A DNA stretch of 64,000 bases from Corynebacterium sp. ACRPS (GTDB lineage: Bacteria; Actinomycetota; Actinomycetes; Mycobacteriales; Mycobacteriaceae). Below, piece after piece: positions 1-64,000 of the stretch. The position numbers were made by a program, and so were the translations under genes. The stretch covers positions 62,001 through 126,000 of the forward strand of contig NZ_JAKRMY010000004.1 of NCBI RefSeq assembly GCF_022346005.1, given 5' to 3'. Below the pieces are notes generated by a model. That model ran no database searches, had not been told where the DNA came from, and worked only from the letters and a program-made list of their open reading frames with translations. The stretch's first letter is position 1. Each line of letters begins with the position of its first letter.

Positions 1-1
1 C

Positions 2-403
2 GGGTTGAAGCTTTCCGGTGGGCAGAAGCAGCGCGTGTCCGTCGCGCGCGCCATGTTAAAGGATGCGCCCATCCTGGTGCTCGATGAGGCCACCTCCGCG
101 CTGGATACCAAGGCCGAGCGCGCGGTCCAGGCTGGCCTAGACGAGCTGATGAAGGACCGGACCACGCTTATTATCGCGCACCGCCTATCCACCATCGCGG
201 ATGTCGATACCATCATCACCCTAGAGGCAGGGCGAATTGATGAAATGGGCTCGCCTGCCGAGCTCGCGCAATCCGGTGGTATTTATGCCGAGCTGCTCAA
301 GCTCACCCAATCCAGCTCCGCCGCGGACCGCCGCCGGCTGAAAAAGTACGGCTTTGTCACCGGGACCAATTCCCGCAGCGAGCACGGCGAAGAAAGTGAA
401 TAA
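2..403 (+). CDS. ABC transporter ATP-binding protein, C-terminal part (partial)
   Basis: This is the 3' end of an ABC ATPase whose start lies before the window. The first visible residues hold the signature motif LSGGQ. The Walker B motif with D-loop ([12 protein letters not shown]) and the H-loop histidine (IIAHRLSTI) follow in the order and spacing of an exporter-type nucleotide-binding domain. The tail after the domain is short and basic. The Walker B and H-loop wording is typical of multidrug or lipid exporters in which permease and ATPase are fused, but no membrane segment is visible, so the substrate and architecture cannot be decided. Confidence 0.9.
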
Positions 404-445
404 ATCCACTGGGACTGCTGCGCTTAAAGCGTTAAGCTTGTGTGC

Positions 446-1576
446 ATGCAGTTTCCTAGCCTAGAAGAGTTGCAAGCCCGCGGAACCCGCAAGTGGACCG
501 TCTTTGATGAGGACGTCCTCCCGCTGTGGATCGCGGAGTCCGATTTTCCCACCGCCCCCGCCGTCAAAAAGGCGCTGCAGGAGATGGTGGATAATGAAAC
601 CTTCGGCTATACCCCCTCCCCCAAGGCCTCGGGGCTGCGCGAGGCAGTCGCCGATTTCTATGCGGAACGCTACGACTGGCGCCCCAATGCCGATCACATC
701 TTCTGGATAGGCGATGTCGTCCGCGGCCTCTTGCTCGGCGTGCAGTACTTCACCCGCAATGATTCCCCCGTCATCGTGCCCGTGCCCTCCTACCCACCGC
801 TGCTAGAGCTCCCCCGCACGGCTGGGCGCGAAAAGATAGAAACTAGCCTCGAGCTAGAGGAAATCGAGCAGGCCTTCAAGGACGGCGCCGGTTCTATTCT
901 CTTGGCCAATCCGTATAACCCGCACGGCCACGTCTTGTCGGAGGACTACCTCCGCGGGCTGGTGGAGTTGGCGGAGAAATACGATGCCCGCATCTTGGCC
1001 GATGAGATCCATGCCCCGCTGGTTTATGAAGGAAAGCATATCCCGGTGGCATCGCTAAGCGAGGAAGCAGCGCAGCGCACCATCACCGTCACCGCCACTT
1101 CCAAGGCCTTTAATACCGCGGGACTCAAGTGCGCGCAGATCATCTTTTCCAATGCCGCCGATGCCCAAAAGTGGAACGGTCTGACCGGCGTAGCCAAAGA
1201 CGGGACCGGCACCTTGGGCGTGCTTGCCGCCGAGGCCGCTTACCGCCACGGCGGGGGCTTCTTAGACGAGGGAATCGAGTACCTGCGCGAGACACGCGAC
1301 TGGTTGGTGAAAGAACTCCCGCAGCGCATCCCTGGGCTAAAGACCTCGCAGCCCCAAGCCACCTACCTGTTGTGGCTAGACTTTTCCGATACCGCCCTCG
1401 CTGGCAATCCCCAGCCCGCCAAGTGGCTGCGCGAAAACGCCCGCGTCGCCCTCAACGAGGGCGATACCTTCGGCACCGGCGGCCCCGGCCACGCGCGGTT
1501 GAACTTCGCCACTTCCCGCGAGATCTTGGGCGAGGCACTCGACCGCATGGAAAAGGCCTTCGCCGAGCTCGACTAG
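446..1576 (+). CDS. aecD: Cystathionine beta-lyase / C-S lyase (PatB/MalY family aminotransferase)
   Basis: This is a PLP-dependent fold-type I enzyme of about 376 residues, the normal length for the family. It cleaves the C-S bond of cystathionine and related cysteine conjugates to give pyruvate, ammonia and a thiol. The N-terminus (MQFPSLEEL, then DVLPLWIAESDF) resembles corynebacterial AecD as I recall it. The PLP lysine lies in ATSKAFN, about residue 222, and ANPYNPHG is the usual loop contacting the cofactor. A GTG six bases upstream (440) is an alternative start; ATG 446 matches the family N-terminus better. The next genes, brnQ and a luciferase-like monooxygenase, repeat the C. glutamicum order. 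A terminator follows, so brnQ probably also has its own promoter. Confidence 0.88.
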   Translation: MQFPSLEELQARGTRKWTVFDEDVLPLWIAESDFPTAPAVKKALQEMVDNETFGYTPSPKASGLREAVADFYAERYDWRPNADHIFWIGDVVRGLLLGVQYFTRNDSPVIVPVPSYPPLLELPRTAGREKIETSLELEEIEQAFKDGAGSILLANPYNPHGHVLSEDYLRGLVELAEKYDARILADEIHAPLVYEGKHIPVASLSEEAAQRTITVTATSKAFNTAGLKCAQIIFSNAADAQKWNGLTGVAKDGTGTLGVLAAEAAYRHGGGFLDEGIEYLRETRDWLVKELPQRIPGLKTSQPQATYLLWLDFSDTALAGNPQPAKWLRENARVALNEGDTFGTGGPGHARLNFATSREILGEALDRMEKAFAELD

Positions 1577-1600
1577 CTCCCCCGCCATCCTTTCTCCTCG

Positions 1601-1627
1601 CCCCATCGCACGCGCGATGGGGCTTTT
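1601..1627 (+). terminator. Rho-independent terminator after aecD
   Basis: A nine-base GC-rich stem (CCCCATCGC / GCGATGGGG) with a four-base loop is followed by CTTTTATT. It lies 25 bases after the aecD stop, so read-through into brnQ should be limited. Confidence 0.85.
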
Positions 1628-1668
1628 ATTGCATTTTCACCATGCTTTGATTTCTCAACAGGTGGGCA

Positions 1669-1704
1669 GTAATATCTCATTACACGAATAGCCCCTATAG
1701 GGCT
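1669..1704. promoter_or_regulatory. Two small inverted repeats in the brnQ leader region
   Basis: GTAAT-N5-ATTAC (1669-1683) is followed by TAGCCC-N5-GGGCTA, ending about 1704. Both lie in the 160-base gap between the aecD terminator and brnQ. Such dyads could be operators or a leader hairpin, for example for a branched-chain amino acid regulator of the Lrp type. That role is inference only. Confidence 0.35.
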
Positions 1705-1789
1705 ACAGAATTCGCATTCTCGTTCGCGCCCCGCCACCACGGCTCTCGGCGCGGCCGATGGTTTTAGTACGCAATGTTAAGGAGCCAGG

Positions 1790-3217
1790 ATGGCTACCAC
1801 CACCGCCTCAGGCACCCCCAAGAGCAAGGCCACCGTTGTCATTGCTTCGCTCATGCTCTTTTCGATGTTCTTCGGCGCCGGCAACCTCATTTTCCCGCCC
1901 ATGGTGGGCGTATCCGCCGGTACCAACTTCTGGCCCGCGGTGCTGGGCTTCCTCGCTGCCGGCGTACTCTTGCCCGTCCTGGCCATCATCGCGGTCGCCA
2001 TTTCCGGCCGCTCCGTGCGCGACCTGGGCGCGAATGGCGGCGCTATCTTCGGCGTCGCCTTTTCCGCCATGGCCTACCTGTCCATCGGCGCTTTCTACGC
2101 GCTCCCGCGCACCGGCGCGGTCTCCATGGAAACGGCGATTACTCCCCTTTTGGGCTGGGAAGGCACCCTGGCTAGCGGTTTATTCAATACCATCTTCTTC
2201 CTCATCGCGCTCGGCCTGGCGTGGAAGCCCAATTCCATCATCGATACCCTGGGCAAATTCCTCACCCCAGCCCTGGTTGCGCTGCTGGTCATCCTCATTA
2301 CCTTGGCCGCGCTGAATCACCCGCGCGATCCCCAGATGCCCACTGAAGATTACGTTTCTTCCCCCATGGTCACCGGCCTTTTCGAGGGCTATAACACCAT
2401 GGACGCCATCGCCGGCCTGGCCTTTTCCATCGTCATCGTGGGTTCCCTGCGCTCTAAGGGCTTTAAGACCCAAAAGTCCCTGGTGAAGGGCACCATCACC
2501 GCGGCGCTCGTCGCCGGCGCCCTGCTTGCCGCCATCTACCTGGGCCTTGCCTGGGTAGGCCAGACCTTGCCCGATGGCCAGTCCTATGATTCAGGTGCGC
2601 CGCTGCTTGCCGAGGCCGCCAATCTCACCATGGGCACCTTCGGCCAGGCCCTCTTCTCCGCCATCGTCGTCCTCGCTTGCCTGACCACCGCGGTGGGCCT
2701 TATTACCGCCACCTCCGCGTTCTTCGAGATGCTGGTGCCGAAGACGACCTACCACCTGTGGGCCTGCATCTTTACCGCGATGTCTATCCTCTTCGCCTTC
2801 CAAGGCCTCGACACCGTGCTATCCATTGCGGTGCCGTTTATTACCTTCCTGTACCCACCGGCCATTTCCCTTATCCTGCTCACGCTTATCCAGCCGGCGG
2901 TAAAGAAGTCCGTCGTGTTCTACTGGACCTACCGCCTGGCCCTGTGGGTATCGGTCATCTGGTCCGCCCTGACCGTCATTTCCGCGCAGGGTTGGGGCAC
3001 CACCGCCCTGGATCCCGTCTTGTCGCTGTCGCCGGGCCAAGCGGTGGATCTTGGCTGGATCGTGCCGACCGTCATCGCGGCAGTTATTGGCCTGATTGTG
3101 GATATCTCCACCAAGGCCGGGGAGAAGCACTCCAACTCCGTGACCGCGGCGGCCGATGCTGATGACGAGGCCGTCGTTGACTCGCCGCTCGATGCCGCGG
3201 CATCGCCAAAGAGCTAA
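1790..3217 (+). CDS. brnQ: Branched-chain amino acid carrier BrnQ (LIVCS family)
   Basis: This 475-residue membrane protein imports leucine, isoleucine and valine with sodium. The N-terminal stretch FSMFFGAGNLIFPP is the LIVCS signature, and about twelve hydrophobic segments follow (for example near residues 40-60, 75-95, 120-140, 190-215 and 275-300). The C-terminal tail is polar and acidic. AAGGAG lies 6 bases before ATG 1790, which fixes the start. The aecD-brnQ-monooxygenase order is the same as in C. glutamicum, where BrnQ is the main branched-chain amino acid importer. Confidence 0.95.
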   Translation: MATTTASGTPKSKATVVIASLMLFSMFFGAGNLIFPPMVGVSAGTNFWPAVLGFLAAGVLLPVLAIIAVAISGRSVRDLGANGGAIFGVAFSAMAYLSIGAFYALPRTGAVSMETAITPLLGWEGTLASGLFNTIFFLIALGLAWKPNSIIDTLGKFLTPALVALLVILITLAALNHPRDPQMPTEDYVSSPMVTGLFEGYNTMDAIAGLAFSIVIVGSLRSKGFKTQKSLVKGTITAALVAGALLAAIYLGLAWVGQTLPDGQSYDSGAPLLAEAANLTMGTFGQALFSAIVVLACLTTAVGLITATSAFFEMLVPKTTYHLWACIFTAMSILFAFQGLDTVLSIAVPFITFLYPPAISLILLTLIQPAVKKSVVFYWTYRLALWVSVIWSALTVISAQGWGTTALDPVLSLSPGQAVDLGWIVPTVIAAVIGLIVDISTKAGEKHSNSVTAAADADDEAVVDSPLDAAASPKS

Positions 3218-3233
3218 GCTCTCTCCTTCCACA

Positions 3234-3277
3234 CCCCGCCGTGGGCCCGCATTCCTCGGGCTCCGCGGCGGGGTTTT
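3234..3277 (+). terminator. Rho-independent terminator after brnQ
   Basis: CCCCGCCG pairs with CGGCGGGG across a loop that holds a second small stem (GGGCCCG / CGGGCTC), and TTTT follows. It lies 16 bases after the brnQ stop. Confidence 0.85.
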
Positions 3278-3405
3278 GTCTGCGATTTCAACTCAGCTAG
3301 GGACGCCGGGATGCGCATGGTCGCGCGAAAAAGTACGGAATAGCCCCGCCCCACGTACCGTTGCACTATAGGTACTATCCCCGCGAGAAAAAGGATTATT
3401 TTCCC

Positions 3406-4425
3406 ATGACTGATCAGGCGCCGCTTTCCGTATTGGACTTTTGCACCATCTATGACGGTGAAACCCCTGCCCAATCCATTAACCGGTCGGTGGAATTGGC
3501 CCAAGAAGCCGAAAAGCTGGGGTATTCCCGCATGTGGTACACCGAGCACCACAATATGAAGTCCATTATGTCCTCCGCGCCCGCCGTCCTCATCGCGCAC
3601 ATCGGCGCCAAGACGGAGCGCATCCGGTTAGGCTCCGGCGGCGTGATGCTGCCCAACCACTCGCCGTACGTCATCGCCGAGCAATTCGGCACCCTGGAAG
3701 AGATGTACCCGAACCGCATCGACTTGGGCGTCGGCCGCGCCCCCGGCACGGACATGAATACCTTGGGCCGTGCGCTGCGCCGCGATGGGCAGTCTGCCGA
3801 GCGTTTTCCAGAAGACGTCAAAGAGCTCAATGCGTACCTCGAGGGCAAGGCCTATATCCCTGGAGTTAGCGCGATTCCCGGAGCTAATACGAACGTTCCT
3901 ATCTATATTCTGGGCTCGTCCATGTTCGGCGCTTCGCTCGCGGCAAAGCTCGGCCTCCCCTACGCCTTTGCCTCCCACTTCGCCCCGCAGCACCTCGAGG
4001 AAGCAACCACCTACTACCGGGAAAACTTCCAGCCTTCCGAGCGGTTTACCAAGCCCTACGTCATCGCCGGGGTAAACGTCACAGCCGCCGATACTATGCA
4101 AGAGGCAGAAGCCGAGTACGAGCGCGTGTGCTTCAACCGCGTGAAGTCTTTCGCCGGCCGCGGCAAGTACCTGACCGATCAGCAGGTAGAGCAGATCATC
4201 GAGTCCTACCAGGGCCAGCAAATCCTGGACATGCTGCGCTACTCCGCGGTGGGTACCACCAAGGAAGTCACCGAATACTTAGAGAAGTTCCAAGAGCACG
4301 CCAAGGCCGACGAGCTTATGATTTCCCTGCAGTCCAGCTCGCACGAGAACGTCATCAAGAATATGCACGTGCTTGCTGAGGGCTGGCAGCTCGATCCAGC
4401 CAACGTAGCGGGTACCCCGCGCTAA
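3406..4425 (+). CDS. Luciferase-like FMN-dependent monooxygenase (alkanal monooxygenase family)
   Basis: This 339-residue cytoplasmic protein belongs to the bacterial luciferase-like flavin monooxygenases. Typical features are the N-terminal LSVLDF strand, the stretch YTEHHNM near residue 47, GSGGVMLPNHSP near residue 85, and GVGRAPGTD. This subgroup uses reduced flavin supplied by a separate reductase, and the physiological substrate is unknown. A TTG start at 3361 is possible, but ATG 3406 is preferred because GAAAAAGGA lies about 11 bases upstream. In C. glutamicum the same protein follows brnQ, so this is a conserved three-gene neighbourhood rather than a fused pathway. Confidence 0.88.
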   Translation: MTDQAPLSVLDFCTIYDGETPAQSINRSVELAQEAEKLGYSRMWYTEHHNMKSIMSSAPAVLIAHIGAKTERIRLGSGGVMLPNHSPYVIAEQFGTLEEMYPNRIDLGVGRAPGTDMNTLGRALRRDGQSAERFPEDVKELNAYLEGKAYIPGVSAIPGANTNVPIYILGSSMFGASLAAKLGLPYAFASHFAPQHLEEATTYYRENFQPSERFTKPYVIAGVNVTAADTMQEAEAEYERVCFNRVKSFAGRGKYLTDQQVEQIIESYQGQQILDMLRYSAVGTTKEVTEYLEKFQEHAKADELMISLQSSSHENVIKNMHVLAEGWQLDPANVAGTPR

Positions 4426-4580
4426 ACCCCGCCTCACTGCGCTACAAAGCGCCGCGTTGGGCCGCCCTCGGCCTCAACGCTGGCCGCTCGGTGCCACCGA
4501 GGCTCGCCACACAACAGCCGCTGAGATTGCCCTAATTAATGGCAATATATGCCTCCCCCCGAATGGTTTTAGAGCGTTTA

Positions 4581-4596
4581 TGTGTTGAGTAACACA
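4581..4596. promoter_or_regulatory. CRP/GlxR-like palindrome and promoter before the ABC importer operon
   Basis: TGTGTTGAGTAACACA is a perfect palindrome that keeps the TGTG-N8-CACA core of the corynebacterial GlxR (cAMP receptor) consensus but lacks its flanking A/T pair. A possible -10 box TATTCT (4602-4607) ends 6 bases before the ATG at 4614, so the operon may be transcribed leaderless with the palindrome over the -35 region. Carbon-source control by GlxR is inferred. Confidence 0.5.
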
Positions 4597-4613
4597 CACG
4601 TTATTCTTCATTT

Positions 4614-6134
4614 ATGAAAATTTTGCGTGCGCGCTCAGCGCTAGGCTGTCTCGCGATGGTGACAGCGCTGAGCACGATAACAGCTTGTTCAGCGGGCCAT
4701 ACCGCGGTGGTAGATACCTCCGGCGACAACGCCGCCCTAACGGTGGCATCTAGTTCGGGGGCCACCTCGCTCGATTTCACCACTACCGGTGGGGCCGCCG
4801 CGCCCTCGGTGCTTATGGATAATGTCTATGAAACCTTGGTGCGCATCGATGAAGACGGCTCCATCACCCCAGGCTTAGCCAAGGACTGGGACATCAGTGA
4901 GGATGCGAAGACCTATACTTTCCACCTGCGCGATGGCGTGACCTTTTCCAATGGCGACCCCTTTACCGCGCAGACCGCAGCCTTTTCCATTAATTACGTA
5001 AAAAATGACTGGGCCAACGGCATTTCCGCTGCCATGGACCCCGTCGAAAGCGCCACCGCAGTAGATGACCACACCCTCAAGGTGCGCCTAGAAAAGCCCT
5101 CCAACCGCTGGCTGTGGTCCATGGGCACCACCATCGGCGCGATGATGTCGCCTAAGGGCATGGATGACCTTGCAGCGAAGCCTATCGGCACCGGCCCCTA
5201 CGAGGTGGCGGGATTTTCCCCCGCAGAATTCGTCTCCTTGCACAAGCGCGATGATTACTGGGGCACACCGTCTGAGCACGATGTCACGGTGCGCTACTTC
5301 CCCGATGCCATTTCCTCGGTCACCGCGCTGCGTTCGGGCGGAGTGGACGTCGTCTGGGGCGTGGGTAATCCCGAAATCCTCGATTCCCTGGATGATTCCA
5401 TCGATACCAACGTAGGCACCACCAATGGTGAGGTCCTGTTATCGATGAATAATGACCGCGCCCCCTTCGACGATCCGCGCGTGCGGCAGGCCGTGGCCTA
5501 CGCCGTCGACCGCGAGGCGGCCAATGACATCGTGTGGTCCGGCATGGCCACCGATACCGGCGGCGCGCCCATGCCGCCCACCGATCCTTGGTTCGAGGGC
5601 AAGAACTATTACGACTTCAACCCGGATAAAGCCCGCTCGCTGCTTGCCGATGCCGGCGCCGAGGGCACCCCACTCACCATCACCGTGCCCACGCTCTACT
5701 ACGCCCAGGCCATTTCCGAGCTGCTGTACTCGCAGCTTTCCGATGTCGGTTTTGATGTCACCCTCGAAACCGCCGAGTTCCCCGCCGTGTGGCTGGGCCA
5801 GGTTCACGGCGCCAAGGACTACCAGATGTCGATTATCTCCCACGTGGAGGCCCGCGATATTCCGGCGCTTTTTGGCAACCCGGATTACTACCTGAATTAC
5901 GATTCCGCCCGCACGCGCGAGCTGCTCGATAAGGCCGATACCGCAGCGCCTGAAGACTATCCCCGCCGCATGACGCAGGTGGTGGACCAAATCATGGCCG
6001 ATGCCGGCGCGCTGACCGTGATGAATATGCCGAATGTCGTTTTAACGCGCCACGGCATTAGCGGCTTGCACACAGATCAGGTCACCGACGCGATAGTCTT
6101 GCGCGATCTCACCGACGACAAGGAGGACCAATGA
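4614..6134 (+). CDS. ABC transporter substrate-binding lipoprotein (peptide/nickel/opine family, SBP_bac_5)
   Basis: This 506-residue exported lipoprotein captures the substrate for the importer encoded by the next three genes. The signal peptide ends in the lipobox TITAC with Cys25 as the lipidated residue. The mature part shows family 5 features: YETLVRI, then GLAKDWDISEDAKTYTFHLR near residue 90, and RQAVAYAVDR near 290. Peptides are the commonest substrates of this family, but nickel, opines and sugars also occur, and the sequence does not decide. The stop overlaps the next start by four bases (ATGA), so translation is coupled. Confidence 0.88.
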   Translation: MKILRARSALGCLAMVTALSTITACSAGHTAVVDTSGDNAALTVASSSGATSLDFTTTGGAAAPSVLMDNVYETLVRIDEDGSITPGLAKDWDISEDAKTYTFHLRDGVTFSNGDPFTAQTAAFSINYVKNDWANGISAAMDPVESATAVDDHTLKVRLEKPSNRWLWSMGTTIGAMMSPKGMDDLAAKPIGTGPYEVAGFSPAEFVSLHKRDDYWGTPSEHDVTVRYFPDAISSVTALRSGGVDVVWGVGNPEILDSLDDSIDTNVGTTNGEVLLSMNNDRAPFDDPRVRQAVAYAVDREAANDIVWSGMATDTGGAPMPPTDPWFEGKNYYDFNPDKARSLLADAGAEGTPLTITVPTLYYAQAISELLYSQLSDVGFDVTLETAEFPAVWLGQVHGAKDYQMSIISHVEARDIPALFGNPDYYLNYDSARTRELLDKADTAAPEDYPRRMTQVVDQIMADAGALTVMNMPNVVLTRHGISGLHTDQVTDAIVLRDLTDDKEDQ

Positions 6135-7096
6135 GTACCTCTCGAGCCCAGGCCTTAATCCGGCCGCTGCTGCGCTTTGTGCTCACGCTTTTTCTCGCCT
6201 CCCTCATCATTTTCGCGCTCATGCGCGCCGTGCCCGGCAACCCGGCGCGCGTCGCGTTGGGGGTTAATGCCACTGATGATGCCATCGCCGAGCTCAGCGC
6301 GGAACTCGGCCTGGACCGGCCGCTGCTCGCACAGTATGTCGAGTGGGTAAAGGGCCTGGCCACCGGCGATTTCGGCAAGTCGCTGTCCTCGCAGCAGGAC
6401 ATCACCCCGCTCGTCCTTGACCGCCTGCAGGTCACGCTCATCCTCATCGGCCTGGCCATGGCCTTGGCGCTGGCCTGCGCGATTCCCATCGGTATGTGGT
6501 TGGCGCACAACCGCAATTCGCGGGTTGCCGGCTTGGTCTCTGCGGGAACGCAGCTGGGCATCGCCGTACCAAGCTTCTTGGTCGGCATCATCTTAGTGGC
6601 CATCTTCGCGGTCCACCTGGGCTGGCTGCCGGCCAATGGTTGGGTGCCACCTAACCGCGGCGTAGGCGATTTCCTGCGCCACCTCATCCTGCCGGTCATC
6701 GCCTTGGCCCTGGTCCAGGGTGCGATGCTCACGCGCTATATGCGCTCCTCGGTGCTCGACGTTATGGACCAAGACTATATCCGTACCGCGCGCGCCCTGG
6801 GCGATTCCCCGCGGGAGGCCCTGCACCGCCACGGGCTGCGCAATGCCGCGCTGCCGGTACTGACTGTTTCTGGCCTGCAATTGACCTCGATGGTGGTAGG
6901 CGCCGTGGTCATTGAATCCGTCTTCGTCATCCCCGGCGTAGGTTCCATGCTGCTCGATGCAGTCTCCGTGCGCGATCTGACCACGGTGCAGACGCTTGTC
7001 ATGCTGCTGGTCACCTTCGCGCTGGCAGTAAACATGCTTACCGATGTCGCCTACCGCCTCATCGATCCCCGAATCAAGGCAGGTGACGCACGATGA
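6131..7096 (+). CDS. ABC transporter permease, DppB/OppB type
   Basis: This 321-residue inner-membrane subunit has about six hydrophobic segments. The DppB family N-terminal signature (ALMRAVPGNPARVALG) and the EAA loop contacting the ATPase (DYIRTARALGDSPREALHRHGLRNA, around residues 215-240) are both present. AAGGAGG lies just before ATG 6131, inside the end of the binding-protein gene. It pairs with the DppC-type permease encoded next, and the two genes overlap by four bases. Confidence 0.92.
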   Translation: MSTSRAQALIRPLLRFVLTLFLASLIIFALMRAVPGNPARVALGVNATDDAIAELSAELGLDRPLLAQYVEWVKGLATGDFGKSLSSQQDITPLVLDRLQVTLILIGLAMALALACAIPIGMWLAHNRNSRVAGLVSAGTQLGIAVPSFLVGIILVAIFAVHLGWLPANGWVPPNRGVGDFLRHLILPVIALALVQGAMLTRYMRSSVLDVMDQDYIRTARALGDSPREALHRHGLRNAALPVLTVSGLQLTSMVVGAVVIESVFVIPGVGSMLLDAVSVRDLTTVQTLVMLLVTFALAVNMLTDVAYRLIDPRIKAGDAR

Positions 7097-7914
7097 AAAT
7101 GCGTTTTTCTGGTTGGCTAGGCGCCGTGCTCGTCGGCGCGGTCGTAGTAGTCGCCCTCGTATCGCTGGTGTGGACGCCGTACGATCCCACCCTCGCGCAA
7201 CCGGGCAGCCGCCTGTCCGGCCCCACCGCAGATCATCTCTTGGGCACGGACCGCTTCGGGCGCGATACCGCCTCGCGCATCATGGCGGGCGCGAAAATCA
7301 CGGTCTTCGTGGGGCTTATCGCCGTCGGCATCGCAGGGCTTATCGGCATCCCGCTGGGGATCCTCGCGGGCATGCGCCGCGGCACCTGGGTAGAAGCGCT
7401 GGTCATGCGCGGCGCCGACGTCGTAATCGCCTTCCCGGCGCTTTTGCTAGCCATTATCGCCGGCGCGGTCTGGGGCCCATCGACGCTTACGGCCATGATT
7501 GCCATCGGTATTTCCGGCATCCCGTCCTTTGCCCGCGTGGCGCGTTCAGGCACGCTGCAGGTGGTCACGCAGGACTATATCGCCTCCGCCCGCATCTCCG
7601 CCGTGCCGGGATGGAAGGTGGCGGTGCGCCATGTCCTCCCGAATATCGCGGGCCTTATCATCGTCCAGGCGTCGGTGTATTTTGCCCTCGCCATCCTCGC
7701 AGAGGCGGGCCTGTCCTACCTCGGTTTGGGGACGCCTCCCCCGGCCGCCTCGTGGGGCCGCATGCTGCAGGACTCCCAATCGCTGCTGAGCACCGATCCC
7801 CTCCAGGCCCTCTGGCCAGGCCTTGCCATCGCCGCCACGGTCTTGGGCTTTAACCTGCTTGGCGATGCCCTCCGTGATGCCCTCGACCCCCGCATGAAAG
7901 GAGCCACGCGATGA
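7093..7914 (+). CDS. ABC transporter permease, DppC/OppC type
   Basis: This second permease of the peptide-type importer has 273 residues. It has one N-terminal membrane segment, then the DppC signature LLGTDRFGRDTASRIMAGA near residue 50, and a permease core with the EAA loop (DYIASARISAVPGWKVAVRHVLPN, around residues 165-188). The C-terminal motif LGDALRDALDPRMK is typical of the family. The gene overlaps both neighbours by four bases, which indicates one polycistronic message. Confidence 0.92.
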   Translation: MKMRFSGWLGAVLVGAVVVVALVSLVWTPYDPTLAQPGSRLSGPTADHLLGTDRFGRDTASRIMAGAKITVFVGLIAVGIAGLIGIPLGILAGMRRGTWVEALVMRGADVVIAFPALLLAIIAGAVWGPSTLTAMIAIGISGIPSFARVARSGTLQVVTQDYIASARISAVPGWKVAVRHVLPNIAGLIIVQASVYFALAILAEAGLSYLGLGTPPPAASWGRMLQDSQSLLSTDPLQALWPGLAIAATVLGFNLLGDALRDALDPRMKGATR

Positions 7915-9359
7915 GCCTTTTAAGCGTGCGCGATCTCAGCCTCAGTGCCTCCGAATCCTCCCTCGTCGGGCCTCTTAACTTCGAGCTCGAGGCGGGCGAA
8001 AAGCTCGGCATCATCGGCGAATCCGGCTCTGGTAAATCACTGACCGCGCTGTCCATCATGGGCTTGCTGTCCACGGGCATTTCCGCCACCGGCGAGGTCA
8101 CAGTGGCCGATCACCAGATCATCGGCGCGCGGGATTCCGCTATCCGCCCGCTGCGCGGCAAGACCATGGCCATGGTCTTTCAAGAGCCCATGAGCGCGCT
8201 GGATCCCTTAATGCGCATTAGTGCCCAGCTCACCCACGCCGGCGCACACGATACCGCCGCGGCCCTAGAGGAAGTCGACCTCGACGCCGACCTCGCCTCG
8301 CGCTTTCCCCACCAGCTATCCGGCGGGCAGCGCCAGCGCGTCCTCTTAGCCATGGCCATGGCGGGCAGCCCCGACGTGCTCATCTGCGACGAGCCCACCA
8401 CCGCCCTCGATGCCACCACGCAGGACGGTGTCCTCCGCGTCATCGAGCGCGTTACCGAACAACGCGGCACCGCACTGCTTTTTATCACCCACGACCTCAA
8501 TGTCATCCAGCGCATGTGCCCGCGGGTGTTGGTCATGCGCGATGGCTACATCGTGGAAGAAGGCCGCACCGAGCGCGTGCTTACTAAGCCCCGCCACGCT
8601 TATACCCAAGAGCTGGTCTCGGCCTCGCAGCCGCCCGACTTCGCCCTCACCCCGGCGGGCGAGGGGAAGGATGTGGTGGTATTGGAGGGCATCGGCAAGC
8701 AGCATGGCTCCCAGGCCGCGCTGGCGGGGATCGATCTCCGCGTGCGCCGCGGCGAGCGGCTCGGCATTGTCGGTGGCTCCGGTTCCGGCAAGACCAGCCT
8801 GCTGAAGATTGTGGCGGGCCTGGATGCCCCGACCTCTGGAACCAGCACCGTGGACGGGCGCGTGCAGATGGTTTTCCAAGACCCGCAAGGTTCACTGAAC
8901 CCGCGGCTGAAGATCTGGAAATCCATCGCCGAGGCCATGCCCGGGCGCCTATCCAAGGCCGAGCAGCGCGAGCGCGCCGCCGCCGCACTGGAAGAAGTGG
9001 GAATTTCCGGCAAAGCGCTCGACCGCTATCCCCACGAGTTTTCCGGCGGGCAACGCCAACGCATCTCCATCGCCCGCGCGCTGTGCGGCGAACCGGATAT
9101 TCTACTTGCCGATGAAGCCGTCTCCGCCCTCGATATGTCCGTGCAAGCCCAGGTGCTGGAATTGCTCGCCCGCCTCATTGAGGATCGCGGGCTGACCCTG
9201 CTATTTGTCACCCACGATCTCTCCGTGGTGCGCGGGCTCTGCGATAGGGTCGCCGTGCTCAACCGCGGCGAACTGGTCGAACACGGTCCCACCGAGCGCG
9301 TGTGGTCGAAGCCCGAGAGCGACTACACCCGCCGGCTCATCGCCGCCGCAGGGCAATAA
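7911..9359 (+). CDS. ABC transporter ATPase with two fused nucleotide-binding domains (DppD-DppF type)
   Basis: This 482-residue protein contains both ATPases of the importer in one chain. Domain 1 has Walker A GESGSGKS (about 35-42), signature LSGGQRQR and Walker B VLICDEPTTALD. Domain 2 starts near residue 245 and has Walker A GGSGSGKT, FSGGQRQR and ILLADEAVSALD. Both H-loops (FITHDL, FVTHDL) are present, so both sites look catalytically complete. In most bacteria DppD and DppF are separate proteins; fused forms are common in actinobacteria. It is the last gene of the operon, and no clear terminator follows. Confidence 0.92.
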   Translation: MSLLSVRDLSLSASESSLVGPLNFELEAGEKLGIIGESGSGKSLTALSIMGLLSTGISATGEVTVADHQIIGARDSAIRPLRGKTMAMVFQEPMSALDPLMRISAQLTHAGAHDTAAALEEVDLDADLASRFPHQLSGGQRQRVLLAMAMAGSPDVLICDEPTTALDATTQDGVLRVIERVTEQRGTALLFITHDLNVIQRMCPRVLVMRDGYIVEEGRTERVLTKPRHAYTQELVSASQPPDFALTPAGEGKDVVVLEGIGKQHGSQAALAGIDLRVRRGERLGIVGGSGSGKTSLLKIVAGLDAPTSGTSTVDGRVQMVFQDPQGSLNPRLKIWKSIAEAMPGRLSKAEQRERAAAALEEVGISGKALDRYPHEFSGGQRQRISIARALCGEPDILLADEAVSALDMSVQAQVLELLARLIEDRGLTLLFVTHDLSVVRGLCDRVAVLNRGELVEHGPTERVWSKPESDYTRRLIAAAGQ

Positions 9360-9419
9360 ATTCCCACGGCGTAAGGTGGTTGCGGTAGACGTTTTTAGCG
9401 AAAGGAGTCCCACAGGCTC

Positions 9420-11111
9420 GTGAGCATCGACCACCCTATCCCGCAACGCCCCAGCACCACCCAGTTGCTGACCGCCTTTAATACCGCCTCCGTGCGCTGG
9501 CCCGGTGCCCTGCGCGCGGCCCTGGCACTGCTGATTCCCGGCACCTTCGCCCTGCTCACCGGCCACGACTACGCCATCCTGCTGCTGGCCACCGGCGCCT
9601 TCGCCGTGATTTTCGGCGAAGGCCATCCCTTTCGCACCCGGCCCCGCGTCATCCTCACCGCTGGCTTAGCCCTGACCACCGTGGCGACCGTGGGCGTGCT
9701 GGTCGGCCACCTCATTTTCGTCCCCGGGCACGGGCACTGGTGGCTGCTGCTCGCCGGTCTTTATTCCCTCCTGCTCGCCGCGCTTTGTGGCTTCACCCAG
9801 AACGCGCTGCGCCTGCCGCCGCCGGGCGCCTTCTTCCTCGTCTTGGTCGGCGGCGGTTCGGTGATGTTGGCGCGGACGGATACCAGTGTTAGCCAGCTGT
9901 TCCTCTGGTCCCTGACCGGCGTGCTGGCCAGCCTGCTTTTGGGCATGGCGCCCGCGCTCATTGATGTGCACGGCCCCGAACGCCGCGCCGTCGCAGCCTT
10001 GGAAAAGGCCACCGCCGCGTTTGTCTCCGGTGAAGATGATTCCCTCGCCCGCCACCACCAGGCCCAGACGGCGTTGTCGACGGCCTGGCAAGCGCTTGCC
10101 AATGCCGGCATCATCCGCGGCGGCCGCATCATCAATACCGCCGCCGCGGGCTTGGTGGATCGCACCTTGCAGGCCCAAGGGCGCATCGTCGCGCATAACC
10201 GCGCGCTGGATCTGGGATCCTCTTCGGACCTGCTCACCGATCACGCTACCGATGTGGATCCGCACCGCACCGCCATCCCGCACACCCACCCCACCGGCCG
10301 CTACCGCATCTACCGCGCCGCGGTGCGGGATTCGCATGCCATGGTGACCACGCAAAAGATCGTGGTCTCCGCCGCCATCACAACGGTGGTCAGCCTGTCT
10401 TTAGGCTTTGACCGCCCGGACTGGGGCGTGGTCTCCGCCTTCCTCATGCTGCAGTGGGGACCGGACCACGTCGCCGGCACCGTCCGCGGCATCCACCGCA
10501 TGCTCGGATCCATCGTCGGCGTCATGCTGTTTTCTATCTTCCACTACTTCGGCGTATCCGGGTGGAGCTTGCTCTTAGCCCTCGCCGCCTGCCAATTCTG
10601 CGCAGAGATTTTCGTGGCCAAGAACTACGCCATCTGCGTCATCTTCTCCACCCCGCTCGCACTGCTCATGGGCAATTCCGCGCAGCGCCCCCTCTGGCCC
10701 ACCATCCAGGCGCGCATCAGCGAGGTCCTCATCTCCATCATCGTGGCCACCATCGTGCTGTGGTTCTGGCAGCGCTCCGCGCCCGTCCGCAACCAGCACC
10801 GCTTGCAAACCCGCGCCATGGAATCCATGTCCACCCTGCTCGGGTTGCTGTTTATCAATACCCCCGAAGAGGTCCTAGCCAGCCGCCGCGACCTGCAATA
10901 CGAGTTGTTATCCGAGCGCCGCGCCATCCAATCCCTCGCCGCCGATAACCCCGCCACCGCCCGCGAATTGTGGCAACGGCACATCGCCATCCAGCACGCG
11001 GGCTATTTCCTGCTCGATTATTGCTCCACGCACCCGTTCAGGATGGCGAGCAGGGAGGAGCTAGATGGCATCGTCAAGCAGATTCACGCCGCGCATGCCC
11101 AACCGCGCTAG
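9420..11111 (+). CDS. FUSC-family integral membrane protein (YccS/aromatic acid exporter-like)
   Basis: This 563-residue protein has two blocks of membrane segments (about residues 30-180 and 320-440), each followed by a soluble helical region. This is the internal duplication of the FUSC family. The second block begins with ATTVVSLSLGFDRPDWGVVSAFLMLQ-type sequence, and the stretch around DWGVVSAFLMLQ is the FUSC signature. Relatives export aromatic acids or remain unstudied. The start is GTG 9420 with AAAGGAG about 12 bases upstream. It stands alone, 60 bases after the ABC operon. Confidence 0.75.
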   Translation: MSIDHPIPQRPSTTQLLTAFNTASVRWPGALRAALALLIPGTFALLTGHDYAILLLATGAFAVIFGEGHPFRTRPRVILTAGLALTTVATVGVLVGHLIFVPGHGHWWLLLAGLYSLLLAALCGFTQNALRLPPPGAFFLVLVGGGSVMLARTDTSVSQLFLWSLTGVLASLLLGMAPALIDVHGPERRAVAALEKATAAFVSGEDDSLARHHQAQTALSTAWQALANAGIIRGGRIINTAAAGLVDRTLQAQGRIVAHNRALDLGSSSDLLTDHATDVDPHRTAIPHTHPTGRYRIYRAAVRDSHAMVTTQKIVVSAAITTVVSLSLGFDRPDWGVVSAFLMLQWGPDHVAGTVRGIHRMLGSIVGVMLFSIFHYFGVSGWSLLLALAACQFCAEIFVAKNYAICVIFSTPLALLMGNSAQRPLWPTIQARISEVLISIIVATIVLWFWQRSAPVRNQHRLQTRAMESMSTLLGLLFINTPEEVLASRRDLQYELLSERRAIQSLAADNPATARELWQRHIAIQHAGYFLLDYCSTHPFRMASREELDGIVKQIHAAHAQPR

Positions 11112-11174
11112 CTTGTGGAATGCGCTGCGGTGCTGAACAATTGAAGCCACGACTCCCGCCGAGCTAAGGACACC

Positions 11175-13055
11175 GTGACTTCTTCCTCCCGCGCCTATAA
11201 GCGCTCCCTCGAACCGCACGATAAGGGCAGCGCCGTCGGGCTCTACCCGCACAATATGCACCCCGGGCTGGTGCCCGGCATCAGCGTTGAGGACCAACGC
11301 AACCGCTTCGGCCTGGATAAATCGCTATTTTCCATCACCGCCGTCCTCATCGTAGCCTTCATCATTTGGGGCATTACCATGCCCGATAACCTGGCCGCCG
11401 CCTCCTCCACCGCCTTTAACTGGGCCATTACCAATACCGGATGGCTGCTGAACATCACCATGCTGCTGGCCACCGTGACCATGGCCTATATCGGGTTCTC
11501 CCGCCTCGGCCGCATCAAGCTCGGCACGGATACAGAAAAGCCCGAATTCAGCTACTTTAGCTGGGTAGCGATGATGTTTGGTGCCGGCATCGGCGTCGGG
11601 ATCTTCTTCTATGGGCCCTCCGAGCCGCTATCGCACTACCTCAGCCCTCCCCCGCACACCGTGGATAACGGCAGCTCCGTCGAGGCATTGCACCAAGCCA
11701 TGGCCCAATCGCACTTCCACTGGGGCATTTCCCCGTGGGCGGCCTATGCTTTGGTTGGCGCGGCGATTGCCTATTCCTCCTACCGGCGCGGGCGCGTTCC
11801 CCTCATCTCTTCCATCTTCCAGCCGCTCTTCGGCTCCCGCGCCACGGATGGTCCGCTGGGCAAGCTTATCGATGTCATGGCGCTTATCGCCACCCTCTTC
11901 GGCACCGCCGCTACCCTGGGGCTTTCTGCGATTCAAATCGGCGAAGGTGTCAGCATCATTCGCGGCGCAGGCCCCATGACCAATTCCGCGCTCATCATCG
12001 TCATCGCCGTTTTGGGCTGCGCGTTTATCGTCTCCGCAGTCTCTGGCGTCGCGCGCGGCGTGCGCTACCTGTCCAACTTCAATATCACCTTGACCTTGGG
12101 GCTAATTGCCTTCGTCTTCTTGGTCGGGCCCACCCTATTGCTGCTAAACCTCATTCCTTCGGGCATCGTGGTCTATATCGATCAATTCCTGCCCATGATG
12201 GCCAAGGGGCTGTCGTGGGGCGATGAAACCATTGAATTCCAGTCCTACTGGACGGCGTTCTACTGGGCCTGGTGGATTGCATGGACGCCGTTTGTGGGCA
12301 TGTTCGTCGCCCGCATCTCCCGCGGCCGCACCATCCGCGAATTCGCCGCCGTCACCATCTTCGCGCCCACCGCCATTTTGGCGCTGGCTTTTACCATCTT
12401 TGGTGGCACCGCCATTTCCTTCAATCAGGATGGCGTAGCGGGTTTCGACGGTGAATCCTCCAATGAGCAGGTGCTCTTTTCGATGTTCCAAGATCTCCCC
12501 CTCGGCACCATCACCCCGTTTATCCTTTTGGTTATCCTCGCGGTCTTCTTTGTCACCTCGGCTGACTCTGCCTCTGTGGTCATGGGCACCATGTCCTCCA
12601 AGGGCGACCCAACCCCCAATAAGCTCATCGTCATCTTTTGGGGCCTGTGCATGATGGGCATCGCCATCGTCATGCTGCTGACCGGTGGCGAAGACGTGCT
12701 CACCGGCCTGCAAAACCTCACCATCCTGGCCGCCCTGCCCTTCTGCCTCGTGCTGCTAACTATGATGGTGGCGTTCATCAAGGATCTGCGCTCTGATCCA
12801 ATGTTTATCCGCCGCACCTATGCCCGTTCGGCGATGGACAATGCGGTCATGCGCGGCATCGCGGAGCATGGCGATGAGTTCGAGTTCTCCGTCCAGCACG
12901 CCGAAGACGACCGCGGGGCCGGCCATGACTTCGATTCCGCCGCGGACCGCTACACCGAGTGGTACCAGCGCACGGACGAAGAAGGTCGAAACGTCGACTA
13001 CGACTTCGAAACCGGCGAATGGTCCGACGGCTACGACCCAGAGGAGGAGAAGTAA
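11175..13055 (+). CDS. BCCT-family sodium-coupled osmolyte transporter (betaine/ectoine type)
   Basis: This 626-residue carrier has twelve predicted membrane helices and long hydrophilic ends. The glycine-rich helix (MFGAGIGVGIFFYG, about residues 134-147) and the tryptophan-rich segment FYWAWWIAWTPFVG (about 356-369) are the sodium and substrate motifs of BetP-like carriers. The acidic C-terminal tail of about 80 residues fits an osmosensing or regulatory domain. C. glutamicum has several members (BetP, EctP, LcoP) and I cannot assign this one. GTG 11175 has TAAGGA about 7 bases upstream. Its stop overlaps the next ATG (TAATG). Confidence 0.92.
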   Translation: MTSSSRAYKRSLEPHDKGSAVGLYPHNMHPGLVPGISVEDQRNRFGLDKSLFSITAVLIVAFIIWGITMPDNLAAASSTAFNWAITNTGWLLNITMLLATVTMAYIGFSRLGRIKLGTDTEKPEFSYFSWVAMMFGAGIGVGIFFYGPSEPLSHYLSPPPHTVDNGSSVEALHQAMAQSHFHWGISPWAAYALVGAAIAYSSYRRGRVPLISSIFQPLFGSRATDGPLGKLIDVMALIATLFGTAATLGLSAIQIGEGVSIIRGAGPMTNSALIIVIAVLGCAFIVSAVSGVARGVRYLSNFNITLTLGLIAFVFLVGPTLLLLNLIPSGIVVYIDQFLPMMAKGLSWGDETIEFQSYWTAFYWAWWIAWTPFVGMFVARISRGRTIREFAAVTIFAPTAILALAFTIFGGTAISFNQDGVAGFDGESSNEQVLFSMFQDLPLGTITPFILLVILAVFFVTSADSASVVMGTMSSKGDPTPNKLIVIFWGLCMMGIAIVMLLTGGEDVLTGLQNLTILAALPFCLVLLTMMVAFIKDLRSDPMFIRRTYARSAMDNAVMRGIAEHGDEFEFSVQHAEDDRGAGHDFDSAADRYTEWYQRTDEEGRNVDYDFETGEWSDGYDPEEEK

Positions 13056-13435
13056 TGGGTCTTCCCAGCGAGGTTGTCCTCGATGGCTACACCCTCATCG
13101 AGCAACACGAGATTGACCACGAATTCTTATTGCGCGGCTCGCCGCTTAGCACCAACACTCCCCTGCTCTTCGCGCTCACCATCGCCGGCATCGCGCTCGT
13201 CGCCGCCAGCTTATTCCTGCGCGGGCGCGGGCGGGTCATCGCTGGTGTACCGGGCGCGGTGCTCACGGTGAGCAAGCTGTGGTGGATGCCTTTCGCTTTG
13301 GCACGGCACTTCGATGACGGTCAGGTCTTTGGCTATACACTCAAGTACTTCCCGCAATACTGGCCGGTGGCCTCGGTCATTGTCGGCGCCATCGCGCTCA
13401 TCGGCCTTGCCTCTGCCTTTATCCGACGGCCTTAG
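13055..13435 (+). CDS. Small membrane protein translationally coupled to the BCCT carrier
   Basis: This 126-residue protein has a polar N-terminus followed by about three hydrophobic segments (near residues 33-50, 62-75 and 100-122). Its ATG shares a base with the BCCT stop codon (TAATG), and GAGGAGGAG just upstream inside the carrier gene can act as its ribosome binding site. I recognise no family. The strict coupling suggests a partner or modulator of the transporter, but nothing in the sequence shows that. Confidence 0.7.
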   Translation: MGLPSEVVLDGYTLIEQHEIDHEFLLRGSPLSTNTPLLFALTIAGIALVAASLFLRGRGRVIAGVPGAVLTVSKLWWMPFALARHFDDGQVFGYTLKYFPQYWPVASVIVGAIALIGLASAFIRRP

Positions 13436-13502
13436 CCGCCGAGCACGGCACCTCCAGCGACCTGCCCACTACTCTGGCGCACGCGCAGTTCACAGGGATG
13501 AA

Positions 13503-14879
13503 TTACTTCTGCACGCCGGCGGCCTCGCGCATGGCCTTGGTCTGCGCGGAAGGGTGCTCGTTTTCGGTGGCTAGGCGCTCGAAAGCCACGGCGGCGAGCG
13601 CTGCCGCCTGCATACCGAGCACGGAGTCGTCGAAACGCATCATCGGCGAGTGGTTCCACTCGCGCTGGTTTTCGGGTGTCGAAGGGTTGGCCGTACCCAT
13701 CCACATAAACGTGCCCGGCACCTGCGAAAGGACATAGCCGAAGTCCTCGGAGGCCATCATCGGGGCCTCGAAAGGCTGCATGTTTTCCGCGCCAAACATC
13801 TGCCCCCACAGCGTAGCGGCGAATTGATTCTCCCGCGGGTTTGTCTTCGTCGTGGGATACAACACCTCGAAATCCACCTGCGCGGTGCACCGGTGCGAGG
13901 CGGCCACCGAGCTGGAGACCTCGGTAATCATTTGGCGGACGGCGTCGATCTTTTCGTCGCGAAGCACGCGCACCGTCGCCCCCAGCGCCGCGCGATCCGG
14001 AATGGCGTTATACGCACCATTGCCCGCCCATAGGTTGGTCACGGTGATCACGATGGGCTCCAGCGCGTCGAAGCGGCGCGTGAGCGCGGTCTGCAGCGCC
14101 ATCTGGATTTCCGCCAGCGCCGCGACGGGATCGATGGCATCGTGCGGGCGGGACCCGTGCCCGCCCTTGCCCAGCACCGTAATGGTTAGGTTGGACGAGC
14201 TTGCCATCATCGGCCCGGGAACATAGTGGAACGTGCCCCGATCCTGCGGGCCGACGTGCAGGCCGTAGGCGGCGATTGGGCGTCGGCCAGCGGCATCGAG
14301 CACGCCCTCCTCGATCATCAGCTGCGCGCCGCCGGGGCCTTCCTCGCCGGGCTGGAACATAAAGGTGACATCGCCATGCAACTCCTCGCGGTGCTCGCAC
14401 AGCATGCGCGCCGCCCCAATCAGCCCCGCGGTATGCAGGTCGTGGCCACAGGCGTGCATGTATTCATTGATCGACGCAAAGGGGCTGCCGGTCTGCTCAT
14501 GCACCTCCAGGGCGTCCATGTCCGCGCGCAGCAGCACCGAAACCGGCCGCTCGCCGCGCTTGCCGCCGCGCAGCACCGCCACTACGGAGCTGAGGTCCTG
14601 CCCCACATGAATCTCCAGCGGCAGGCCCTCGAGTGCTTCAAGGACCTTTTTCTGGGTGCGCGGCAGGTGCAGCCCGATTTCCGGGTGGCGGTGCAAATCG
14701 CGCCGAATGTCCTGCAGGTCCTCCACCATGGATTCGCCCATGTCCTGAAAAATCTCCGTCGCCGGCTGCTTGCCAATGCGCGCCCTTGTCACCGGCAGCG
14801 GCGGCAACTCCTGCGCCTGGCGCGGGACGGACTTACGGCCGGGGTGGTTGGGGCGAACAATTTTCGTGGGATCAGTCAT
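13503..14879 (-). CDS. M20-family metal-dependent amidohydrolase (N-acyl-amino acid hydrolase type)
   Basis: This cytoplasmic hydrolase of 458 residues removes acyl groups from amino acids or related amides. The metal-binding motif ACGHDLHTA, the stretch FQPGEEGPGGA with its catalytic glutamate pair, and GLHVGP occur in order, with a GGHGSRPHDAIDP dimerisation-domain loop. It resembles hippurate hydrolase, HipO/AmhX and AgaA-like aminoacylases; the substrate is not decidable. TAAAGGAG lies 6 bases before ATG 14879, which is preferred over the upstream in-frame start at 14912. The N-terminal 40 residues are a basic, proline-rich extension not usual in the family. Confidence 0.85.
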   Translation of the reverse strand: MTDPTKIVRPNHPGRKSVPRQAQELPPLPVTRARIGKQPATEIFQDMGESMVEDLQDIRRDLHRHPEIGLHLPRTQKKVLEALEGLPLEIHVGQDLSSVVAVLRGGKRGERPVSVLLRADMDALEVHEQTGSPFASINEYMHACGHDLHTAGLIGAARMLCEHREELHGDVTFMFQPGEEGPGGAQLMIEEGVLDAAGRRPIAAYGLHVGPQDRGTFHYVPGPMMASSSNLTITVLGKGGHGSRPHDAIDPVAALAEIQMALQTALTRRFDALEPIVITVTNLWAGNGAYNAIPDRAALGATVRVLRDEKIDAVRQMITEVSSSVAASHRCTAQVDFEVLYPTTKTNPRENQFAATLWGQMFGAENMQPFEAPMMASEDFGYVLSQVPGTFMWMGTANPSTPENQREWNHSPMMRFDDSVLGMQAAALAAVAFERLATENEHPSAQTKAMREAAGVQK

Positions 14880-14921
14880 GTGGGCTCCTTTACTCGCTGT
14901 CGTATTCGACAATACCGCAGG

Positions 14922-14982
14922 TTATCCACAGGGTGAATGGCGGCGAGGCATCAGGTGTGACGCGTGGGGCGAGTTATCCACA
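14922..14982 (+). promoter_or_regulatory. Two directly repeated DnaA boxes
   Basis: Perfect TTATCCACA boxes lie at 14922-14930 and 14974-14982, both within the longer repeat GTTATCCACAGG. They fall between the divergent amidohydrolase and HNH nuclease genes. The sequence match is exact; DnaA binding or a regulatory role is inferred. Confidence 0.6.
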
Positions 14983-15035
14983 GGCGGGGCGGCGCGGGCT
15001 TTCCCGCGGGTGGCCGGTGGATTAACCTCGCAGGC

Positions 15036-16025
15036 ATGACCCGCTTGCAGGACTACGCCCGCCAATTAACCTCGCCGATGGAGCTTCTCGGCGAGGTCTT
15101 CGTCCTTGCCGAGGCGGACCTGCGCCGGACTGGCATTTCCCGGCAGGAATCGCGCGAATTGCTGCTGCTTGCCGATACCTACTTCGGCCCCACCTCCTTC
15201 ACCCGCCGCCAGCGCACGTGCCGGGCGACGAAGCACTGCTTAACCACGCTCAAGTTGATTGAAAAATACGTCTCCCGCACCAACACGAAGAGGGATGCTT
15301 GGGCGCTGCGGGCAGAGTTGTGTGGGACTTCGGGGGACATTGACAAGCTGGCGCGCACCCGCCTCAAGGAGATGTATCCTCCCCGCCAGCCCCAGCGCGG
15401 GGTGCGCATGACCCGGCGAAAGGGCGGGCCCTCCACGCTGTCGATTACCGGCGATTCCGATTTCATCGCCGACCTGCATTCCACCATTGGGGAGGATTCC
15501 CCGCTCGAGGCCGTCGATCGCATCTTCTTCCGCGGTGGCGCCACGCGCCCGGTGGCTAGCACCAATATCGTCATCCACCTCGATGAGATGGACAAGATCT
15601 TAAGCGGTGGCGGCGAAGAGGTCACGCTGCAGATGACCAATGGCGCCGAGATTTCCGGGGCCAAGTTGGTGGAGAAAAAGCTTGCCGAGGTCGGCCTTGT
15701 CACCCTCATTCACCCCTTCGAGGGCCCAGTCAACCTCTATAGAACCTCGCGGTTCGCCTCCGAAAAGCAGCGGCTGATGGCCGCCGCTGAAAACCCCTCC
15801 TGCCCGTGGACGGAGTGCAATTATCCGGCCGATAAATGCCAAGTCCACCATCTCCAGGCGTGGAAGCACGGCGGCGAGACGAATATGGACAACTTGACCA
15901 TTTCTTGCCCCTATCACAACGGCGTCAATGACGATGACCCGCACGCCCCACCGGTGCGCGGCCGCCTGCATCGCCATCGCGGCCGCATCGAATGGCTTCC
16001 GCCCTGGGCCTCGCCGCCCAGCTAA
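15036..16025 (+). CDS. HNH endonuclease domain protein
   Basis: This 329-residue protein carries a C-terminal HNH nuclease module, about residues 255-305. It has a first zinc-type pair (CPWTEC), a DKCQVHH core, a HGGETNMDNL loop and the final CPYHN. The N-terminal 250 residues are helical and charged and resemble the variable domain of actinobacterial HNH proteins that occur as many paralogues per genome; their function is not known. ATG 15036 is chosen because the in-frame upstream extension (from 14964) is low-complexity and runs through a DnaA box. No good Shine-Dalgarno is seen. Confidence 0.8.
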   Translation: MTRLQDYARQLTSPMELLGEVFVLAEADLRRTGISRQESRELLLLADTYFGPTSFTRRQRTCRATKHCLTTLKLIEKYVSRTNTKRDAWALRAELCGTSGDIDKLARTRLKEMYPPRQPQRGVRMTRRKGGPSTLSITGDSDFIADLHSTIGEDSPLEAVDRIFFRGGATRPVASTNIVIHLDEMDKILSGGGEEVTLQMTNGAEISGAKLVEKKLAEVGLVTLIHPFEGPVNLYRTSRFASEKQRLMAAAENPSCPWTECNYPADKCQVHHLQAWKHGGETNMDNLTISCPYHNGVNDDDPHAPPVRGRLHRHRGRIEWLPPWASPPS

Positions 16026-16128
16026 GTGCCGCCTTTACTTGATTCGATTGAGCCGGGCCCGAGAAGTTCTGCGGTTCCTAAGTAAGTGGCTCCTTTTCCT
16101 ACCGTTGCTCTTCTCATTGCCGCCGATA

Positions 16129-16151
16129 GCAACCGCTGGTTTAGCGGTTGC
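16129..16151 (+). terminator. Hairpin downstream of the HNH gene, possible terminator
   Basis: A perfect nine-base stem, GCAACCGCT / AGCGGTTGC, has a five-base loop. No real T-run follows (CGGTTTGGC), so termination activity is uncertain. Confidence 0.4.
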
Positions 16152-16187
16152 CGGTTTGGCATGCCATAAGCCTTCTACCCTGCGGAG

Positions 16188-16283
16188 CGTATGCTGTGAG
16201 ACCCGTGCACCGTGGGAACCGTGTGCCATGAGACCCGTGCGCCGTAAGGCTCGCGCGCCATGGGAACCGTATGCCAAGAGACA
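16188..16283. repeat. Degenerate 16-bp tandem repeat, six clear units
   Basis: Six head-to-tail units start at 16188, 16204, 16220, 16236, 16252 and 16268, with consensus CGTRYGCCRTGRGAMC. Weaker units can be followed to about 16315, and a related GCATGCCATAAGCC lies upstream at about 16159. Identity between units is roughly 60-85 per cent. There are no spacers, so it is not a CRISPR array. It resembles a minisatellite. Confidence 0.8.
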
Positions 16284-16428
16284 GGACGCCCTGGGGTCCG
16301 GCCGCCGTAGCATCTTTGTGCCGCCGGTGCGCTGTGGTGTGTCCTCAACGCTGGGTGGTGGCTAAGTCACGGCCTTGGCGCGGTGGTAGATGTTCGCGAG
16401 CGACCAGTGGTTAGCTGGGTAGGAGGCT

Positions 16429-17655
16429 TTATGCTTCGAGGAGGCTGCGGCCGAAATAATCGGATTCATCGGCAATGCCGGGAAGCGCGTAGAAGTAGCC
16501 GCCGCCGTAGGGGCGGATATAGTCAGCCAGCGGTTCGCCTTCGAGGCGTTTTTGCACCGTAATGAACTGTCGTTCCAGGTCCTGCTGGAAGGAGATGAAG
16601 ACCAGCCCCACGTCGAGGGTGCCGTTATCGCGCACGCCGTTGTCGTAATTATAAGCGCGGCGCAACATAAGTTGGTCAGCGGTTTCTGGGGTGCGGGGGT
16701 TGGCCAGGCGGATGTGGGCATCGGTGGGAATGACATCGCCGGTGGCGTCGTCGAGGTAATCCGGCTCGGCGTGCTCGTCGCCGCCCGATAACGGGCCGCC
16801 CGTTGCGCGGTCGCGGCCGAAGATTTGCTCCTGCTCAGCAATGGAAATGCGATCCCAAAACTCGGTGTACATGGCAATAAGCCGCACCGCCATATAGCTG
16901 CCGCCCGTGGCCCAGGCAGGCTCATCCGAACCGGCCCACACGAGCGAATCGTAGTCATCGGGGCCAGGATTGACGATGCCATCCTTAAACCCCAGGTGAT
17001 TGCGCTGCGTACCCGATGGCCGCGGCGAGTTCATATAACCATTTTGCCGCCAGCGCACCGCCACATCGCCGCGCGTATGTCGCAATATATCGCGCAGGGC
17101 GTGGAGAACGGTATCGCGTTCATCGGCGCAAATCTGCAAGGCTAAGTCACCGTGGCACATTTCTTCTTGCAGGGTGTCATCGGCAAACGATTCCATCGCG
17201 CTCAAGTGCGCGGGCTTGTGGGCGGCAAGGCTGAAGCGGTCATCGAAAAGCGAATCGCCCACCGCGAGGGTGATGGATAAGTGATCGGCCGGCAGCTCTG
17301 GGCCCAACTCGCCCGAATCCATCGCCGGATAGGCAATTCCGTCGGGGGCGAGCGTGCCACCTGCGGTTAAGATGCGCGCCCTTTCACTTAGCGTGCGCAG
17401 GAGCTTGTCCAAACGGGCTTTTGTCTTCACCTGCACGTCCAGCGCCACTATTTCCGAGTATTTCTGCGGGGGATTGATGATGCCTTGCTGGTGTTCGCCG
17501 TGAAAATCCAGCGCGCCCGGCTGATCCAAGGAGTCGGTGGATTCCAACGGAAGCGAGGGGGACTCAGCTTCTGCTCCCGGGGCTGCGCCGACGGCCGCGG
17601 AGGCGGCGAGGCCAGATAAAAAGGAGCGGCGGGAAAAGTTAAACGGGCACGGCAC
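16429..17655 (-). CDS. efeB: Dyp-type heme peroxidase EfeB (Tat-exported)
   Basis: This 408-residue peroxidase of the EfeB/deferrochelatase type is exported folded with its heme. The Tat signal SRRSFLSGLAA lies at residues 9-19 and is followed by an Ala-rich stretch. The GFKDGIVNP distal motif (GxxDG) is near residue 220. The proximal heme histidine lies in DAHIRLANPR near residue 315. It is thought to oxidise ferrous iron or to handle heme in EfeUOB systems. GTG 17655 overlaps the efeO stop (TAGTG), giving tight coupling. It is the last gene of the operon. Confidence 0.92.
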   Translation of the reverse strand: MPCPFNFSRRSFLSGLAASAAVGAAPGAEAESPSLPLESTDSLDQPGALDFHGEHQQGIINPPQKYSEIVALDVQVKTKARLDKLLRTLSERARILTAGGTLAPDGIAYPAMDSGELGPELPADHLSITLAVGDSLFDDRFSLAAHKPAHLSAMESFADDTLQEEMCHGDLALQICADERDTVLHALRDILRHTRGDVAVRWRQNGYMNSPRPSGTQRNHLGFKDGIVNPGPDDYDSLVWAGSDEPAWATGGSYMAVRLIAMYTEFWDRISIAEQEQIFGRDRATGGPLSGGDEHAEPDYLDDATGDVIPTDAHIRLANPRTPETADQLMLRRAYNYDNGVRDNGTLDVGLVFISFQQDLERQFITVQKRLEGEPLADYIRPYGGGYFYALPGIADESDYFGRSLLEA

Positions 17656-18776
17656 TAGTTCATCCTCCGGATAACGGTCATGGTGGCAACCGGGGCGAGC
17701 AGCTCATTCGCCTTGGCGACGCCCGCCTGCAAACGCAAGCGGTCCTCCTGCGGCCAGTCCGCAAAAGCGACGCTAGGCGCACCACCGTATTTATCGTCGA
17801 ATTCCTCAGCAAGAGCGTCCAAGTCCGCGAGCTGGTCGTAGATGGGCTCGGTGTCTAAGCCGCGATCCTCGACCAAAGAGCGCACGGGATCCAACGTCAC
17901 CCGCGTCGATGTAATAACCCCGCGCAGGGCGGAAGGAAGGGCATGGGCGCCGAAATCGCACTCGCCGCGCAGGTCAAAGCGCTCGAACTCCTCCATCACC
18001 TCATGCGCGCGCAGCCCATAATCCGGGGCGGGGATGGCGAAATGGGAGGTATCGAGGGCGTGGGCGGTTTTGTCGGTGGCATCGGCAAGCGCGGTGGCGG
18101 GCAGGGTGGCATCGCTGGGCGGGCGGTTGGACCACAGGATGCGCTCGATGTCTTCGTAGCCCTCCAAATCCGGGCCCGGCCACTCCGCGCTGGAATCGTC
18201 GAAGGAACGGTAATACTCCAAGTAGTCGAGGTAGGCGGCTCGGGCGGCGGAGCGGGAGGAGGAGGTGGCATCGGCAAGCGCATGCGCACGCTTTTGCAGC
18301 TCCGGCACGCGCTTTTTCTGGTTTTCTGCCTGCTTGATGGACACCGCGGCGACCTCGTGATCCGTAATGGGAACCATCTTGGGAGCATCAGCCACGGTAG
18401 AGCCCGCCACCGTGAAATCATCCGACTCCACCGCGGAATCGTTGTGAAATACACAGGTCAGGTGGTAGGTTCCATCCTCCAGCTGGGGGTTCCACTCGCG
18501 GATGGCGGGGGTACCGATACGCTCGAGGACCTGGTAGGCATTACCCTTGTCATCTGAAACATAGACCGTGAGGGCAAGCCCGGTGGTGTTATTGATCTTC
18601 CATTTCGCCTCGCCCTGCACGTCCTCAGGCACCGGGCAGGAATACACATCGCGCACGGCGAGCTCGCGCATGGGTTGCTCGTCGCTGTGCCCGCCGAGCC
18701 TCGCCTGGGCAGCCGTTTGCGGGATGGAAAGCCCAACGGCGAGCGCGAATGCAATGGCGAAACGGGAAATCTTCAT
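17655..18776 (-). CDS. efeO: Iron-uptake protein EfeO (cupredoxin plus M75 imelysin-like domain)
   Basis: This 373-residue secreted protein has a Sec signal peptide (residues 1-25), a cupredoxin-like N-terminal domain (about 35-125) and a helical M75 domain. EfeO binds extracellular iron for the EfeU permease in typical systems. The second M75 motif (RAHEVMEEFERF) is kept. The first motif, normally GxHxxE, reads GYEDIE here, so the histidine is replaced by glutamate. The gene starts 3 bases after the upstream phosphoesterase stop and overlaps efeB. No efeU is present in the window. Confidence 0.9.
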   Translation of the reverse strand: MKISRFAIAFALAVGLSIPQTAAQARLGGHSDEQPMRELAVRDVYSCPVPEDVQGEAKWKINNTTGLALTVYVSDDKGNAYQVLERIGTPAIREWNPQLEDGTYHLTCVFHNDSAVESDDFTVAGSTVADAPKMVPITDHEVAAVSIKQAENQKKRVPELQKRAHALADATSSSRSAARAAYLDYLEYYRSFDDSSAEWPGPDLEGYEDIERILWSNRPPSDATLPATALADATDKTAHALDTSHFAIPAPDYGLRAHEVMEEFERFDLRGECDFGAHALPSALRGVITSTRVTLDPVRSLVEDRGLDTEPIYDQLADLDALAEEFDDKYGGAPSVAFADWPQEDRLRLQAGVAKANELLAPVATMTVIRRMN

Positions 18777-18779
18777 AAC

Positions 18780-20681
18780 TTAGAACGGCAGGTTCTTCAA
18801 ATCTAGGCCGGGGTGACCGCTCATGAACCAGCCGATGATGCCGGCGGCGATGCCCAGTGCGGCGAGGATGCCGATGATGCCTGCCTTGGAGGACCCGGAA
18901 GCGGCGTGGTTGGTGTCCGGCTGCTGGGCCTTATCCAGCGTGGTCACGGCGGGAACGCCCTGCTCGGTGACCTTGGTGTCATTCATGCCATCGACAACCG
19001 GCTTCAGATTGGTGCCAGCGCGTGAGGTGTCATCCACGCGCTCTACGGAGTCATAATCTTCTGCGACAGTGCCATCGGTTTCATTGAGGAAGAGCTTCGG
19101 AGCCTTATCTGCAGCCGCAAAGTCGAACATGCCGGTGAGCGCACCTGCGCGGTCATCGAAGGAATCGCCGCCCAAGCGGCCGAGGCCCCAGTTGTCCTGG
19201 ATGAACTGGGTTACCGAGGTCTGCTCGGTATAGGTGGAATCGATGTGGTTGGTCTTGGCGTAGGGGGATACAACCAGCAGCGGCTGGCGGGTGCCGGGTC
19301 CGCACTGGCCGTTCTTATCGCCCTTGATGCCTACCTTTGCGGCAGCGGCGGTGCAGATTTCCTTATCCTGGTGCGGGTCGGCGGAGCCATTGAGGATTTC
19401 CGGCGCCTTGTGGTCGTACCAGCCATCGGAATCGTCGTAAGCGATGACGACGGCGGTGGAATCCCACTCCGGGGAGTTTTGCAGCTCGTTGATGTAGTGG
19501 GTGATAAACGCCTGCTCATCCAGTGGGTTGGAGTAGCCGGCGTGGCCATCCTGGTAGTTGGCGGCCTTGAGGAAGGACACGGAGGGCAGGTTGCCCTGCT
19601 CGATGGCGGTATCGAAGTCCGCGAGGTCGTACTGGTGGTTTGCCTGGTCGGTCTTGCCAATCATGTCATCGCTGGACGGGGCCAGGTGGTGCGGGTTGGC
19701 GGTAGAGGCGTAGTACTGGAACGGCTCGTGGTGCGGGTTGTAATCCGTCTGGTTCTGACCGGTCAGCGTGGTGTGCGAAGAACCGCAGCGGGCGCGAGAG
19801 TCCTTCGTCGCCTCATCGGTGGGGCGGAATCCGCCTTGGAACCAGCCCCAGGTGACGTCCTTATCGTTGAGCTGGTCACCGATGTTCTTGGAGTGCATCG
19901 CGGTGACCTGGTTGGTACCGGCGGAGGACTTATTGGAGCAGTCATCGAAAAGCGGGTCCGGGTCGCCCACCACGGTGGCAGTGCTGCCGTCCTCGGATAC
20001 GCCGGCCAGGGCGTGGTTCTTGCCATCTTCGATTTTCTGCTGGTCACCCGTGGCTGGGTCGTGCATGGTGGCATCCGCGACGGTGCCGGAAATCAGGTTC
20101 AGCGCTCCCGGGGTGGAGGGGCCGAAGATGGTGGAAAAGCTGTTGTCATTCAGCGCGAAGTTCTGCGCGTAGTTCCACATGCCGGTCACGGTATTGCCGT
20201 CGTAGTATCCCATGGTCATGCCGGGGGTGGCGTACGAGCCTTCGCCATACTTATCGATGTCCGTGGACACCGTCTCCGGGAACTTGTCCATCTTGCCGCC
20301 GTTGTAGGCTTCCTGCTCATCGGCGTAATGGTGGTTCTGGTCCGTGGTCACGGCGTGTTCGGGAGCGATGCGGAAGGGCTTGATGGAGTTGGGGTTCTTC
20401 TCCCCCAGCAGGTCAGTATTTTCGAGGTTTTCTGCCCGAGGGGTGTCGTCCTTGGCGGTGAATTTGGGGGCGGGCTTCTCGCTGCCCTGGAGTTTCTCGT
20501 CGTCGTTATTTGCGGCGTGGGGGTAGGTGCCGAAGTAGTGGTCGAAGGAAATGTTTTCGGAGTAAATGACCACGACGTGATCGATGGGGGTCTTGGTTTC
20601 GGCCTGTGCGATACCGGGGGCCAAGAAAGTTGTGGCAGCGGCTGCGGCGCACACTGCCACAGCGCGAGAGCGAAGCTTCAT
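18780..20681 (-). CDS. Secreted, membrane-anchored phosphoesterase (phospholipase C / acid phosphatase family)
   Basis: This 633-residue extracellular enzyme belongs to the phosphoesterase family of non-haemolytic phospholipase C and AcpA-type acid phosphatases. It has a signal peptide (1-27, ending AQA), the N-terminal motif DHVVVIYSENISFDHYFG near 33-50, PSTPGALNLISG near 180, and the metal-site motif AYDDSDGWYDH near 415. A Ser/Ala-rich linker leads to one C-terminal membrane segment (about 595-620), so the enzyme is anchored outside. The substrate (phospholipid, phosphate monoester) is not decidable. It is the first gene of an operon with efeO and efeB. The only Shine-Dalgarno is weak (GGCGGA about 9 bases upstream). 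Confidence 0.88.
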   Translation of the reverse strand: MKLRSRAVAVCAAAAATTFLAPGIAQAETKTPIDHVVVIYSENISFDHYFGTYPHAANNDDEKLQGSEKPAPKFTAKDDTPRAENLENTDLLGEKNPNSIKPFRIAPEHAVTTDQNHHYADEQEAYNGGKMDKFPETVSTDIDKYGEGSYATPGMTMGYYDGNTVTGMWNYAQNFALNDNSFSTIFGPSTPGALNLISGTVADATMHDPATGDQQKIEDGKNHALAGVSEDGSTATVVGDPDPLFDDCSNKSSAGTNQVTAMHSKNIGDQLNDKDVTWGWFQGGFRPTDEATKDSRARCGSSHTTLTGQNQTDYNPHHEPFQYYASTANPHHLAPSSDDMIGKTDQANHQYDLADFDTAIEQGNLPSVSFLKAANYQDGHAGYSNPLDEQAFITHYINELQNSPEWDSTAVVIAYDDSDGWYDHKAPEILNGSADPHQDKEICTAAAAKVGIKGDKNGQCGPGTRQPLLVVSPYAKTNHIDSTYTEQTSVTQFIQDNWGLGRLGGDSFDDRAGALTGMFDFAAADKAPKLFLNETDGTVAEDYDSVERVDDTSRAGTNLKPVVDGMNDTKVTEQGVPAVTTLDKAQQPDTNHAASGSSKAGIIGILAALGIAAGIIGWFMSGHPGLDLKNLPF

Positions 20682-20807
20682 CTTATTTTCCGCCTTAAGT
20701 TAAACGAGTGAAACAAAGAGGGAGAAAGTGGCTGTGGCTCGCCGAAGAGTCATCGGTCGCTTTCGAATCGAAATTAAACGCCGCGAAACCATAAACCGCA
20801 AACACTC

Positions 20808-20838
20808 AAAATGGGCATTCCCAGTCTCAGGAATGCCC
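20808..20838 (-). terminator. Rho-independent terminator of lepA
   Basis: Read on the minus strand, GGGCATTCC pairs with GGAATGCCC across a short loop, and ATTTTG follows. It lies about 95 bases after the lepA stop and separates lepA from the phosphoesterase operon. Confidence 0.8.
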
Positions 20839-20931
20839 TATAGGTGCAGCTCAGCCTCGCTTTTAGGCGGCGGCCACCGCGGAGATTGTTAACTGAAAGT
20901 TAAGGTACTATTACGCTGCGCTTTCCAGTGC

Positions 20932-22782
20932 CTAGTCGTCCCCGTCGGTCGACAGTGCCGCCACAAAGGCCTCCTGCGGCACCGACACGGAGCCCAAGGT
21001 CTTCATGCGCTTTTTACCCGCCTTCTGCTTTTCCAGCAGCTTGCGCTTACGCGAAATATCGCCGCCGTAGCACTTGGCCAGCACGTCCTTGCGCATGGCG
21101 CGGATGTTTTCGCGGGCGATGACCTTGGTGCCAATAGCCGCCTGGACGGGGACCTCGAATTGCTGGCGCGGGATGAGCTCTTTGAGCTTCTTGGTCATCT
21201 TATTGCCGTACCACTGGGCGGAATCGCGGTGGATGATGGCGGAGAAGGCATCCACCGGGTCGCCGTTGAGGAGGATATCCACCTTAACGAGGTCCGATTG
21301 CTGCTCACCGGCCTCCTCATAGTTGAGCGAGGCGTAGCCCTTGGTGCGGGATTTCAACATGTCGAAGAAATCAAAGATGATTTCGCCCAAGGGCATGGTG
21401 TAGCGCAGCTCCACGCGGTCTTCGGACAGGTAATCCATCCCGCCCATCTGGCCACGCTTGGATTGGCATAGCTCCATCGTCGGGCCGACGAACTGCTCGG
21501 GCACGATGACGGTCATGGAAACAATGGGCTCGTAGACCTCATTGAGCTTGCCTTCCGGCCAATCTGAAGGGTTGTGAACCCAGCTTTCCTCGCCGTCTTC
21601 TGCCACCACGCGGTAGGTCACGGACGGGGCGGTAGAAATCAGGTCGAGTCCGAACTCGCGCTCCAGGCGGTCGCGGGTGATTTCCATGTGCAGCAGGCCC
21701 AAGAAACCGCAGCGGAAGCCAAAGCCTAGGGCGACGGAGGTCTCGGGTTCGAATGTCAAGGAGGCATCGTTAAGCTGCAGCTTTTCCAGCGCATCGCGCA
21801 GGTCGGGGAAATCGGCCTGGGAGATGGGGAAAAGCCCGGAATAGACCATCGGGTCAGGGTCCTTGTAGCCCTTCAGCGGGGTCTCGGCGCCGCCGTGGGA
21901 CCAGGTAACGGTATCGCCCACCTTGGTCTCGCGCACGTCCTTCACGCCGGTAATCAGGTAGCCCACCTCGCCAGGGCCCAATCCCTCACACTTTTGCATC
22001 GTGGGCGAGACGATGCCGATTTCCAGCAGCTCGTGGTTGGCGTTGGTGGACATCATCGTCACCTTCTGGCGCGGGGTGAGCTTGCCGTCCACCATGCGGA
22101 TATAGGTCACCACGCCGCGGTAGGTGTCATAGACGGAGTCAAAAATCATCGCGCGCGCGGGGGCATCGGGAGTGTGCTCCGAGGAGGGCGGCGGCACCAA
22201 CTCGCAGACCTTATCGAGCAGCTCGACCACGCCCTCGCCGGTCTTGCCCGATACCTTCAGCACTTCCTCGGGCTCGCAGCCGATGATATTGGCGATTTCC
22301 AGCGCGTACTTTTCCGGATCCGCCGCAGGCAGGTCGATCTTATTGAGCACTGGGATGATTTCCAGGTCATTTTCCATCGCCAGGTACAGGTTGGCGAGGG
22401 TTTGGGCTTCGATGCCCTGGGCGGCATCGACAAGCAGAATGGCGCCTTCACACGCCTCGAGCGCACGGGAGACTTCGTACGTAAAGTCCACGTGGCCGGG
22501 CGTGTCGATCATCTGCATGACGATCTGCTCGCCTGCCGATGCCCCAGATTGCGGCACCCACGGCAGGCGCACGTTCTGCGCCTTAATAGTAATGCCGCGT
22601 TCGCGCTCGATATCCATGTTATCGAGGAACTGGTCACGCATATCGCGCTCCGCAACCACCTTAGATAGCTGCAGGATGCGGTCTGCCAGCGTCGACTTTC
22701 CGTGGTCGATGTGAGCAATAATGCAGAAATTACGGATCCGGGAGGGATCCGTAAACGTCGTGGCCGCAAAGTTTTCAGACAT
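20932..22782 (-). CDS. lepA: Elongation factor 4 (LepA) GTPase
   Basis: This 616-residue translational GTPase binds the ribosome and back-translocates or aids assembly. The G1 motif AHIDHGKST lies at about residues 24-32, the RERGITIK switch I motif near 60, DTPGHVDF (G3) near 95 and NKID (G4) near 147. The EF4-specific C-terminal domain ends with the conserved [16 protein letters not shown] block near 570. The length is normal. It is divergent from the PemK-like gene, with only 18 bases between the two start codons. Confidence 0.98.
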
Positions 22783-22787
22783 ACGTC

Positions 22788-22793
22788 TACAAT
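22788..22793 (+). promoter_or_regulatory. -10 box for a leaderless PemK-like transcript
   Basis: TACAAT ends 7 bases before ATG 22801, so transcription should begin at or next to the start codon. There is no Shine-Dalgarno in that gap. Leaderless messages are frequent in corynebacteria. Confidence 0.6.
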
Positions 22794-22800
22794 AGTCGAC

Positions 22801-23337
22801 ATGAATTCCGGCATGCTCACCCGTCTGCGCGAGGCGCTCGGAATCAGCGAGCGCGAGCCCGTGGACTCCGGCCTCAACCGCATCAACTCCCAGTTAGGGC
22901 TGGATAGGTCCACCCACAACCACGAGCCGCGCAAGGCCGCCTCCATCCAGGTCGAGGCCACCGCGGCGCACCCCCGCTCCATCTTCTTCTCCCCCGATAT
23001 GGATGGCCAGGCCGATTCCGGCGAGGTGGTATGGGTGTGGACGCCATCGGAAGGCAAGCAGTCGCCTCCCCGCGAGCGCGCCATCTTGGTGATCGGGCGC
23101 ACCCGCACCACCGTGACGGGCCTGCTCATTTCCGCCAACCCGGAGCATGCGCTTGACGATGCCTGGCTCGAAATCGGCAGCGGCGAATGGGACGCCTCCG
23201 GGCGCAATTGTTGGGTGCGCTTGGACCGTTTATTGGAGGTTTCCGAGGAGCAGGTGCGCCGCCAGGGCATCCTTTTTCCAGAACGCAGGTTCGAACGGAT
23301 TGCGAACCGCTTGCGCTCGCGCTATCACTGGGCGTAG
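22801..23337 (+). CDS. PemK/MazF-like family protein
   Basis: This 178-residue protein has a PemK/MazF-like core (about residues 50-170). It has the strand GEVVWVWTP, then [12 protein letters not shown] and [12 protein letters not shown], and it ends with an arginine-rich helix. True MazF toxins are about 110 residues and are encoded with a small antitoxin upstream. This protein is longer and has no partner on either side, and homologues occupy the same place between lepA and rpsT in other corynebacteria as I recall. A house-keeping RNA-processing role is as likely as a toxin. The leaderless promoter supports ATG 22801; longer frames run into lepA. Confidence 0.7.
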
Positions 23338-23361
23338 CTCAGCGGCGTGGCGGCGGCAGAC

Positions 23362-23391
23362 TTGGCTGATGCGCGGTTGCGCTGCTACTAT
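23362..23391 (+). promoter_or_regulatory. Probable rpsT promoter
   Basis: TTGGCT (23362-23367) and TACTAT (23386-23391) are separated by 18 bases. This gives a leader of about 160 bases before rpsT, long enough for the S20-type feedback control known in other bacteria. Confidence 0.5.
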
Positions 23392-23558
23392 GTGCAAGTT
23401 ACTTACTTTCCGGGCGCGTTGGTCGGGGCGGGCAGGACCTTGGGTTCGCTCTTCGAATACCAACGCCGAGCGCTTCTCCACGCTTAGTGGGGATCACGGG
23501 ACACGTCCGGCGGGTTTGTTTCTGAATCAATCATCTTCGATTATCAAGAGGTATTTTC

Positions 23559-23822
23559 ATGGCTAATATCAAGTCCAAGCAGAAGCGCGTTCTGACCAAC
23601 GAGAAGTCTCGTCAGCGCAACAAGAGCGTACGTTCCGCGGTTCGCACCGAGATCCGCAAGTTCCACGCAGCCGTAGAGACTGGTGACAAGGCTGCAGCTG
23701 AAAAGCAGCTGCGCGTCGCTTCCCGTGCGCTGGATAAGTCCGTTTCCAAGGGCGTCTTCCACCGCAACGCTGCTGCCAACAAGAAGTCCGGTTTGGCCAC
23801 CGCCTTCAACAAGATGGACTAG
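23559..23822 (+). CDS. rpsT: 30S ribosomal protein S20
   Basis: This 87-residue basic protein binds 16S rRNA early in 30S assembly. The N-terminus [10 protein letters not shown] and the alternating Lys/Arg helices match S20 throughout. AAGAGG precedes ATG 23559 by about 8 bases. In actinobacteria rpsT lies near lepA and holA, as here. Codon use is strongly biased, as expected for a ribosomal gene. A strong terminator follows. Confidence 0.98.
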
Positions 23823-23840
23823 TAACTAGCCTTCTTGTCT

Positions 23841-23890
23841 CCCCCGAGCAAAGCGCTGCCTGTGTGCAGCGGCTTGTTCGGGGGATTTTT
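23841..23890 (+). terminator. Rho-independent terminator after rpsT
   Basis: A long stem (CCCCCGA / TTCGGGGG outside, GCTGC / GCAGC inside) is followed by ATTTTTATT. It begins 18 bases after the rpsT stop. Confidence 0.9.
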
Positions 23891-23907
23891 ATTGCGCCGA
23901 GGTGGAC

Positions 23908-24486
23908 CTAGGCTAGGTCATCATCGAAGTAGGCCTCGAAGATCTTGCCTGCATCCGCATAGGCCACCGACAAAGATGTACGGCCATGGGTTTCGACGAA
24001 AGTCTGGATGGCGGTTTGAAACTGCGTGTGGATGATATTGACCGTCGGAATGAGCCTCAGATCCGAGGCCTTCCACCCTTCGCGCGCTTGCAATGCCCGG
24101 CGGATGTGCATCATGACGCGTTCGTTTCGGCGCCAATACATGGACAATAACTTCCCGTCTTGGGAAAGCGCCTGGGCGGTTAATTGGGAAATCTCCGGGA
24201 AATGATCGTTACCCACGGCGTGATCAAATTCCGCATTCGCCATGATGGCAGAATCCTCCCGCAGGCTACCCGTGGGCAGGCCTGCGGCGAAGTTCTGCAA
24301 TTGCTGGTCGAACTTTTCCGAAACCTCTGGGCCCAGAACCGCCGATTCCTTATCCTTGACGTAGTTAAAAAGGGTGCGCCGCGATATCCCTACGTCTTGT
24401 GCAAGCTCTTCCATGGTGAACCCGTCATATCCGTGGTCAATGACGAGCCGCAGTGCTGCGACGCGGATTTCTGAAATGCGCGGCAT
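23908..24486 (-). CDS. TetR-family transcriptional regulator
   Basis: This 192-residue one-component regulator has an N-terminal helix-turn-helix (MEELAQDVGISRRTLFNYVKDK, about residues 27-48) and an all-helical ligand domain. GGGGAGAG lies 5 bases before ATG 24486, so the 15-residue upstream extension is not used. No target gene is adjacent in the same direction. The region upstream (24487-24828) holds repeats that may be its own operator. It lies in the interval between rpsT and the LysE exporter together with the methylase/nuclease pair. Confidence 0.85.
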   Translation of the reverse strand: MPRISEIRVAALRLVIDHGYDGFTMEELAQDVGISRRTLFNYVKDKESAVLGPEVSEKFDQQLQNFAAGLPTGSLREDSAIMANAEFDHAVGNDHFPEISQLTAQALSQDGKLLSMYWRRNERVMMHIRRALQAREGWKASDLRLIPTVNIIHTQFQTAIQTFVETHGRTSLSVAYADAGKIFEAYFDDDLA

Positions 24487-24828
24487 ACTCTCTCCCCTCT
24501 TCCTCACGATATTCAACCCGTGGAAACCCAACTATTCAACCCCATAAATATGGTATTTTTCTTCACCTTATAGTCTTTCTGCCCACCACGAAAAACCGAC
24601 CCTTGGTAGGCTTGCCTAACCGTCTTAAATCACCGAAGTTACAGCATGTCAATACGACGTTCCCAGCCCACGACGGCAAAGCAGGCGCCTACTCAAACGC
24701 TAAGACAGCTACTGAAGCAGGCGCTTGATCGCCGGGACATTTTACGCTGTAGCAACCAGTTTATGGGCTTATACGTTCGAAAGGGTGATGGTGTTCGTGT
24801 CTGCGGGGGCGGCTAAGATAAGTCACCA
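24487..24828. promoter_or_regulatory. Intergenic region between the TetR gene and the DNA methylase
   Basis: There is no gene in these 340 bases. ATTCAACCC occurs twice (24511-24519 and 24534-24542, 23 bases apart) just upstream of the TetR start and is followed by AAATATGGTATTT (24546-24558). These are operator candidates for autoregulation. A DtxR-like site lies at 24606-24624. A possible -10 box TAAGAT (24814-24819) lies 9 bases before the methylase ATG, so that message has at most a very short leader. Confidence 0.45.
24606..24624. promoter_or_regulatory. Candidate DtxR iron box
   Basis: GTAGGCTTGCCTAACCGTC matches the DtxR consensus TTAGGTTAGCCTAACCTAA at 13 of 19 positions, including the core AGG...GCCTAACC. 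It is about 120 bases upstream of the TetR gene and 205 upstream of the methylase. This is a weak-to-moderate match only. Confidence 0.35.
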
Positions 24829-25671
24829 ATGAACAACGTCAAGCCTCTGGTGAAATGGGCCGGCGGAAAACGCCAGCTCTTGCCGCATATTCACGCCGCC
24901 CTGCCCGCTGGGACGCCGCGGCGTTATTATGAACCCTTCATCGGCGGCGGAGCGGTTTTATTTTCGCTCACCCCGGCCTCAGCGCGGGTCAATGACCTCA
25001 ACTCGGAGCTGATTAATTTATATGAGGTAGTGCGCGAAGGTGTCGACGAGCTCATCGGCTTGGTATCGACGTATCCGAACGACGCGGACTTTTTCTACCA
25101 GCTGCGCGCGGTGGACCGGGATGCGGAACGATTCGCGGCGCTTTCTGCCACCGAGCGCGCCGCGCGGACGCTGTATCTGAATAAGACCTGCTATAACGGC
25201 CTGTACCGGGTAAATTCCGCGGGGCAATTCAATGCGCCTTTTGGACGCTATAAAAACCCCACTATCTGTGATGCGGATACGCTGCGCGGGGTCCACCGGT
25301 ATTTTCGGGACAATGACGTTACCTTCACGCAGGGCGATTTCGCTGCGGCGGTGGCAGGTGCTGGTGAGGGAGACTTTGTCTATTTCGATCCGCCCTATGA
25401 CCCGGTCAACGTCACCAGTTCCTTTACCGGTTATCAAAAGGGCGGTTTTGACCGCGCGGAACAAGAGCGATTGAAGGCGGTGTGCGATGACCTCGATGCC
25501 CGCGGGGTGAAGTTCCTCCTCTCTAATTCCGCCACGGAGTTCATCCGCGACCTCTACGCGGATTTTTCCATCGACACCGTTGCGGCCACCCGCGCCATCA
25601 ACTCCGTGGGATCGCGCCGCGGCAAGGTAGATGAAGTGCTCGTGCGTAACTACGAGGTGGGCCATGAGTAA
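24829..25671 (+). CDS. DNA adenine methyltransferase (D12 class, Dam/DpnM type)
   Basis: This 280-residue N6-adenine methylase transfers a methyl group from S-adenosylmethionine to DNA. The N-terminal KWAGGKRQLLPHI binds the cofactor, with YYEPFIGGGAVLFSL as the FxGxG-like motif. The catalytic DPPY is at residues 187-190. D12-class enzymes of this type mostly modify GATC, but specificity cannot be read here. The last 8 bases overlap the nuclease gene, which is the arrangement of a type II restriction-modification pair. It is coded in the opposite direction to its TetR neighbour. Confidence 0.92.
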   Translation: MNNVKPLVKWAGGKRQLLPHIHAALPAGTPRRYYEPFIGGGAVLFSLTPASARVNDLNSELINLYEVVREGVDELIGLVSTYPNDADFFYQLRAVDRDAERFAALSATERAARTLYLNKTCYNGLYRVNSAGQFNAPFGRYKNPTICDADTLRGVHRYFRDNDVTFTQGDFAAAVAGAGEGDFVYFDPPYDPVNVTSSFTGYQKGGFDRAEQERLKAVCDDLDARGVKFLLSNSATEFIRDLYADFSIDTVAATRAINSVGSRRGKVDEVLVRNYEVGHE

Positions 25672-27025
25672 AGTACCGAGCGCCCAAGAACAGCGGGAGC
25701 TTCGCACGCTGTTCGGTGTCCCAGAGGGCGAAAAGCTTGGCCTCGATGATTGGGGCTGGCTGCGCATCGTGGCCTCGGGGTGTGGCGAGCAGCTAGAAGA
25801 AAAAGGATACTTCTACCTCACGGCCAAAGAGCTAAAGGAGCTCTCCGGCCGGGAGCCGCGGCTGATGGCCAAACACGACTTTTCCACCTCTCGGCCGTGG
25901 ATTTTCAAGGAATTGGGGCTTGGGATTCTCCCGGTTAGCCGCAGCGAATACTTTGTCGGGCCATTGGACCTGTATGAACAGTTCCCGGAGCCCACCCACG
26001 CCGGGGCGGGTTCCGTGCGCACGCTGGACATGCCCGCGGGCCTTGACACCCTCGATATCGAAAGCGTGAACTCGGAATCGATGGCGTTGAATGTGGCATC
26101 GGCAAGCGGCATGCTTGAGCACTTCTTGGGATGCGAACCATTGCAGGCCACCGTCGCTGGGCGCATGTCGTCGCTGGAGATGACCATTCCGGTGCCGGAT
26201 CTTGGGCTGAAAGTCAAGGTCGACCGCGCGCAGATGGAAATCGACGGCGGCTTCGAATCCCTCGAGCATTTGGTGCTGGTGGAGGCGAAAAATCACATCT
26301 CCGAAGACTTCAATATCCGGCAATTGTATTTTCCGTACCGGCGTTTCCAGCAATGGCTATCCAAGGCCGTGGTGCCGGTCTTTTTGGTCTACTCGAATGG
26401 GATTTTCCACCTGTATCGGTACGACTTCAGCGATCCCGCGGATTTTCGCAGCATCGCGCTGGTAGACCACGCTCGCTACGCCCTGAGCGCTTCGCACCTC
26501 AACGTGGAGGATGCGCTGGGCATCATTGGCTCCGTCGAGGCCGAGCCGGAGCCGGCGGGGATTCCCTTCCCACAGGCCAATAGCTTCGAGCGCGTGGTCA
26601 ACCTGGTGGAGCTCATCGCGCAGCAGCCGATGAGCAAGGAGGACATCGCCGAGCAGTACGATTTCCATCTGCGCCAGGCGGACTATTACGCCAATGCGGC
26701 CTGCTACCTCGGGCTGCTGGCGCTTGCCGATGGTCACTATCAGCTCACCCCTCGCGGCGAAAAGGCCATCGCACAGCCGCGGCGCGATGGGCGCAACGCT
26801 GCCCTGCTGCGCGCGTTGGCGGCGCGGCAGGTATTCCGGCAGGCGCTAGAGGTGAGCCTGCGGCGTGGGAAGGTGGCCGAGGCGCACGAGATAGCGGCGG
26901 CGATAGAAGGACTCGGCTTGGGCGCTGGCACGGCGAGGCGGCGGGCCTCGACGGTGGCGCGGTGGATCCAGTGGGCGCTGGATGTGGTGGCAGAGGGCGA
27001 ACCTGAAACCCTGCCCGGGCTTTAA
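25664..27025 (+). CDS. Putative type II restriction endonuclease (PD-(D/E)XK fold)
   Basis: This 453-residue protein overlaps the methylase and is probably its cognate nuclease. A PD-(D/E)XK active site is visible as Asp194 with Glu207-Ala-Lys209 (EIDGG and LVEAKNH). An N-terminal region with RPWIFKELGLGILPVSRSEY (about residues 75-95) resembles restriction nucleases with uncharacterised N-terminal domains. The C-terminal third (about 300-440) is helical, with winged-helix character. I do not recognise a named enzyme, and cleavage specificity is unknown. ATG 25664 is chosen over GTG 25631, which would extend far into the methylase. The stop overlaps the convergent LysE gene by 4 bases. Confidence 0.7.
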   Translation: MSKVPSAQEQRELRTLFGVPEGEKLGLDDWGWLRIVASGCGEQLEEKGYFYLTAKELKELSGREPRLMAKHDFSTSRPWIFKELGLGILPVSRSEYFVGPLDLYEQFPEPTHAGAGSVRTLDMPAGLDTLDIESVNSESMALNVASASGMLEHFLGCEPLQATVAGRMSSLEMTIPVPDLGLKVKVDRAQMEIDGGFESLEHLVLVEAKNHISEDFNIRQLYFPYRRFQQWLSKAVVPVFLVYSNGIFHLYRYDFSDPADFRSIALVDHARYALSASHLNVEDALGIIGSVEAEPEPAGIPFPQANSFERVVNLVELIAQQPMSKEDIAEQYDFHLRQADYYANAACYLGLLALADGHYQLTPRGEKAIAQPRRDGRNAALLRALAARQVFRQALEVSLRRGKVAEAHEIAAAIEGLGLGAGTARRRASTVARWIQWALDVVAEGEPETLPGL

Positions 27026-27669
27026 GCCACGAGCTGCTGTACACCAGCGACCACGAGCGCGAGGCCGGCGATGATGAAGAACAGGCCCGATCCGATATCG
27101 ATCCACGGGCCCGCGGCGATGAGCTTGCGGCGCACCGCATTCGTGGAAATCACCGTGGCCACCACGAGGAAGAAGGCGAAGGCCGATAGCGCCAGCGCCA
27201 GGGTTAAGGCGATGGCCAGCCACAACGGCGGGGATGCCGGCAGCTGCGGGGCGATCATGGCGGCGAGGAACAATACGATCTTCGGGTTGGACAGGTTCGT
27301 TGCCAGCCCCATCTTGAAGGAATGGCGCAGCCGGCCCAGCTTGGCCTCGGCGTCCTCCAGATCAACGGGCGGGTTGGTGCGCTGTTCGAGGCCGCTGCGC
27401 AGCGCCCGCCATCCCATGAAAACGAGGAAACTGCCGCCGATTGCCTGGACCGCGCCTAAGATTCCGGGGAAAGCGGTCAGGAGGGCGGCCGCACCAAAGA
27501 CCGTGGCGCCGCACCAGAACAACACGCCGATTTGAATGCCCGCGGCCGCGGCGATGGCATGGCGGCGCGACTTGGTGGCGTAGCGGGTGACCAGGATGAT
27601 ATCCGGGCCTGGCGAGGCCACACCCACCAGGTTCATCAGGAGGATGGTGAAAAATGAAGTCCAGCTCAC
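27022..27669 (-). CDS. LysE/RhtB-family amino acid exporter
   Basis: This 215-residue membrane protein has six predicted helices. The N-terminal LVGVASPGPDIILVTRY and the region FKMGLATNLSNPKIVLF (about residues 115-131) are the signatures of LysE/RhtB exporters. These remove amino acids such as threonine, homoserine or lysine; the substrate is not decidable. In C. glutamicum an RhtB-type gene lies in the same place next to rpsT and holA, as I recall. It starts inside the ankyrin gene with a four-base overlap. Confidence 0.9.
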   Translation of the reverse strand: MSWTSFFTILLMNLVGVASPGPDIILVTRYATKSRRHAIAAAAGIQIGVLFWCGATVFGAAALLTAFPGILGAVQAIGGSFLVFMGWRALRSGLEQRTNPPVDLEDAEAKLGRLRHSFKMGLATNLSNPKIVLFLAAMIAPQLPASPPLWLAIALTLALALSAFAFFLVVATVISTNAVRRKLIAAGPWIDIGSGLFFIIAGLALVVAGVQQLVA

Positions 27670-28055
27670 TGCGCGGACTCGCCTTCCAGGCGGCCGAGCA
27701 GATCCTCGCGGCCAAACATGCGGGCCGAATCGATGGCGGTTGGTTGGCCGGCGGTAGCGGAGGCGCCGGCGTTTAGGAGGGCATCGACAACCGCGTCTTC
27801 TTTTTTGAAGATCGCACCTGCCAGGGGTGACTGGCCGCGATCATTGAGCAAGTTCACGTCGGCGCCGGCCTTCGCTAGCGCGGTGACGAGTTCCGCGTGG
27901 CCGTGGTAGGCGGCAAGCATGAGAAAAGACTGGCCTTCTTGGTTGACCAGATTGATATTGACGCCCTGGTCAATATAGTTCAGGAGATCCGGGTTTCCTT
28001 CCCGCGCCATGTCAAAGAGCCGGCCGGCGAATTCTTGCACTTGTTCCTCAGACAT
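27666..28055 (-). CDS. Ankyrin-repeat protein
   Basis: This 129-residue cytoplasmic protein contains about three ankyrin repeats (residues 15-115). Repeat landmarks are GQSFLMLAAYHGHAELV and GQSPLAGAIFKKEDAVV, with GADVN-type turns between them. Ankyrin repeats bind other proteins; no partner is known. Single small ankyrin proteins near holA or exporter genes are common in corynebacteria. The stop overlaps the exporter start by four bases, so the two are co-translated. No signal peptide is seen. Confidence 0.85.
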   Translation of the reverse strand: MSEEQVQEFAGRLFDMAREGNPDLLNYIDQGVNINLVNQEGQSFLMLAAYHGHAELVTALAKAGADVNLLNDRGQSPLAGAIFKKEDAVVDALLNAGASATAGQPTAIDSARMFGREDLLGRLEGESAQ

Positions 28056-28065
28056 GGACTCTAGC

Positions 28066-29034
28066 TTAACGTGCCAATTCCGCGATTCGTTTTACGGCCG
28101 CCTCAACGGCGAATTCGGGCTCGCCACCTTGGCCTTTAACGGCGGCATCCAGTTCAGAGACGAGGATGACGGCGGCGGTGATGTCATCGGCAGTCCAGCG
28201 CCTGGCTACCGGTTGGGTCATTTTTACAACGTACGGGGCAAGCCCGGTTTGGCTGGCAAGTGTGTACTGGTCCCCGCGGGCGGAATACAGGCGCGCGATG
28301 GCACCCACCTTATTGGCCAAGGCCGCGGCGATGGCCACGGGGCTGGCGCCGAGTTGGAGGGCGCGCCGGCAGGTAGAGACGGCGGCCTCAACGCGGCCGG
28401 CGACGGCGGCATCGGCAATGTCCCAATTGGCTACCTCGGCCACGCCGACGTAATAATTACGCACCGCTTCCTGCGTCACGTTTCCACCAGTATCGGCCAC
28501 GAGCTGGGAGATGGCGGAGGCAAGCTCGCGGAGGTCGGAGCCGACGCCGTCGAGTACCGCGTGCACGACATCCGGGGTGGGGCGAACGCCGTGGGAGGCG
28601 AACTCGCGGGTGGCCCACTGGCCCAGCTCATTGGGGTAGAGCGAAAAGACTTCGTGCACCTCCGCAATCTTGCGCAGCTTCGCCACCAGCTCGGGCGCCT
28701 TCTTCTTTTTCTTCAGTGTCTTCGCGGCCACGGAATAAACCACCACCATGGTCATGCCCGGCGCGGGATTAACGCAGGCGCGCAGGATGATATCGACTAC
28801 CTCTTTCCCGGCGCGTTCGCAGTCCGTGATGACGATGACGCGGTTATCGCCAAACAGCGACGGGCTGGTGGCCTCCAGGATTTCGCCCTCGGAAACCTCG
28901 GAGGCCTTGAGCGTCATCAATTCGGGGCGAGTGGCCTCGCCTTCGGCCGCTGCCTTGTGGATGGTGTGGCGGGCGCGTTCGGTGAGGAATTCATCGTCGC
29001 CGAGAATGAGGTGTACGGGAGGCATGCCCATCAT
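28066..29034 (-). CDS. holA: DNA polymerase III subunit delta
   Basis: This 322-residue clamp-loader subunit opens the beta clamp. The N-terminal VHLILGDDEFL and the region FGDNRVIVITDCE (about residues 70-82) match HolA, as does the C-terminal helical collar domain. Three close ATG codons exist; ATG 29034 is the first, 8 bases after the comEC stop, and a 29058 start would sit inside comEC. The holA-comEC-comEA order is standard in actinobacteria and many other bacteria. Confidence 0.93.
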   Translation of the reverse strand: MMGMPPVHLILGDDEFLTERARHTIHKAAAEGEATRPELMTLKASEVSEGEILEATSPSLFGDNRVIVITDCERAGKEVVDIILRACVNPAPGMTMVVVYSVAAKTLKKKKKAPELVAKLRKIAEVHEVFSLYPNELGQWATREFASHGVRPTPDVVHAVLDGVGSDLRELASAISQLVADTGGNVTQEAVRNYYVGVAEVANWDIADAAVAGRVEAAVSTCRRALQLGASPVAIAAALANKVGAIARLYSARGDQYTLASQTGLAPYVVKMTQPVARRWTADDITAAVILVSELDAAVKGQGGEPEFAVEAAVKRIAELAR

Positions 29035-29041
29035 TTTAGCG

Positions 29042-30454
29042 CTAGGCGGCAAACGCACCCAGACAAACGATGCCCGCGATAACCCCTGCCAAGGTCAGCC
29101 ATGGCCGGTGATACAGCAGCCCGGCGCTGACCCATCCGTACGCAAGGAGCGTAAACAGCGGGTGGGCGGTGATGGTGACCACGGGCAGGCTAGCCACGCC
29201 GTGGGCGATGGTATTGATCCACCACGCTGCGGGTTCGATGAGTTTCAATAATCCCGCGGCGACGATGCTTAAGGGGCCTAGCTGCGCGGCGATGGCCGCG
29301 AGCAACCCCACCACAGTAATGGGGGCGGTGGCGGGTGCTACCAAGACATTGGCGAGGACCGAGACGACGGATACCTCGCCGGACATGAGGGCGATAAGCG
29401 GCAGGGTGAGGATATCGGCGGCAATCGCCACGGCGACAGCGCGCAGGAAGATGGCGGGCCAGCCGGTGACCGCGAGCTGCGAATAGATAAGCGGGCTCAG
29501 CATGACGATGCCGAAGGTCGCCGCACACGATAATGCAAAACCAAAGTGCACCGCGAGGTCCGAATCCACGAAAAGCAGGGTGAGGATGCCGAGGCTGAGC
29601 GCGTGGATGGGTTCCATAGTGGACGAGTGCAGCACCGCGAGCAGGCCTACTACCCCGGCGACGGCCGCGCGCTGCACCGACGGTTCAAGGCCCACCAAGA
29701 CGACATAGATGGCTAGCGCGGCCAAGGACACCGCCACTCTGGTGCGTGGACCGGCGGCGCACGCGGCGCAGACGATGGCGGCAAAGGAACAGACGATGGC
29801 CACATTGGCACCGGATACAGCGCTGAGGTGCGATAGCCCGGTATCGATGTAGAGTTCGCGGTCCGCGGGGCTTTGCAGGGAGGTATCGCCAAGCACCATG
29901 CCTGGGATAAGCCCCTGGCTGCTCGGGCCTACTGTCTCTAGTACGACCGCGCGGAAGTTATCGGCCACCCGTGCGGCCCAGCCGGCCAGGCCCGAAGGTG
30001 GCGCAGAGATGCTCAGGTGGGAGGCGTTTGCTATCACGGTCCCGACTCCGGGTTGGTCGGACTCGGAAAGCTGTACCGCTACCGTGACCTGCGTTCCGGC
30101 GGGTGCGCTCAGTGGTTCGGGGCTAAAGACCGGAAGCTGCGCGGGATAGCCCGGGACATCGAGCCGGATGAGCCAGCCGCCGGTGCTCGTTTGGGTCGGC
30201 GCGGTGACCACCCGGCCGGTGATCTCGCGGCCGAACTCGAAGGCGGCCGCTCGCGCCTGCCGCACGGCGGCTACGAAGGCGGCGGCGCTGGCGAGTACGC
30301 CGCAAAAAATGGCTTGGCCCCAGTGCCGGGCGAGCAGGCATATCCCTACGACACTGCCGATGCACGCCACGGCCCACCCCTGCCCGAAAACCAGCACCGC
30401 GATGACCGCCACCCACGCGGTCAGGGCGCCGGGAAGCAGACGGAGTTCTTTCAT
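29042..30454 (-). CDS. comEC: ComEC/Rec2-family competence membrane protein
   Basis: This 470-residue membrane protein has about ten hydrophobic segments. The competence domain signature HLSAVSGANVAIV lies near residue 212, after LIPGMVLGDTSL. ComEC forms the channel that takes single-stranded DNA into the cell. The usual C-terminal metallo-beta-lactamase-like domain of larger ComEC proteins (above 700 residues) is absent, which is frequent in actinobacteria. Whether natural transformation works here is unknown. It lies 20 bases downstream of comEA. Confidence 0.88.
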   Translation of the reverse strand: MKELRLLPGALTAWVAVIAVLVFGQGWAVACIGSVVGICLLARHWGQAIFCGVLASAAAFVAAVRQARAAAFEFGREITGRVVTAPTQTSTGGWLIRLDVPGYPAQLPVFSPEPLSAPAGTQVTVAVQLSESDQPGVGTVIANASHLSISAPPSGLAGWAARVADNFRAVVLETVGPSSQGLIPGMVLGDTSLQSPADRELYIDTGLSHLSAVSGANVAIVCSFAAIVCAACAAGPRTRVAVSLAALAIYVVLVGLEPSVQRAAVAGVVGLLAVLHSSTMEPIHALSLGILTLLFVDSDLAVHFGFALSCAATFGIVMLSPLIYSQLAVTGWPAIFLRAVAVAIAADILTLPLIALMSGEVSVVSVLANVLVAPATAPITVVGLLAAIAAQLGPLSIVAAGLLKLIEPAAWWINTIAHGVASLPVVTITAHPLFTLLAYGWVSAGLLYHRPWLTLAGVIAGIVCLGAFAA

Positions 30455-30474
30455 CTCGGCGTGGCCTCTTACGT

Positions 30475-31152
30475 CTACAGCTGCACGTTATCTTTGAGCT
30501 TGGCAAACTTGGCAGGGCCAATCCCACTGACCTCGAGGAGTTCCTCGACGTCCTTAAAACCCCCGCGCTCTTCGCGGAAGGAGACGATGGCTTCCGCGGT
30601 GACCTCCCCTACCCCGTTGAGATCCATGAGTTCGGCGGCGGTCGCGGAATTGAGGCTGACTTTATCGCCGCCGGCGGGTGCGGCGGTGGGGGCATCGGCA
30701 AGCGCGGGGTCGGGCGGAGCACCTTGGGGCAGGATGCGGAGCTGCTGGCCATCGGCAAGCCGCTGCGCTTGGTTGAGCGTCATGGTCTCCGCCTCCGGCA
30801 AGGGCGTGGCGGCCGCGAGGGCATCGGCGACGCGGGCACCAGGCTCGAGGGTCTTCAGGCCGGGCGCTGCAACTTCGCCGACGACGGATACGACGATTTC
30901 GCTCGCCTCCGCGCTAGGCTCGGCGGTGGTACTGCCCATCGCCGCGGGTTCGGGCATGCCGGACTCATCCGAATTGCGGGTACTAAGGCCCAGCCAGATA
31001 ATGACGCCCACCACCACAATGATGGCTACCGCGCAGGCCTGCCAGCGGCTGATGCGCACGCGCGGGCGCGGGTAATCGACGTGGAGGAGTTCTTCCTCGC
31101 CGGTGGGTTGGGTAAATTCGCGGAGTCGTTCGCTGATTTTGGGTGCCGCCAT
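30475..31152 (-). CDS. comEA: ComEA-family helix-hairpin-helix DNA-binding protein
   Basis: This 225-residue protein has one N-terminal membrane anchor (about residues 38-55), a beta-grasp SLBB-like domain starting VVSVVGEVAAPG, and a C-terminal pair of helix-hairpin-helix motifs (VSLNSATAAELMDLNGVGEV and LLEVSGIGPAKFA). It binds incoming double-stranded DNA outside the membrane. ATG 31152 is preferred: TAGCCT ends 7 bases upstream and could give a leaderless message, while the longer GTG start (31263) would run through two DnaA boxes and weak, unrelated sequence. Confidence 0.88.
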   Translation of the reverse strand: MAAPKISERLREFTQPTGEEELLHVDYPRPRVRISRWQACAVAIIVVVGVIIWLGLSTRNSDESGMPEPAAMGSTTAEPSAEASEIVVSVVGEVAAPGLKTLEPGARVADALAAATPLPEAETMTLNQAQRLADGQQLRILPQGAPPDPALADAPTAAPAGGDKVSLNSATAAELMDLNGVGEVTAEAIVSFREERGGFKDVEELLEVSGIGPAKFAKLKDNVQL

Positions 31153-31206
31153 AGCCCACAGGCTAGGAAGCCGCCGCGTGCGGTGCGAGAACGTGGGCGG
31201 AGGCGC

Positions 31207-31264
31207 TGTGGATAAGTCGTTGTAGGAAGCAACCAAACGGGTCCTGGCGGGGTGGTTATCCACA
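31207..31264. promoter_or_regulatory. Two inverted DnaA boxes upstream of comEA
   Basis: TGTGGATAA (31207-31215) and TTATCCACA (31256-31264) are exact, oppositely oriented DnaA boxes 49 bases apart. They lie between the comEA start and the end of the DegV gene. Binding is inferred from the consensus only. Confidence 0.6.
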
Positions 31265-31310
31265 ATCGGGGGCGCACAGGCCGTCGGGCTTCGCCCGTGC
31301 GTGCGAGGGC

Positions 31311-32108
31311 CTAGGAGCTAAATACCGCAGATACCCCAATGGCGGAGGGTCCAGCGTGCACGGCGAGCACCTCGGTTAGGGGCGTGGTGATAAAGGACGT
31401 GCCTTCTGGTAGGGCATCGCGCAAGAGGCCCTGCAGCTTGTCCGCCGCTTCGCCGGCCTGGTTATGCTGAATGGCGATGAAGGCGGGCTCCCCGGCGGCG
31501 CGGGCGGCGATGATCTCTACCACCTTGGTAAAGGCCTTGGTCTGCGTGCGGGTTTTTCCCACCAACTCCAGCTTGCCATCTACGATGGACATAATCGGCT
31601 TGGTGGCTAAAAGCGCGGTGGACAACATGGCGGTGGCCGCGGACATGCGGCCCGAGCGGCGCATATCCTCCGTGGAATGCAGGTACACCCAGGTAGCCGC
31701 GCGTTCGATGCTGTCTAGCGCCGCCGCGTGGCATTCTTCCAGCGCCGCGCCCTGTGCCGCCTTGGTAGCAGCCGCCATCGCCGCCGCGCCCATGACCATG
31801 CCGGCCGAGCCGGAATCGATAACGCGCACCGTATCGGGAAAAACCCCAGCTGCGGCCACCGCCGCCGACCACGTGGACGAAAGCTCCTTGGACAGGTGGA
31901 TGGCGATCACGCCATCATCCTGCGCCTTTTCCATTTCCCGGCCGTAGGCGGCGGCCAATTCGAGGGAAGACAGGCCCGAGGTGGTGCGCAGCTTTCCGCC
32001 CTTATCCTCGCTATCCATCACGTGTAGGTCAATGACGGTGATATCGAGTTCTTCAGCGATCTCTGGGGGCAGGCTGGCCGCGGAGTCAGTAATGACGCGA
32101 ACGGTCAC
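31311..32108 (-). CDS. DegV-family fatty-acid-binding protein
   Basis: This 265-residue cytoplasmic protein belongs to the DegV family, which binds long-chain fatty acids and, in some bacteria, feeds a fatty acid kinase. Family features are the N-terminal VRVITDSAASLP, the region IHLSKELSSTWSAA (about residues 70-83) and the C-terminal VLAVHAGPSAIGV. The GTG start overlaps the stop of the phosphatase gene (TAGTG). The same neighbours, phosphatase, rsfS and nadD, occur in mycobacteria. Confidence 0.9.
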   Translation of the reverse strand: MTVRVITDSAASLPPEIAEELDITVIDLHVMDSEDKGGKLRTTSGLSSLELAAAYGREMEKAQDDGVIAIHLSKELSSTWSAAVAAAGVFPDTVRVIDSGSAGMVMGAAAMAAATKAAQGAALEECHAAALDSIERAATWVYLHSTEDMRRSGRMSAATAMLSTALLATKPIMSIVDGKLELVGKTRTQTKAFTKVVEIIAARAAGEPAFIAIQHNQAGEAADKLQGLLRDALPEGTSFITTPLTEVLAVHAGPSAIGVSAVFSS

Positions 32109-32806
32109 TAGGTATCTGCCCCTCCATCACCGGTGACCTCGCCACCCATATTCCAGCCGTCGAAGTACCATTGTGCGCTCGCCACCGTCTCCGGCGTAAA
32201 TTCCAGGGAGGTCACGGGGGTTTCTGGATTGAAATCCGGGCGGGCGGTCAGCTGCGACCAGTGGGTATTTTTCAGACCGGATAAAATTCCGTACTGGCCG
32301 TGATCCAAGCCCAACAGGTGGCACGTGAGCGCGGAGATTGCGCCACCGTGGGCGACGATGAGTACGGCGCCGTCATCCCAACCGGAAAATTCCTGCATGA
32401 GCTCGTCAATGACCGGGCGGGCGCGCCGTGCCACGTCCACGCGGGACTCGCCCTCTGGCGGGGCCCAGGTGGGATCGTGGCGCCAGATGGCGCGGGCGCC
32501 GGGGAATTCCGCATCCACTTCGGCAGAGCTCTTTCCCTGCCACTGCCCTAGATTGGTCTCGCGCAGGCGAGGGTCCGTAGAAAAGTCCAAGCCGAGTGAT
32601 TCTGCCACTACCCGCGCGGTTTCCCGAGCGCGCTGCAAATCGGAGGCGACGATTTTTACCACGCCCTGATCCCGGAGCAGGCGCGCAGCGGCGCGGGCCT
32701 GTTCGTAGCCGACATCGGAAAGCTCAGTATCCAAGTGGCCCTGCATGCGGCCGGAGGCATTGTAGGTGGTTTGTCCGTGGCGGATCAGAATCAGGCGGCG
32801 GCTCAT
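32108..32806 (-). CDS. Histidine phosphatase (GpgP-like phosphoglycerate mutase family)
   Basis: This 232-residue enzyme has the branch-1 histidine phosphatase motif LIRHGQTTYNASGRMQG at residues 7-23, with catalytic His10, and the second histidine in VAHGGAISAL near residue 155. Its position beside rsfS and nadD matches mycobacterial glucosyl-3-phosphoglycerate phosphatase (Rv2419c), so a role in methylglucose or trehalose-type polysaccharide precursor synthesis is possible, but the substrate cannot be proved from sequence. ATG 32806 is preferred over the longer open frame, which enters rsfS. Confidence 0.85.
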   Translation of the reverse strand: MSRRLILIRHGQTTYNASGRMQGHLDTELSDVGYEQARAAARLLRDQGVVKIVASDLQRARETARVVAESLGLDFSTDPRLRETNLGQWQGKSSAEVDAEFPGARAIWRHDPTWAPPEGESRVDVARRARPVIDELMQEFSGWDDGAVLIVAHGGAISALTCHLLGLDHGQYGILSGLKNTHWSQLTARPDFNPETPVTSLEFTPETVASAQWYFDGWNMGGEVTGDGGADT

Positions 32807-32813
32807 GGTGGGG

Positions 32814-33284
32814 TTAAAGCTCCTCGTCCTCGCCAGGGGCCTTTTGCGCCAATGGCAGCTCATCAATGGAATCCACGGTGCGCGGATTGATGCCGTTGGT
32901 CCAATCGCCGGGGCGCTCGGGTGGCTCAATGCCCTCAATGTCCACCAAAGGGCAATCGTGGTAGAGGCGGTCGAGCCCATAGTGCTCCCGCTGGTCCGTG
33001 CGCTGCACGTGGATGACGATATTGCCATAATCCAACAGCACCCAGCGGTTTTCGCGGTTGCCCTCGCGGCGCTGCGGCTCGAAGCCCTGAGCCGTCATCT
33101 GGTCCTCCACCTCATCCACGATGGAGCCGACCTGGCGCTCATTATCGGCAGAAGCCAGCACAAAAACCTCGGTGATGGCGAGGACATCGGAGACATCGAT
33201 TGCAGCGATATTGCTTGCCAGCTTGTCCTGTGCGGCATGCGCCGCGGTTGCCGCCATGCGGCGGGCGAGATCAGAAATAGACAA
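32814..33284 (-). CDS. rsfS: Ribosome silencing factor RsfS
   Basis: This 156-residue protein of the YbeB/RsfS family binds ribosomal protein L14 and blocks subunit joining when nutrients are low. The core includes DVSDVLAITEVFVLASADNERQV-type sequence (about residues 30-55), GNIVIHVQRTDQREHYGLDRLY (near 95-115) and WVLLDYG. A C-terminal acidic tail is longer than in E. coli. It follows nadD by about 90 bases, as in most actinobacteria. Confidence 0.93.
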   Translation of the reverse strand: MSISDLARRMAATAAHAAQDKLASNIAAIDVSDVLAITEVFVLASADNERQVGSIVDEVEDQMTAQGFEPQRREGNRENRWVLLDYGNIVIHVQRTDQREHYGLDRLYHDCPLVDIEGIEPPERPGDWTNGINPRTVDSIDELPLAQKAPGEDEEL

Positions 33285-33374
33285 TGTATAAAAATTCCCT
33301 TTTCGCGTCTGGTGAGGAAGTGTCTTTTAGCTGTCTATTCTTGCACGTTCGGCGCGATTGTGCCCAAACTTGAA

Positions 33375-33992
33375 CTATAAAGGTTTATCCGGCTGCGCCG
33401 AGTAGAGGTTATTTTTGGTGATGTATTGCACCACCCCATCCGGAACCAGGTACCACACCGGGCGGTTTTGGGCGGCCCGCTCGCGGCAATCCGTGGAAGA
33501 AATGGCCATGGCCGGGATATCGATAAGGTTGATATCCTCCCGCGAACCGGCGGGCAGCATGTCCGTACTCAGCTCGTAGCCCGGGCGCGTGACGCCCACG
33601 AAGTGCGCCATTTCCAGCATCTCTTCCCAGTTATGCCAGCTCATAATGGATTGCAGGGAATCCGCACCGGTGATGAAGTAAAACTCGGCGTCCGGAAAAA
33701 GCTCGCGCAGATCCCGCAGGGTATCGATGGTATAGGTAGGGCCCTTGCGGTCGATGTCCACGCGGGAGACGGTAAAGCGCGGGTTGGAGGCAGTTGCCAC
33801 CATCGTCATCAAATACCGGTGCTCCGCGGCGGTGACCTCGCGGGAGGCCTTCTGCCACGGTTTGCCGGTGGGCACAAAGACTACGGTATCGAGGGCAAAG
33901 CGGTGCGCCGCCTCGCTGGCGGCGACCAAGTGGCCATTGTGGATTGGATCAAAGGTGCCGCCCATGATCCCAATGCGCTGGGAATTAGTCAT
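33375..33992 (-). CDS. nadD: Nicotinate-nucleotide adenylyltransferase
   Basis: This 205-residue enzyme makes nicotinate adenine dinucleotide from nicotinate mononucleotide and ATP in NAD synthesis. The nucleotide-binding start [15 protein letters not shown] holds the HxGH motif (about residues 17-20), and [10 protein letters not shown] near residue 170 replaces the usual SSTxIR signature. The length is normal. The start is ATG 33992, 18 bases after the cutinase-like gene. Confidence 0.95.
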
Positions 33993-34010
33993 GGCTGGAG
34001 AGTATAGCCG

Positions 34011-34937
34011 CTACCCTGCTGGGGAGTTAAGCCAGCCAGCCACGGTATCGGCCACGCGGGCATTGTCCTGTTCCACTGCCGCATCGCCTTCGCTATCGCG
34101 GAAATATGAGGCGTGGTGGGCGGCCTTGGTGGCCAGGGTGTCTTTGGCATTGCGCAGGTTGAGGTCGCAGACGAAGTCGCCGGCAAGGCAGTAATCGATC
34201 CGGCGATCGGCCTGCAGTGCGGCGCTGTGAGGAATGAGATATCGCGGAATCGGCCCGGCCATGCCGCCGGGACGCCGCAAGGGATTGCCCAGGTAGATCG
34301 CCCCGGCGAGCTTGTCCTGGGACGCGAGGTAGCGCTCCGCGCTGGTGGCGATAATGGCTCCTTGCGAATACCCAGCGGTGATATAGCGCGGGCTGCAGCC
34401 GGTTTCCTCTTCGTACTTCTCCACCACACGCGGCGCGTTGTTCATACCGCTGCGCAGGCTCTGCACAAAGCCAACGGTGACCTGATAGACCAGCTCATGC
34501 AAGGGATGTTCCAGCAGCACCCCGCCCAAGCGGCGCATCAGCTGCAGCGGGCCCAGGTTTTCGCCCTCTTGGGCCAACGGTGGAAGGTTCATAGAGGCCG
34601 GATATGCATCCGCATCCAACGCCAGCACGTAGGCATTATCCATGGTTCCGGGGTGGCGTTGTTCTACCAGGTGGAAGAGCGCTGCGAGGTTGGGACCTTC
34701 ATAGCCATTGGATTCCGCGCCCTGGTCCGAATAGCGCTGCGGGCCGAAGTACTCCCCGTGTTCCTCATTTTGGTCCGAGCCGCGCGCGGCAAGGAATACA
34801 TAGTCGGGGCAGGTCTCGGCCGGCGGATGAGTCTCCCCCGCTGCCGCGACAGGTGTGAGCACAGACATGCCAAGCGCCGCCGTGGCGGAGATAGCTACAA
34901 AGCCAGCGGCGGCGCGAGAGAGAGGAAAAAGGCGCAC
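34011..34937 (-). CDS. Secreted cutinase-family serine esterase
   Basis: This 308-residue exported alpha/beta hydrolase has a signal peptide (about residues 1-32, ending AAA). The mature start CPDYVFLAARGSDQ and the nucleophile motif GYSQG near residue 190 identify the cutinase family. C. glutamicum and mycobacterial members act on lipids and cell-wall esters, and the substrate here is not known. The start is GTG 34937, 4 bases after the proA stop, so it is cotranscribed with proA and nadD. It interrupts the usual proA-nadD adjacency. Confidence 0.88.
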   Translation of the reverse strand: MRLFPLSRAAAGFVAISATAALGMSVLTPVAAAGETHPPAETCPDYVFLAARGSDQNEEHGEYFGPQRYSDQGAESNGYEGPNLAALFHLVEQRHPGTMDNAYVLALDADAYPASMNLPPLAQEGENLGPLQLMRRLGGVLLEHPLHELVYQVTVGFVQSLRSGMNNAPRVVEKYEEETGCSPRYITAGYSQGAIIATSAERYLASQDKLAGAIYLGNPLRRPGGMAGPIPRYLIPHSAALQADRRIDYCLAGDFVCDLNLRNAKDTLATKAAHHASYFRDSEGDAAVEQDNARVADTVAGWLNSPAG

Positions 34938-34941
34938 GTTC

Positions 34942-36210
34942 TTATGGGCGTACGTGACCGGTGCCTTGGAGGACCCACTTGGAGGAGGTCAGCTCCGGCA
35001 GGGCCATTGGGCCACGAGCGTGCAGCTTCTGGGTGGAAATACCGATTTCTGCACCCATGCCGTAGACCTCGCCATCGGTGAAGGCAGTGGAGGCATTCAG
35101 CATGACGGCTGCGGCATCAACCTCGTTGCCGAACTTGACCAAGACGTCCGCATCCTGGGCGGCGATGCCCTCGGTATGGCCGGTGGTAAATTCCGCGATG
35201 TGGGCGATGGCAGCGTCAACGCCGTCGACCACCTTCGCACAGATATCCATGGACAGCGACTCTTCGCGCCAGTCCTCCTCGGTAGCCTGAACAACGTCCG
35301 TGGCGCCGAAGCCCTCGAGCTCGTCTACATCACCGTGGACGGTGACGTCTGCGTCCTGGAGGGCGCGGACGATACGCAGCTTGGTGGCATCATCAAGCGC
35401 GGCATCAATAAGCACGCACTCGGTGGAGTTGCAGACAGAGGTGCGGCGGGTCTTGCCGTTGATGACCATGTCGATGGCCTTGTCCATATCGGCCGAAGCA
35501 TCGATGTAGAAGTGGCAGTTGCCGGTACCGGTCTCGATGGCCGGAACGGTAGCGCCGGTAACTACAGCCTCGATGAGCTTGGCACCGCCACGGGGAATGA
35601 CTAGGTCCACCAAGCCGCGGGCGGTAATCAAGTCCTGGACGGAATCGTGGGTCTCACAGGGCAGGAGCTGGACTACCTCGCGCGGCAGATCAAACTCTGC
35701 AAGGGTGTCCTGCAGGAGCTCCACCAGCTTGGTATTGGAGTTGCGCGCGGACTTGGAACCGCGCAGCAGCGGCACGTTGCCGGATTTCAAAGCGAGGCCG
35801 AAGGCATCCACGGTGACATTCGGGCGGGCCTCGTAGACCATGCCCATCACACCGAGCGGGACGCGCACCTGCTTCATCTGGATGCCGTTATCCATGGTGC
35901 GGCCCTGCAGGATCTCGCCTACCGGGTCTTGCAGGCCAGCGACTTGGCGCAGGCCATCGGCAATGCCCTCGACGCGGGCAGCGTCCAAGGTCAGGCGGTC
36001 AATCAGGGAATCGGACATGCCGCGTTCGCGGCCTGCCTCAATGTCCTGCTGGTTGGCAGCAAGGATGTCATCGGTGTGGGCAATGAGATTTTCGGCTGCG
36101 CGCTGCAAGATTTCATTCTTGCGCGGCGTGGACAGCTGCGCCACGACGGGCGCAACGTCCTTTGCAGCACGGGCTTTGGACAGAACTTCTTCGCGTTCAG
36201 TGTTGCTCAT
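34942..36210 (-). CDS. proA: Gamma-glutamyl phosphate reductase
   Basis: This 422-residue enzyme reduces gamma-glutamyl phosphate with NADPH in proline synthesis. The catalytic cysteine lies in RTSVCNSTEC (about residue 255), and the N-terminal VRVPLGVMGMVYEARPNVT, RGGAKLIEAV and GNCHFYIDASAD blocks are typical. In C. glutamicum proA directly follows unkdh and proB; here about 5 kb with the mnt genes lies between them. The start has an AT-rich leader. Confidence 0.97.
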   Translation of the reverse strand: MSNTEREEVLSKARAAKDVAPVVAQLSTPRKNEILQRAAENLIAHTDDILAANQQDIEAGRERGMSDSLIDRLTLDAARVEGIADGLRQVAGLQDPVGEILQGRTMDNGIQMKQVRVPLGVMGMVYEARPNVTVDAFGLALKSGNVPLLRGSKSARNSNTKLVELLQDTLAEFDLPREVVQLLPCETHDSVQDLITARGLVDLVIPRGGAKLIEAVVTGATVPAIETGTGNCHFYIDASADMDKAIDMVINGKTRRTSVCNSTECVLIDAALDDATKLRIVRALQDADVTVHGDVDELEGFGATDVVQATEEDWREESLSMDICAKVVDGVDAAIAHIAEFTTGHTEGIAAQDADVLVKFGNEVDAAAVMLNASTAFTDGEVYGMGAEIGISTQKLHARGPMALPELTSSKWVLQGTGHVRP

Positions 36211-36358
36211 GTCATACCAGAGTAACGTACCCGCCCGAGTTTTTCAGCCGCCCGCCGTGAACCTCACGCTTTGCCTGAATTGGACAGGCCACGCAGAGAA
36301 AACCACTTCCCTACCCTAGCCCGAAAGTGCAGTGAACCTCACAATACCAAATCTTATT

Positions 36359-36374
36359 GTTCAATACCTTGAAA
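36359..36374. promoter_or_regulatory. Probable MntR operator and promoter of mntABCD
   Basis: GTTCAATACCTTGAAA is nearly a palindrome (GTTCAA-N4-TTGAAC, one mismatch) and is followed by ACTTTTAATT. The same block lies upstream of mntR at 40609. TTGAAA can serve as a -35 with TATTCT (36393-36398), 18 bases on, as -10, so a bound repressor would block polymerase. Confidence 0.65.
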
Positions 36375-36434
36375 CTTTTAATTGGGTATGTTTATTCTTT
36401 GTTTGATAAGTTTCAGCCTGAAAAAGGAGCACTC

Positions 36435-37514
36435 ATGAAAAAGAACGTGGCCAAGCTGGGCCTGATGTTGACCCTGAGCGGGCTCGCCCTCGCCGCCTGC
36501 AGCACGAATGACGGAGGCAACGGTGCCAACGCGGGCTCCGGTTCGGGCGACGATCAGACCATCAAGGCTGTTGCCACCACCACGCAGATCTGCGATTACC
36601 TCACCCAGATTGCCCAGGGTGGCATGACGCTCCACAAGGTGGATTCCAGCGGCAAGGAAACCACCGAGGGCGATGGCGATACCACCCTCGATCTCACCTG
36701 CCTGTTGGCGCCGAATGCCAGCGCGCACGAGCACGAGATGACCCCGCAGCAGATGAGTGCCATGGCAGATGCGGACTTCCTCTTTAAAAACGGCGTCGAT
36801 CTCGAGCACTTCCTCGATAACGCCGTGGAGTCTTCCGGCTTTGACGGCGAGACCATCGTCACCGCCGGCGATGACAACTCCAAGCACAAGGTAGACCTGC
36901 GCGAGTGGCCTTTCCCCGGTGAGGACGGCGAGGAACCAGAATTCACCCACGACCCGCACGTATGGACCTCCCCCAAGAACGCCAAGATCCAGGTAGAAAA
37001 CATCGTGGATGCCTTGGCCGATAAGGAGCCATCCGTGAAGGAAGTCGGCGAAAAGTACACCAAGCAGCTCGACGAGCTGGATAAGTGGGTCACCGAGTCC
37101 CTGGAGACCGTCCCCGAGCAGGACCGCATGCTGTTTACTTCGCACGATGCCTTTGGCTACTTCTCTAACGATTATGACGTGAAGTTCATCGGCTCCGCGC
37201 TCACGGACTTCAATAACCAGCAGGACGCCACCTCCTCGCACATCGAGGATGCCGCTAAGGAGGTTCGCGATTCCGGCGCCAAGGCCATCTTCGCGGAAAA
37301 CTCCAATAACTCTAAGTCCATCGAGGCCATCGCCCGCGCCGCAGGCGTCAAGGCCATTATGGATGACGACGCCCTGTACGGCGACTCCTTGGGCGTGCCG
37401 AATAGCGACGGCGCCACCTACATCGGCTCCATCATCCACAACGTCACCACCTTGGTAGATGCCTGGGACGGTGAAGCGGCCGATCTGCCAGAAAGCCTGG
37501 ATAACGCACGATGA
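36435..37514 (+). CDS. mntA: Manganese/zinc ABC transporter solute-binding lipoprotein
   Basis: This 359-residue cluster A-1 metal-binding lipoprotein has a lipobox LALAAC with Cys22. Ligand-type residues appear in ASAHEHEMTP, the later DPHVWTSP and LFTSHDAFGYF, and DALYGDSLGV near the end. The lack of a long His-rich loop and the neighbouring MntR favour manganese over zinc, but the metal is inferred. AAGGAG lies 8 bases before ATG 36435. It is the first of four overlapping genes. Confidence 0.88.
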   Translation: MKKNVAKLGLMLTLSGLALAACSTNDGGNGANAGSGSGDDQTIKAVATTTQICDYLTQIAQGGMTLHKVDSSGKETTEGDGDTTLDLTCLLAPNASAHEHEMTPQQMSAMADADFLFKNGVDLEHFLDNAVESSGFDGETIVTAGDDNSKHKVDLREWPFPGEDGEEPEFTHDPHVWTSPKNAKIQVENIVDALADKEPSVKEVGEKYTKQLDELDKWVTESLETVPEQDRMLFTSHDAFGYFSNDYDVKFIGSALTDFNNQQDATSSHIEDAAKEVRDSGAKAIFAENSNNSKSIEAIARAAGVKAIMDDDALYGDSLGVPNSDGATYIGSIIHNVTTLVDAWDGEAADLPESLDNAR

Positions 37515-38209
37515 ATGCACCGCTTTTAGAACTTTCCCATGCCTCCTGCGGCTATGGCACCACCACCATCGTGGACGATGTCTCCTTGACCATCCACGAA
37601 GGTGAGGCCATCGCGCTGCTGGGGGCTAATGGTGCTGGTAAATCCACTCTCTTAAAGGCCATCGCCGGCCTTGCTACGCTGCGCGGCGAGCATCAGCGCA
37701 CGGCGACGCTGGGCTATGTTCCCCAGCACCACACCTGCGATCCCACCTTTCCCGTCACCGCCGGCCGGGTCGTGGAAATGGGCCTGCTCAATAAGGCCTC
37801 GTGGTGGGAGCGCATGGGCAGCATGCGCCGCCTGCGCCCGCAGATCGACCAAGCGCTAGAGCTCGTCGGCATGGCGGATAAGGCGAAGACCCGCTGGGAT
37901 AAGCTATCGGGTGGGCAGCGCCAGCGCATCTTTATCGCCCGCGCGCTCGCCGCGCACCCGGACTTGGTGCTCATGGACGAGCCCTTCAATGGCCTGGACC
38001 AAGACAGCAGGCAGGTGCTTTTAGGGATCATCGCCAAGCTTAAGGAAAGCGGGGTTGCCCTGCTCATTTCTACCCACGATCCCATTTTGGCGCAGCGCGC
38101 TTGCGATGCTGGAATGCTCATCGTGGACGGCCACAGCGAGGTCCTCGATACCGAGGATGCAGTCGAGCGCTACCTGGAGGCCACGTCGGTATTACAGGGG
38201 GACATGTGA
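37511..38209 (+). CDS. mntB: Metal ABC transporter ATP-binding protein
   Basis: This 232-residue ATPase powers the importer. It has Walker A GANGAGKST (about residues 37-45), signature LSGGQRQR and Walker B LVLMDEPFNGLD, and an H-loop in LISTHD. The gene overlaps mntA by four bases and mntC by four bases, so the set is translated as one operon. Confidence 0.93.
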   Translation: MNAPLLELSHASCGYGTTTIVDDVSLTIHEGEAIALLGANGAGKSTLLKAIAGLATLRGEHQRTATLGYVPQHHTCDPTFPVTAGRVVEMGLLNKASWWERMGSMRRLRPQIDQALELVGMADKAKTRWDKLSGGQRQRIFIARALAAHPDLVLMDEPFNGLDQDSRQVLLGIIAKLKESGVALLISTHDPILAQRACDAGMLIVDGHSEVLDTEDAVERYLEATSVLQGDM

Positions 38210-39030
38210 CGCTTCTGCTTACTGCTCCCTACATGCAGCGCGCCGCCCTGTTCTTGCTGTGCGTGGCCTTAACCGGCGCGGTGGTCAGCGTGGTGGTCAA
38301 CCTGCGCCGCATGGAATTTAGCGTTGAGGCGCTGGTCCACTCGGTATTCCCGGGCATCGTCATCGGCCTGGCCGTGGCGGGCTTTCCCGGCATCTTGCCC
38401 GGTGCCGCCGTCGCCGCGGGTGTCGCCGTGCTCATTTTGGCGCGCCTGAATTCCGGCAGCGATGGCCACGACCATGAATCCGGCACCGCGGTGGTACTGA
38501 CCTTGATGTATGGCATCGGCGTGGTCATCAGCCTCGCCGTGGGGGATCGCTCCGGCCAGCTGGAGGCCCTTATGTTTGGCCGCTTGCTCGATATCACCAC
38601 TGACCGCATGATCCCCTCGATCATCTTGTGCGTGGTTGCCGCCCTGCTCATTCTGGCCACCTGGCGCTCGCAAGTAGCCGTCGCCTTTGACCGCGAATCC
38701 GCGCGCGCCACCGGCATCCGCGTGGGGCTAATCGATGTCACTGCCAACGTAGCGGTGGGCCTTATCGTCGTCGCCGCGAGCTCCGCCATCGGCGTATTGC
38801 TCGTTTTGGGTTTCGTGGTGGTCCCGGGCCTGGTCGGGCGCGTCCTGGCTAGCACCCCACTGCAGATGCTCCTGTGGGCGCTGGTGGGCGCGGTAGTCGC
38901 CGTATGCGTGGGCCTGTGGCTCATGCTTTCGGTGACCTCCCACCAGATTTCCCCGCAAGCCATCGTCGCGCTGTCGCTGTCCCTGACCGTTCCGCTCGCA
39001 CTTTTAGGCAGGCGCATATGGGTGTCTTAA
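38206..39030 (+). CDS. mntC: Metal ABC transporter permease
   Basis: This 274-residue permease of the ABC-3 family has about eight hydrophobic segments. RRMEFSVEALVHSVFPGIVIG (near residues 36-55) is the family start, and the conserved ASSAIGVLLVLGFVVVPG block follows near 190. GTG 38206 overlaps the ATPase stop (ATGTGA); AGGGGG lies upstream. The paired permease gene overlaps its end by 13 bases. Confidence 0.9.
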   Translation: MTLLLTAPYMQRAALFLLCVALTGAVVSVVVNLRRMEFSVEALVHSVFPGIVIGLAVAGFPGILPGAAVAAGVAVLILARLNSGSDGHDHESGTAVVLTLMYGIGVVISLAVGDRSGQLEALMFGRLLDITTDRMIPSIILCVVAALLILATWRSQVAVAFDRESARATGIRVGLIDVTANVAVGLIVVAASSAIGVLLVLGFVVVPGLVGRVLASTPLQMLLWALVGAVVAVCVGLWLMLSVTSHQISPQAIVALSLSLTVPLALLGRRIWVS

Positions 39031-39815
39031 CTTTGCCATTCTTCGAAGCCATCGCGGTAGGCTGCCTCTCCGGGCTGGTAGGTACGCTCATGGTGTTGGG
39101 CAATCGCGTCTTTTTTGCTGAGAGCCTCTCCCACGGCACCTTTCCCGGCGCGGTCCTCGGCGTCGTCGTGGCCAATGCGCTGGGTGCCAACTTGAGCGAT
39201 GGGCTCATGCTCGGCTCCGTGGCGGTCTGCATTCCGCTGGCGATTTTCATGCATTACCTGGGCAAGGTGCACGGCGTCTCCTCCACCGCTGCGGCGGGCA
39301 CCACGCTCACTCTGGGGTTTGCGATGGGTATCTTGTTGCTGCGCTGGTTCCAGCCGCTGCCGCTGCACGTCGATAGCTTCCTGGTGGGCTCGCTTACCAC
39401 GGTCAACCACCGCGATGTCGCCGTCGCAGCCGGCCTGGTCATTATCTGCCTACTGGCGGTACTAGCCTGCCGGCGCCGCCTCTTCCAGGCGTATTTCGAC
39501 CCCACCACGTCCCCGCATAGCGGGCTTTACGATGCCCTGACGCTCGGCCTTATCTGCTTGACGATGGCCGCCGTCATCCCCGCCGTCGGCACCATCTTGT
39601 CCATCGCCTTGCTCGTGGCTCCAGCCGCGGGCCTGCGCCCGTGGGTATCGCGCCCGGAGGCGCTGCTTATCGGGGCGGGCATCATCGGCATCACCATCGC
39701 GGTGGCCGGGCTTTTTATCGCTGCGCACTTGAGCCTTTCGGCCGGCGGCACCATCGCCATTGTGGCCGGCGTGTTCTACCTCGCCAGCATGACGGCCTAT
39801 AAGGCGGTCTCCTAA
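39018..39815 (+). CDS. mntD: Metal ABC transporter permease (second)
   Basis: This 265-residue ABC-3 permease has about eight membrane segments. The block FFAESLSHGTFPGAVLG (about residues 30-46) is the family signature. A third conserved region, AVGTILSIALLVAPAAG, is near residue 190. Having two different permeases, ATPase and binding protein matches the MntABCD system of C. diphtheriae, as I recall it. The start ATG 39018 lies within the end of mntC. Confidence 0.9.
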   Translation: MGVLTLPFFEAIAVGCLSGLVGTLMVLGNRVFFAESLSHGTFPGAVLGVVVANALGANLSDGLMLGSVAVCIPLAIFMHYLGKVHGVSSTAAAGTTLTLGFAMGILLLRWFQPLPLHVDSFLVGSLTTVNHRDVAVAAGLVIICLLAVLACRRRLFQAYFDPTTSPHSGLYDALTLGLICLTMAAVIPAVGTILSIALLVAPAAGLRPWVSRPEALLIGAGIIGITIAVAGLFIAAHLSLSAGGTIAIVAGVFYLASMTAYKAVS

Positions 39816-39841
39816 CGTGCGGCGCAGCATGGCGTCGCACG

Positions 39842-39873
39842 GCGCGGCGCAGCACTGCGTTGCTGCGCCGCGC
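39842..39873. terminator. Bidirectional terminator-like hairpin between mntD and mntR
   Basis: A perfect 13-base stem (GCGCGGCGCAGCA / TGCTGCGCCGCGC) with a six-base loop ends two bases before the mntR stop codon. It lacks a T-run in either direction, so termination may rely on the very stable stem. Confidence 0.6.
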
Positions 39874-39874
39874 G

Positions 39875-40558
39875 TTAATTAGACGAGGACAGGCGGACTG
39901 TGATCTCGCGGGCGGCCACCTCCGCCAGCGACATCTCGCCGCCTTTGGTCTGCACCGTCAATAAGCCGGCCACGCTATCGCTTACGCGCAGCTCATTGCC
40001 CAGCTCCACCCCAAAGCGGTCGAGGTAGCGCAATAGGCCAGGATCCTCATCGCAGACGCGCTCCACGGTCACGGGAGCATCGAGCGGGGCGCTGGCGAGC
40101 GTGAGCGTGCCAAGATCCTCGATCCCGCCGCCAATATCGGGAATGGGATCGCCGTGCGGATCGCGGTCGGGGGATCCCAGCAGCGCATCGATGCGGCCAA
40201 TAAAGCGATCGGAGCAGGCGTGCTCGAGGCGATCAGCGTCCTCGTGCACCTCGTCCCAGGAATAGTCCAGGGTCTCTACCAAGAAGGTTTCTAAAAGCCG
40301 GTGGCGGCGCACCATCTGCATCGCCAGCTCGCGGCCCGCAGGGCTCAATGAGACGCCCTGATAGCGCTCATGCTCCACCAGCCCTTGAGCGGCGAGCTTT
40401 TTAATCGCCTCTGAGGCAGTAGGCACCTTTTGATCCAGGCGCCCCGCCACATCCTTCAGCCCCACTGGGGCGCCGCCGGAATGCTCCGATAAGTCCCACA
40501 GAACTTTGAGGTAGTCCTGGCTGCGGGTAGGGAGTTCTTCTAGGTGCATGTCCACCAT
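39875..40558 (-). CDS. mntR: DtxR/MntR-family metalloregulator
   Basis: This 227-residue repressor has a winged helix at residues 10-75 (RSQDYLKVLWDLSE, then VPTASEAIKKLAAQGLVEHERY), a dimerisation/metal domain (HRLLETFLVETL, DRLEHACSDRF) with the usual His, Glu and Cys ligands, and a C-terminal SH3-like FeoA domain (about 150-225). It converges on mntABCD and shares the same palindrome with it. It probably represses mntABCD with manganese. ATG 40549 is an alternative start nine bases downstream. Confidence 0.88.
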   Translation of the reverse strand: MVDMHLEELPTRSQDYLKVLWDLSEHSGGAPVGLKDVAGRLDQKVPTASEAIKKLAAQGLVEHERYQGVSLSPAGRELAMQMVRRHRLLETFLVETLDYSWDEVHEDADRLEHACSDRFIGRIDALLGSPDRDPHGDPIPDIGGGIEDLGTLTLASAPLDAPVTVERVCDEDPGLLRYLDRFGVELGNELRVSDSVAGLLTVQTKGGEMSLAEVAAREITVRLSSSN

Positions 40559-40608
40559 CTTAATAATCGTGCTTGTGTTGCCCTTGGATAAGTGTTAAAT
40601 TAGCAGTA

Positions 40609-40624
40609 GTTCAACACATTGAAC
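40609..40624. promoter_or_regulatory. Probable MntR operator upstream of mntR
   Basis: GTTCAACACATTGAAC is a perfect palindrome (GTTCAA-N4-TTGAAC) and is followed by TTTTAATT. It is the same block as at 36359, here about 50 bases upstream of the mntR start, which indicates autoregulation. Confidence 0.65.
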
Positions 40625-40720
40625 TTTTAATTTCACTTGCCACGGACAGTGGGCGGTACGTCCTTTCTTCGGTACACACACGACGCACCCAGGCTTCGCT
40701 GTCCGTGGCTCTTAAGCTTT

Positions 40721-41650
40721 CTAGTATCCCGCCTCCGGATCTACCTGGGTGGGCATGGGCTCACCCTTATCCCACGCGACGGCATTGGCATTAAAAATAT
40801 CGCCCATGTGGTACTGCGCCACGTGCTTTGTTGCCCCGATGTGCGGGGTCATGGTGCAATTGGGCAGGGAGAGCAACGGGTGGCCATCGGGAAGCGGCTC
40901 TGGGTCCACAACTTCCAAGCCGGCCCCGGCGATTTCACCCTCGCGCAGGGCATCCACGAGGTCATCGGTAACCACGGTGCTGCCGCGCCCGACGTTGATA
41001 AACAGCGAGGACGGTTTCATGGCGCGGAACTTTGCGGCATCGATTAGCCCCTCCGTTTCCTGCGTGGCGGGCAGGATGCAGAAAATAACATCGGCCTCGC
41101 CCCACACGTGTGCGGCATCAGCCATGGCAACCACCTCATCGGCGCCCTCCACGGGGCGCCCAGAGCGATTCACGGCGGTGATGTACACCCCAAAGGGCTT
41201 GAGCAGGGCAATGAGCTGCTTGCCGATGCCACCAGCACCCAAAATCGCTACCTTCTTCGGCCCCTGCTGGTCATAGATCCACTCCTGCGCTTCATCCAGC
41301 TCCTTGGCCACCGACCAGGTGCCGGCCTGCACAAAGGCCTTGTGCTGATGAGCTTGGGAGAGCAGTAGGCCCAAGGCGCATTCGGCCACCGGCTTGGCAA
41401 AGGCGCCGGCGGAATTGCACCACGGCAAGCCCTCAGGGGTAATCAATCCAGCATCAATGAGTTGGTTTACACCGGTAAAACAATGCTGCACCCAGCCGAT
41501 ATTGTCCGGCATCTCTGGGATGCGGCGTGGGCTGGGTGTGTTATTGACATAAACCTCTGCGTCTTCGAGGTTTTCTACGCGTTCGTGGCCGGCAGCGCTT
41601 AAGTCATCGACCATCGGCTGCCACGTTTCTGGTCCCATAAAATACTTCAT
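40721..41650 (-). CDS. D-isomer-specific 2-hydroxyacid dehydrogenase (unkdh)
   Basis: This 309-residue NAD-dependent dehydrogenase has a Rossmann motif GAGGIGKQLIALL (about residues 130-142), the NVGRGSTV helix near 220 and a catalytic Arg/Glu/His set (His in MTPHIGA). C. glutamicum has a related protein, unkdh, between proB and proA. Substrate unknown. ATG 41650 is preferred over GTG 41668, which is only five bases after the proB stop and adds a poor N-terminus. Confidence 0.88.
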   Translation of the reverse strand: MKYFMGPETWQPMVDDLSAAGHERVENLEDAEVYVNNTPSPRRIPEMPDNIGWVQHCFTGVNQLIDAGLITPEGLPWCNSAGAFAKPVAECALGLLLSQAHQHKAFVQAGTWSVAKELDEAQEWIYDQQGPKKVAILGAGGIGKQLIALLKPFGVYITAVNRSGRPVEGADEVVAMADAAHVWGEADVIFCILPATQETEGLIDAAKFRAMKPSSLFINVGRGSTVVTDDLVDALREGEIAGAGLEVVDPEPLPDGHPLLSLPNCTMTPHIGATKHVAQYHMGDIFNANAVAWDKGEPMPTQVDPEAGY

Positions 41651-41672
41651 GGGACCAGCGTACGGCACTTAG

Positions 41673-42905
41673 CTAGATGCGAGAGGCGAAGTTGGACAGG
41701 TAATCCGCGTGCACGACGGAGCGGCGCTTATCTTCTGGCAGCTCACTCATCTGCATGCCCTTGATGGCGTTCAATTCCTCGGAATCGAAGCGGACCTCAC
41801 CGCGGCCGATAACCTCGCCCTTCGGGCCCAAGATATCGATGATCTCGCCCTTGTTGAATTCACCGCGGACATCGGTAATACCCACGGCGAGCAAGGAGGT
41901 ACCGCCCTTGGTCACGGCCTCCTTGGCGCCCTCGTCCAGGCGGACGGCTCCGCCGGTATCGGCGCAGTAGAGCGCCCAGAACTTCCAAGCCGAAAGCTGG
42001 CGTTCCTCGCGGGTGTGGAAGACGGTGCCCACGGAGGCATCGGAAAGCGCGGGGCCAATATTATCGGTAGAGGTCAACAGCACAGGAATGCCGCCGCGGG
42101 TGGCCAGGCGGGCGGCGGAGACCTTCGTGGCCATGCCGCCGGTGCCGACCTTGCCGCCATCGCCGGCAACAACGCCCTTGAGATCCTTACCGGTGCGCAC
42201 CTCATCGATGAACTTCGCATCCGGCTCGGCCGGGTTCTTGTCATAGAGGCCATCGACATCAGAGAACAGGAAGAGCGCGTCTGCGCCCACCAAGTTGGCG
42301 ACCAAGGCCGACAGGCGGTCGTTATCGCCGAAGTGCATCTCAGAGGTAGCAACGGCGTCGTTTTCGTTCACGATGGGAATGGTGCGCAGCTGGCGCAGAC
42401 GATCAATGGTGCGCTGCGCGTTGCGGGCGCGGTCGCGGTGTCCGGCATCGGAGGCCGTAAGCAGCACCTGACCGATGGTGCGCTGATAACGCGCAAAGGA
42501 ACGGCCCCACTCATAGGCGAGGTGTACCTGGCCCACAGACGCCGAAGCCTGCTTCGTAGCCAGGTCGGTGGGGCGCTGGTGCAGGCCGAGCGGGCCCATA
42601 CCGGCAGCAACCGCACCGGAGGAAACGATGATGACATCGGAGCGTCCCATGCGTGCGTGGACAGCATCAACGATGTGATCGATCTTTTCCTGCGCCACGC
42701 GGAAATTCTCATCCGTCAGCGACGAGGAACCAATCTTTACAACGACGCGCTTGGCCTCAGCGATAGAGTTGCGCAATTCGGATTCAAACCCGGAGGCTAT
42801 CGGGTTTTCATCAAGGGCTTCGGGGAACGGAGTATCAGCGGTAGGGCCATCAAACGGCTCTACGGGGAGCGGAAGAATGGGCTCTTTCTGTTGATCAGAA
42901 GACAT
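41673..42905 (-). CDS. proB: Glutamate 5-kinase
   Basis: This 410-residue enzyme phosphorylates glutamate in the first step of proline synthesis. The amino-acid kinase core starts at [17 protein letters not shown] near residue 53 and holds [10 protein letters not shown] and NENDAVA. A C-terminal PUA domain begins near residue 320. The N-terminal 50 residues are an acidic extension not found in many homologues (usual length about 370). It lies 23 bases upstream of unkdh. Confidence 0.95.
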
Positions 42906-42990
42906 AACTCAATAGTGTACAAAGCTTATGCCTCCCGCCCCCTTCATTGGGGCACATTTCCCCCATGTGCGCAGCATAATGTGTCTGAAC

Positions 42991-43020
42991 TGGGGGCAAT
43001 CGTCCGGTGGAATTGCCCCC
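42991..43020. terminator. Stable hairpin between obg and proB
   Basis: TGGGGGCAAT pairs with ATTGCCCCC over an eleven-base loop in the gap between obg and proB. No strong T-run follows on either strand, so it may be a weak terminator or attenuator. Confidence 0.45.
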
Positions 43021-43045
43021 ACTTCCCTTCGCCAGAAGTTAACAA

Positions 43046-44578
43046 CTAACCCTGCCACCGGTCACGGTTAGCGCCTTCGCGGGTGATCTCTTCCTCATCT
43101 CCGTAGTCGAGCTCATCGACCAAGCCACGCCGGGCTTGGGAGGCACGCTTGCGCTCCGCTGCCGACACGCGGTTGGTGCCCTTCAGGCGGGCATCCTCGC
43201 CGCGGCTGGCCATAGTTGGATCGCCGCCGGTCATCGGCTCCCATTCGAATGTAATGCCGCCGATGGTCACGGGACAGCCTTCCACCGCGCCCTGCTTGTG
43301 CAGCTCGTCTTCCACGCCGGCCTTGGCCAGGCGGTCCGCCAAGTAACCCACGGCCTCATCGTTTTCAAAGTCGGTCTGGGTAATCCAGCGCTCGATCTTT
43401 TCGCCTTCCACAATGAATCCGCCCTGCACTTCTGGGTCCGGTCGCACGCTAAAGTCTGCGAAGCTGCCGGTGTTTTTCTTATGCGCTTGGGCCTTGGGGT
43501 GAATAACGGTATGGGAAGGATCCCGCTTCGGCTTAGGCTGTGCCTTGTGATGCTCGGTGACCATTTCCATGAGCTTGAATTTCAGCGGGTCCAAGCCCTT
43601 GCGTGCTGCCGCAGAAATGATGAACACCGGCCAGCCAAACTTTTCCTTCAGGTCATCCTTGACGAACTCCGCAAGCTCTTCCGCCTCCGGCACATCGGCC
43701 TTATTCAAAATAATGACGCGCGGGCGCTCGCGCAGGTCACCCAAACCGGTATCGCTTTCTAGCGCCTCCTGGTACTTAGCCAGCTCATTTTCCAGCGCCT
43801 CAATATCGGATTCCGGATCGCGGCCAGGCTCGATGGATGCGGTATCAACGACGTGGGCCAGCACGGCCGTGCGCTCGATGTGGCGCAGGAAGTCTAGGCC
43901 TAGGCCCTTGCCATCGGCGGCGCCAGGGATAAGGCCAGGGACATCGGCAATGGTAAAGGAGCTATCGCCCATATCCACCACACCCAAGTTGGGCTGCAGG
44001 GTGGTAAACGGGTAGTCACCAATCTTCGGCTTGGCTGCAGAGAGCACAGAGATCAACGAGGACTTACCCGCCGAAGGAAAGCCCACAAGCCCCACATCCG
44101 CCATGGATTTCAGCTCGAGCACCAAATCATGAGCTTGGCCCGGCTCGCCCTGCAGCGCAAAGCCCGGTGCCTTCCGGTTCTTAGACGCCAACGCCGCGTT
44201 GCCCAAGCCACCGAAACCGCCCTCAGCCGCGACGAAACGCGTGCCCGGCACAGTAAGATCCGCCAGGGTCTCACCCTTTTCCGTGCGCACAACCGTACCC
44301 GCGGGAACCTCCAGAATCAGGTCCTCACCGCGCGCGCCATTGCGCATATCGCCGGCACCGTTGCCGCCTCGTTCGGCCTTAATATGCGGGCGGTAGTGGA
44401 AGTCCATCAAAGTATGGATCTGCTCTGAAACTTCCAAAACGATGTCGCCACCGTGGCCGCCATTGCCGCCATCCGGTCCGCCCAATGGCTTGAATTTCTC
44501 GCGGTGGACAGACACACAGCCATGCCCACCGTCGCCAGCCTGCAAGTGCAAGACGACGCGGTCAATAAATCGTGCCAT
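43046..44578 (-). CDS. obg: Obg/CgtA GTPase
   Basis: This 510-residue essential GTPase acts in ribosome assembly. The glycine-rich Obg fold starts [20 protein letters not shown], the G domain has GFPSAGKSS (about residue 166), DVPGLIPGA and NKAD, and an Obg C-terminal domain (about 370-450) and an acidic/basic tail follow. ATG 44578 is preferred over GTG 44590: AAGGGTG is just upstream. It is part of the rplU-rpmA-obg-proB order. Confidence 0.97.
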
Positions 44579-44684
44579 GATGTGCCACACCCTTCTTATT
44601 TAAATCTATTGTCTTAGCCAGTGTAATGCGTAGCCAAGCTCGGACTCCAACCCATGCCCTGCCAGCACAGTGGGAGGTAAAACG

Positions 44685-44733
44685 AGAAAATCCTCGAGCT
44701 GCCCTCACCCGTAGTGAAAGCTGCCCGAGGATT
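44685..44733 (-). terminator. Rho-independent terminator after rpmA
   Basis: On the minus strand AATCCTCG pairs with CGAGGATT outside a second stem, and TTTTCTCG follows. It ends the rplU-rpmA message before obg. Confidence 0.75.
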
Positions 44734-44750
44734 GACCGCTGCGGTCGTGC

Positions 44751-45029
44751 TTAAGCAGTAGCTTCTGCAGCAACCTCTTCAGCCGGGATGATGTTTACCA
44801 TCCGGCGGCCGCGCTTGATGCCGAACTTCACGGAGCCAGCAGCAAGTGCGAACAAGGTGTCATCGCCGCCGCGACCAACGTTCTCACCTGGGTGGAACTT
44901 GGTGCCGCGCTGACGCACGATGATCTCGCCGGCGTTAACCTGCTGACCACCGAAGCGCTTGACGCCGAGGCGCTTGGACTCGGAATCGCGACCGTTGCTG
45001 GAGCTGGAAGCACCCTTCTTGTGTGCCAT
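44751..45029 (-). CDS. rpmA: 50S ribosomal protein L27
   Basis: This 92-residue protein has the L27 N-terminus [20 protein letters not shown] and the motif [12 protein letters not shown]. Its N-terminal tail reaches the peptidyl transferase centre. AAGGAGG lies 9 bases before ATG 45029, a very strong Shine-Dalgarno. It lies 43 bases downstream of rplU. Confidence 0.98.
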
Positions 45030-45072
45030 GTCGTTTCCCTCCTTCGGGGATGATTTGCAGCCCGGTTAAGGC

Positions 45073-45378
45073 TTACTTGATACCGGTGATCTTCAAGGTG
45101 GTCTGAGGCTGGCGGTGACCCAAACGCCTCTTGTAACCAGTCTTGTTCTTGTACTTCAAGATATCAATCTTTGGACCTTTACCCTGTTCAACGATTTCCG
45201 CAGCAACGGAAACCTTCTCCAAGTCGGAAGCCTTGGACTTCACAGCGGCGCCATCGACGAGCAGAACCGGGGTGAGAGCCACGGCAGAGCCTGGCTCACC
45301 CTCGATCTTCTCGACCTTGACGAGGTCACCTTCAGCAACCTTGTACTGCTTGCCGCCGGTCTTGACGATCGCGTACAT
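45073..45378 (-). CDS. rplU: 50S ribosomal protein L21
   Basis: This 101-residue protein binds 23S rRNA next to L20. The start [14 protein letters not shown] and the C-terminal [11 protein letters not shown] block are typical L21. It is the first gene of the rplU-rpmA message. The 224 bases between rne and rplU hold the rne terminator and probably the rplU promoter. Confidence 0.98.
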
Positions 45379-45560
45379 AGAGGGTTACCCCTTATCTAAA
45401 CTCGCTCGGACACGGCATCCAGGCCGTTATCCGAATGGACACTTACATATTGCGTTCAGACCCCGCGCGAACATGTCCGCAATCACCGGGCGGCAATTGT
45501 GGGCTGATCCAGCGCCGAGAGTTCTAAACAGCGACTGTCAAAGACTACCCCGCCGCGGGT

Positions 45561-45595
45561 ACAAAATACAAACCACGCACTTCGCACCCGCGTGG
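45561..45595 (-). terminator. Rho-independent terminator after rne
   Basis: Read on the minus strand, CCACGC pairs with GCGTGG over an eleven-base loop, followed by TTTGTATTTTG. It lies directly after the rne stop. Confidence 0.75.
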
Positions 45596-45602
45596 CGATG
45601 CC

Positions 45603-48600
45603 CTAGGAAGTAGCTCGCCGTGCTACGCGGCGCCGCCGCCGGCCCGCGTCCTTAGCACCAGTCTGCGGGGTCTCCGGCGCGTTAGTGGACGCCTTTTCCC
45701 CAGTACGTTCCTGCCGCGCGGCCGCTGCCGGCGCCCCGGTCTTTTTCACCGCGCGCTTCTTCCCGCGGCGAATGACCTTGGTTTCAGTCTGCGGAGCACT
45801 AGCCTTCTGGGAATCCTTCTCCCCTTGAACAGGTGTAGCCGTTGGGCCACCCGCATTGTGCGAGGTGGCCTTATCCCTCGGGTTCGTACGCACCACCCGG
45901 CGCTTGCCGCGACGGCCTCCCTGTACCGAGGATTTATTCTTCCCGCCACTGATATTCTCGTGACGCTGCTCCGCAGTTCGCGAGGTGTCCCCGCGCTTGT
46001 CGTCCTGCTTTACATCCTGCGCGTTTGCCCGGTGCGAGGCCCGCACATTTGCCCGGCGGGAATTTGGCTGGGTGCGAACGCTGCGACGCCGACCACGCCC
46101 GCGTGACTTGCTGCGAGGCTTTTGCTGCTCGGCGTCCTGCTGTGCCGCACCGTCACCGCGTGACTTCTCGGCGGAACCCGTGGATTCCTCTTTTTGTGGC
46201 TGGGCAAAAGCCTCTGGGCGCGGGCGATTATCGGAACGCGAATTTCCGCGCGTGCGCCGCTTCCGGCGCGGAGAAGCCTCAAACTCGGCTACTGCCTCCT
46301 CGTAGGTCTTCTCCGGGGCATCGGTAGCTACCGCCTTCTTCTCTTCAGCCGCCTGCTGGCGCTGTTTCTGCTGCTCCTGCACGCGGCGGGAAGCTGGCGA
46401 GGTCCGCGTTGCCCGGCGCGGCTTCTTGCCCCGCTGGGTGCGCTTCTTCTCCTTCGCCGGTGATTCTTGGCCATCGGGCACATAGGAATTAAATTCCTGT
46501 ACCTCATCGCTTTCGGCGGCGTTTTCTGCCGCAGCATAGGCGATGGCCTCGATTTCAGAGACCTCGGACTTCTTCTGCACTCGGCGGCGCTTCTTCTGCT
46601 TGTCTTCGCTGCGGCCACGGCTGCGCTCGTCACGGTGTCCGCGGGCGTTGTCGGCTCGCTTCTGTGGGGCCTTCTGTGTGGAGTCGGCGGTCTCATCGTC
46701 TACGACGACATTGGCCACGAGCTCCTCCAGCGACGGTGACTGCTCGTCCTCGCTGCTGTAGAGGGGAGCGTTGGTCTTTTGGTACTTCTGCGGCTGGTTA
46801 GCGGCCTTATGCCCCTTGTGGTGCTTCTGGCCCTTCTTCTCCGCGCGCTCGTCTTCATCGTCATGCTCGTGCATGGCCACGGCAGCCGGGTGCTGCTGGG
46901 GATCGTGGTCTGGCTTCTTGTGCGACTTGGAGGAACCGTGCGAATGCTGGCCGGAGTGGTTGTCTTCAGCTTCATCGACCGGGTACTCGTGGATGATGAT
47001 GCCGCGGCCATGGCAGTGCTCACACTCGGTAGAAAAGGTCTCTACCAAGCCAGTGCCCAAGCGCTTGCGCGTCATTTGCACCAAGCCCAGGGAGGTAACC
47101 TCGGATACCTGGTGGCGCGTGCGGTCGCGACCCAGGGCCTCCTTCAGGCGGCGCAAAACCAGGTCCTGGTTTTCCGGCAAGACCATGTCAATAAAGTCCA
47201 CCACGATCATGCCGCCCAGATCGCGCAGGCGCATCTGGCGCACGATTTCTTCGGCCGCCTCCAGGTTATTGCGGGTCACGGTCTCTTCCAGGTTGCCGCC
47301 GGAGCCGGTGAACTTGCCGGTGTTGACATCGATGACGGTCATGGCCTCGGTACGATCGATGACCAAGGTGCCGCCAGATGGCAGCCATACCTTGCGCGAG
47401 AGCGCCTTATGCAGCTGCTCATCAATGCGGTAGGCGGCAAAGGCATCCTGGCCGCCGTGGTCCTTGGGCTTATAGCGCACCACGCGGTCTGCAAGGTCCG
47501 GGGCCATGGATTCCACGTAGGCATTGACCGTATTAAAGGAACGCTTCCCGTCCACGATCAGGCGATGGAAGTCTTCGTTGAAGAGATCCCGGACGACCTT
47601 GATGAGCATATTCGGCTCTTCATAGAGCGTGACCGGCTTAGCACCCTTGGAGGATTTTTCCTTCTTAGCTTGGGTGGAAATATCTTCCCACCGGTTATGC
47701 AGGCGCTGCACATCTGCTGCAATGGCCTCCTCGGGAACGTTTTCGGCAGCGGTACGGATGATGGCGCCGCCATCGCCTGGCACCACGCGGCCCAAGATGT
47801 CCTTTAAGCGCTTGCGCTCCGGTGCCGGCAGCTTGCGCGAAATTCCAGCACTGCGGCCGCCTGGTACGTAGACGAGGTAGCGCCCGGCCAAGGAAATCCG
47901 GGTGGTCAGGCGCGCACCCTTGTGGCCAATCGGGTCCTTTGCCACCTGCACCAAGATTTGGTCGCCGGATTTCAGGGTATTTTCAACCTTGCGGGAACGC
48001 CCGTGCAATTTGGTCTTGCGCCAGTCAATCTCGCCGGCATAAAGCACACCGTTGCGGCCCTGGCCGATGTCCACGAATGCCGCCTCCATGGACGGCAAGA
48101 CGTTTTGCACGCGGCCTAAGTAAATATTGCCAATGAGGGAGGCTTGGGCCTCGGTGGTAACGAAGTGCTCGACCAAGAGGTCATCTTCAAGCACGCCCAC
48201 CTGCGTGACGATGCCCGCGCCGTCCTCGCGCTGCTTATCGCGCACCACCATGGTGCGTTCCACGGCCTCGCGCCGCGCCAAAAATTCCGCCTGGGACACG
48301 ATGTGCTGGCGCTCGCGGCCCTTCTCGCGCAATTCTGCGCGGCGGCGCTTCTGTGCCTCGATGCGGGTGGAGCCACGGATGGCCTTGGGCTCATCGATAA
48401 GCTCCGGCTCCTTATCCGCCACATCCTTCTTGGCGTTCTCGTGCACGCCGCGCCCACGGGAGGTACCACGGCGGCCGCGGCGACGCTTGTCAGAACCCCC
48501 GCGCGACGCCTTATTGTCTACCTCGGCCTCGTCCGGCTCTGCGTCGTCGCCAGGTTCCGCCGCATCAGCGGCTTCAGCGATCGCCGCCATGTCCGCGGCC

Positions 48601-49430
48601 TCATCCTCACCAAGCTCGGCGGCGTCCTGCTGCTGCGGCGGCATAAACAGCGGCGCGAAGTCATACGCAGCGGAATCGTCGTCCGTCTCCGCGCGCGGGA
48701 CTATGCGCGGGGCATAGTAATCATCGTCGAAGTCCTCGCCGGCCTCTGCCAGCACCTCATGCAGCTTGGCCGGATCCACGGTCCCAGTCGCTTCGCCAGC
48801 TCCGGCAGCGGCAGCGTCGGTGGCATTAGCATCGGCATCATCTTCAGCGCGCGCGGGCGCGTTCGACGGCTCAGGATCCGGCAGTGCGCTCTTTACCAGC
48901 GAAGCATCGACCTTTTCCTCAATCTGGGAGATTTCATTGTCCACGTTCTTGCGCACGCGGTAGCGCAGGTTCTTTTCTTCTTCCGCATCGGCGGCGGTGT
49001 TTTCAGTGGGAGCGCCATCTTCTTCCCCATCATCAGCTTGTACTGGCCCTTTCTTTGCCGCAGGCGCAGACTTCTTCGTGGCTTTGCGGGTGCGCCGAGC
49101 GCGCTTGGTGGTCTTGGCCTTGCCCTCGGGCTTTGCTTCCGCTGGGCTCTCGTCCACGGTTGCAGGCTGCTCCGCATCCGCGCCCCCTGCATGGCGGGCT
49201 AGAGCAGCGAAGAGGTCGCCTGCTTCTGCGCGGGTAATGGAGCTCTGCGCGGTCTTGTTCAGGCCCATGTCCTTGAGCTGGGCCACCAGCTGGCGCGAGG
49301 ATAGGCCGAGCTTTTGGGCCAAGGCATACACGCGGGTTTTATCTTTGAGCTCGCTCGGGTCTATCCGCTGGGCCAAAGCCGCGGCTGCCTGGAGGTTTTC
49401 AGTTGTTTCTTGAGAGTTCTGTGCCGCCAT
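45603..49430 (-). CDS. rne: Ribonuclease E/G
   Basis: This 1275-residue RNase initiates mRNA decay and rRNA maturation. Residues 1-80 resemble the IF2 N-terminal domain (SRQLVAQLKDMGL). A long acidic, low-complexity stretch (80-400) leads to an S1 domain (GNIYLGRVQNVLPSMEAAFVDIG, near 435-457), then catalytic DNase-like core with VVDFIDM and the zinc link CEHCHGRG. The C-terminal 400 residues are Arg-rich, disordered, and probably bind RNA and partners. The upstream gene is divergent. Confidence 0.95.
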   Translation of the reverse strand: MAAQNSQETTENLQAAAALAQRIDPSELKDKTRVYALAQKLGLSSRQLVAQLKDMGLNKTAQSSITRAEAGDLFAALARHAGGADAEQPATVDESPAEAKPEGKAKTTKRARRTRKATKKSAPAAKKGPVQADDGEEDGAPTENTAADAEEEKNLRYRVRKNVDNEISQIEEKVDASLVKSALPDPEPSNAPARAEDDADANATDAAAAGAGEATGTVDPAKLHEVLAEAGEDFDDDYYAPRIVPRAETDDDSAAYDFAPLFMPPQQQDAAELGEDEAADMAAIAEAADAAEPGDDAEPDEAEVDNKASRGGSDKRRRGRRGTSRGRGVHENAKKDVADKEPELIDEPKAIRGSTRIEAQKRRRAELREKGRERQHIVSQAEFLARREAVERTMVVRDKQREDGAGIVTQVGVLEDDLLVEHFVTTEAQASLIGNIYLGRVQNVLPSMEAAFVDIGQGRNGVLYAGEIDWRKTKLHGRSRKVENTLKSGDQILVQVAKDPIGHKGARLTTRISLAGRYLVYVPGGRSAGISRKLPAPERKRLKDILGRVVPGDGGAIIRTAAENVPEEAIAADVQRLHNRWEDISTQAKKEKSSKGAKPVTLYEEPNMLIKVVRDLFNEDFHRLIVDGKRSFNTVNAYVESMAPDLADRVVRYKPKDHGGQDAFAAYRIDEQLHKALSRKVWLPSGGTLVIDRTEAMTVIDVNTGKFTGSGGNLEETVTRNNLEAAEEIVRQMRLRDLGGMIVVDFIDMVLPENQDLVLRRLKEALGRDRTRHQVSEVTSLGLVQMTRKRLGTGLVETFSTECEHCHGRGIIIHEYPVDEAEDNHSGQHSHGSSKSHKKPDHDPQQHPAAVAMHEHDDEDERAEKKGQKHHKGHKAANQPQKYQKTNAPLYSSEDEQSPSLEELVANVVVDDETADSTQKAPQKRADNARGHRDERSRGRSEDKQKKRRRVQKKSEVSEIEAIAYAAAENAAESDEVQEFNSYVPDGQESPAKEKKRTQRGKKPRRATRTSPASRRVQEQQKQRQQAAEEKKAVATDAPEKTYEEAVAEFEASPRRKRRTRGNSRSDNRPRPEAFAQPQKEESTGSAEKSRGDGAAQQDAEQQKPRSKSRGRGRRRSVRTQPNSRRANVRASHRANAQDVKQDDKRGDTSRTAEQRHENISGGKNKSSVQGGRRGKRRVVRTNPRDKATSHNAGGPTATPVQGEKDSQKASAPQTETKVIRRGKKRAVKKTGAPAAAARQERTGEKASTNAPETPQTGAKDAGRRRRRVARRATS

Positions 49431-49627
49431 TAGTTGGGCTTACTCCTGTACTTCGATTGTATGGTGCGCCGGCTATTCGGGCGCAGGCACAGCCCAAAAA
49501 GGACCGCGCCGCTGCCGCACGAATAGCAACGAAAACGCACTGCGTTAAAGCTTATGGGTTATGAAATTATGCGCGCGCTGCGCGTGAGTTCCATTGTGTC
49601 ACAGAATCTTGGCGGGGCGAGCAGGCT

Positions 49628-50419
49628 GTGGGCGATGATACGTTTGAACTTATGGCAGAACTGGCACCACGTCCCGCCCGAACATTATCGCAGTACCGGC
49701 AGCGTAATGAGATTACGCCGAAAGAGGCGTGCTTATTCGGCGTTCCGGCCGGTTTTGCCCTCGGGTTTGCCCAAACGGAGGCCAGCTACATGCTGATGGG
49801 CGCCGGCGTTTTTGCGGTCTTCGCGGTCATTGGATTGGTGCACCTCATCCGCCATTATCCCCGCTCTATTGGGGCTAGCCAGGATGTCTACCTCGAGGGC
49901 GATTACCCCGCCATTGCTTATTGGGCGCCAGTGATACCACTTGCTCTACCGCTGGCCATGGCCCCGCTGTCCGCGGCTGGCTGGTTGCCAAACATCTCGC
50001 TGGCCCCGCCCGTGGAAGGCATCTTAACCGGAGCGGTGTCGGCGTTCGCACTCCCGCTGGGCTTGTGGGCCATGCTTTCCCAGTCCTTTCGCATTGGCCG
50101 CCGCCGCATGCAGCGCATCGTGGCTGAAGATCCCTTAGAAGGGGTCACAGATCATGCCATGCAGCTTGCCGATGCCCACCTAAATATCCTCACCGCCCTC
50201 GTCACCGCCGGGGCCGTCCAGGGCAATACGACCACCACCAAGGCCTTGTCCCGCCTGATGCAGGTGGAACTAGATACCCTGCCGGATGCTCTTCAGGAAC
50301 TAAAAAAGCATGGGCTCGTGAAGGTAGAAGATATTGGACTGCGCTCCAAAGTAGAAAGCTGGCGCATCACCCTCACCCCTACTGGAGTGAGGTGCCTGTA
50401 TCAACTTGGCAGACGCTAA
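49628..50419 (+). CDS. Membrane protein with C-terminal winged-helix domain
   Basis: This 263-residue protein has about three to four hydrophobic segments in residues 38-150 (for example FALGFAQTEASYMLMGAGVF, YWAPVIPLALPLAMAP and a third near 130-150). The C-terminal 95 residues resemble a winged-helix DNA-binding domain (LSRLMQVELDTLPDALQELKKHG is a recognition-like helix pair). A membrane-tethered regulator is possible but unproved. GTG 49628 is used; no strong Shine-Dalgarno is seen. Its stop overlaps the convergent acr3 stop by 4 bases. Confidence 0.65.
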   Translation: MGDDTFELMAELAPRPARTLSQYRQRNEITPKEACLFGVPAGFALGFAQTEASYMLMGAGVFAVFAVIGLVHLIRHYPRSIGASQDVYLEGDYPAIAYWAPVIPLALPLAMAPLSAAGWLPNISLAPPVEGILTGAVSAFALPLGLWAMLSQSFRIGRRRMQRIVAEDPLEGVTDHAMQLADAHLNILTALVTAGAVQGNTTTTKALSRLMQVELDTLPDALQELKKHGLVKVEDIGLRSKVESWRITLTPTGVRCLYQLGRR

Positions 50420-51480
50420 TTCGGCAGACTCGGGTCTCCTGGAAATAACTTAGGACCAATCCAGAGCATTACGTATACCAAACCAACCAAAACCGGAATT
50501 TCAACAAGAGGCCCAATGGTACCGGCTAACGCTTGAGCAGAGGTGGCACCAAAGGTACCGATGGACACCGCGATGGCTAACTCAAAATTATTTCCCGCTG
50601 CGGTAAAGGCCACTGAGGCAGACTGTGCATAATTCATTCCGGCAACTTTAGCTACGCCCAAAGCCAGAAAGAACATCCCGACAAAGTACAACATCAGAGG
50701 CACCGCTACCCTAACCACTGCTACCGGCTGCTCCACTAGCTGTTCTCCTTGCAGGGAGAACAGTAAGACGATTGTATACAGCAAACCGATCATTGCCAAA
50801 GGAGACACCGCAGGAAGGTAACGGTTTTCGAACCACTCACGCCCTTTAGTTTTCTCTGCCCATACTCGGGAGATAACCCCGAGCAAAAGCGGGATGCCTA
50901 AGAATACGAGCACTGAAGTAACAATGGACCAGAAAGAGAATTCGACAGAGGTGGTATCAAGACCCAGCCATCCCGGCAGTATCTGCAGGTAGAACCAACC
51001 CAGGACACCGAACATCGCAACTTGGAAGACGGAGTTGATTGCTACTAATACTGCCGTGGCTTCTCGGTCACCGCAGGATAGGTCTGACCACACCAAGACC
51101 ATGGCGATGCAGCGGGCAAGGCCGACAATGATAAGACCCGTGCGCAGCTCGGGTTGATCCGCCAAGAATAGCCAGGCCAGTGCGAACATGAATGCTGGCC
51201 CCACAAGCCAATTCAAAACGATTGACACGGTCATCAGCCGTCTGTCAGTGGCAATCTCCCGGGTCTTTTCATAGCGCACTTTAGCAAGCGGTGGATACAT
51301 CATCACCAACAGCCCTAAAGCAATTGGAAGGGAAATACCCCCAACTTCTAAAGCTGAGAGCGCTTTTCCAATTCCTGGAAGAAAATGACCTATAAGCAGG
51401 CCAAGGACCATAGCGATGATGATCCACACGGGAAGAAAGCGATCGAGAAAAGCCAATCGCGGCTGCTGTGAGGTAGCCAT
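50416..51480 (-). CDS. acr3: Arsenite efflux permease Acr3 (ACR3 family)
   Basis: This 354-residue permease has ten predicted membrane helices and extrudes arsenite. The N-terminal FLPVWIIIAMVLGLLIG and the region GLARCIAMVLVWSDLSCGD (about residues 115-135, with the conserved Cys) are family signatures. A GNNFELAIAV block lies near 300. AAGGAGACAGGT precedes ATG 51480; longer frames up to 51534 have no ribosome site. It is divergent from arsR across an 11-base inverted repeat. Confidence 0.93.
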   Translation of the reverse strand: MATSQQPRLAFLDRFLPVWIIIAMVLGLLIGHFLPGIGKALSALEVGGISLPIALGLLVMMYPPLAKVRYEKTREIATDRRLMTVSIVLNWLVGPAFMFALAWLFLADQPELRTGLIIVGLARCIAMVLVWSDLSCGDREATAVLVAINSVFQVAMFGVLGWFYLQILPGWLGLDTTSVEFSFWSIVTSVLVFLGIPLLLGVISRVWAEKTKGREWFENRYLPAVSPLAMIGLLYTIVLLFSLQGEQLVEQPVAVVRVAVPLMLYFVGMFFLALGVAKVAGMNYAQSASVAFTAAGNNFELAIAVSIGTFGATSAQALAGTIGPLVEIPVLVGLVYVMLWIGPKLFPGDPSLPN

Positions 51481-51529
51481 ACCTGTCTCCTTCATTGACC
51501 CAAGTCGCACCGTACCGTGCTGCACTGTA

Positions 51530-51563
51530 CCCATTCATATCGATACCTGTCAATATGAATGGG
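51530..51563. promoter_or_regulatory. Probable ArsR operator between acr3 and arsR
   Basis: CCCATTCATAT and ATATGAATGGG form a perfect 11-base inverted repeat with a twelve-base spacer. It lies in the middle of the 109-base gap between the divergent start codons, the expected place of an ArsR operator controlling both directions. Confidence 0.7.
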
Positions 51564-51589
51564 TGGGAAAACGCCCATATACTGAATGC

Positions 51590-51940
51590 ATGGTTTCTTC
51601 GCACGGCATGACCAAAAATCCCTACATCAACGAATGCTGTTCGCTTAGCAACGGCCCCCTAGATCAAGACAATGCCGTGCACTTTGCCCAGCAGTTCAAG
51701 GTACTTGCAGATCCCGCGCGCCTTCGCCTTTTGTCCATTTTGTGCGATGAAGGCTGCGGCCCGATGAGCGTCTCAGAACTGACCGCATTATCCGGTCTGA
51801 GTCAGCCGACGGTGTCTCACCATCTTGCAAAAATGCGGGATGCTGACCTCTTAGCCAAACGACAGACTGGCCGCACCGTCACCCATGAAGTGCAAAAACA
51901 AGCTTTCACTGCACTGCGCGAACTACTCTCTTTCGACTAA
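51590..51940 (+). CDS. arsR: ArsR/SmtB-family arsenic-responsive repressor
   Basis: This 116-residue winged-helix repressor has the recognition region VSELTALSGLSQPTVSHHLAKMRDA (about residues 59-83). Cys16, Cys17 and Cys56 (with Cys52) are in the places of the three As(III)-binding thiols of C. glutamicum ArsR (Cys15, Cys16, Cys55). It probably leaves the DNA when arsenite binds and frees acr3 and its own gene. ATG 51590 follows the operator by 26 bases. Confidence 0.92.
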   Translation: MVSSHGMTKNPYINECCSLSNGPLDQDNAVHFAQQFKVLADPARLRLLSILCDEGCGPMSVSELTALSGLSQPTVSHHLAKMRDADLLAKRQTGRTVTHEVQKQAFTALRELLSFD

Positions 51941-52032
51941 ACAGCCACTAACAATGAAATCTTGGCCTTATATGTTTGCAACACTGTGAGCCAATCAAAG
52001 TATTTCGCCCCGCAATAAACCCCCTCTTAAAG

Positions 52033-52058
52033 GAAAAGGCCCGAGCTTAACGCTCGGG
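52033..52058 (-). terminator. Rho-independent terminator after ndk
   Basis: On the minus strand CCCGAGC pairs with GCTCGGG over a five-base loop and CCTTTTCC follows. It lies 30 bases after the ndk stop. Confidence 0.85.
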
Positions 52059-52087
52059 TCTCCTTGAAATCTAGGTAGATTCAGTGC

Positions 52088-52498
52088 TTAGAGGTTGGGG
52101 AACCAAATTCCAATCTCGCGCTCAGCGGACTCTGGGGAGTCGGAGCCGTGCACGATGTTCTCGCCCACGCTGAGTGCGAAGTCACCGCGGATGGAACCGG
52201 GTGCGGCCTTGGAGACTGGGTCGGTGCCGCCGGCCAGCTGGCGCCATGCCTCGATGGCGCGCTCGCCTTCAACAACGCCGGCAATCAGCGGTGCGGAGGT
52301 GATGAAGTCCACGAGCTCGCCAAAGAATGGCTTGTCCTTGTGCTCTTCGTAGTGCTTTTCTGCGGTCTCGCGGTCAGCCACGCGCAGGTCCAACTCAGCC
52401 AGCTTGAGGCCCTTGCGCTCGATGCGGGCGATGATCTCGCCCACGTGGCCGTTCTTTACGCCGTCCGGCTTAATGAGGATCAATGTACGTTCAGTCAT
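52088..52498 (-). CDS. ndk: Nucleoside diphosphate kinase
   Basis: This 136-residue enzyme exchanges the gamma phosphate between nucleoside triphosphates and diphosphates. The N-terminus [16 protein letters not shown] and the catalytic histidine in [12 protein letters not shown] (near residue 117) match Ndk. ATG 52498 gives the normal length; the longer open frame is unrelated. In C. glutamicum it closes the valS-folC cluster, as it does here. Confidence 0.97.
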
Positions 52499-52584
52499 GC
52501 CCCATACTGTACCGAATACCCACAACTCGTCCACGACCGAGGGCCATAAGCGGGGGCAGCGTAGTGGGCGGCATTTAATAAGCA

Positions 52585-52902
52585 TTAAGTAAGCTGCTGG
52601 ACTATCTCCGTCGCGCGCTCGTGGGAGGTACCCCGAAACCACAGGCGCACTTGGTTAACCGCCGTGCCAAACTGGCCGTTGCCCAGCAAACGCTTAATCT
52701 CTGCTCGCTGCTCTTTATCCAAATCATCAAGGGTGGCTTCTTCTGCCCGCTGAAAATTAGCGCGCAGGGCAAGGGCCAAAAATACGGCGGCAATGATGAG
52801 TGCTACCAGCGGCAGCCACGGCGCGCCCGTGGCCGCGCGGGCAGCGACCGCGGCAATGCAGGCTAGGGCCGCGAGGACGAGATAGACGGTGCGCATGGCC
52901 AC
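52585..52902 (-). CDS. Small membrane protein of unknown function
   Basis: This 105-residue protein has two hydrophobic segments (about residues 5-22 and 27-47) and a charged soluble C-terminal half ([22 protein letters not shown]). GTG 52902 overlaps the stop of the DUF4233 gene; ATG 52896 is an alternative. It is found in the same place, before ndk, in other corynebacteria. Function unknown. Confidence 0.75.
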
Positions 52903-53387
52903 TACTTCTGGTTGAGGTGCTGGGTAGTTAAGTAACCGCGCTTCATGCGGGCGATTAAGTTACTGCGCAAATACGCCGCAAGGAGCCACTCCATGCCAAA
53001 GATGATGAAGATCGCGGCGATGGACCAGTGCGCCATAAAACCCAGGATAAGGCCCAATAGCTGCGCCCACACGATGACGGTCAGCGCCCACTTCTTATTC
53101 ATAAACGCGATCATGCCCAAGTGGAATATCAGGGCACCTATGACTACGCCGTAGTTAAACGGCGTCCACAGCGTACCGTCATACAGCTTGTACAACAGCG
53201 GCAGCGCCAAAACGAGCGTGATCGACTCCATGATGAGCGAGCTGGCGATGACCATGCCATTAAAGCTCTTGAGCGGATCCTTAACGGGATCCTGCCCTAG
53301 GCCCAATGGGCCGATTTCATTGTCCGCTATGTCGTCGCCGCGGCGCGGCTGACGAGGCAGGCGGGACCTAGGATTGGGGCTGGTCAT
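52902..53387 (-). CDS. DUF4233 membrane protein
   Basis: This 161-residue protein has a polar N-terminal third and about four hydrophobic segments (residues 47-150). NGMVIASSLIMESITLVLALP is typical of DUF4233, which follows folC in actinobacteria. Its function is unknown. The start ATG 53387 overlaps the folC stop by four bases, so the two are coupled. Confidence 0.85.
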   Translation of the reverse strand: MTSPNPRSRLPRQPRRGDDIADNEIGPLGLGQDPVKDPLKSFNGMVIASSLIMESITLVLALPLLYKLYDGTLWTPFNYGVVIGALIFHLGMIAFMNKKWALTVIVWAQLLGLILGFMAHWSIAAIFIIFGMEWLLAAYLRSNLIARMKRGYLTTQHLNQK

Positions 53388-54955
53388 GCGGGCTCCTTTC
53401 CAAACATAGCGCGGGCTTCGCCGGCGGTAACCACCGAACCGGTAATGACAATACCGGAGCCGGATTGCACCTCAGATTCCTCCGCCAGCTCCACGGCTTG
53501 CGCGTAGGCACCGGGCAGATCATCGGCCACATAGACGCGCTCTTCGCCATAAATATCGCGGGCCGTTTCCGCCAATTCATAGGCATCGATCGCGCGCGGC
53601 GAGGAGTTCTGGGAGATTACCACCTCGCTCAAGTACGGCTCCAGCGCGGCGAGGATGCCTTGGGCATCCTTATCGCCAAAGATGGAGAGCACGCCGATGA
53701 GCCGCGCAAAATCGAAATCGCGGTCGAGCGCCGCGCCAAGCGCCTTGGCGCCGTGGGGATTGTGGGCGGCATCGATAAACGTCGTGGGCGAGGTGCGCAC
53801 TCGCTCGAGGCGGCCGGGCGAAATCGTCTTGGCAAAACCGTTGCGCACGGAGGAAATATCCAGAGGATGCCCGGAAGAGGCACCGAAGAAGGCTTCGACC
53901 GCTGCAAGGGCAACGGCCGCATTCTTGGCCTGGTGCTCGCCGTGCAACGGCAAGAAAATATCCTCGTACATGCCGCCGAGGCCCTGGATATTAACCTGCT
54001 GGCCACCGACCGCAATGCGGGATTCTAAGGCCGCGAATTCCGCTCCGGAGCGGGCCACGCCGGCATCCATATCCACCGCGCGCTGCAGGATGACCTGCAT
54101 GGCCTCAGGGTCTTGCTCGGCAATAATGGCGATGTTTTCATTCGGGGTCAGCGGGTCTTCGGCATCGGCGCGGCGCTTGATGATACCCGCCTTCTCCCCC
54201 GCAATCTCCCGAATATCGCTGCCCAGGTAATCCGTGTGGTCTAGGCCCACCGGGGTAATCACGGAAACGTCCGCATTGACCACGTTCGTGGCATCCCACG
54301 TCCCACCGAGGCCGACCTCGACGACGGCGACGTCAACGGGGGCATCGGCAAACGCTGCATAGGATAGGCCCACCAAGACCTCGAACTTGGACATGGGGAC
54401 CTCAGAGCGCGCATCCACCATCTCCACGTACGGCTTGATTTCGTGCCACAGGCGCACGTAGTCGCGCGGGTGGATGGGCCGGCCATCGATGCCGATGCGC
54501 TCGGTGACCCGCTGCAGGTGCGGGCTGGTGACCAGGCCCACGCGGCGGTGGAAGGAACGCAGCAGCGAATCGACCATGCGCGCGGTAGAAGACTTACCAT
54601 TGGTGCCCGCAATGTGGATGACATCAAAGGACTGTTCGGGGTGACCGAGCAAATCCATGAGCATCTCGATGCGCTCCAGGGTGGGCTCGATCTTAGTCTC
54701 CGGCCAGCGCTGGTTGAGCTCGTCTTCCACCTCACCGAGCGCCTGCAGCTCCTCCGGGGATACCTCTTGGGGCGCGGCGTCGTTATATTCTTCGTCTTCG
54801 CCCATGCCGAGGTTCAGGGTCAGGCCCGATTCCGTGATCTCCACCGGGGTGCCATCGGTGCCTTCCTTGAGGGCATCGACGATTTCAAAATCGTCCTCTC
54901 CCCCGGCGACCTCGCCGTTCCCGTTGGCGTCGTGATTGAAGCGCTGATCTGTCAC
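53384..54955 (-). CDS. folC: Bifunctional folylpolyglutamate synthase / dihydrofolate synthase
   Basis: This 523-residue ligase adds glutamate to dihydropteroate and folates. The Mur-ligase-like core has the P-loop AGTNGKSSTARM (about residues 119-130), the later VGLGGTWDATN and the C-terminal DAAHNPHGAKAL block. The N-terminal 75 residues are an acidic extension beyond the usual 430-residue enzyme. It follows valS directly (stop/start overlap), the usual actinobacterial pair. Confidence 0.95.
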   Translation of the reverse strand: MTDQRFNHDANGNGEVAGGEDDFEIVDALKEGTDGTPVEITESGLTLNLGMGEDEEYNDAAPQEVSPEELQALGEVEDELNQRWPETKIEPTLERIEMLMDLLGHPEQSFDVIHIAGTNGKSSTARMVDSLLRSFHRRVGLVTSPHLQRVTERIGIDGRPIHPRDYVRLWHEIKPYVEMVDARSEVPMSKFEVLVGLSYAAFADAPVDVAVVEVGLGGTWDATNVVNADVSVITPVGLDHTDYLGSDIREIAGEKAGIIKRRADAEDPLTPNENIAIIAEQDPEAMQVILQRAVDMDAGVARSGAEFAALESRIAVGGQQVNIQGLGGMYEDIFLPLHGEHQAKNAAVALAAVEAFFGASSGHPLDISSVRNGFAKTISPGRLERVRTSPTTFIDAAHNPHGAKALGAALDRDFDFARLIGVLSIFGDKDAQGILAALEPYLSEVVISQNSSPRAIDAYELAETARDIYGEERVYVADDLPGAYAQAVELAEESEVQSGSGIVITGSVVTAGEARAMFGKEPA

Positions 54956-57687
54956 TACTTAAGGCCCTCCAAACGGCTGGTAATGCGCTCGACTTCCTCG
55001 CGTGCGATGTCTTGGCGCGCCCGAATCTTATTGACCACCTCTTCCGGCGCCTTGGCCAGGAAGTTCTCATTGCCCAGCTTCTTGCCGGTCTGTTCCAGTT
55101 CCTTATTGGCCTTGGCCAGATCCTTTTCCAGGCGCTTGCGCTCGGCTTCAACGTCGACCGCGCCGTGGGTATCCAGCGTTACCTCCACGGTGGCCTGGGA
55201 CAGGCGCACCTCAATGGAGGCCGAGGGGTTAAAGTCCTCGCCCGGCGCGGTGGTATTGGCCAGGTTGCGGACCAATTCCTCTTGGCCCTGCAGGTCTGCC
55301 GCGGCGAAGTCGAGGCGGCCCGGCACCTTTTGCGAAGGCTTAACGCCCTGATCGGAGCGGAAGCGGCGCAGCTCGGTAATGAGCTTATCGGCATCATCGA
55401 TGCGGCGGGCGGCCACCGCGTCCTTGGTGGCGCCGCCGTTGGTATCGGCCACTGTGGGCCACGGGGCGATGACGATGGATTCCCCGCCGGTCAATGCCTT
55501 CCACAGCACCTCGGTCACATACGGCATGGTGGGGTGCAATAGGCGCAGCACCACGTCGATGACGCGGCCCAAGACGATCTGGGTATTGCGGCCTTCTACC
55601 GTTTCGCCATCGCTCGGGATCTGCGTCTTGGCAATCTCCAGGTACCAGTCACAGAGCTCATCCCAGGTGAAGTGGTAGAGCAGCTCGTTGGCCTTGGCAA
55701 ATTGATAATCGTCCAAGTAGGCATCGACCTGGGTGCGCACCTCTTCGGCGCGGTCAAGGATCCAGCGGTCGGCATCCGAAAGCTCCGTGCGGCTAGGCAA
55801 AGGTGCCACGCCGGCGCCGTTCATCAGCGCAAACTTGGTGGCATTAAAGAGCTTGGTAGCGAAATTGCGCGATGCCGCGGCGGCATCAGAGCCCAGCGGC
55901 AAATCCACGCCCGGGTTGGCGCCGCGGGCAAGGGTAAAGCGCAGCGCATCGGCGCCGTAATCGCGCACCCAGTCCATCGGGTCAATGCCATTGCCCAGGG
56001 ACTTGGACATCTTGCGGCCCTGCTCATCGCGCACAAGGCCGTGCAGGTAAAGGTCTTTGAAAGGAATCTGCGGGCGGCCATCGGTGCCCTTACCCAAAAG
56101 CTCTGGGGTCTTGGTGCCGGCGAAGGTGCCGAACATTATCATGCGCGCGACCCAGAAGAACAAGATGTCATAGGCTGTGACCAGCACGTTGGTGGGATAG
56201 AACTTCTCCAGATCCGGGGTCTTATCGGGCCAGCCCAGGGTGGAAAATGGCCACAGCGCCGAAGAGAACCAGGTATCGAGGACGTCCGGATCCTGCTCGT
56301 ATCCTGCCGGCGGCTCCTCATCGGGGCCGACGCACACGATGTCACGCTCGATCTCACCGGACTCGTTCGTGCGCTCCGGGCCGTACCAAATGGGGATGCG
56401 GTGGCCCCACCACAGCTGGCGGGAGATGCACCAATCGTGCATGTCATCGACCCACTCAAAATAGCGCGGCTCCAGCGACTGCGGGTGCAAGACGGTATCG
56501 CCCTCGCGCACGGCATCGCCAGAGGCCTTCGCCATCTGCGCGACATCGACGAACCACTGCAGTGACAGGCGCGGCTCGATGGGCTCGCCGGAGCGCTCCG
56601 AGTGGCCCACGGAGTGGACATTGGGGCGGATTTCTTTGACGATGCGCCCCTGCTCCCGCAGCGCCTCCCGAATTTCCACGCGCGCTTCTTCGCGCGTCAT
56701 GCCATCAAAACGGGTGCCGGTATGCGCGATGTGGCCGGTGGTATCCATCACCGTCGGCATATCCAAGTTATGGCGGGTGCCCATGGCGTAGTCATTGGGA
56801 TCGTGGGCCGGGGTGATCTTTACCGCACCGGTACCAAACTCCATGTCCACGTAATCATCAGCGATGATCTTCAGCTTCAAGTCATCGCGGAAGGGGTGTT
56901 CCAATTCCTGGCCCACGAGGTGGGCGTAGCGCTCATCGTCGGGGTGGACGGCAATGGCGACATCGCCAAGCATGGTTTCCACACGCGTGGTGGCAACAAT
57001 GAGGTGCGGCTCATCGTCATTGAGCGAGCCATAGCGGATGGAGACCAGCTCGCCCTCGACGTCCTTGTAGACGACCTCGATATCGGAAACGGCGGTCTCC
57101 AGCACCGGCGACCAATTGACCAGGCGGTTGGCCCGGTAAATCATGCCCTCATCGTAGAGGTTCTTAAAGATGGTCTGTACCGCACGCGACAGGCCCTCAT
57201 CCAGGGTAAAGCGCTCGCGGGTCCAGTCCACGGAGTCACCGATGGCGCGCATCTGGTTCTGGATGGTGCCACCGAATTCTTCCTTCCATTCCCAGACCTT
57301 GTCGATGAACTCCTCGCGCTCATAATCCCAGCGCTTTTTGCCCTCGGTCTCCTTGAGCTTGGCCTCAACCTTGGTCTGGGTGGCAATGCCCGCGTGATCC
57401 GCACCGGGCAGCCACAAAGTGGAATAGCCCTGCATGCGCTTGCGGCGAATGATGGAGTCAATCAGCGTGTGATCTAAAGCGTGGCCCATGTGCAGCTGGC
57501 CGGTCACATTCGGCGGTGGCAGCACGATGGAAAAGCCCTCCGCCTCCGAATTCGCATCCGGGGTGAAGTAGCCGCGGTCGACCCAACCTTCATAGAGGTC
57601 TTTTTCTACCGCCTGCGGCTCCCAGGACTTGGGAAGCTGGTCCGCGCGATTGGTGCCAACGAGTTGCTCTTTATTCTGATCAGTCAC
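54955..57687 (-). CDS. valS: Valyl-tRNA synthetase
   Basis: This 910-residue class I synthetase charges tRNA-Val and edits threonine. The HIGH motif is [13 protein letters not shown] (about residue 53), the KMSKS motif is [14 protein letters not shown] near 555, an editing domain lies between them and a C-terminal coiled coil (about 840-905) ends the protein. GTG 57687 (MTDQNKEQ) is preferred over the longer frame to 57798, which runs into the panB promoter. Confidence 0.96.
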
Positions 57688-57732
57688 CTGGCCAACTCTA
57701 CCCTGTGCGTCAACTGGCACCAGCGCCCTGTC

Positions 57733-57738
57733 TAAAGT
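57733..57738 (+). promoter_or_regulatory. -10 box for a leaderless panB transcript
   Basis: TAAAGT ends six bases before ATG 57745, so the transcript probably begins at the start codon. The AAGGG in the gap would then not be used as a Shine-Dalgarno. No convincing -35 is seen. Confidence 0.5.
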
Positions 57739-57744
57739 AAGGGC

Positions 57745-58566
57745 ATGTCTCACAACCCTGGCCACCGTGCCCGTCTCCGCACCCGTTACTTCGCCCAAGC
57801 CAAAGATAACTCTCAGGCCTTCGCGTGCCTGACGAGTTATGACTGCATGACCGCCGAGATCTTCGATGAAGCCGGGGTGGATCTCCTGCTCGTGGGCGAT
57901 TCCCTGGCCAATGTAGTCCTGGGCCGCGAAACCACGCTCTCGCTCACACTGGATGAAATGATCCCCCTTGCCCGCGCGGTGGTTGCATCGACCTCCCGCG
58001 CCTTCGTGGTGGTGGATCTGCCCTTTGGTTCCTACGAAGCCGGCCCCGCCCAGGCGCTCGAGACCGCTGTGCGCGTCATGAAGGAAACCGGTGCGCAGGC
58101 CGTGAAGCTAGAGGGTGGTGCGGAGCGCGCACCGATTGTTGCCGCGCTTGCCGCCGCCGGCATCCCAGTCTGCGCCCACATTGGCTTTACACCCCAGCAG
58201 GTCCACGCCTTAGGCGGCTTCGTAGTCCAAGGCCGCGGTGCCGGCGCGGAGAAGCTTCACGACGACGCCCGCGCCCTCGCCGAGGCCGGCGCCTTCGCCG
58301 TGGTGCTGGAGATGGTCCCAGCAGCCCTTGCTGAGCAGGTGACCAAGGAGCTGCCCATCCCCACCATCGGCATCGGCGCCGGCGCGCAGACCGACGGCCA
58401 GATTCTGGTGTGGACCGATGCCTTCGGCCTAGGCGGGCCCAAGGCGCCGCGTTTTGTGCGCCGCTACGCGGATCTGCGCGGCGCGCTGCTGGAGGGCGCG
58501 AAGGATTACGTGTCCGATGTGAACGAACGCTCCTTCCCCAACGCCGAGGAGTCCTTCGAGGACTAA
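57745..58566 (+). CDS. panB: 3-methyl-2-oxobutanoate hydroxymethyltransferase
   Basis: This 273-residue enzyme makes ketopantoate from ketoisovalerate and methylene-tetrahydrofolate, the first step of pantothenate synthesis. The metal-binding [13 protein letters not shown] (about residues 48-60), [13 protein letters not shown] and [18 protein letters not shown] blocks are the family landmarks. It is followed 10 bases later by panC. Confidence 0.97.
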
Positions 58567-58576
58567 GGTTTTGGCC

Positions 58577-60765
<2,189 letters not shown>

Positions 60766-61524
60766 ATGAGCACTGAGCACACCGAACCGCTGCACGCTGC
60801 GGAGCAGGCGGAGGACTCCGACGCTCACGCTGCGGATTCCATCAGCACCGATGCCGTGGTGGATATCGCCATTTCCCAGTTTTCCGCGTGGGGTTTTTCT
60901 GAAACCAAGCTGGACACCATTGCCGCGGAATCCGGCATGTCCAAGCGCATGATTCACTACCACTTTGGCGATAAGCAGGGCCTGTATTTGAGCGCTCTAA
61001 GCACCGCCGCCGAGCGCCTCCGCCCCAATGAAGAGGACTTGGAGCTCGATTCCGCGGTCCCGGTCGAGGGCGTGCGCAAGCTGGTGGACTGGATCTTCTG
61101 GCAATACGTCAACCACCCCGAGGCCATTCGCATGATGACCTGGGAAACCGCCCAGTCCATCGTGGGCTCTTCCACCAATCCCGTGGCGGATTTCAGCGGC
61201 GTCGCCCTCCACCTCGACCGCCTGCTCATGCTGGGCCAGGACGCCGGTGCCTTCCGCCCGGGCATTTCCACCAACGATATTTTCACCATCATCGCCTCGC
61301 TCACCTCGTACCGCGTGACCAACCGGGCGATGATGGACAACCTATTGGGCGTGGATATGTCCAGCCAGGCAAATACCGACGGCATGCACCGGCTTACCGT
61401 CGATACCGTGCTGGCATTCCTCACCGCCAATATCCCCGATTCCGGCCACGAGTCTTATTTGGTGCCTTCTGATGCCGACGAGGGCGATGAGGCCTCCCCG
61501 CAAGATATCTACGGCGAGGCATAA
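60766..61524 (+). CDS. TetR-family transcriptional regulator
   Basis: This 252-residue regulator has an acidic N-terminal extension (1-30), a TetR helix-turn-helix (about 30-75, ETKLDTIAAESGMSKRMIHYHF), a helical ligand domain and an acidic tail (225-252). AGGA lies about 10 bases before ATG 60766. C. glutamicum has a similar gene after mdh, where a vanillate cluster follows before clpX; that cluster is absent here, so the regulator is next to clpX directly. Ligand unknown. Confidence 0.85.
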   Translation: MSTEHTEPLHAAEQAEDSDAHAADSISTDAVVDIAISQFSAWGFSETKLDTIAAESGMSKRMIHYHFGDKQGLYLSALSTAAERLRPNEEDLELDSAVPVEGVRKLVDWIFWQYVNHPEAIRMMTWETAQSIVGSSTNPVADFSGVALHLDRLLMLGQDAGAFRPGISTNDIFTIIASLTSYRVTNRAMMDNLLGVDMSSQANTDGMHRLTVDTVLAFLTANIPDSGHESYLVPSDADEGDEASPQDIYGEA

Positions 61525-61529
61525 AAGTA

Positions 61530-61556
61530 GGGGCACCGGCTGCTTGCCGATGCCCC
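61530..61556 (-). terminator. Terminator of clpX, probably bidirectional
   Basis: GGGGCACCGGC pairs with GCCGATGCCCC with one mismatch. On the minus strand CTACTTTTAT follows; on the plus strand only CCTTC does. The loop and 3' arm contain the repeated word GCTTGCCGATGC. Confidence 0.7.
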
Positions 61557-61563
61557 CTTCTAA

Positions 61564-62859
61564 CTAAGCCGATTCCTTCGCCTCATCCTTGTAGGTGAAT
61601 TCGGGCTCTGCGCCCTGGGTGACGCAGCCCGCGGTGATGTGCACGGCGGAAATATCTTCCCGGTCCGGCAGCTCAAACATCACTGGAACGAGCAGTTCTT
61701 CAAGGATCGCGCGCAGGCCGCGCGCGCCGGTTTTGCGCTCGAGGGCGAGCTCTGCGATGGCATCCAGCGCCCCGTCATCCATGTGCAGCTCGCAATCATC
61801 CATCTCAAATAGGCGGCTGTACTGCTTGAGCAGCGAGTTCTTGGGCTCAGTGAGCACCTTAACCAGGGCCTCGCGGTCCAAGTTATCCACCGTCGCCACC
61901 ACGGGCAGGCGGCCGATAAATTCTGGGATCAAGCCGAACTTCACGAGGTCTTCCGGGCGCACCTGGGAGAATAGGTCCACCTTTTCCCGCTCGTCTTCGG
62001 TGCCGAGCTTCGCGCCAAAGCCAACGCCCTTCTTGCCCACGCGATCCGCGATCACCTGGTCAAGGCCCGCAAACGCGCCGGCGACGATGAAGAGGATATT
62101 GGAGGTATCTAGCTGGATAAATTCCTGGTTCGGGTGCTTGCGCCCGCCCTGCGGTGGGATGGCGGCCACGGTTCCCTCTAGGATCTTCAGCAGCGCCTGT
62201 TGCACGCCCTCGCCGGAGACATCGCGGGTAATGGAGGGGTTTTCAGACTTGCGGGAAATCTTATCCACCTCGTCGACGTAGATGATGCCGCGCTGGGCGC
62301 GCTCCACGTCAAAGTCCGCCGCCTGCAGCAACTTCAAGAGGATGTTTTCTACGTCCTCACCGACATAACCGGCCTCCGTCAGGCTGGTGGCATCCGCGAT
62401 GGCGAAAGGCACATCCAGCAGGCGCGCCAAGGTCTGGGCCAGGTAGGTCTTACCTGAACCGGTGGGCCCCAGCATCAAAATATTGGACTTGGAGATCTCT
62501 ACCTCTTCGCCTTCGGCCTTCTTACGGCGCGCATCTAGCGCGGCGGATTCTTCGGCCTTAATGCGCTTGTAGTGGTTATACACCGCTACCGACAGCACGC
62601 GCTTGGCCTTGTCTTGGCCAATGACGTACTTATCCAAAAAGGAAGAAATCTGCGAAGGCTTAGGCAGGCGCACCTCCGCTTCGGAAGATTCCTCGGCCTG
62701 CTCGTGGCCGAGCTCTTCTTCAATAATCTCATTGCAGAGCTCGATGCACTCATCGCAGATGTAGACCCCGCCGCCGGCGATGAGCTTTTTCACCTGCTTT
62801 TGGCTCTTTCCGCAGAAGGAACACTTCAGGAGATCAGCGCTTTCTTGCATACGTGCCAT
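61564..62859 (-). CDS. clpX: ATP-dependent Clp protease ATP-binding subunit ClpX
   Basis: This 431-residue AAA+ unfoldase feeds proteins to ClpP. The N-terminal zinc-binding domain has CSFCGKSQ (about residues 14-21) and [10 protein letters not shown], the Walker A motif is [12 protein letters not shown] (about 132-143), Walker B is [10 protein letters not shown], and the IGF-type loop reads IPEFIGRLP. The start MARMQES is as in relatives. It stands alone between the TetR gene and the SDR gene. Confidence 0.98.
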
Positions 62860-63090
62860 TCAGTACTTTCACACTCGCTCTTGTTTACCGCTTTTTAAAG
62901 GTGGGGCGGAAGGCTCGCTTACTTCCATCCCCGCGGTTGGTTGTTCAAAAATCTACCTTAGTAAATCAACCCGACACGGCTCTTATTCATTCCCTCCGCG
63001 TGGCGAAATTCGCAGATCTTTATCCGCCCACACCACTAAACTTGGGATTGGATCCTCCACTTCCTCCACCACCGCCGAAGGAGCCATTTC

Positions 63091-63855
63091 ATGTTTGACC
63101 TCACCAACCGTACCGCGATTGTCACGGGCGGAGCTGCGGGCATCGGCAAGGGCATCGTTGCCTGCCTGCGCGAAGCCGGCGCCAGCATCGTCATTGCCGA
63201 TATCGATGCCGACAAGGCCGAAGCAACCGCCGCAGAGCTCGGCGCGACCGCCTACCCCGTCGATGTCACCGATAGGGCCTCCATCAAAGAAATGTTTGCC
63301 AAGGTCCACGCCGCGCACGGGGCGATCGACATCGTCTGCTCCAATGCCGGGGTCTTTCCCAACTGCCCGCTGGAAGAGATGACCGATAAGCAGTGGGAGA
63401 CCATGTTTGACATCAATACCCACGGCACGTTCAAGGTCGTGCAAGAAGCCCTGCCGTATATGAAGGAGCGCGGCTACGGGCGCATCGTCATCACCACCTC
63501 CATTACCGGCTCACACACCGGCTTTCCTGGCTGGGCGCATTACGGCGCCTCCAAGGCGGCCCAACAGGGCTTTATCCGCTCCGCTGCGCTAGAAATCGCC
63601 CGCGATGGCATCACCATCAATGGCGTATTGCCCGGAAATATCCTCACCGAGGGCCTCGAGGCACAGGGCCAAGAGTACCTCGATGAGATGACGCGCTCCA
63701 TCCCGCTGCACCGGCTTGGCAGCCCCCGCGATATTGGCAACGCCGCGGCCTTCCTCGCCTCCACCGAGGCCGGATATATCACCGGCCAAACGCTGATTAT
63801 TGATGGCGGCCAGCTCCTGCCCGAAACCCCGGAGGCCATCCTGCCGCCGCGCTAG
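63091..63855 (+). CDS. Short-chain dehydrogenase/reductase
   Basis: This 254-residue NAD(P)-dependent oxidoreductase has the cofactor motif TGGAAGIGKG (about residues 12-21), NAG near 90 and the catalytic YGASK with Tyr near 158. The C-terminal VLPGNILTEGL and GQTLIIDGGQ are typical classical SDR. The substrate is not decidable; FabG-like or sugar/alcohol reductases are equally possible. It has no clear operon partner. Confidence 0.9.
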   Translation: MFDLTNRTAIVTGGAAGIGKGIVACLREAGASIVIADIDADKAEATAAELGATAYPVDVTDRASIKEMFAKVHAAHGAIDIVCSNAGVFPNCPLEEMTDKQWETMFDINTHGTFKVVQEALPYMKERGYGRIVITTSITGSHTGFPGWAHYGASKAAQQGFIRSAALEIARDGITINGVLPGNILTEGLEAQGQEYLDEMTRSIPLHRLGSPRDIGNAAAFLASTEAGYITGQTLIIDGGQLLPETPEAILPPR

Positions 63856-63883
63856 CGCTTGCCGATGCCCAGCCCTATAACGC

Positions 63884-63927
63884 AGATAACCCGCCAGGCA
63901 CCTAGGATGGTGCCTGGCGGGTTATCT
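63884..63927. terminator. Bidirectional terminator with a 19-base perfect stem
   Basis: AGATAACCCGCCAGGCACC pairs perfectly with GGTGCCTGGCGGGTTATCT over a six-base loop. CTTTTATT follows ten bases later on the plus strand. Confidence 0.85.
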
Positions 63928-64000
63928 AGTGCGGCTTTTATTGCAGCCAGCCGAATTCGAGCAAGAATGCCTCAACATCGAGCATTTCCAGCTCATCTGG
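63922..64000 (-). CDS. Possible 3' end of a minus-strand gene (partial)
   Basis: One minus frame is open from the window edge to a TAA at 63922 inside the terminator stem. It encodes 25 residues starting PDELEMLDVEAFLLEFG. The first part has natural protein composition, but the end runs into the hairpin, so the true stop could differ. No family can be assigned. Confidence 0.35.
   Translation of the reverse strand, partial: QMSWKCSMLRHSCSNSAGCNKSRTR

Follow-up and report, generated by a model that had tools for sequence, protein, structure and literature searches.

An EfeU-less branch of the EfeO–EfeB family with a secreted AcpA-type phosphatase as its usual partner in actinobacteria: a probable link with phosphate scavenging

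EfeUOB, also named YwbLMN or FepABC, is an elemental iron import system. What EfeO and EfeB do when separated from EfeU is described as unsettled in the available accounts (PMC3143127, PMC9174327), and the metal motifs of the classical EfeO have been given as HxxE, an acidic site IV and GEEDRY (PMC9174327). An EfeU-type set from another phylum appears in an expression table of Paenibacillus, in which a DyP peroxidase and an adjacent Fe2+/Pb2+ permease are lowered (PMC7793946). Among phosphate-related systems, PhoC (cg3393) of Corynebacterium glutamicum, also a putative secreted phosphoesterase, is reported as a PhoR-controlled member of the Pho regulon (PMC4448153, PMC3353115); its likeness to the enzyme discussed below is one of description. 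The window analyzed here is a 64,000-nt stretch of Corynebacterium sp. ACRPS, in which the genes for a phosphoesterase, EfeO and EfeB (hereafter the triad) form a single operon on the minus strand. The gene coordinates of the preliminary description hold on this strand, as do the 3-base gap between the phosphoesterase and EfeO genes and the overlap, of 1 base, between those of EfeO and EfeB.

The phosphoesterase (18780..20681, minus strand, 633 aa) is a secreted enzyme of the AcpA type (PF04185, 262 bits), in which an N-terminal signal peptide and a C-terminal membrane helix were recognized by eye, in agreement with the signal and anchor first claimed for it. Its profile matches Francisella AcpA (2d1g) with E 7.5e-143 and with the catalytic residues aligned. 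The set E42, N43, H117, S189, H317, H318, H380, D416, and D417 is invariant at 9/9 positions in an 11-row phosphoesterase alignment, so that the catalytic Ser, the metal ligands E/N/D/D and the substrate His residues, with roles as described for AcpA-type enzymes (PMC6635428), are all present. The window enzyme thus has the complete catalytic set of the AcpA/PLC superfamily (Francisella AcpA, SapM, plant NPC4), but the Corynebacterium protein differs in its C-terminal helix and in its position inside an EfeO–EfeB operon. EfeB (16429..17655, minus strand, 408 aa) is a DyP peroxidase with a Tat-like signal; it passes the NCBIfam cut-off (TIGR01412, 438.8 vs 428 bits) and matches PDB entry 2y4f with E 4.7e-116. 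The RR of the Tat signal was seen by eye, and the Pfam TAT_signal score of 20 bits lies below the cut-off of 22.7. GFKDG (222–226) and H314 are invariant in an 11-row EfeB alignment, and GxxDG together with H314 is presumably the DyP catalytic motif.

EfeO (17655..18776, minus strand, 373 aa) is the diverged member of the triad. It scores 38.5 bits against NF041757, for which the cut-off is 270, and a Pfam search gave no match at E ≤ 0.001. Its AlphaFold model (mean pLDDT 84.2) matches only EfeO, EfeM, and Algp7 entries of the PDB at E ≤ 0.001 (7wgu, E 3.6e-12; 7q1g, E 4.7e-6), and combines a beta-sandwich, cupredoxin-like domain (about 37–124) with a helical M75/imelysin-like domain (about 139–367). 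The His of HxxE is gone, GYEDIE replacing GxHxxE, a loss common to the window's clade; ERIEP and GEE motifs were not found in this protein, and the LRAHE motif is retained. Without the HxxE His, the window EfeO may be a poor metal binder. This missing residue in the clade, together with the distant Corynebacterium triads, in which EfeO is about 45% identical and EfeB and the phosphatase about 70%, would suit an explanation in which EfeB has an oxidative side job, guarding the surface phosphatase or detoxifying peroxide, while EfeO is a decaying scaffold and the genes stand together because they act in the same place under the same condition. This explanation is very improbable, however, as the subfamily motif LR[AT]HE is found in 58/59 triads outside Corynebacterium and in 8/8 representatives within the genus, which argues that EfeO is under selection.

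The permease was claimed to be missing from the operon, and no FTR1/EfeU match was found either there or in the rest of this genome (99.99% complete), in a profile search whose control matched in 4 of 14 known genomes; the possibility of an efeU elsewhere in the genome has thereby been checked, with none found. An FTR1 gene is also present in 4 of 18 triad-bearing Corynebacterium genomes, and in the two of these with the location checked (G035 and G192) it belongs to a separate EfeUOB. The phosphoesterase does stand in place of EfeU as the partner, since both were not found in one operon at the loci examined. Furthermore, the EfeB tree separates the phosphoesterase-linked branch (91 rows) from classical EfeUOB with 2 label changes, where shuffles gave 16.0. 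Most of the classical comparison loci were chosen for FTR1 or for a weak EfeO match, and for this reason they give no general frequency of phosphoesterase-free EfeU operons. The likeness to EfeUOB lies in an EfeB that is a full-score member, in the shared two-domain fold of EfeO and in the conserved EfeO–EfeB gene order. The differences are the lack of EfeU in window operon and genome, with a phosphatase as partner; the loss of the CK..M, ExxE, and GEE motifs from EfeO, and in the window of the HxxE His too; and, in the wider triad branch, Pho boxes upstream more often than iron boxes. As judged from these comparisons, the operon is a member of an EfeUOB-family branch without EfeU, whose usual partner is a secreted AcpA-type phosphatase.

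An arrangement special to this strain is not supported, as the triad occurs in many Corynebacterium and other actinobacterial genomes. Conserved co-occurrence, proposed as a check in the preliminary description, was found: the phosphoesterase (at least 65% identity) and EfeO are present in the identical 18 of 201 Corynebacterium genomes. In the full genus the phosphoesterase occurs in 22/242 genomes, and the four added ones (4/4) have all three genes. A near relative, G464, retains lepA (98% identity) and M20 (96%) with a short phosphoesterase remnant between them, and no EfeO or EfeB similarity was found in that interval. As the comparison shows, the triad has been inherited as a unit in Corynebacterium. 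Beyond the genus, a scan of named genomes, confined to the best 80 of 552 relatives so that close relatives of the window may be missing, gave EfeO, EfeB, and phosphoesterase on one strand in 59/80 loci and EfeU in 0/80 within the stretch examined. In 16 of these 80 loci the phosphoesterase stands without EfeO–EfeB, and 10 of the 16 carry Pho boxes; thus, the enzyme can act alone. In a phylum-wide sample of 217 genomes, which spans too great an evolutionary depth, the phosphoesterase was found at E ≤ 1e-60 in six, and only the present genome has a close EfeB; for the lone phosphoesterases of G581 and G571, no EfeO–EfeB was found at a distance of up to about 6 kb. Another five EfeBs above 400 bits (G590, G500, G515, G234, and G681), 43–46% identical to that of the window, belong to other operons, one with EfeU, and no phosphoesterase was seen at their loci. 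The lone phosphoesterases and the phosphoesterase-free EfeBs argue against a universal linkage. A conserved fourth gene was also considered and rejected: when the flanking ORFs were clustered across these 59 loci, three groups with at least six loci emerged, their distance and strand varying.

The control sites of the 59 triads outside Corynebacterium are the main evidence on function. A PHO box, defined as two 11-nt direct repeat units of the GTTCACC type, was found with at most three mismatches upstream of 32/59 triads (best 80 of 552 relatives), the upstream regions depending on rule-picked EfeO start codons; at the same threshold it was found in 10/177 random windows and 3/177 shuffles, and no such box was found at the other 27/59. 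Among 300 permuted motifs the maximum was 28 of 59 loci (mean 2.3); the two highest-scoring motifs are the Pho box itself in shifted form. When the whole locus is searched, the best Pho match (ties allowed) falls between −350 and +250 of the EfeO ORF start in 34/59 cases, a stretch of about 4% of the locus length. In a second sample, Pho boxes were present at 7/8 triads vs 2/16 EfeU operons (Fisher p 0.0007, kinship ignored), and iron boxes (at most five mismatches) at 0/8 vs 9/16. Within Corynebacterium the same Pho motif precedes pstS with 0–3 mismatches in 14/14 genomes, and 9/22 triads, from about six lineages, pass the limit of three mismatches. Iron boxes with at most six mismatches occur at 2/59 triads. 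Common Pho boxes and rare iron boxes outside Corynebacterium point to phosphate acquisition, and suggest that many actinobacterial triads would respond to a shortage of phosphate and not of iron.

These counts bear on two other explanations. One, which is that of the preliminary description, is iron acquisition without EfeU: EfeO would capture iron, EfeB would oxidize it or extract it from heme, iron-phosphate or phosphorylated ligands would lose their phosphate through the action of the phosphatase, and the metal would enter by a different transporter. An EfeB above the deferrochelatase/peroxidase cut-off, the predicted EfeO fold, the GxHxxE motif retained in 56/59 triads outside Corynebacterium, and near-perfect iron boxes at two triads (L091 and L102) are in its favor. 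It is nevertheless rather unlikely, both because of the iron-box and Pho-box counts and because CK..M, ERIEP, and GEE each occur in 0/59 triad EfeOs outside Corynebacterium vs 10/10 in EfeU operons. The suggestion that the phosphoesterase serves iron uptake by releasing phosphate-bound iron does not agree with 32 Pho boxes against two iron boxes. The other explanation is the release of phosphate from ferric phosphate, in which EfeO and EfeB would alter the redox state or the ligands of surface iron-phosphate and the phosphatase would work in parallel on organic esters. The upstream Pho boxes, the proximity of an iron-binding fold to a phosphatase and the assumption that EfeB reduces ferric iron (PMC3143127) are in agreement with it; however, EfeB has also been described as oxidizing iron before uptake (PMC4736821), an activity that would immobilize phosphate instead of freeing it, and the changes at the EfeO sites give no hint of phosphate binding. 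This explanation is considered quite improbable.

The upstream region of the window operon is less clear. A sigma-A-like promoter, TTGCGG-N17-TTTAAT (20773..20801, minus strand), is predicted by eye and is similar in relatives; between it and lepA an inverted repeat, GGGCATTCC...GGAATGCCC (20813..20838, no strand assigned), could be read directly and is a probable lepA terminator. A weak 11-bp direct repeat, GTTAACTGAAAGTTAAGG (20888..20905, plus strand), with five Pho-box mismatches counted by hand and alone not above chance, lies near the site of Pho-box-like repeats in other Corynebacterium triads. This GTTAAC repeat matches the Pho-like repeats of the relatives in place and orientation only. 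Matches to the Pho motif in the window's clade have 4–5 mismatches, and four or fewer are also found in 107/420 random 350-bp windows; the best-listed matches are mostly at −337 or inside the leader. The window repeat also resembles an MtrA box, with six mismatches; this was set aside because the sequences of relatives at about the same place resemble Pho boxes. The promoter had been said to lack an iron box, and this holds: no DtxR-like box was found upstream of the operon, the best match having 7/18 mismatches. The missing DtxR/IdeR box is weak evidence against iron-responsive control.

Downstream of the promoter lies a conserved 41-nt leader (20724..20764, minus strand), whose GAAAG...CTTTC ends make it a candidate 5′-terminal hairpin. 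A model of this leader gave E < 1e-14 in 11 genomes, all triad-bearing, followed by G464 (8.6e-7) and then by a next best of 0.02, with 36/242 genomes at E ≤ 1; it misses the other 11 of the 22 triad genomes. Look-alikes were seen by eye in G104, G049, G078, G035, G477, and G461, and none in G192, G182, G076, G126, and G054. In G461 the inner part is missing and GAAAG-TAACC-CTTTC is left, a single case that favors a hairpin over a fixed site for a protein. A riboswitch was rejected, as Rfam matches were not above chance and covariation was as high in 157/500 shuffles; so was a leader peptide, because one-base changes in loop length shift the frame between relatives. The leader is kept as a feature of part of the clade, not as a riboswitch family.

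The explanation that fits best, and a reasonably probable one, is that the EfeO–EfeB pair of a widespread EfeU-less actinobacterial branch has moved into phosphate scavenging, serving an AcpA-type phosphatase. The triad would be produced under phosphate starvation, and organic phosphate esters at the surface of the cell would be split by the phosphatase to yield free phosphate. With less certainty, the task of EfeO and of the peroxidase EfeB would be to support this phosphatase, in the simplest case by binding and oxidizing its active-site metal ion, and not to supply iron to the cell interior. What has been reported on related phosphatases touches on this metal step. Ascorbate inhibits AcpA and SapM and DTT reduces SapM activity (PMC6635428), and AcpA activity falls by about 25% with EDTA (PMC9837106), effects that would fit a redox-sensitive metal. 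However, phosphorylated ascorbate is a competitive SapM inhibitor, so that the effect of ascorbate on SapM need not be redox; according to the same source, metal was absent from SapM by EPR or ICP-MS, and none of the metals tested, Fe3+ included, reportedly helped the enzyme (PMC6635428). The plant homologue NPC4 is described as insensitive to EDTA (PMC9837106). A precedent for a DyP protein in metal maturation exists in Streptomyces lividans, where the peroxidase DtpA is required to mature the copper enzyme GlxA (PMC4736821). The DtpA–Sco–ECuC–GlxA set resembles the triad in having a Tat-exported DyP and metal-handling surface proteins with one extracellular metalloenzyme, but there the metal is copper, the enzyme is a radical oxidase and the remaining partners differ, and the set is an analogy only (PMC4736821). 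A more specific and tentative version, for which the odds are rather against than in favor, is that the remodelled EfeO carries the metal and EfeB keeps it ferric, so that the starvation phosphatase stays active at the surface. EfeO–EfeB would then be a general pair for delivering and oxidizing metal that can be combined with one of two kinds of partner, an importer (EfeU, iron regulon) or an enzyme (phosphatase, Pho regulon), partner and control site being swapped together.

In the open-licence PubMed Central literature, EfeO, a DyP-type peroxidase and a phosphoesterase were not found together, nor were EfeB, phosphoesterase and operon, and EfeO was not found among the matches listed for phosphate limitation or the Pho regulon. 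Titles and opening lines of abstracts among the further matches listed likewise contained nothing on a pairing of EfeO–EfeB with a phosphoesterase. The new point on the triad would be its control, with Pho boxes in the wider branch and the reverse in classical EfeUOB. Permease-free EfeO–EfeB pairs tied to one enzyme, and apparently under phosphate control, offer a direct handle on the pair's own function. If the pair has such a role, phosphate scavenging in bacteria would include a step that depends on iron or heme, and annotations as an iron uptake system in the triad branch may mislead.

On the window's minus strand, lepA is directly followed by the three genes, in the order secreted PF04185 phosphoesterase (18780-20681), EfeO (17655-18776) and EfeB (16429-17655), and the coordinates (a 3-base gap, then a 1-base overlap) confirm the tight packing claimed in the preliminary description. 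The phosphoesterase matches Francisella AcpA (2d1g) with E 7.5e-143, nearly all of AcpA being covered by the alignment. The AcpA metal ligands E43, N44, D386 and D387, the nucleophile S175 and the further residues H106, H287, H288 and H350, as named in a section of PMC6635428, correspond in the 2d1g alignment to E42, N43, D416, D417, S189, H117, H317, H318 and H380 of the window protein, and these nine AcpA-type catalytic residues are unchanged (9/9) across an 11-row alignment. With the family models, EfeB is a full-score deferrochelatase/peroxidase and EfeO scores far under the cut-off. An eight-row profile retrieved the solved EfeO, EfeM and Algp7, which are also the sole matches of an AlphaFold model of the window's EfeO (pLDDT 84.2) at E <= 0.001. 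Around the operon, units such as GAGACCCGTGCGCCG and GGAACCGTATGCCA make up a repetitive region (by eye) just downstream of EfeB, at about 16180-16290; a PemK/MazF-like gene (Pfam PF02452, 30 bits; 22702-23337, plus) lies upstream of and opposite to lepA; and a Dam-type DNA methyltransferase-like ORF followed by a 464-aa ORF (by eye; 24829-27025, plus) is possibly a restriction-modification pair.

The permease EfeU, described as missing from the operon, is missing elsewhere as well, no FTR1 match having been found in the window's genome (2.40 Mb, 99.99% complete). This genome carries a second DyP-type peroxidase (contig 22, 216205-217245), which shares 32-33% identity with the EfeB queries; nothing in the 7.8-kb stretch around it matches EfeO or EfeU. 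FTR1 is present in 56/201 Corynebacterium genomes; among the 18 with triad-type EfeO only G035, G076, G078 and G192 have it, so that 14/18 combine the triad with no FTR1 match. In G035 and G192, the two of these four in which its location was examined, FTR1 belongs to a separate EfeUOB system. Of the 201 genomes, 23 have an EfeO relative; 18 of these are strong matches, at 44-100% identity, and the remaining five are weak and of classical type. The strong EfeO lies between phosphoesterase and EfeB in 18/18 genomes (G182 has its phosphoesterase divided between two frames and an EfeB truncated where the contig stops; G078 has a split EfeO). These 18 genomes, and no others of the 201, contain a phosphoesterase at >= 65% identity, 13 further ones having remote matches only; the co-occurrence of the three genes, which the preliminary description had left to a genome search, is conserved. 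Over the whole genus the phosphoesterase occurs in 22/242 genomes, and the four added ones carry all three genes. In the closely related genome G464 (98% identity in lepA, 96% in M20), a decayed leader and a 28-residue phosphoesterase similarity (E 2e-4) remain between intact lepA and M20 (locus L233, about 5980-6160), with no EfeO or EfeB similarity across 11 kb around lepA-M20. The triad genes are kept or lost together as one unit. In G192 the triad (locus L049) sits on the opposite side of lepA, which is downstream of EfeB, and the cassette has therefore moved or been re-acquired beside the same gene.

Beyond the genus, named genomes were scanned with the phosphoesterase profile and the best 80 of 552 relatives were analysed. 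Among these 80 loci, EfeO-EfeB-phosphoesterase stand on one strand in 59, the phosphoesterase-EfeO-EfeB order appears in 3 (all Corynebacterium), EfeB-phosphoesterase at contig ends in 2, and the phosphoesterase without EfeO or EfeB in 16; the genera include Streptomyces, Kribbella, Amycolatopsis, Kutzneria, Actinomadura, Tsukamurella, Microbacterium and Kocuria. EfeU was detected in 0/80 stretches around these phosphoesterases (tblastn, E <= 1e-3) by six Corynebacterium EfeU queries that were positive in 14 control loci. A second sample, of 26 loci (EfeO matches in the taxonomic order supplied 16, and FTR1 or weak EfeO matches in Corynebacterium the other 10), comprised 8 triad-type EfeO-EfeB pairs with phosphoesterase and without EfeU; 12 classical loci with EfeU and without phosphoesterase (G360, G311, G207, G125, G048, G150, G114, G066, G198, G063 and the second loci of G035 and G192); four with EfeU, a triad-branch EfeB and no phosphoesterase (G217, L198; G377, L203; G391, L202; G437, L201); one with neither partner (G007); and one cut (G272). 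The phosphoesterase also exists without EfeO-EfeB, because in a phylum sample it was present at E <= 1e-60 in 6/217 genomes and five of the six are without a close EfeB, the window's genome being the only one with it.

The EfeB tree (113 rows, root not fixed) separates the two kinds of system. One branch of 97 (support 94) includes 91 phosphoesterase-linked rows together with G217, G377, G391 and G437; the other (support 100) unites the 12 classical EfeU rows and G007; and G681, which has EfeU, is placed with two others beside the phosphoesterase-linked branch. Partner labels require 2 changes on this tree, against 16.0 in shuffles. Since the four EfeU rows nest inside the phosphoesterase-linked branch, with support of 90-92 at the surrounding forks, a single swap of partner is suggested as likely. 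Going by its motifs, the triad EfeO has evidently been rebuilt relative to the classical one. CK..M (cupredoxin domain), ERIEP (ExxE of site IV, as sites are named in part of PMC9174327) and GEE each occur in 10/10 classical EfeOs and in 0/59 triad EfeOs outside Corynebacterium (from the best 80 of 552 relatives). The same 59 retain GxHxxE in 56 cases, and LR[AT]HE and an RR pair near the C-terminus are each present in 58, with 0/10 for both in classical EfeOs; the four nested EfeU rows have LR[AT]HE in 1/4 and RR in 0/4. Among eight Corynebacterium representatives, GxHxxE is kept in the deep branches G192, G182 and G076, and its His is lost in five (GYEDIE in the window, GHAEVE, GYAEVE, EYGGVE and GYADVE). 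A passage of PMC3143127 describes loss of this His as a mark of the imelysin-like IPPA family too.

The PHO box is described, in sections of two papers, as two 11-nt direct repeat units, with the motif GTTCACC in S. coelicolor (PMC4415409, PMC7866108). GTTCACC-N4-GTTCACC at <= 3 mismatches, scored over the 250 bases before EfeO, was found in 32/59 triads from the best 80 of 552 relatives, versus 10/177 random same-locus windows and 3/177 shuffles. With 300 permuted Pho units the maximum was 28/59 (mean 2.3), the top two being the box read one base off. The locus-wide best Pho hit (ties allowed) fell between -350 and +250 relative to the start of the EfeO ORF in 34/59 triads, and 32/34 first-listed hits there share one orientation. 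Upstream scans of triads and EfeU operons also used a pattern that we take to represent the iron box; at <= 6 mismatches it was found in 2/59 triads, against 0/177 windows and 1/177 shuffles. Two Actinoallomurus loci (L091 and L102) have an iron box with 1 mismatch each before EfeO, the other 57/59 being without. Second-sample triads have a Pho box (<= 3 mismatches) in 7/8, one perfect, and an iron box (<= 5 mismatches) in 0/8; for EfeU operons of that sample the figures are 2/16 and 9/16, and for the nested EfeU rows 0/4 and 2/4 (iron-box mismatches: L198 2, L203 5, L202 7, L201 8). Taken together, the sites point to phosphate rather than iron as the controlling signal in the wider branch; a rival explanation, iron acquisition without EfeU, has to be weighed against these counts.

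A GTTCACC-type Pho motif suits Corynebacterium: it stands before pstS with 0-3 mismatches in 14/14 genomes. The window's own genome scores 3 there, a level that 18/420 random 350-base windows attain as well. At <= 3 mismatches it precedes 9/22 Corynebacterium triads, from about six lineages, in most cases on the non-coding strand and 190-230 bases upstream of the start assigned to the phosphoesterase (297 in G192). In the window's clade, the best-listed Pho hits have 4-5 mismatches, mostly away from the homologous place. The Pho-like repeat GTTAACTGAAAGTTAAGG (20888-20905), in a place homologous to the relatives' motifs, shows 5 mismatches when counted by hand, a level that chance also reaches. 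It adjoins the end of lepA, and about 90 bases that include a likely terminator separate it from the -35 box. No DtxR box was found before the window operon, the best candidate having 7 mismatches, in agreement with the earlier claim that the promoter lacks an iron box. A sigma-A-like promoter, TTGCGG-N17-TTTAAT by eye (20801-20773, minus), and a 41-nt leader (20764-20724, minus) that would lie at the 5' terminus of the transcript are conserved in relatives. The leader starts with GAAAG and finishes with CTTTC, ends that would form a candidate hairpin near the RNA 5' end, and is reduced to GAAAG-TAACC-CTTTC in one relative; covariation is too scarce to prove the hairpin, and no Rfam match rose above chance. 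The leader model is strong in 11/22 triad genomes, one copy each, and weak in G464.

Each protein family (PF04185/AcpA, EfeO, EfeB) is already known; a search of open-licence PubMed Central papers turned up no permease-free EfeO-EfeB branch joined to an AcpA-type phosphatase and, in many lineages, preceded by Pho boxes. Gene set, phylogeny, motif changes and, in part of the wider branch, control sites are matters of observation. The steady pairing with a phosphatase and the missing permease argue for a service of EfeO and EfeB to the phosphatase metal, a doubtful reading. Parts of the literature speak for it: ascorbate inhibits AcpA and SapM, and DTT inhibits SapM (PMC6635428); EDTA causes a 25% loss of AcpA activity (PMC9837106); and the peroxidase DtpA, acting in maturation of the copper enzyme GlxA, is a precedent (PMC4736821). 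Against it, SapM preparations were without detectable metal, and inhibition by a phosphorylated ascorbate is competitive (both in sections of PMC6635428), the latter point making the reading slightly less probable; the plant homologue NPC4 is, in a passage of PMC9837106, insensitive to EDTA; and lone phosphoesterases carry Pho boxes too (10/16 from the best 80 of 552 relatives). A protective role is a rival to this service. Phosphate starvation would probably switch the operon on, and the phosphatase would cleave phosphate esters at the cell surface, ferric phosphate being the rival source of the released phosphate; with lower probability, the phosphatase might receive its metal from EfeO and EfeB, which would also oxidise it.
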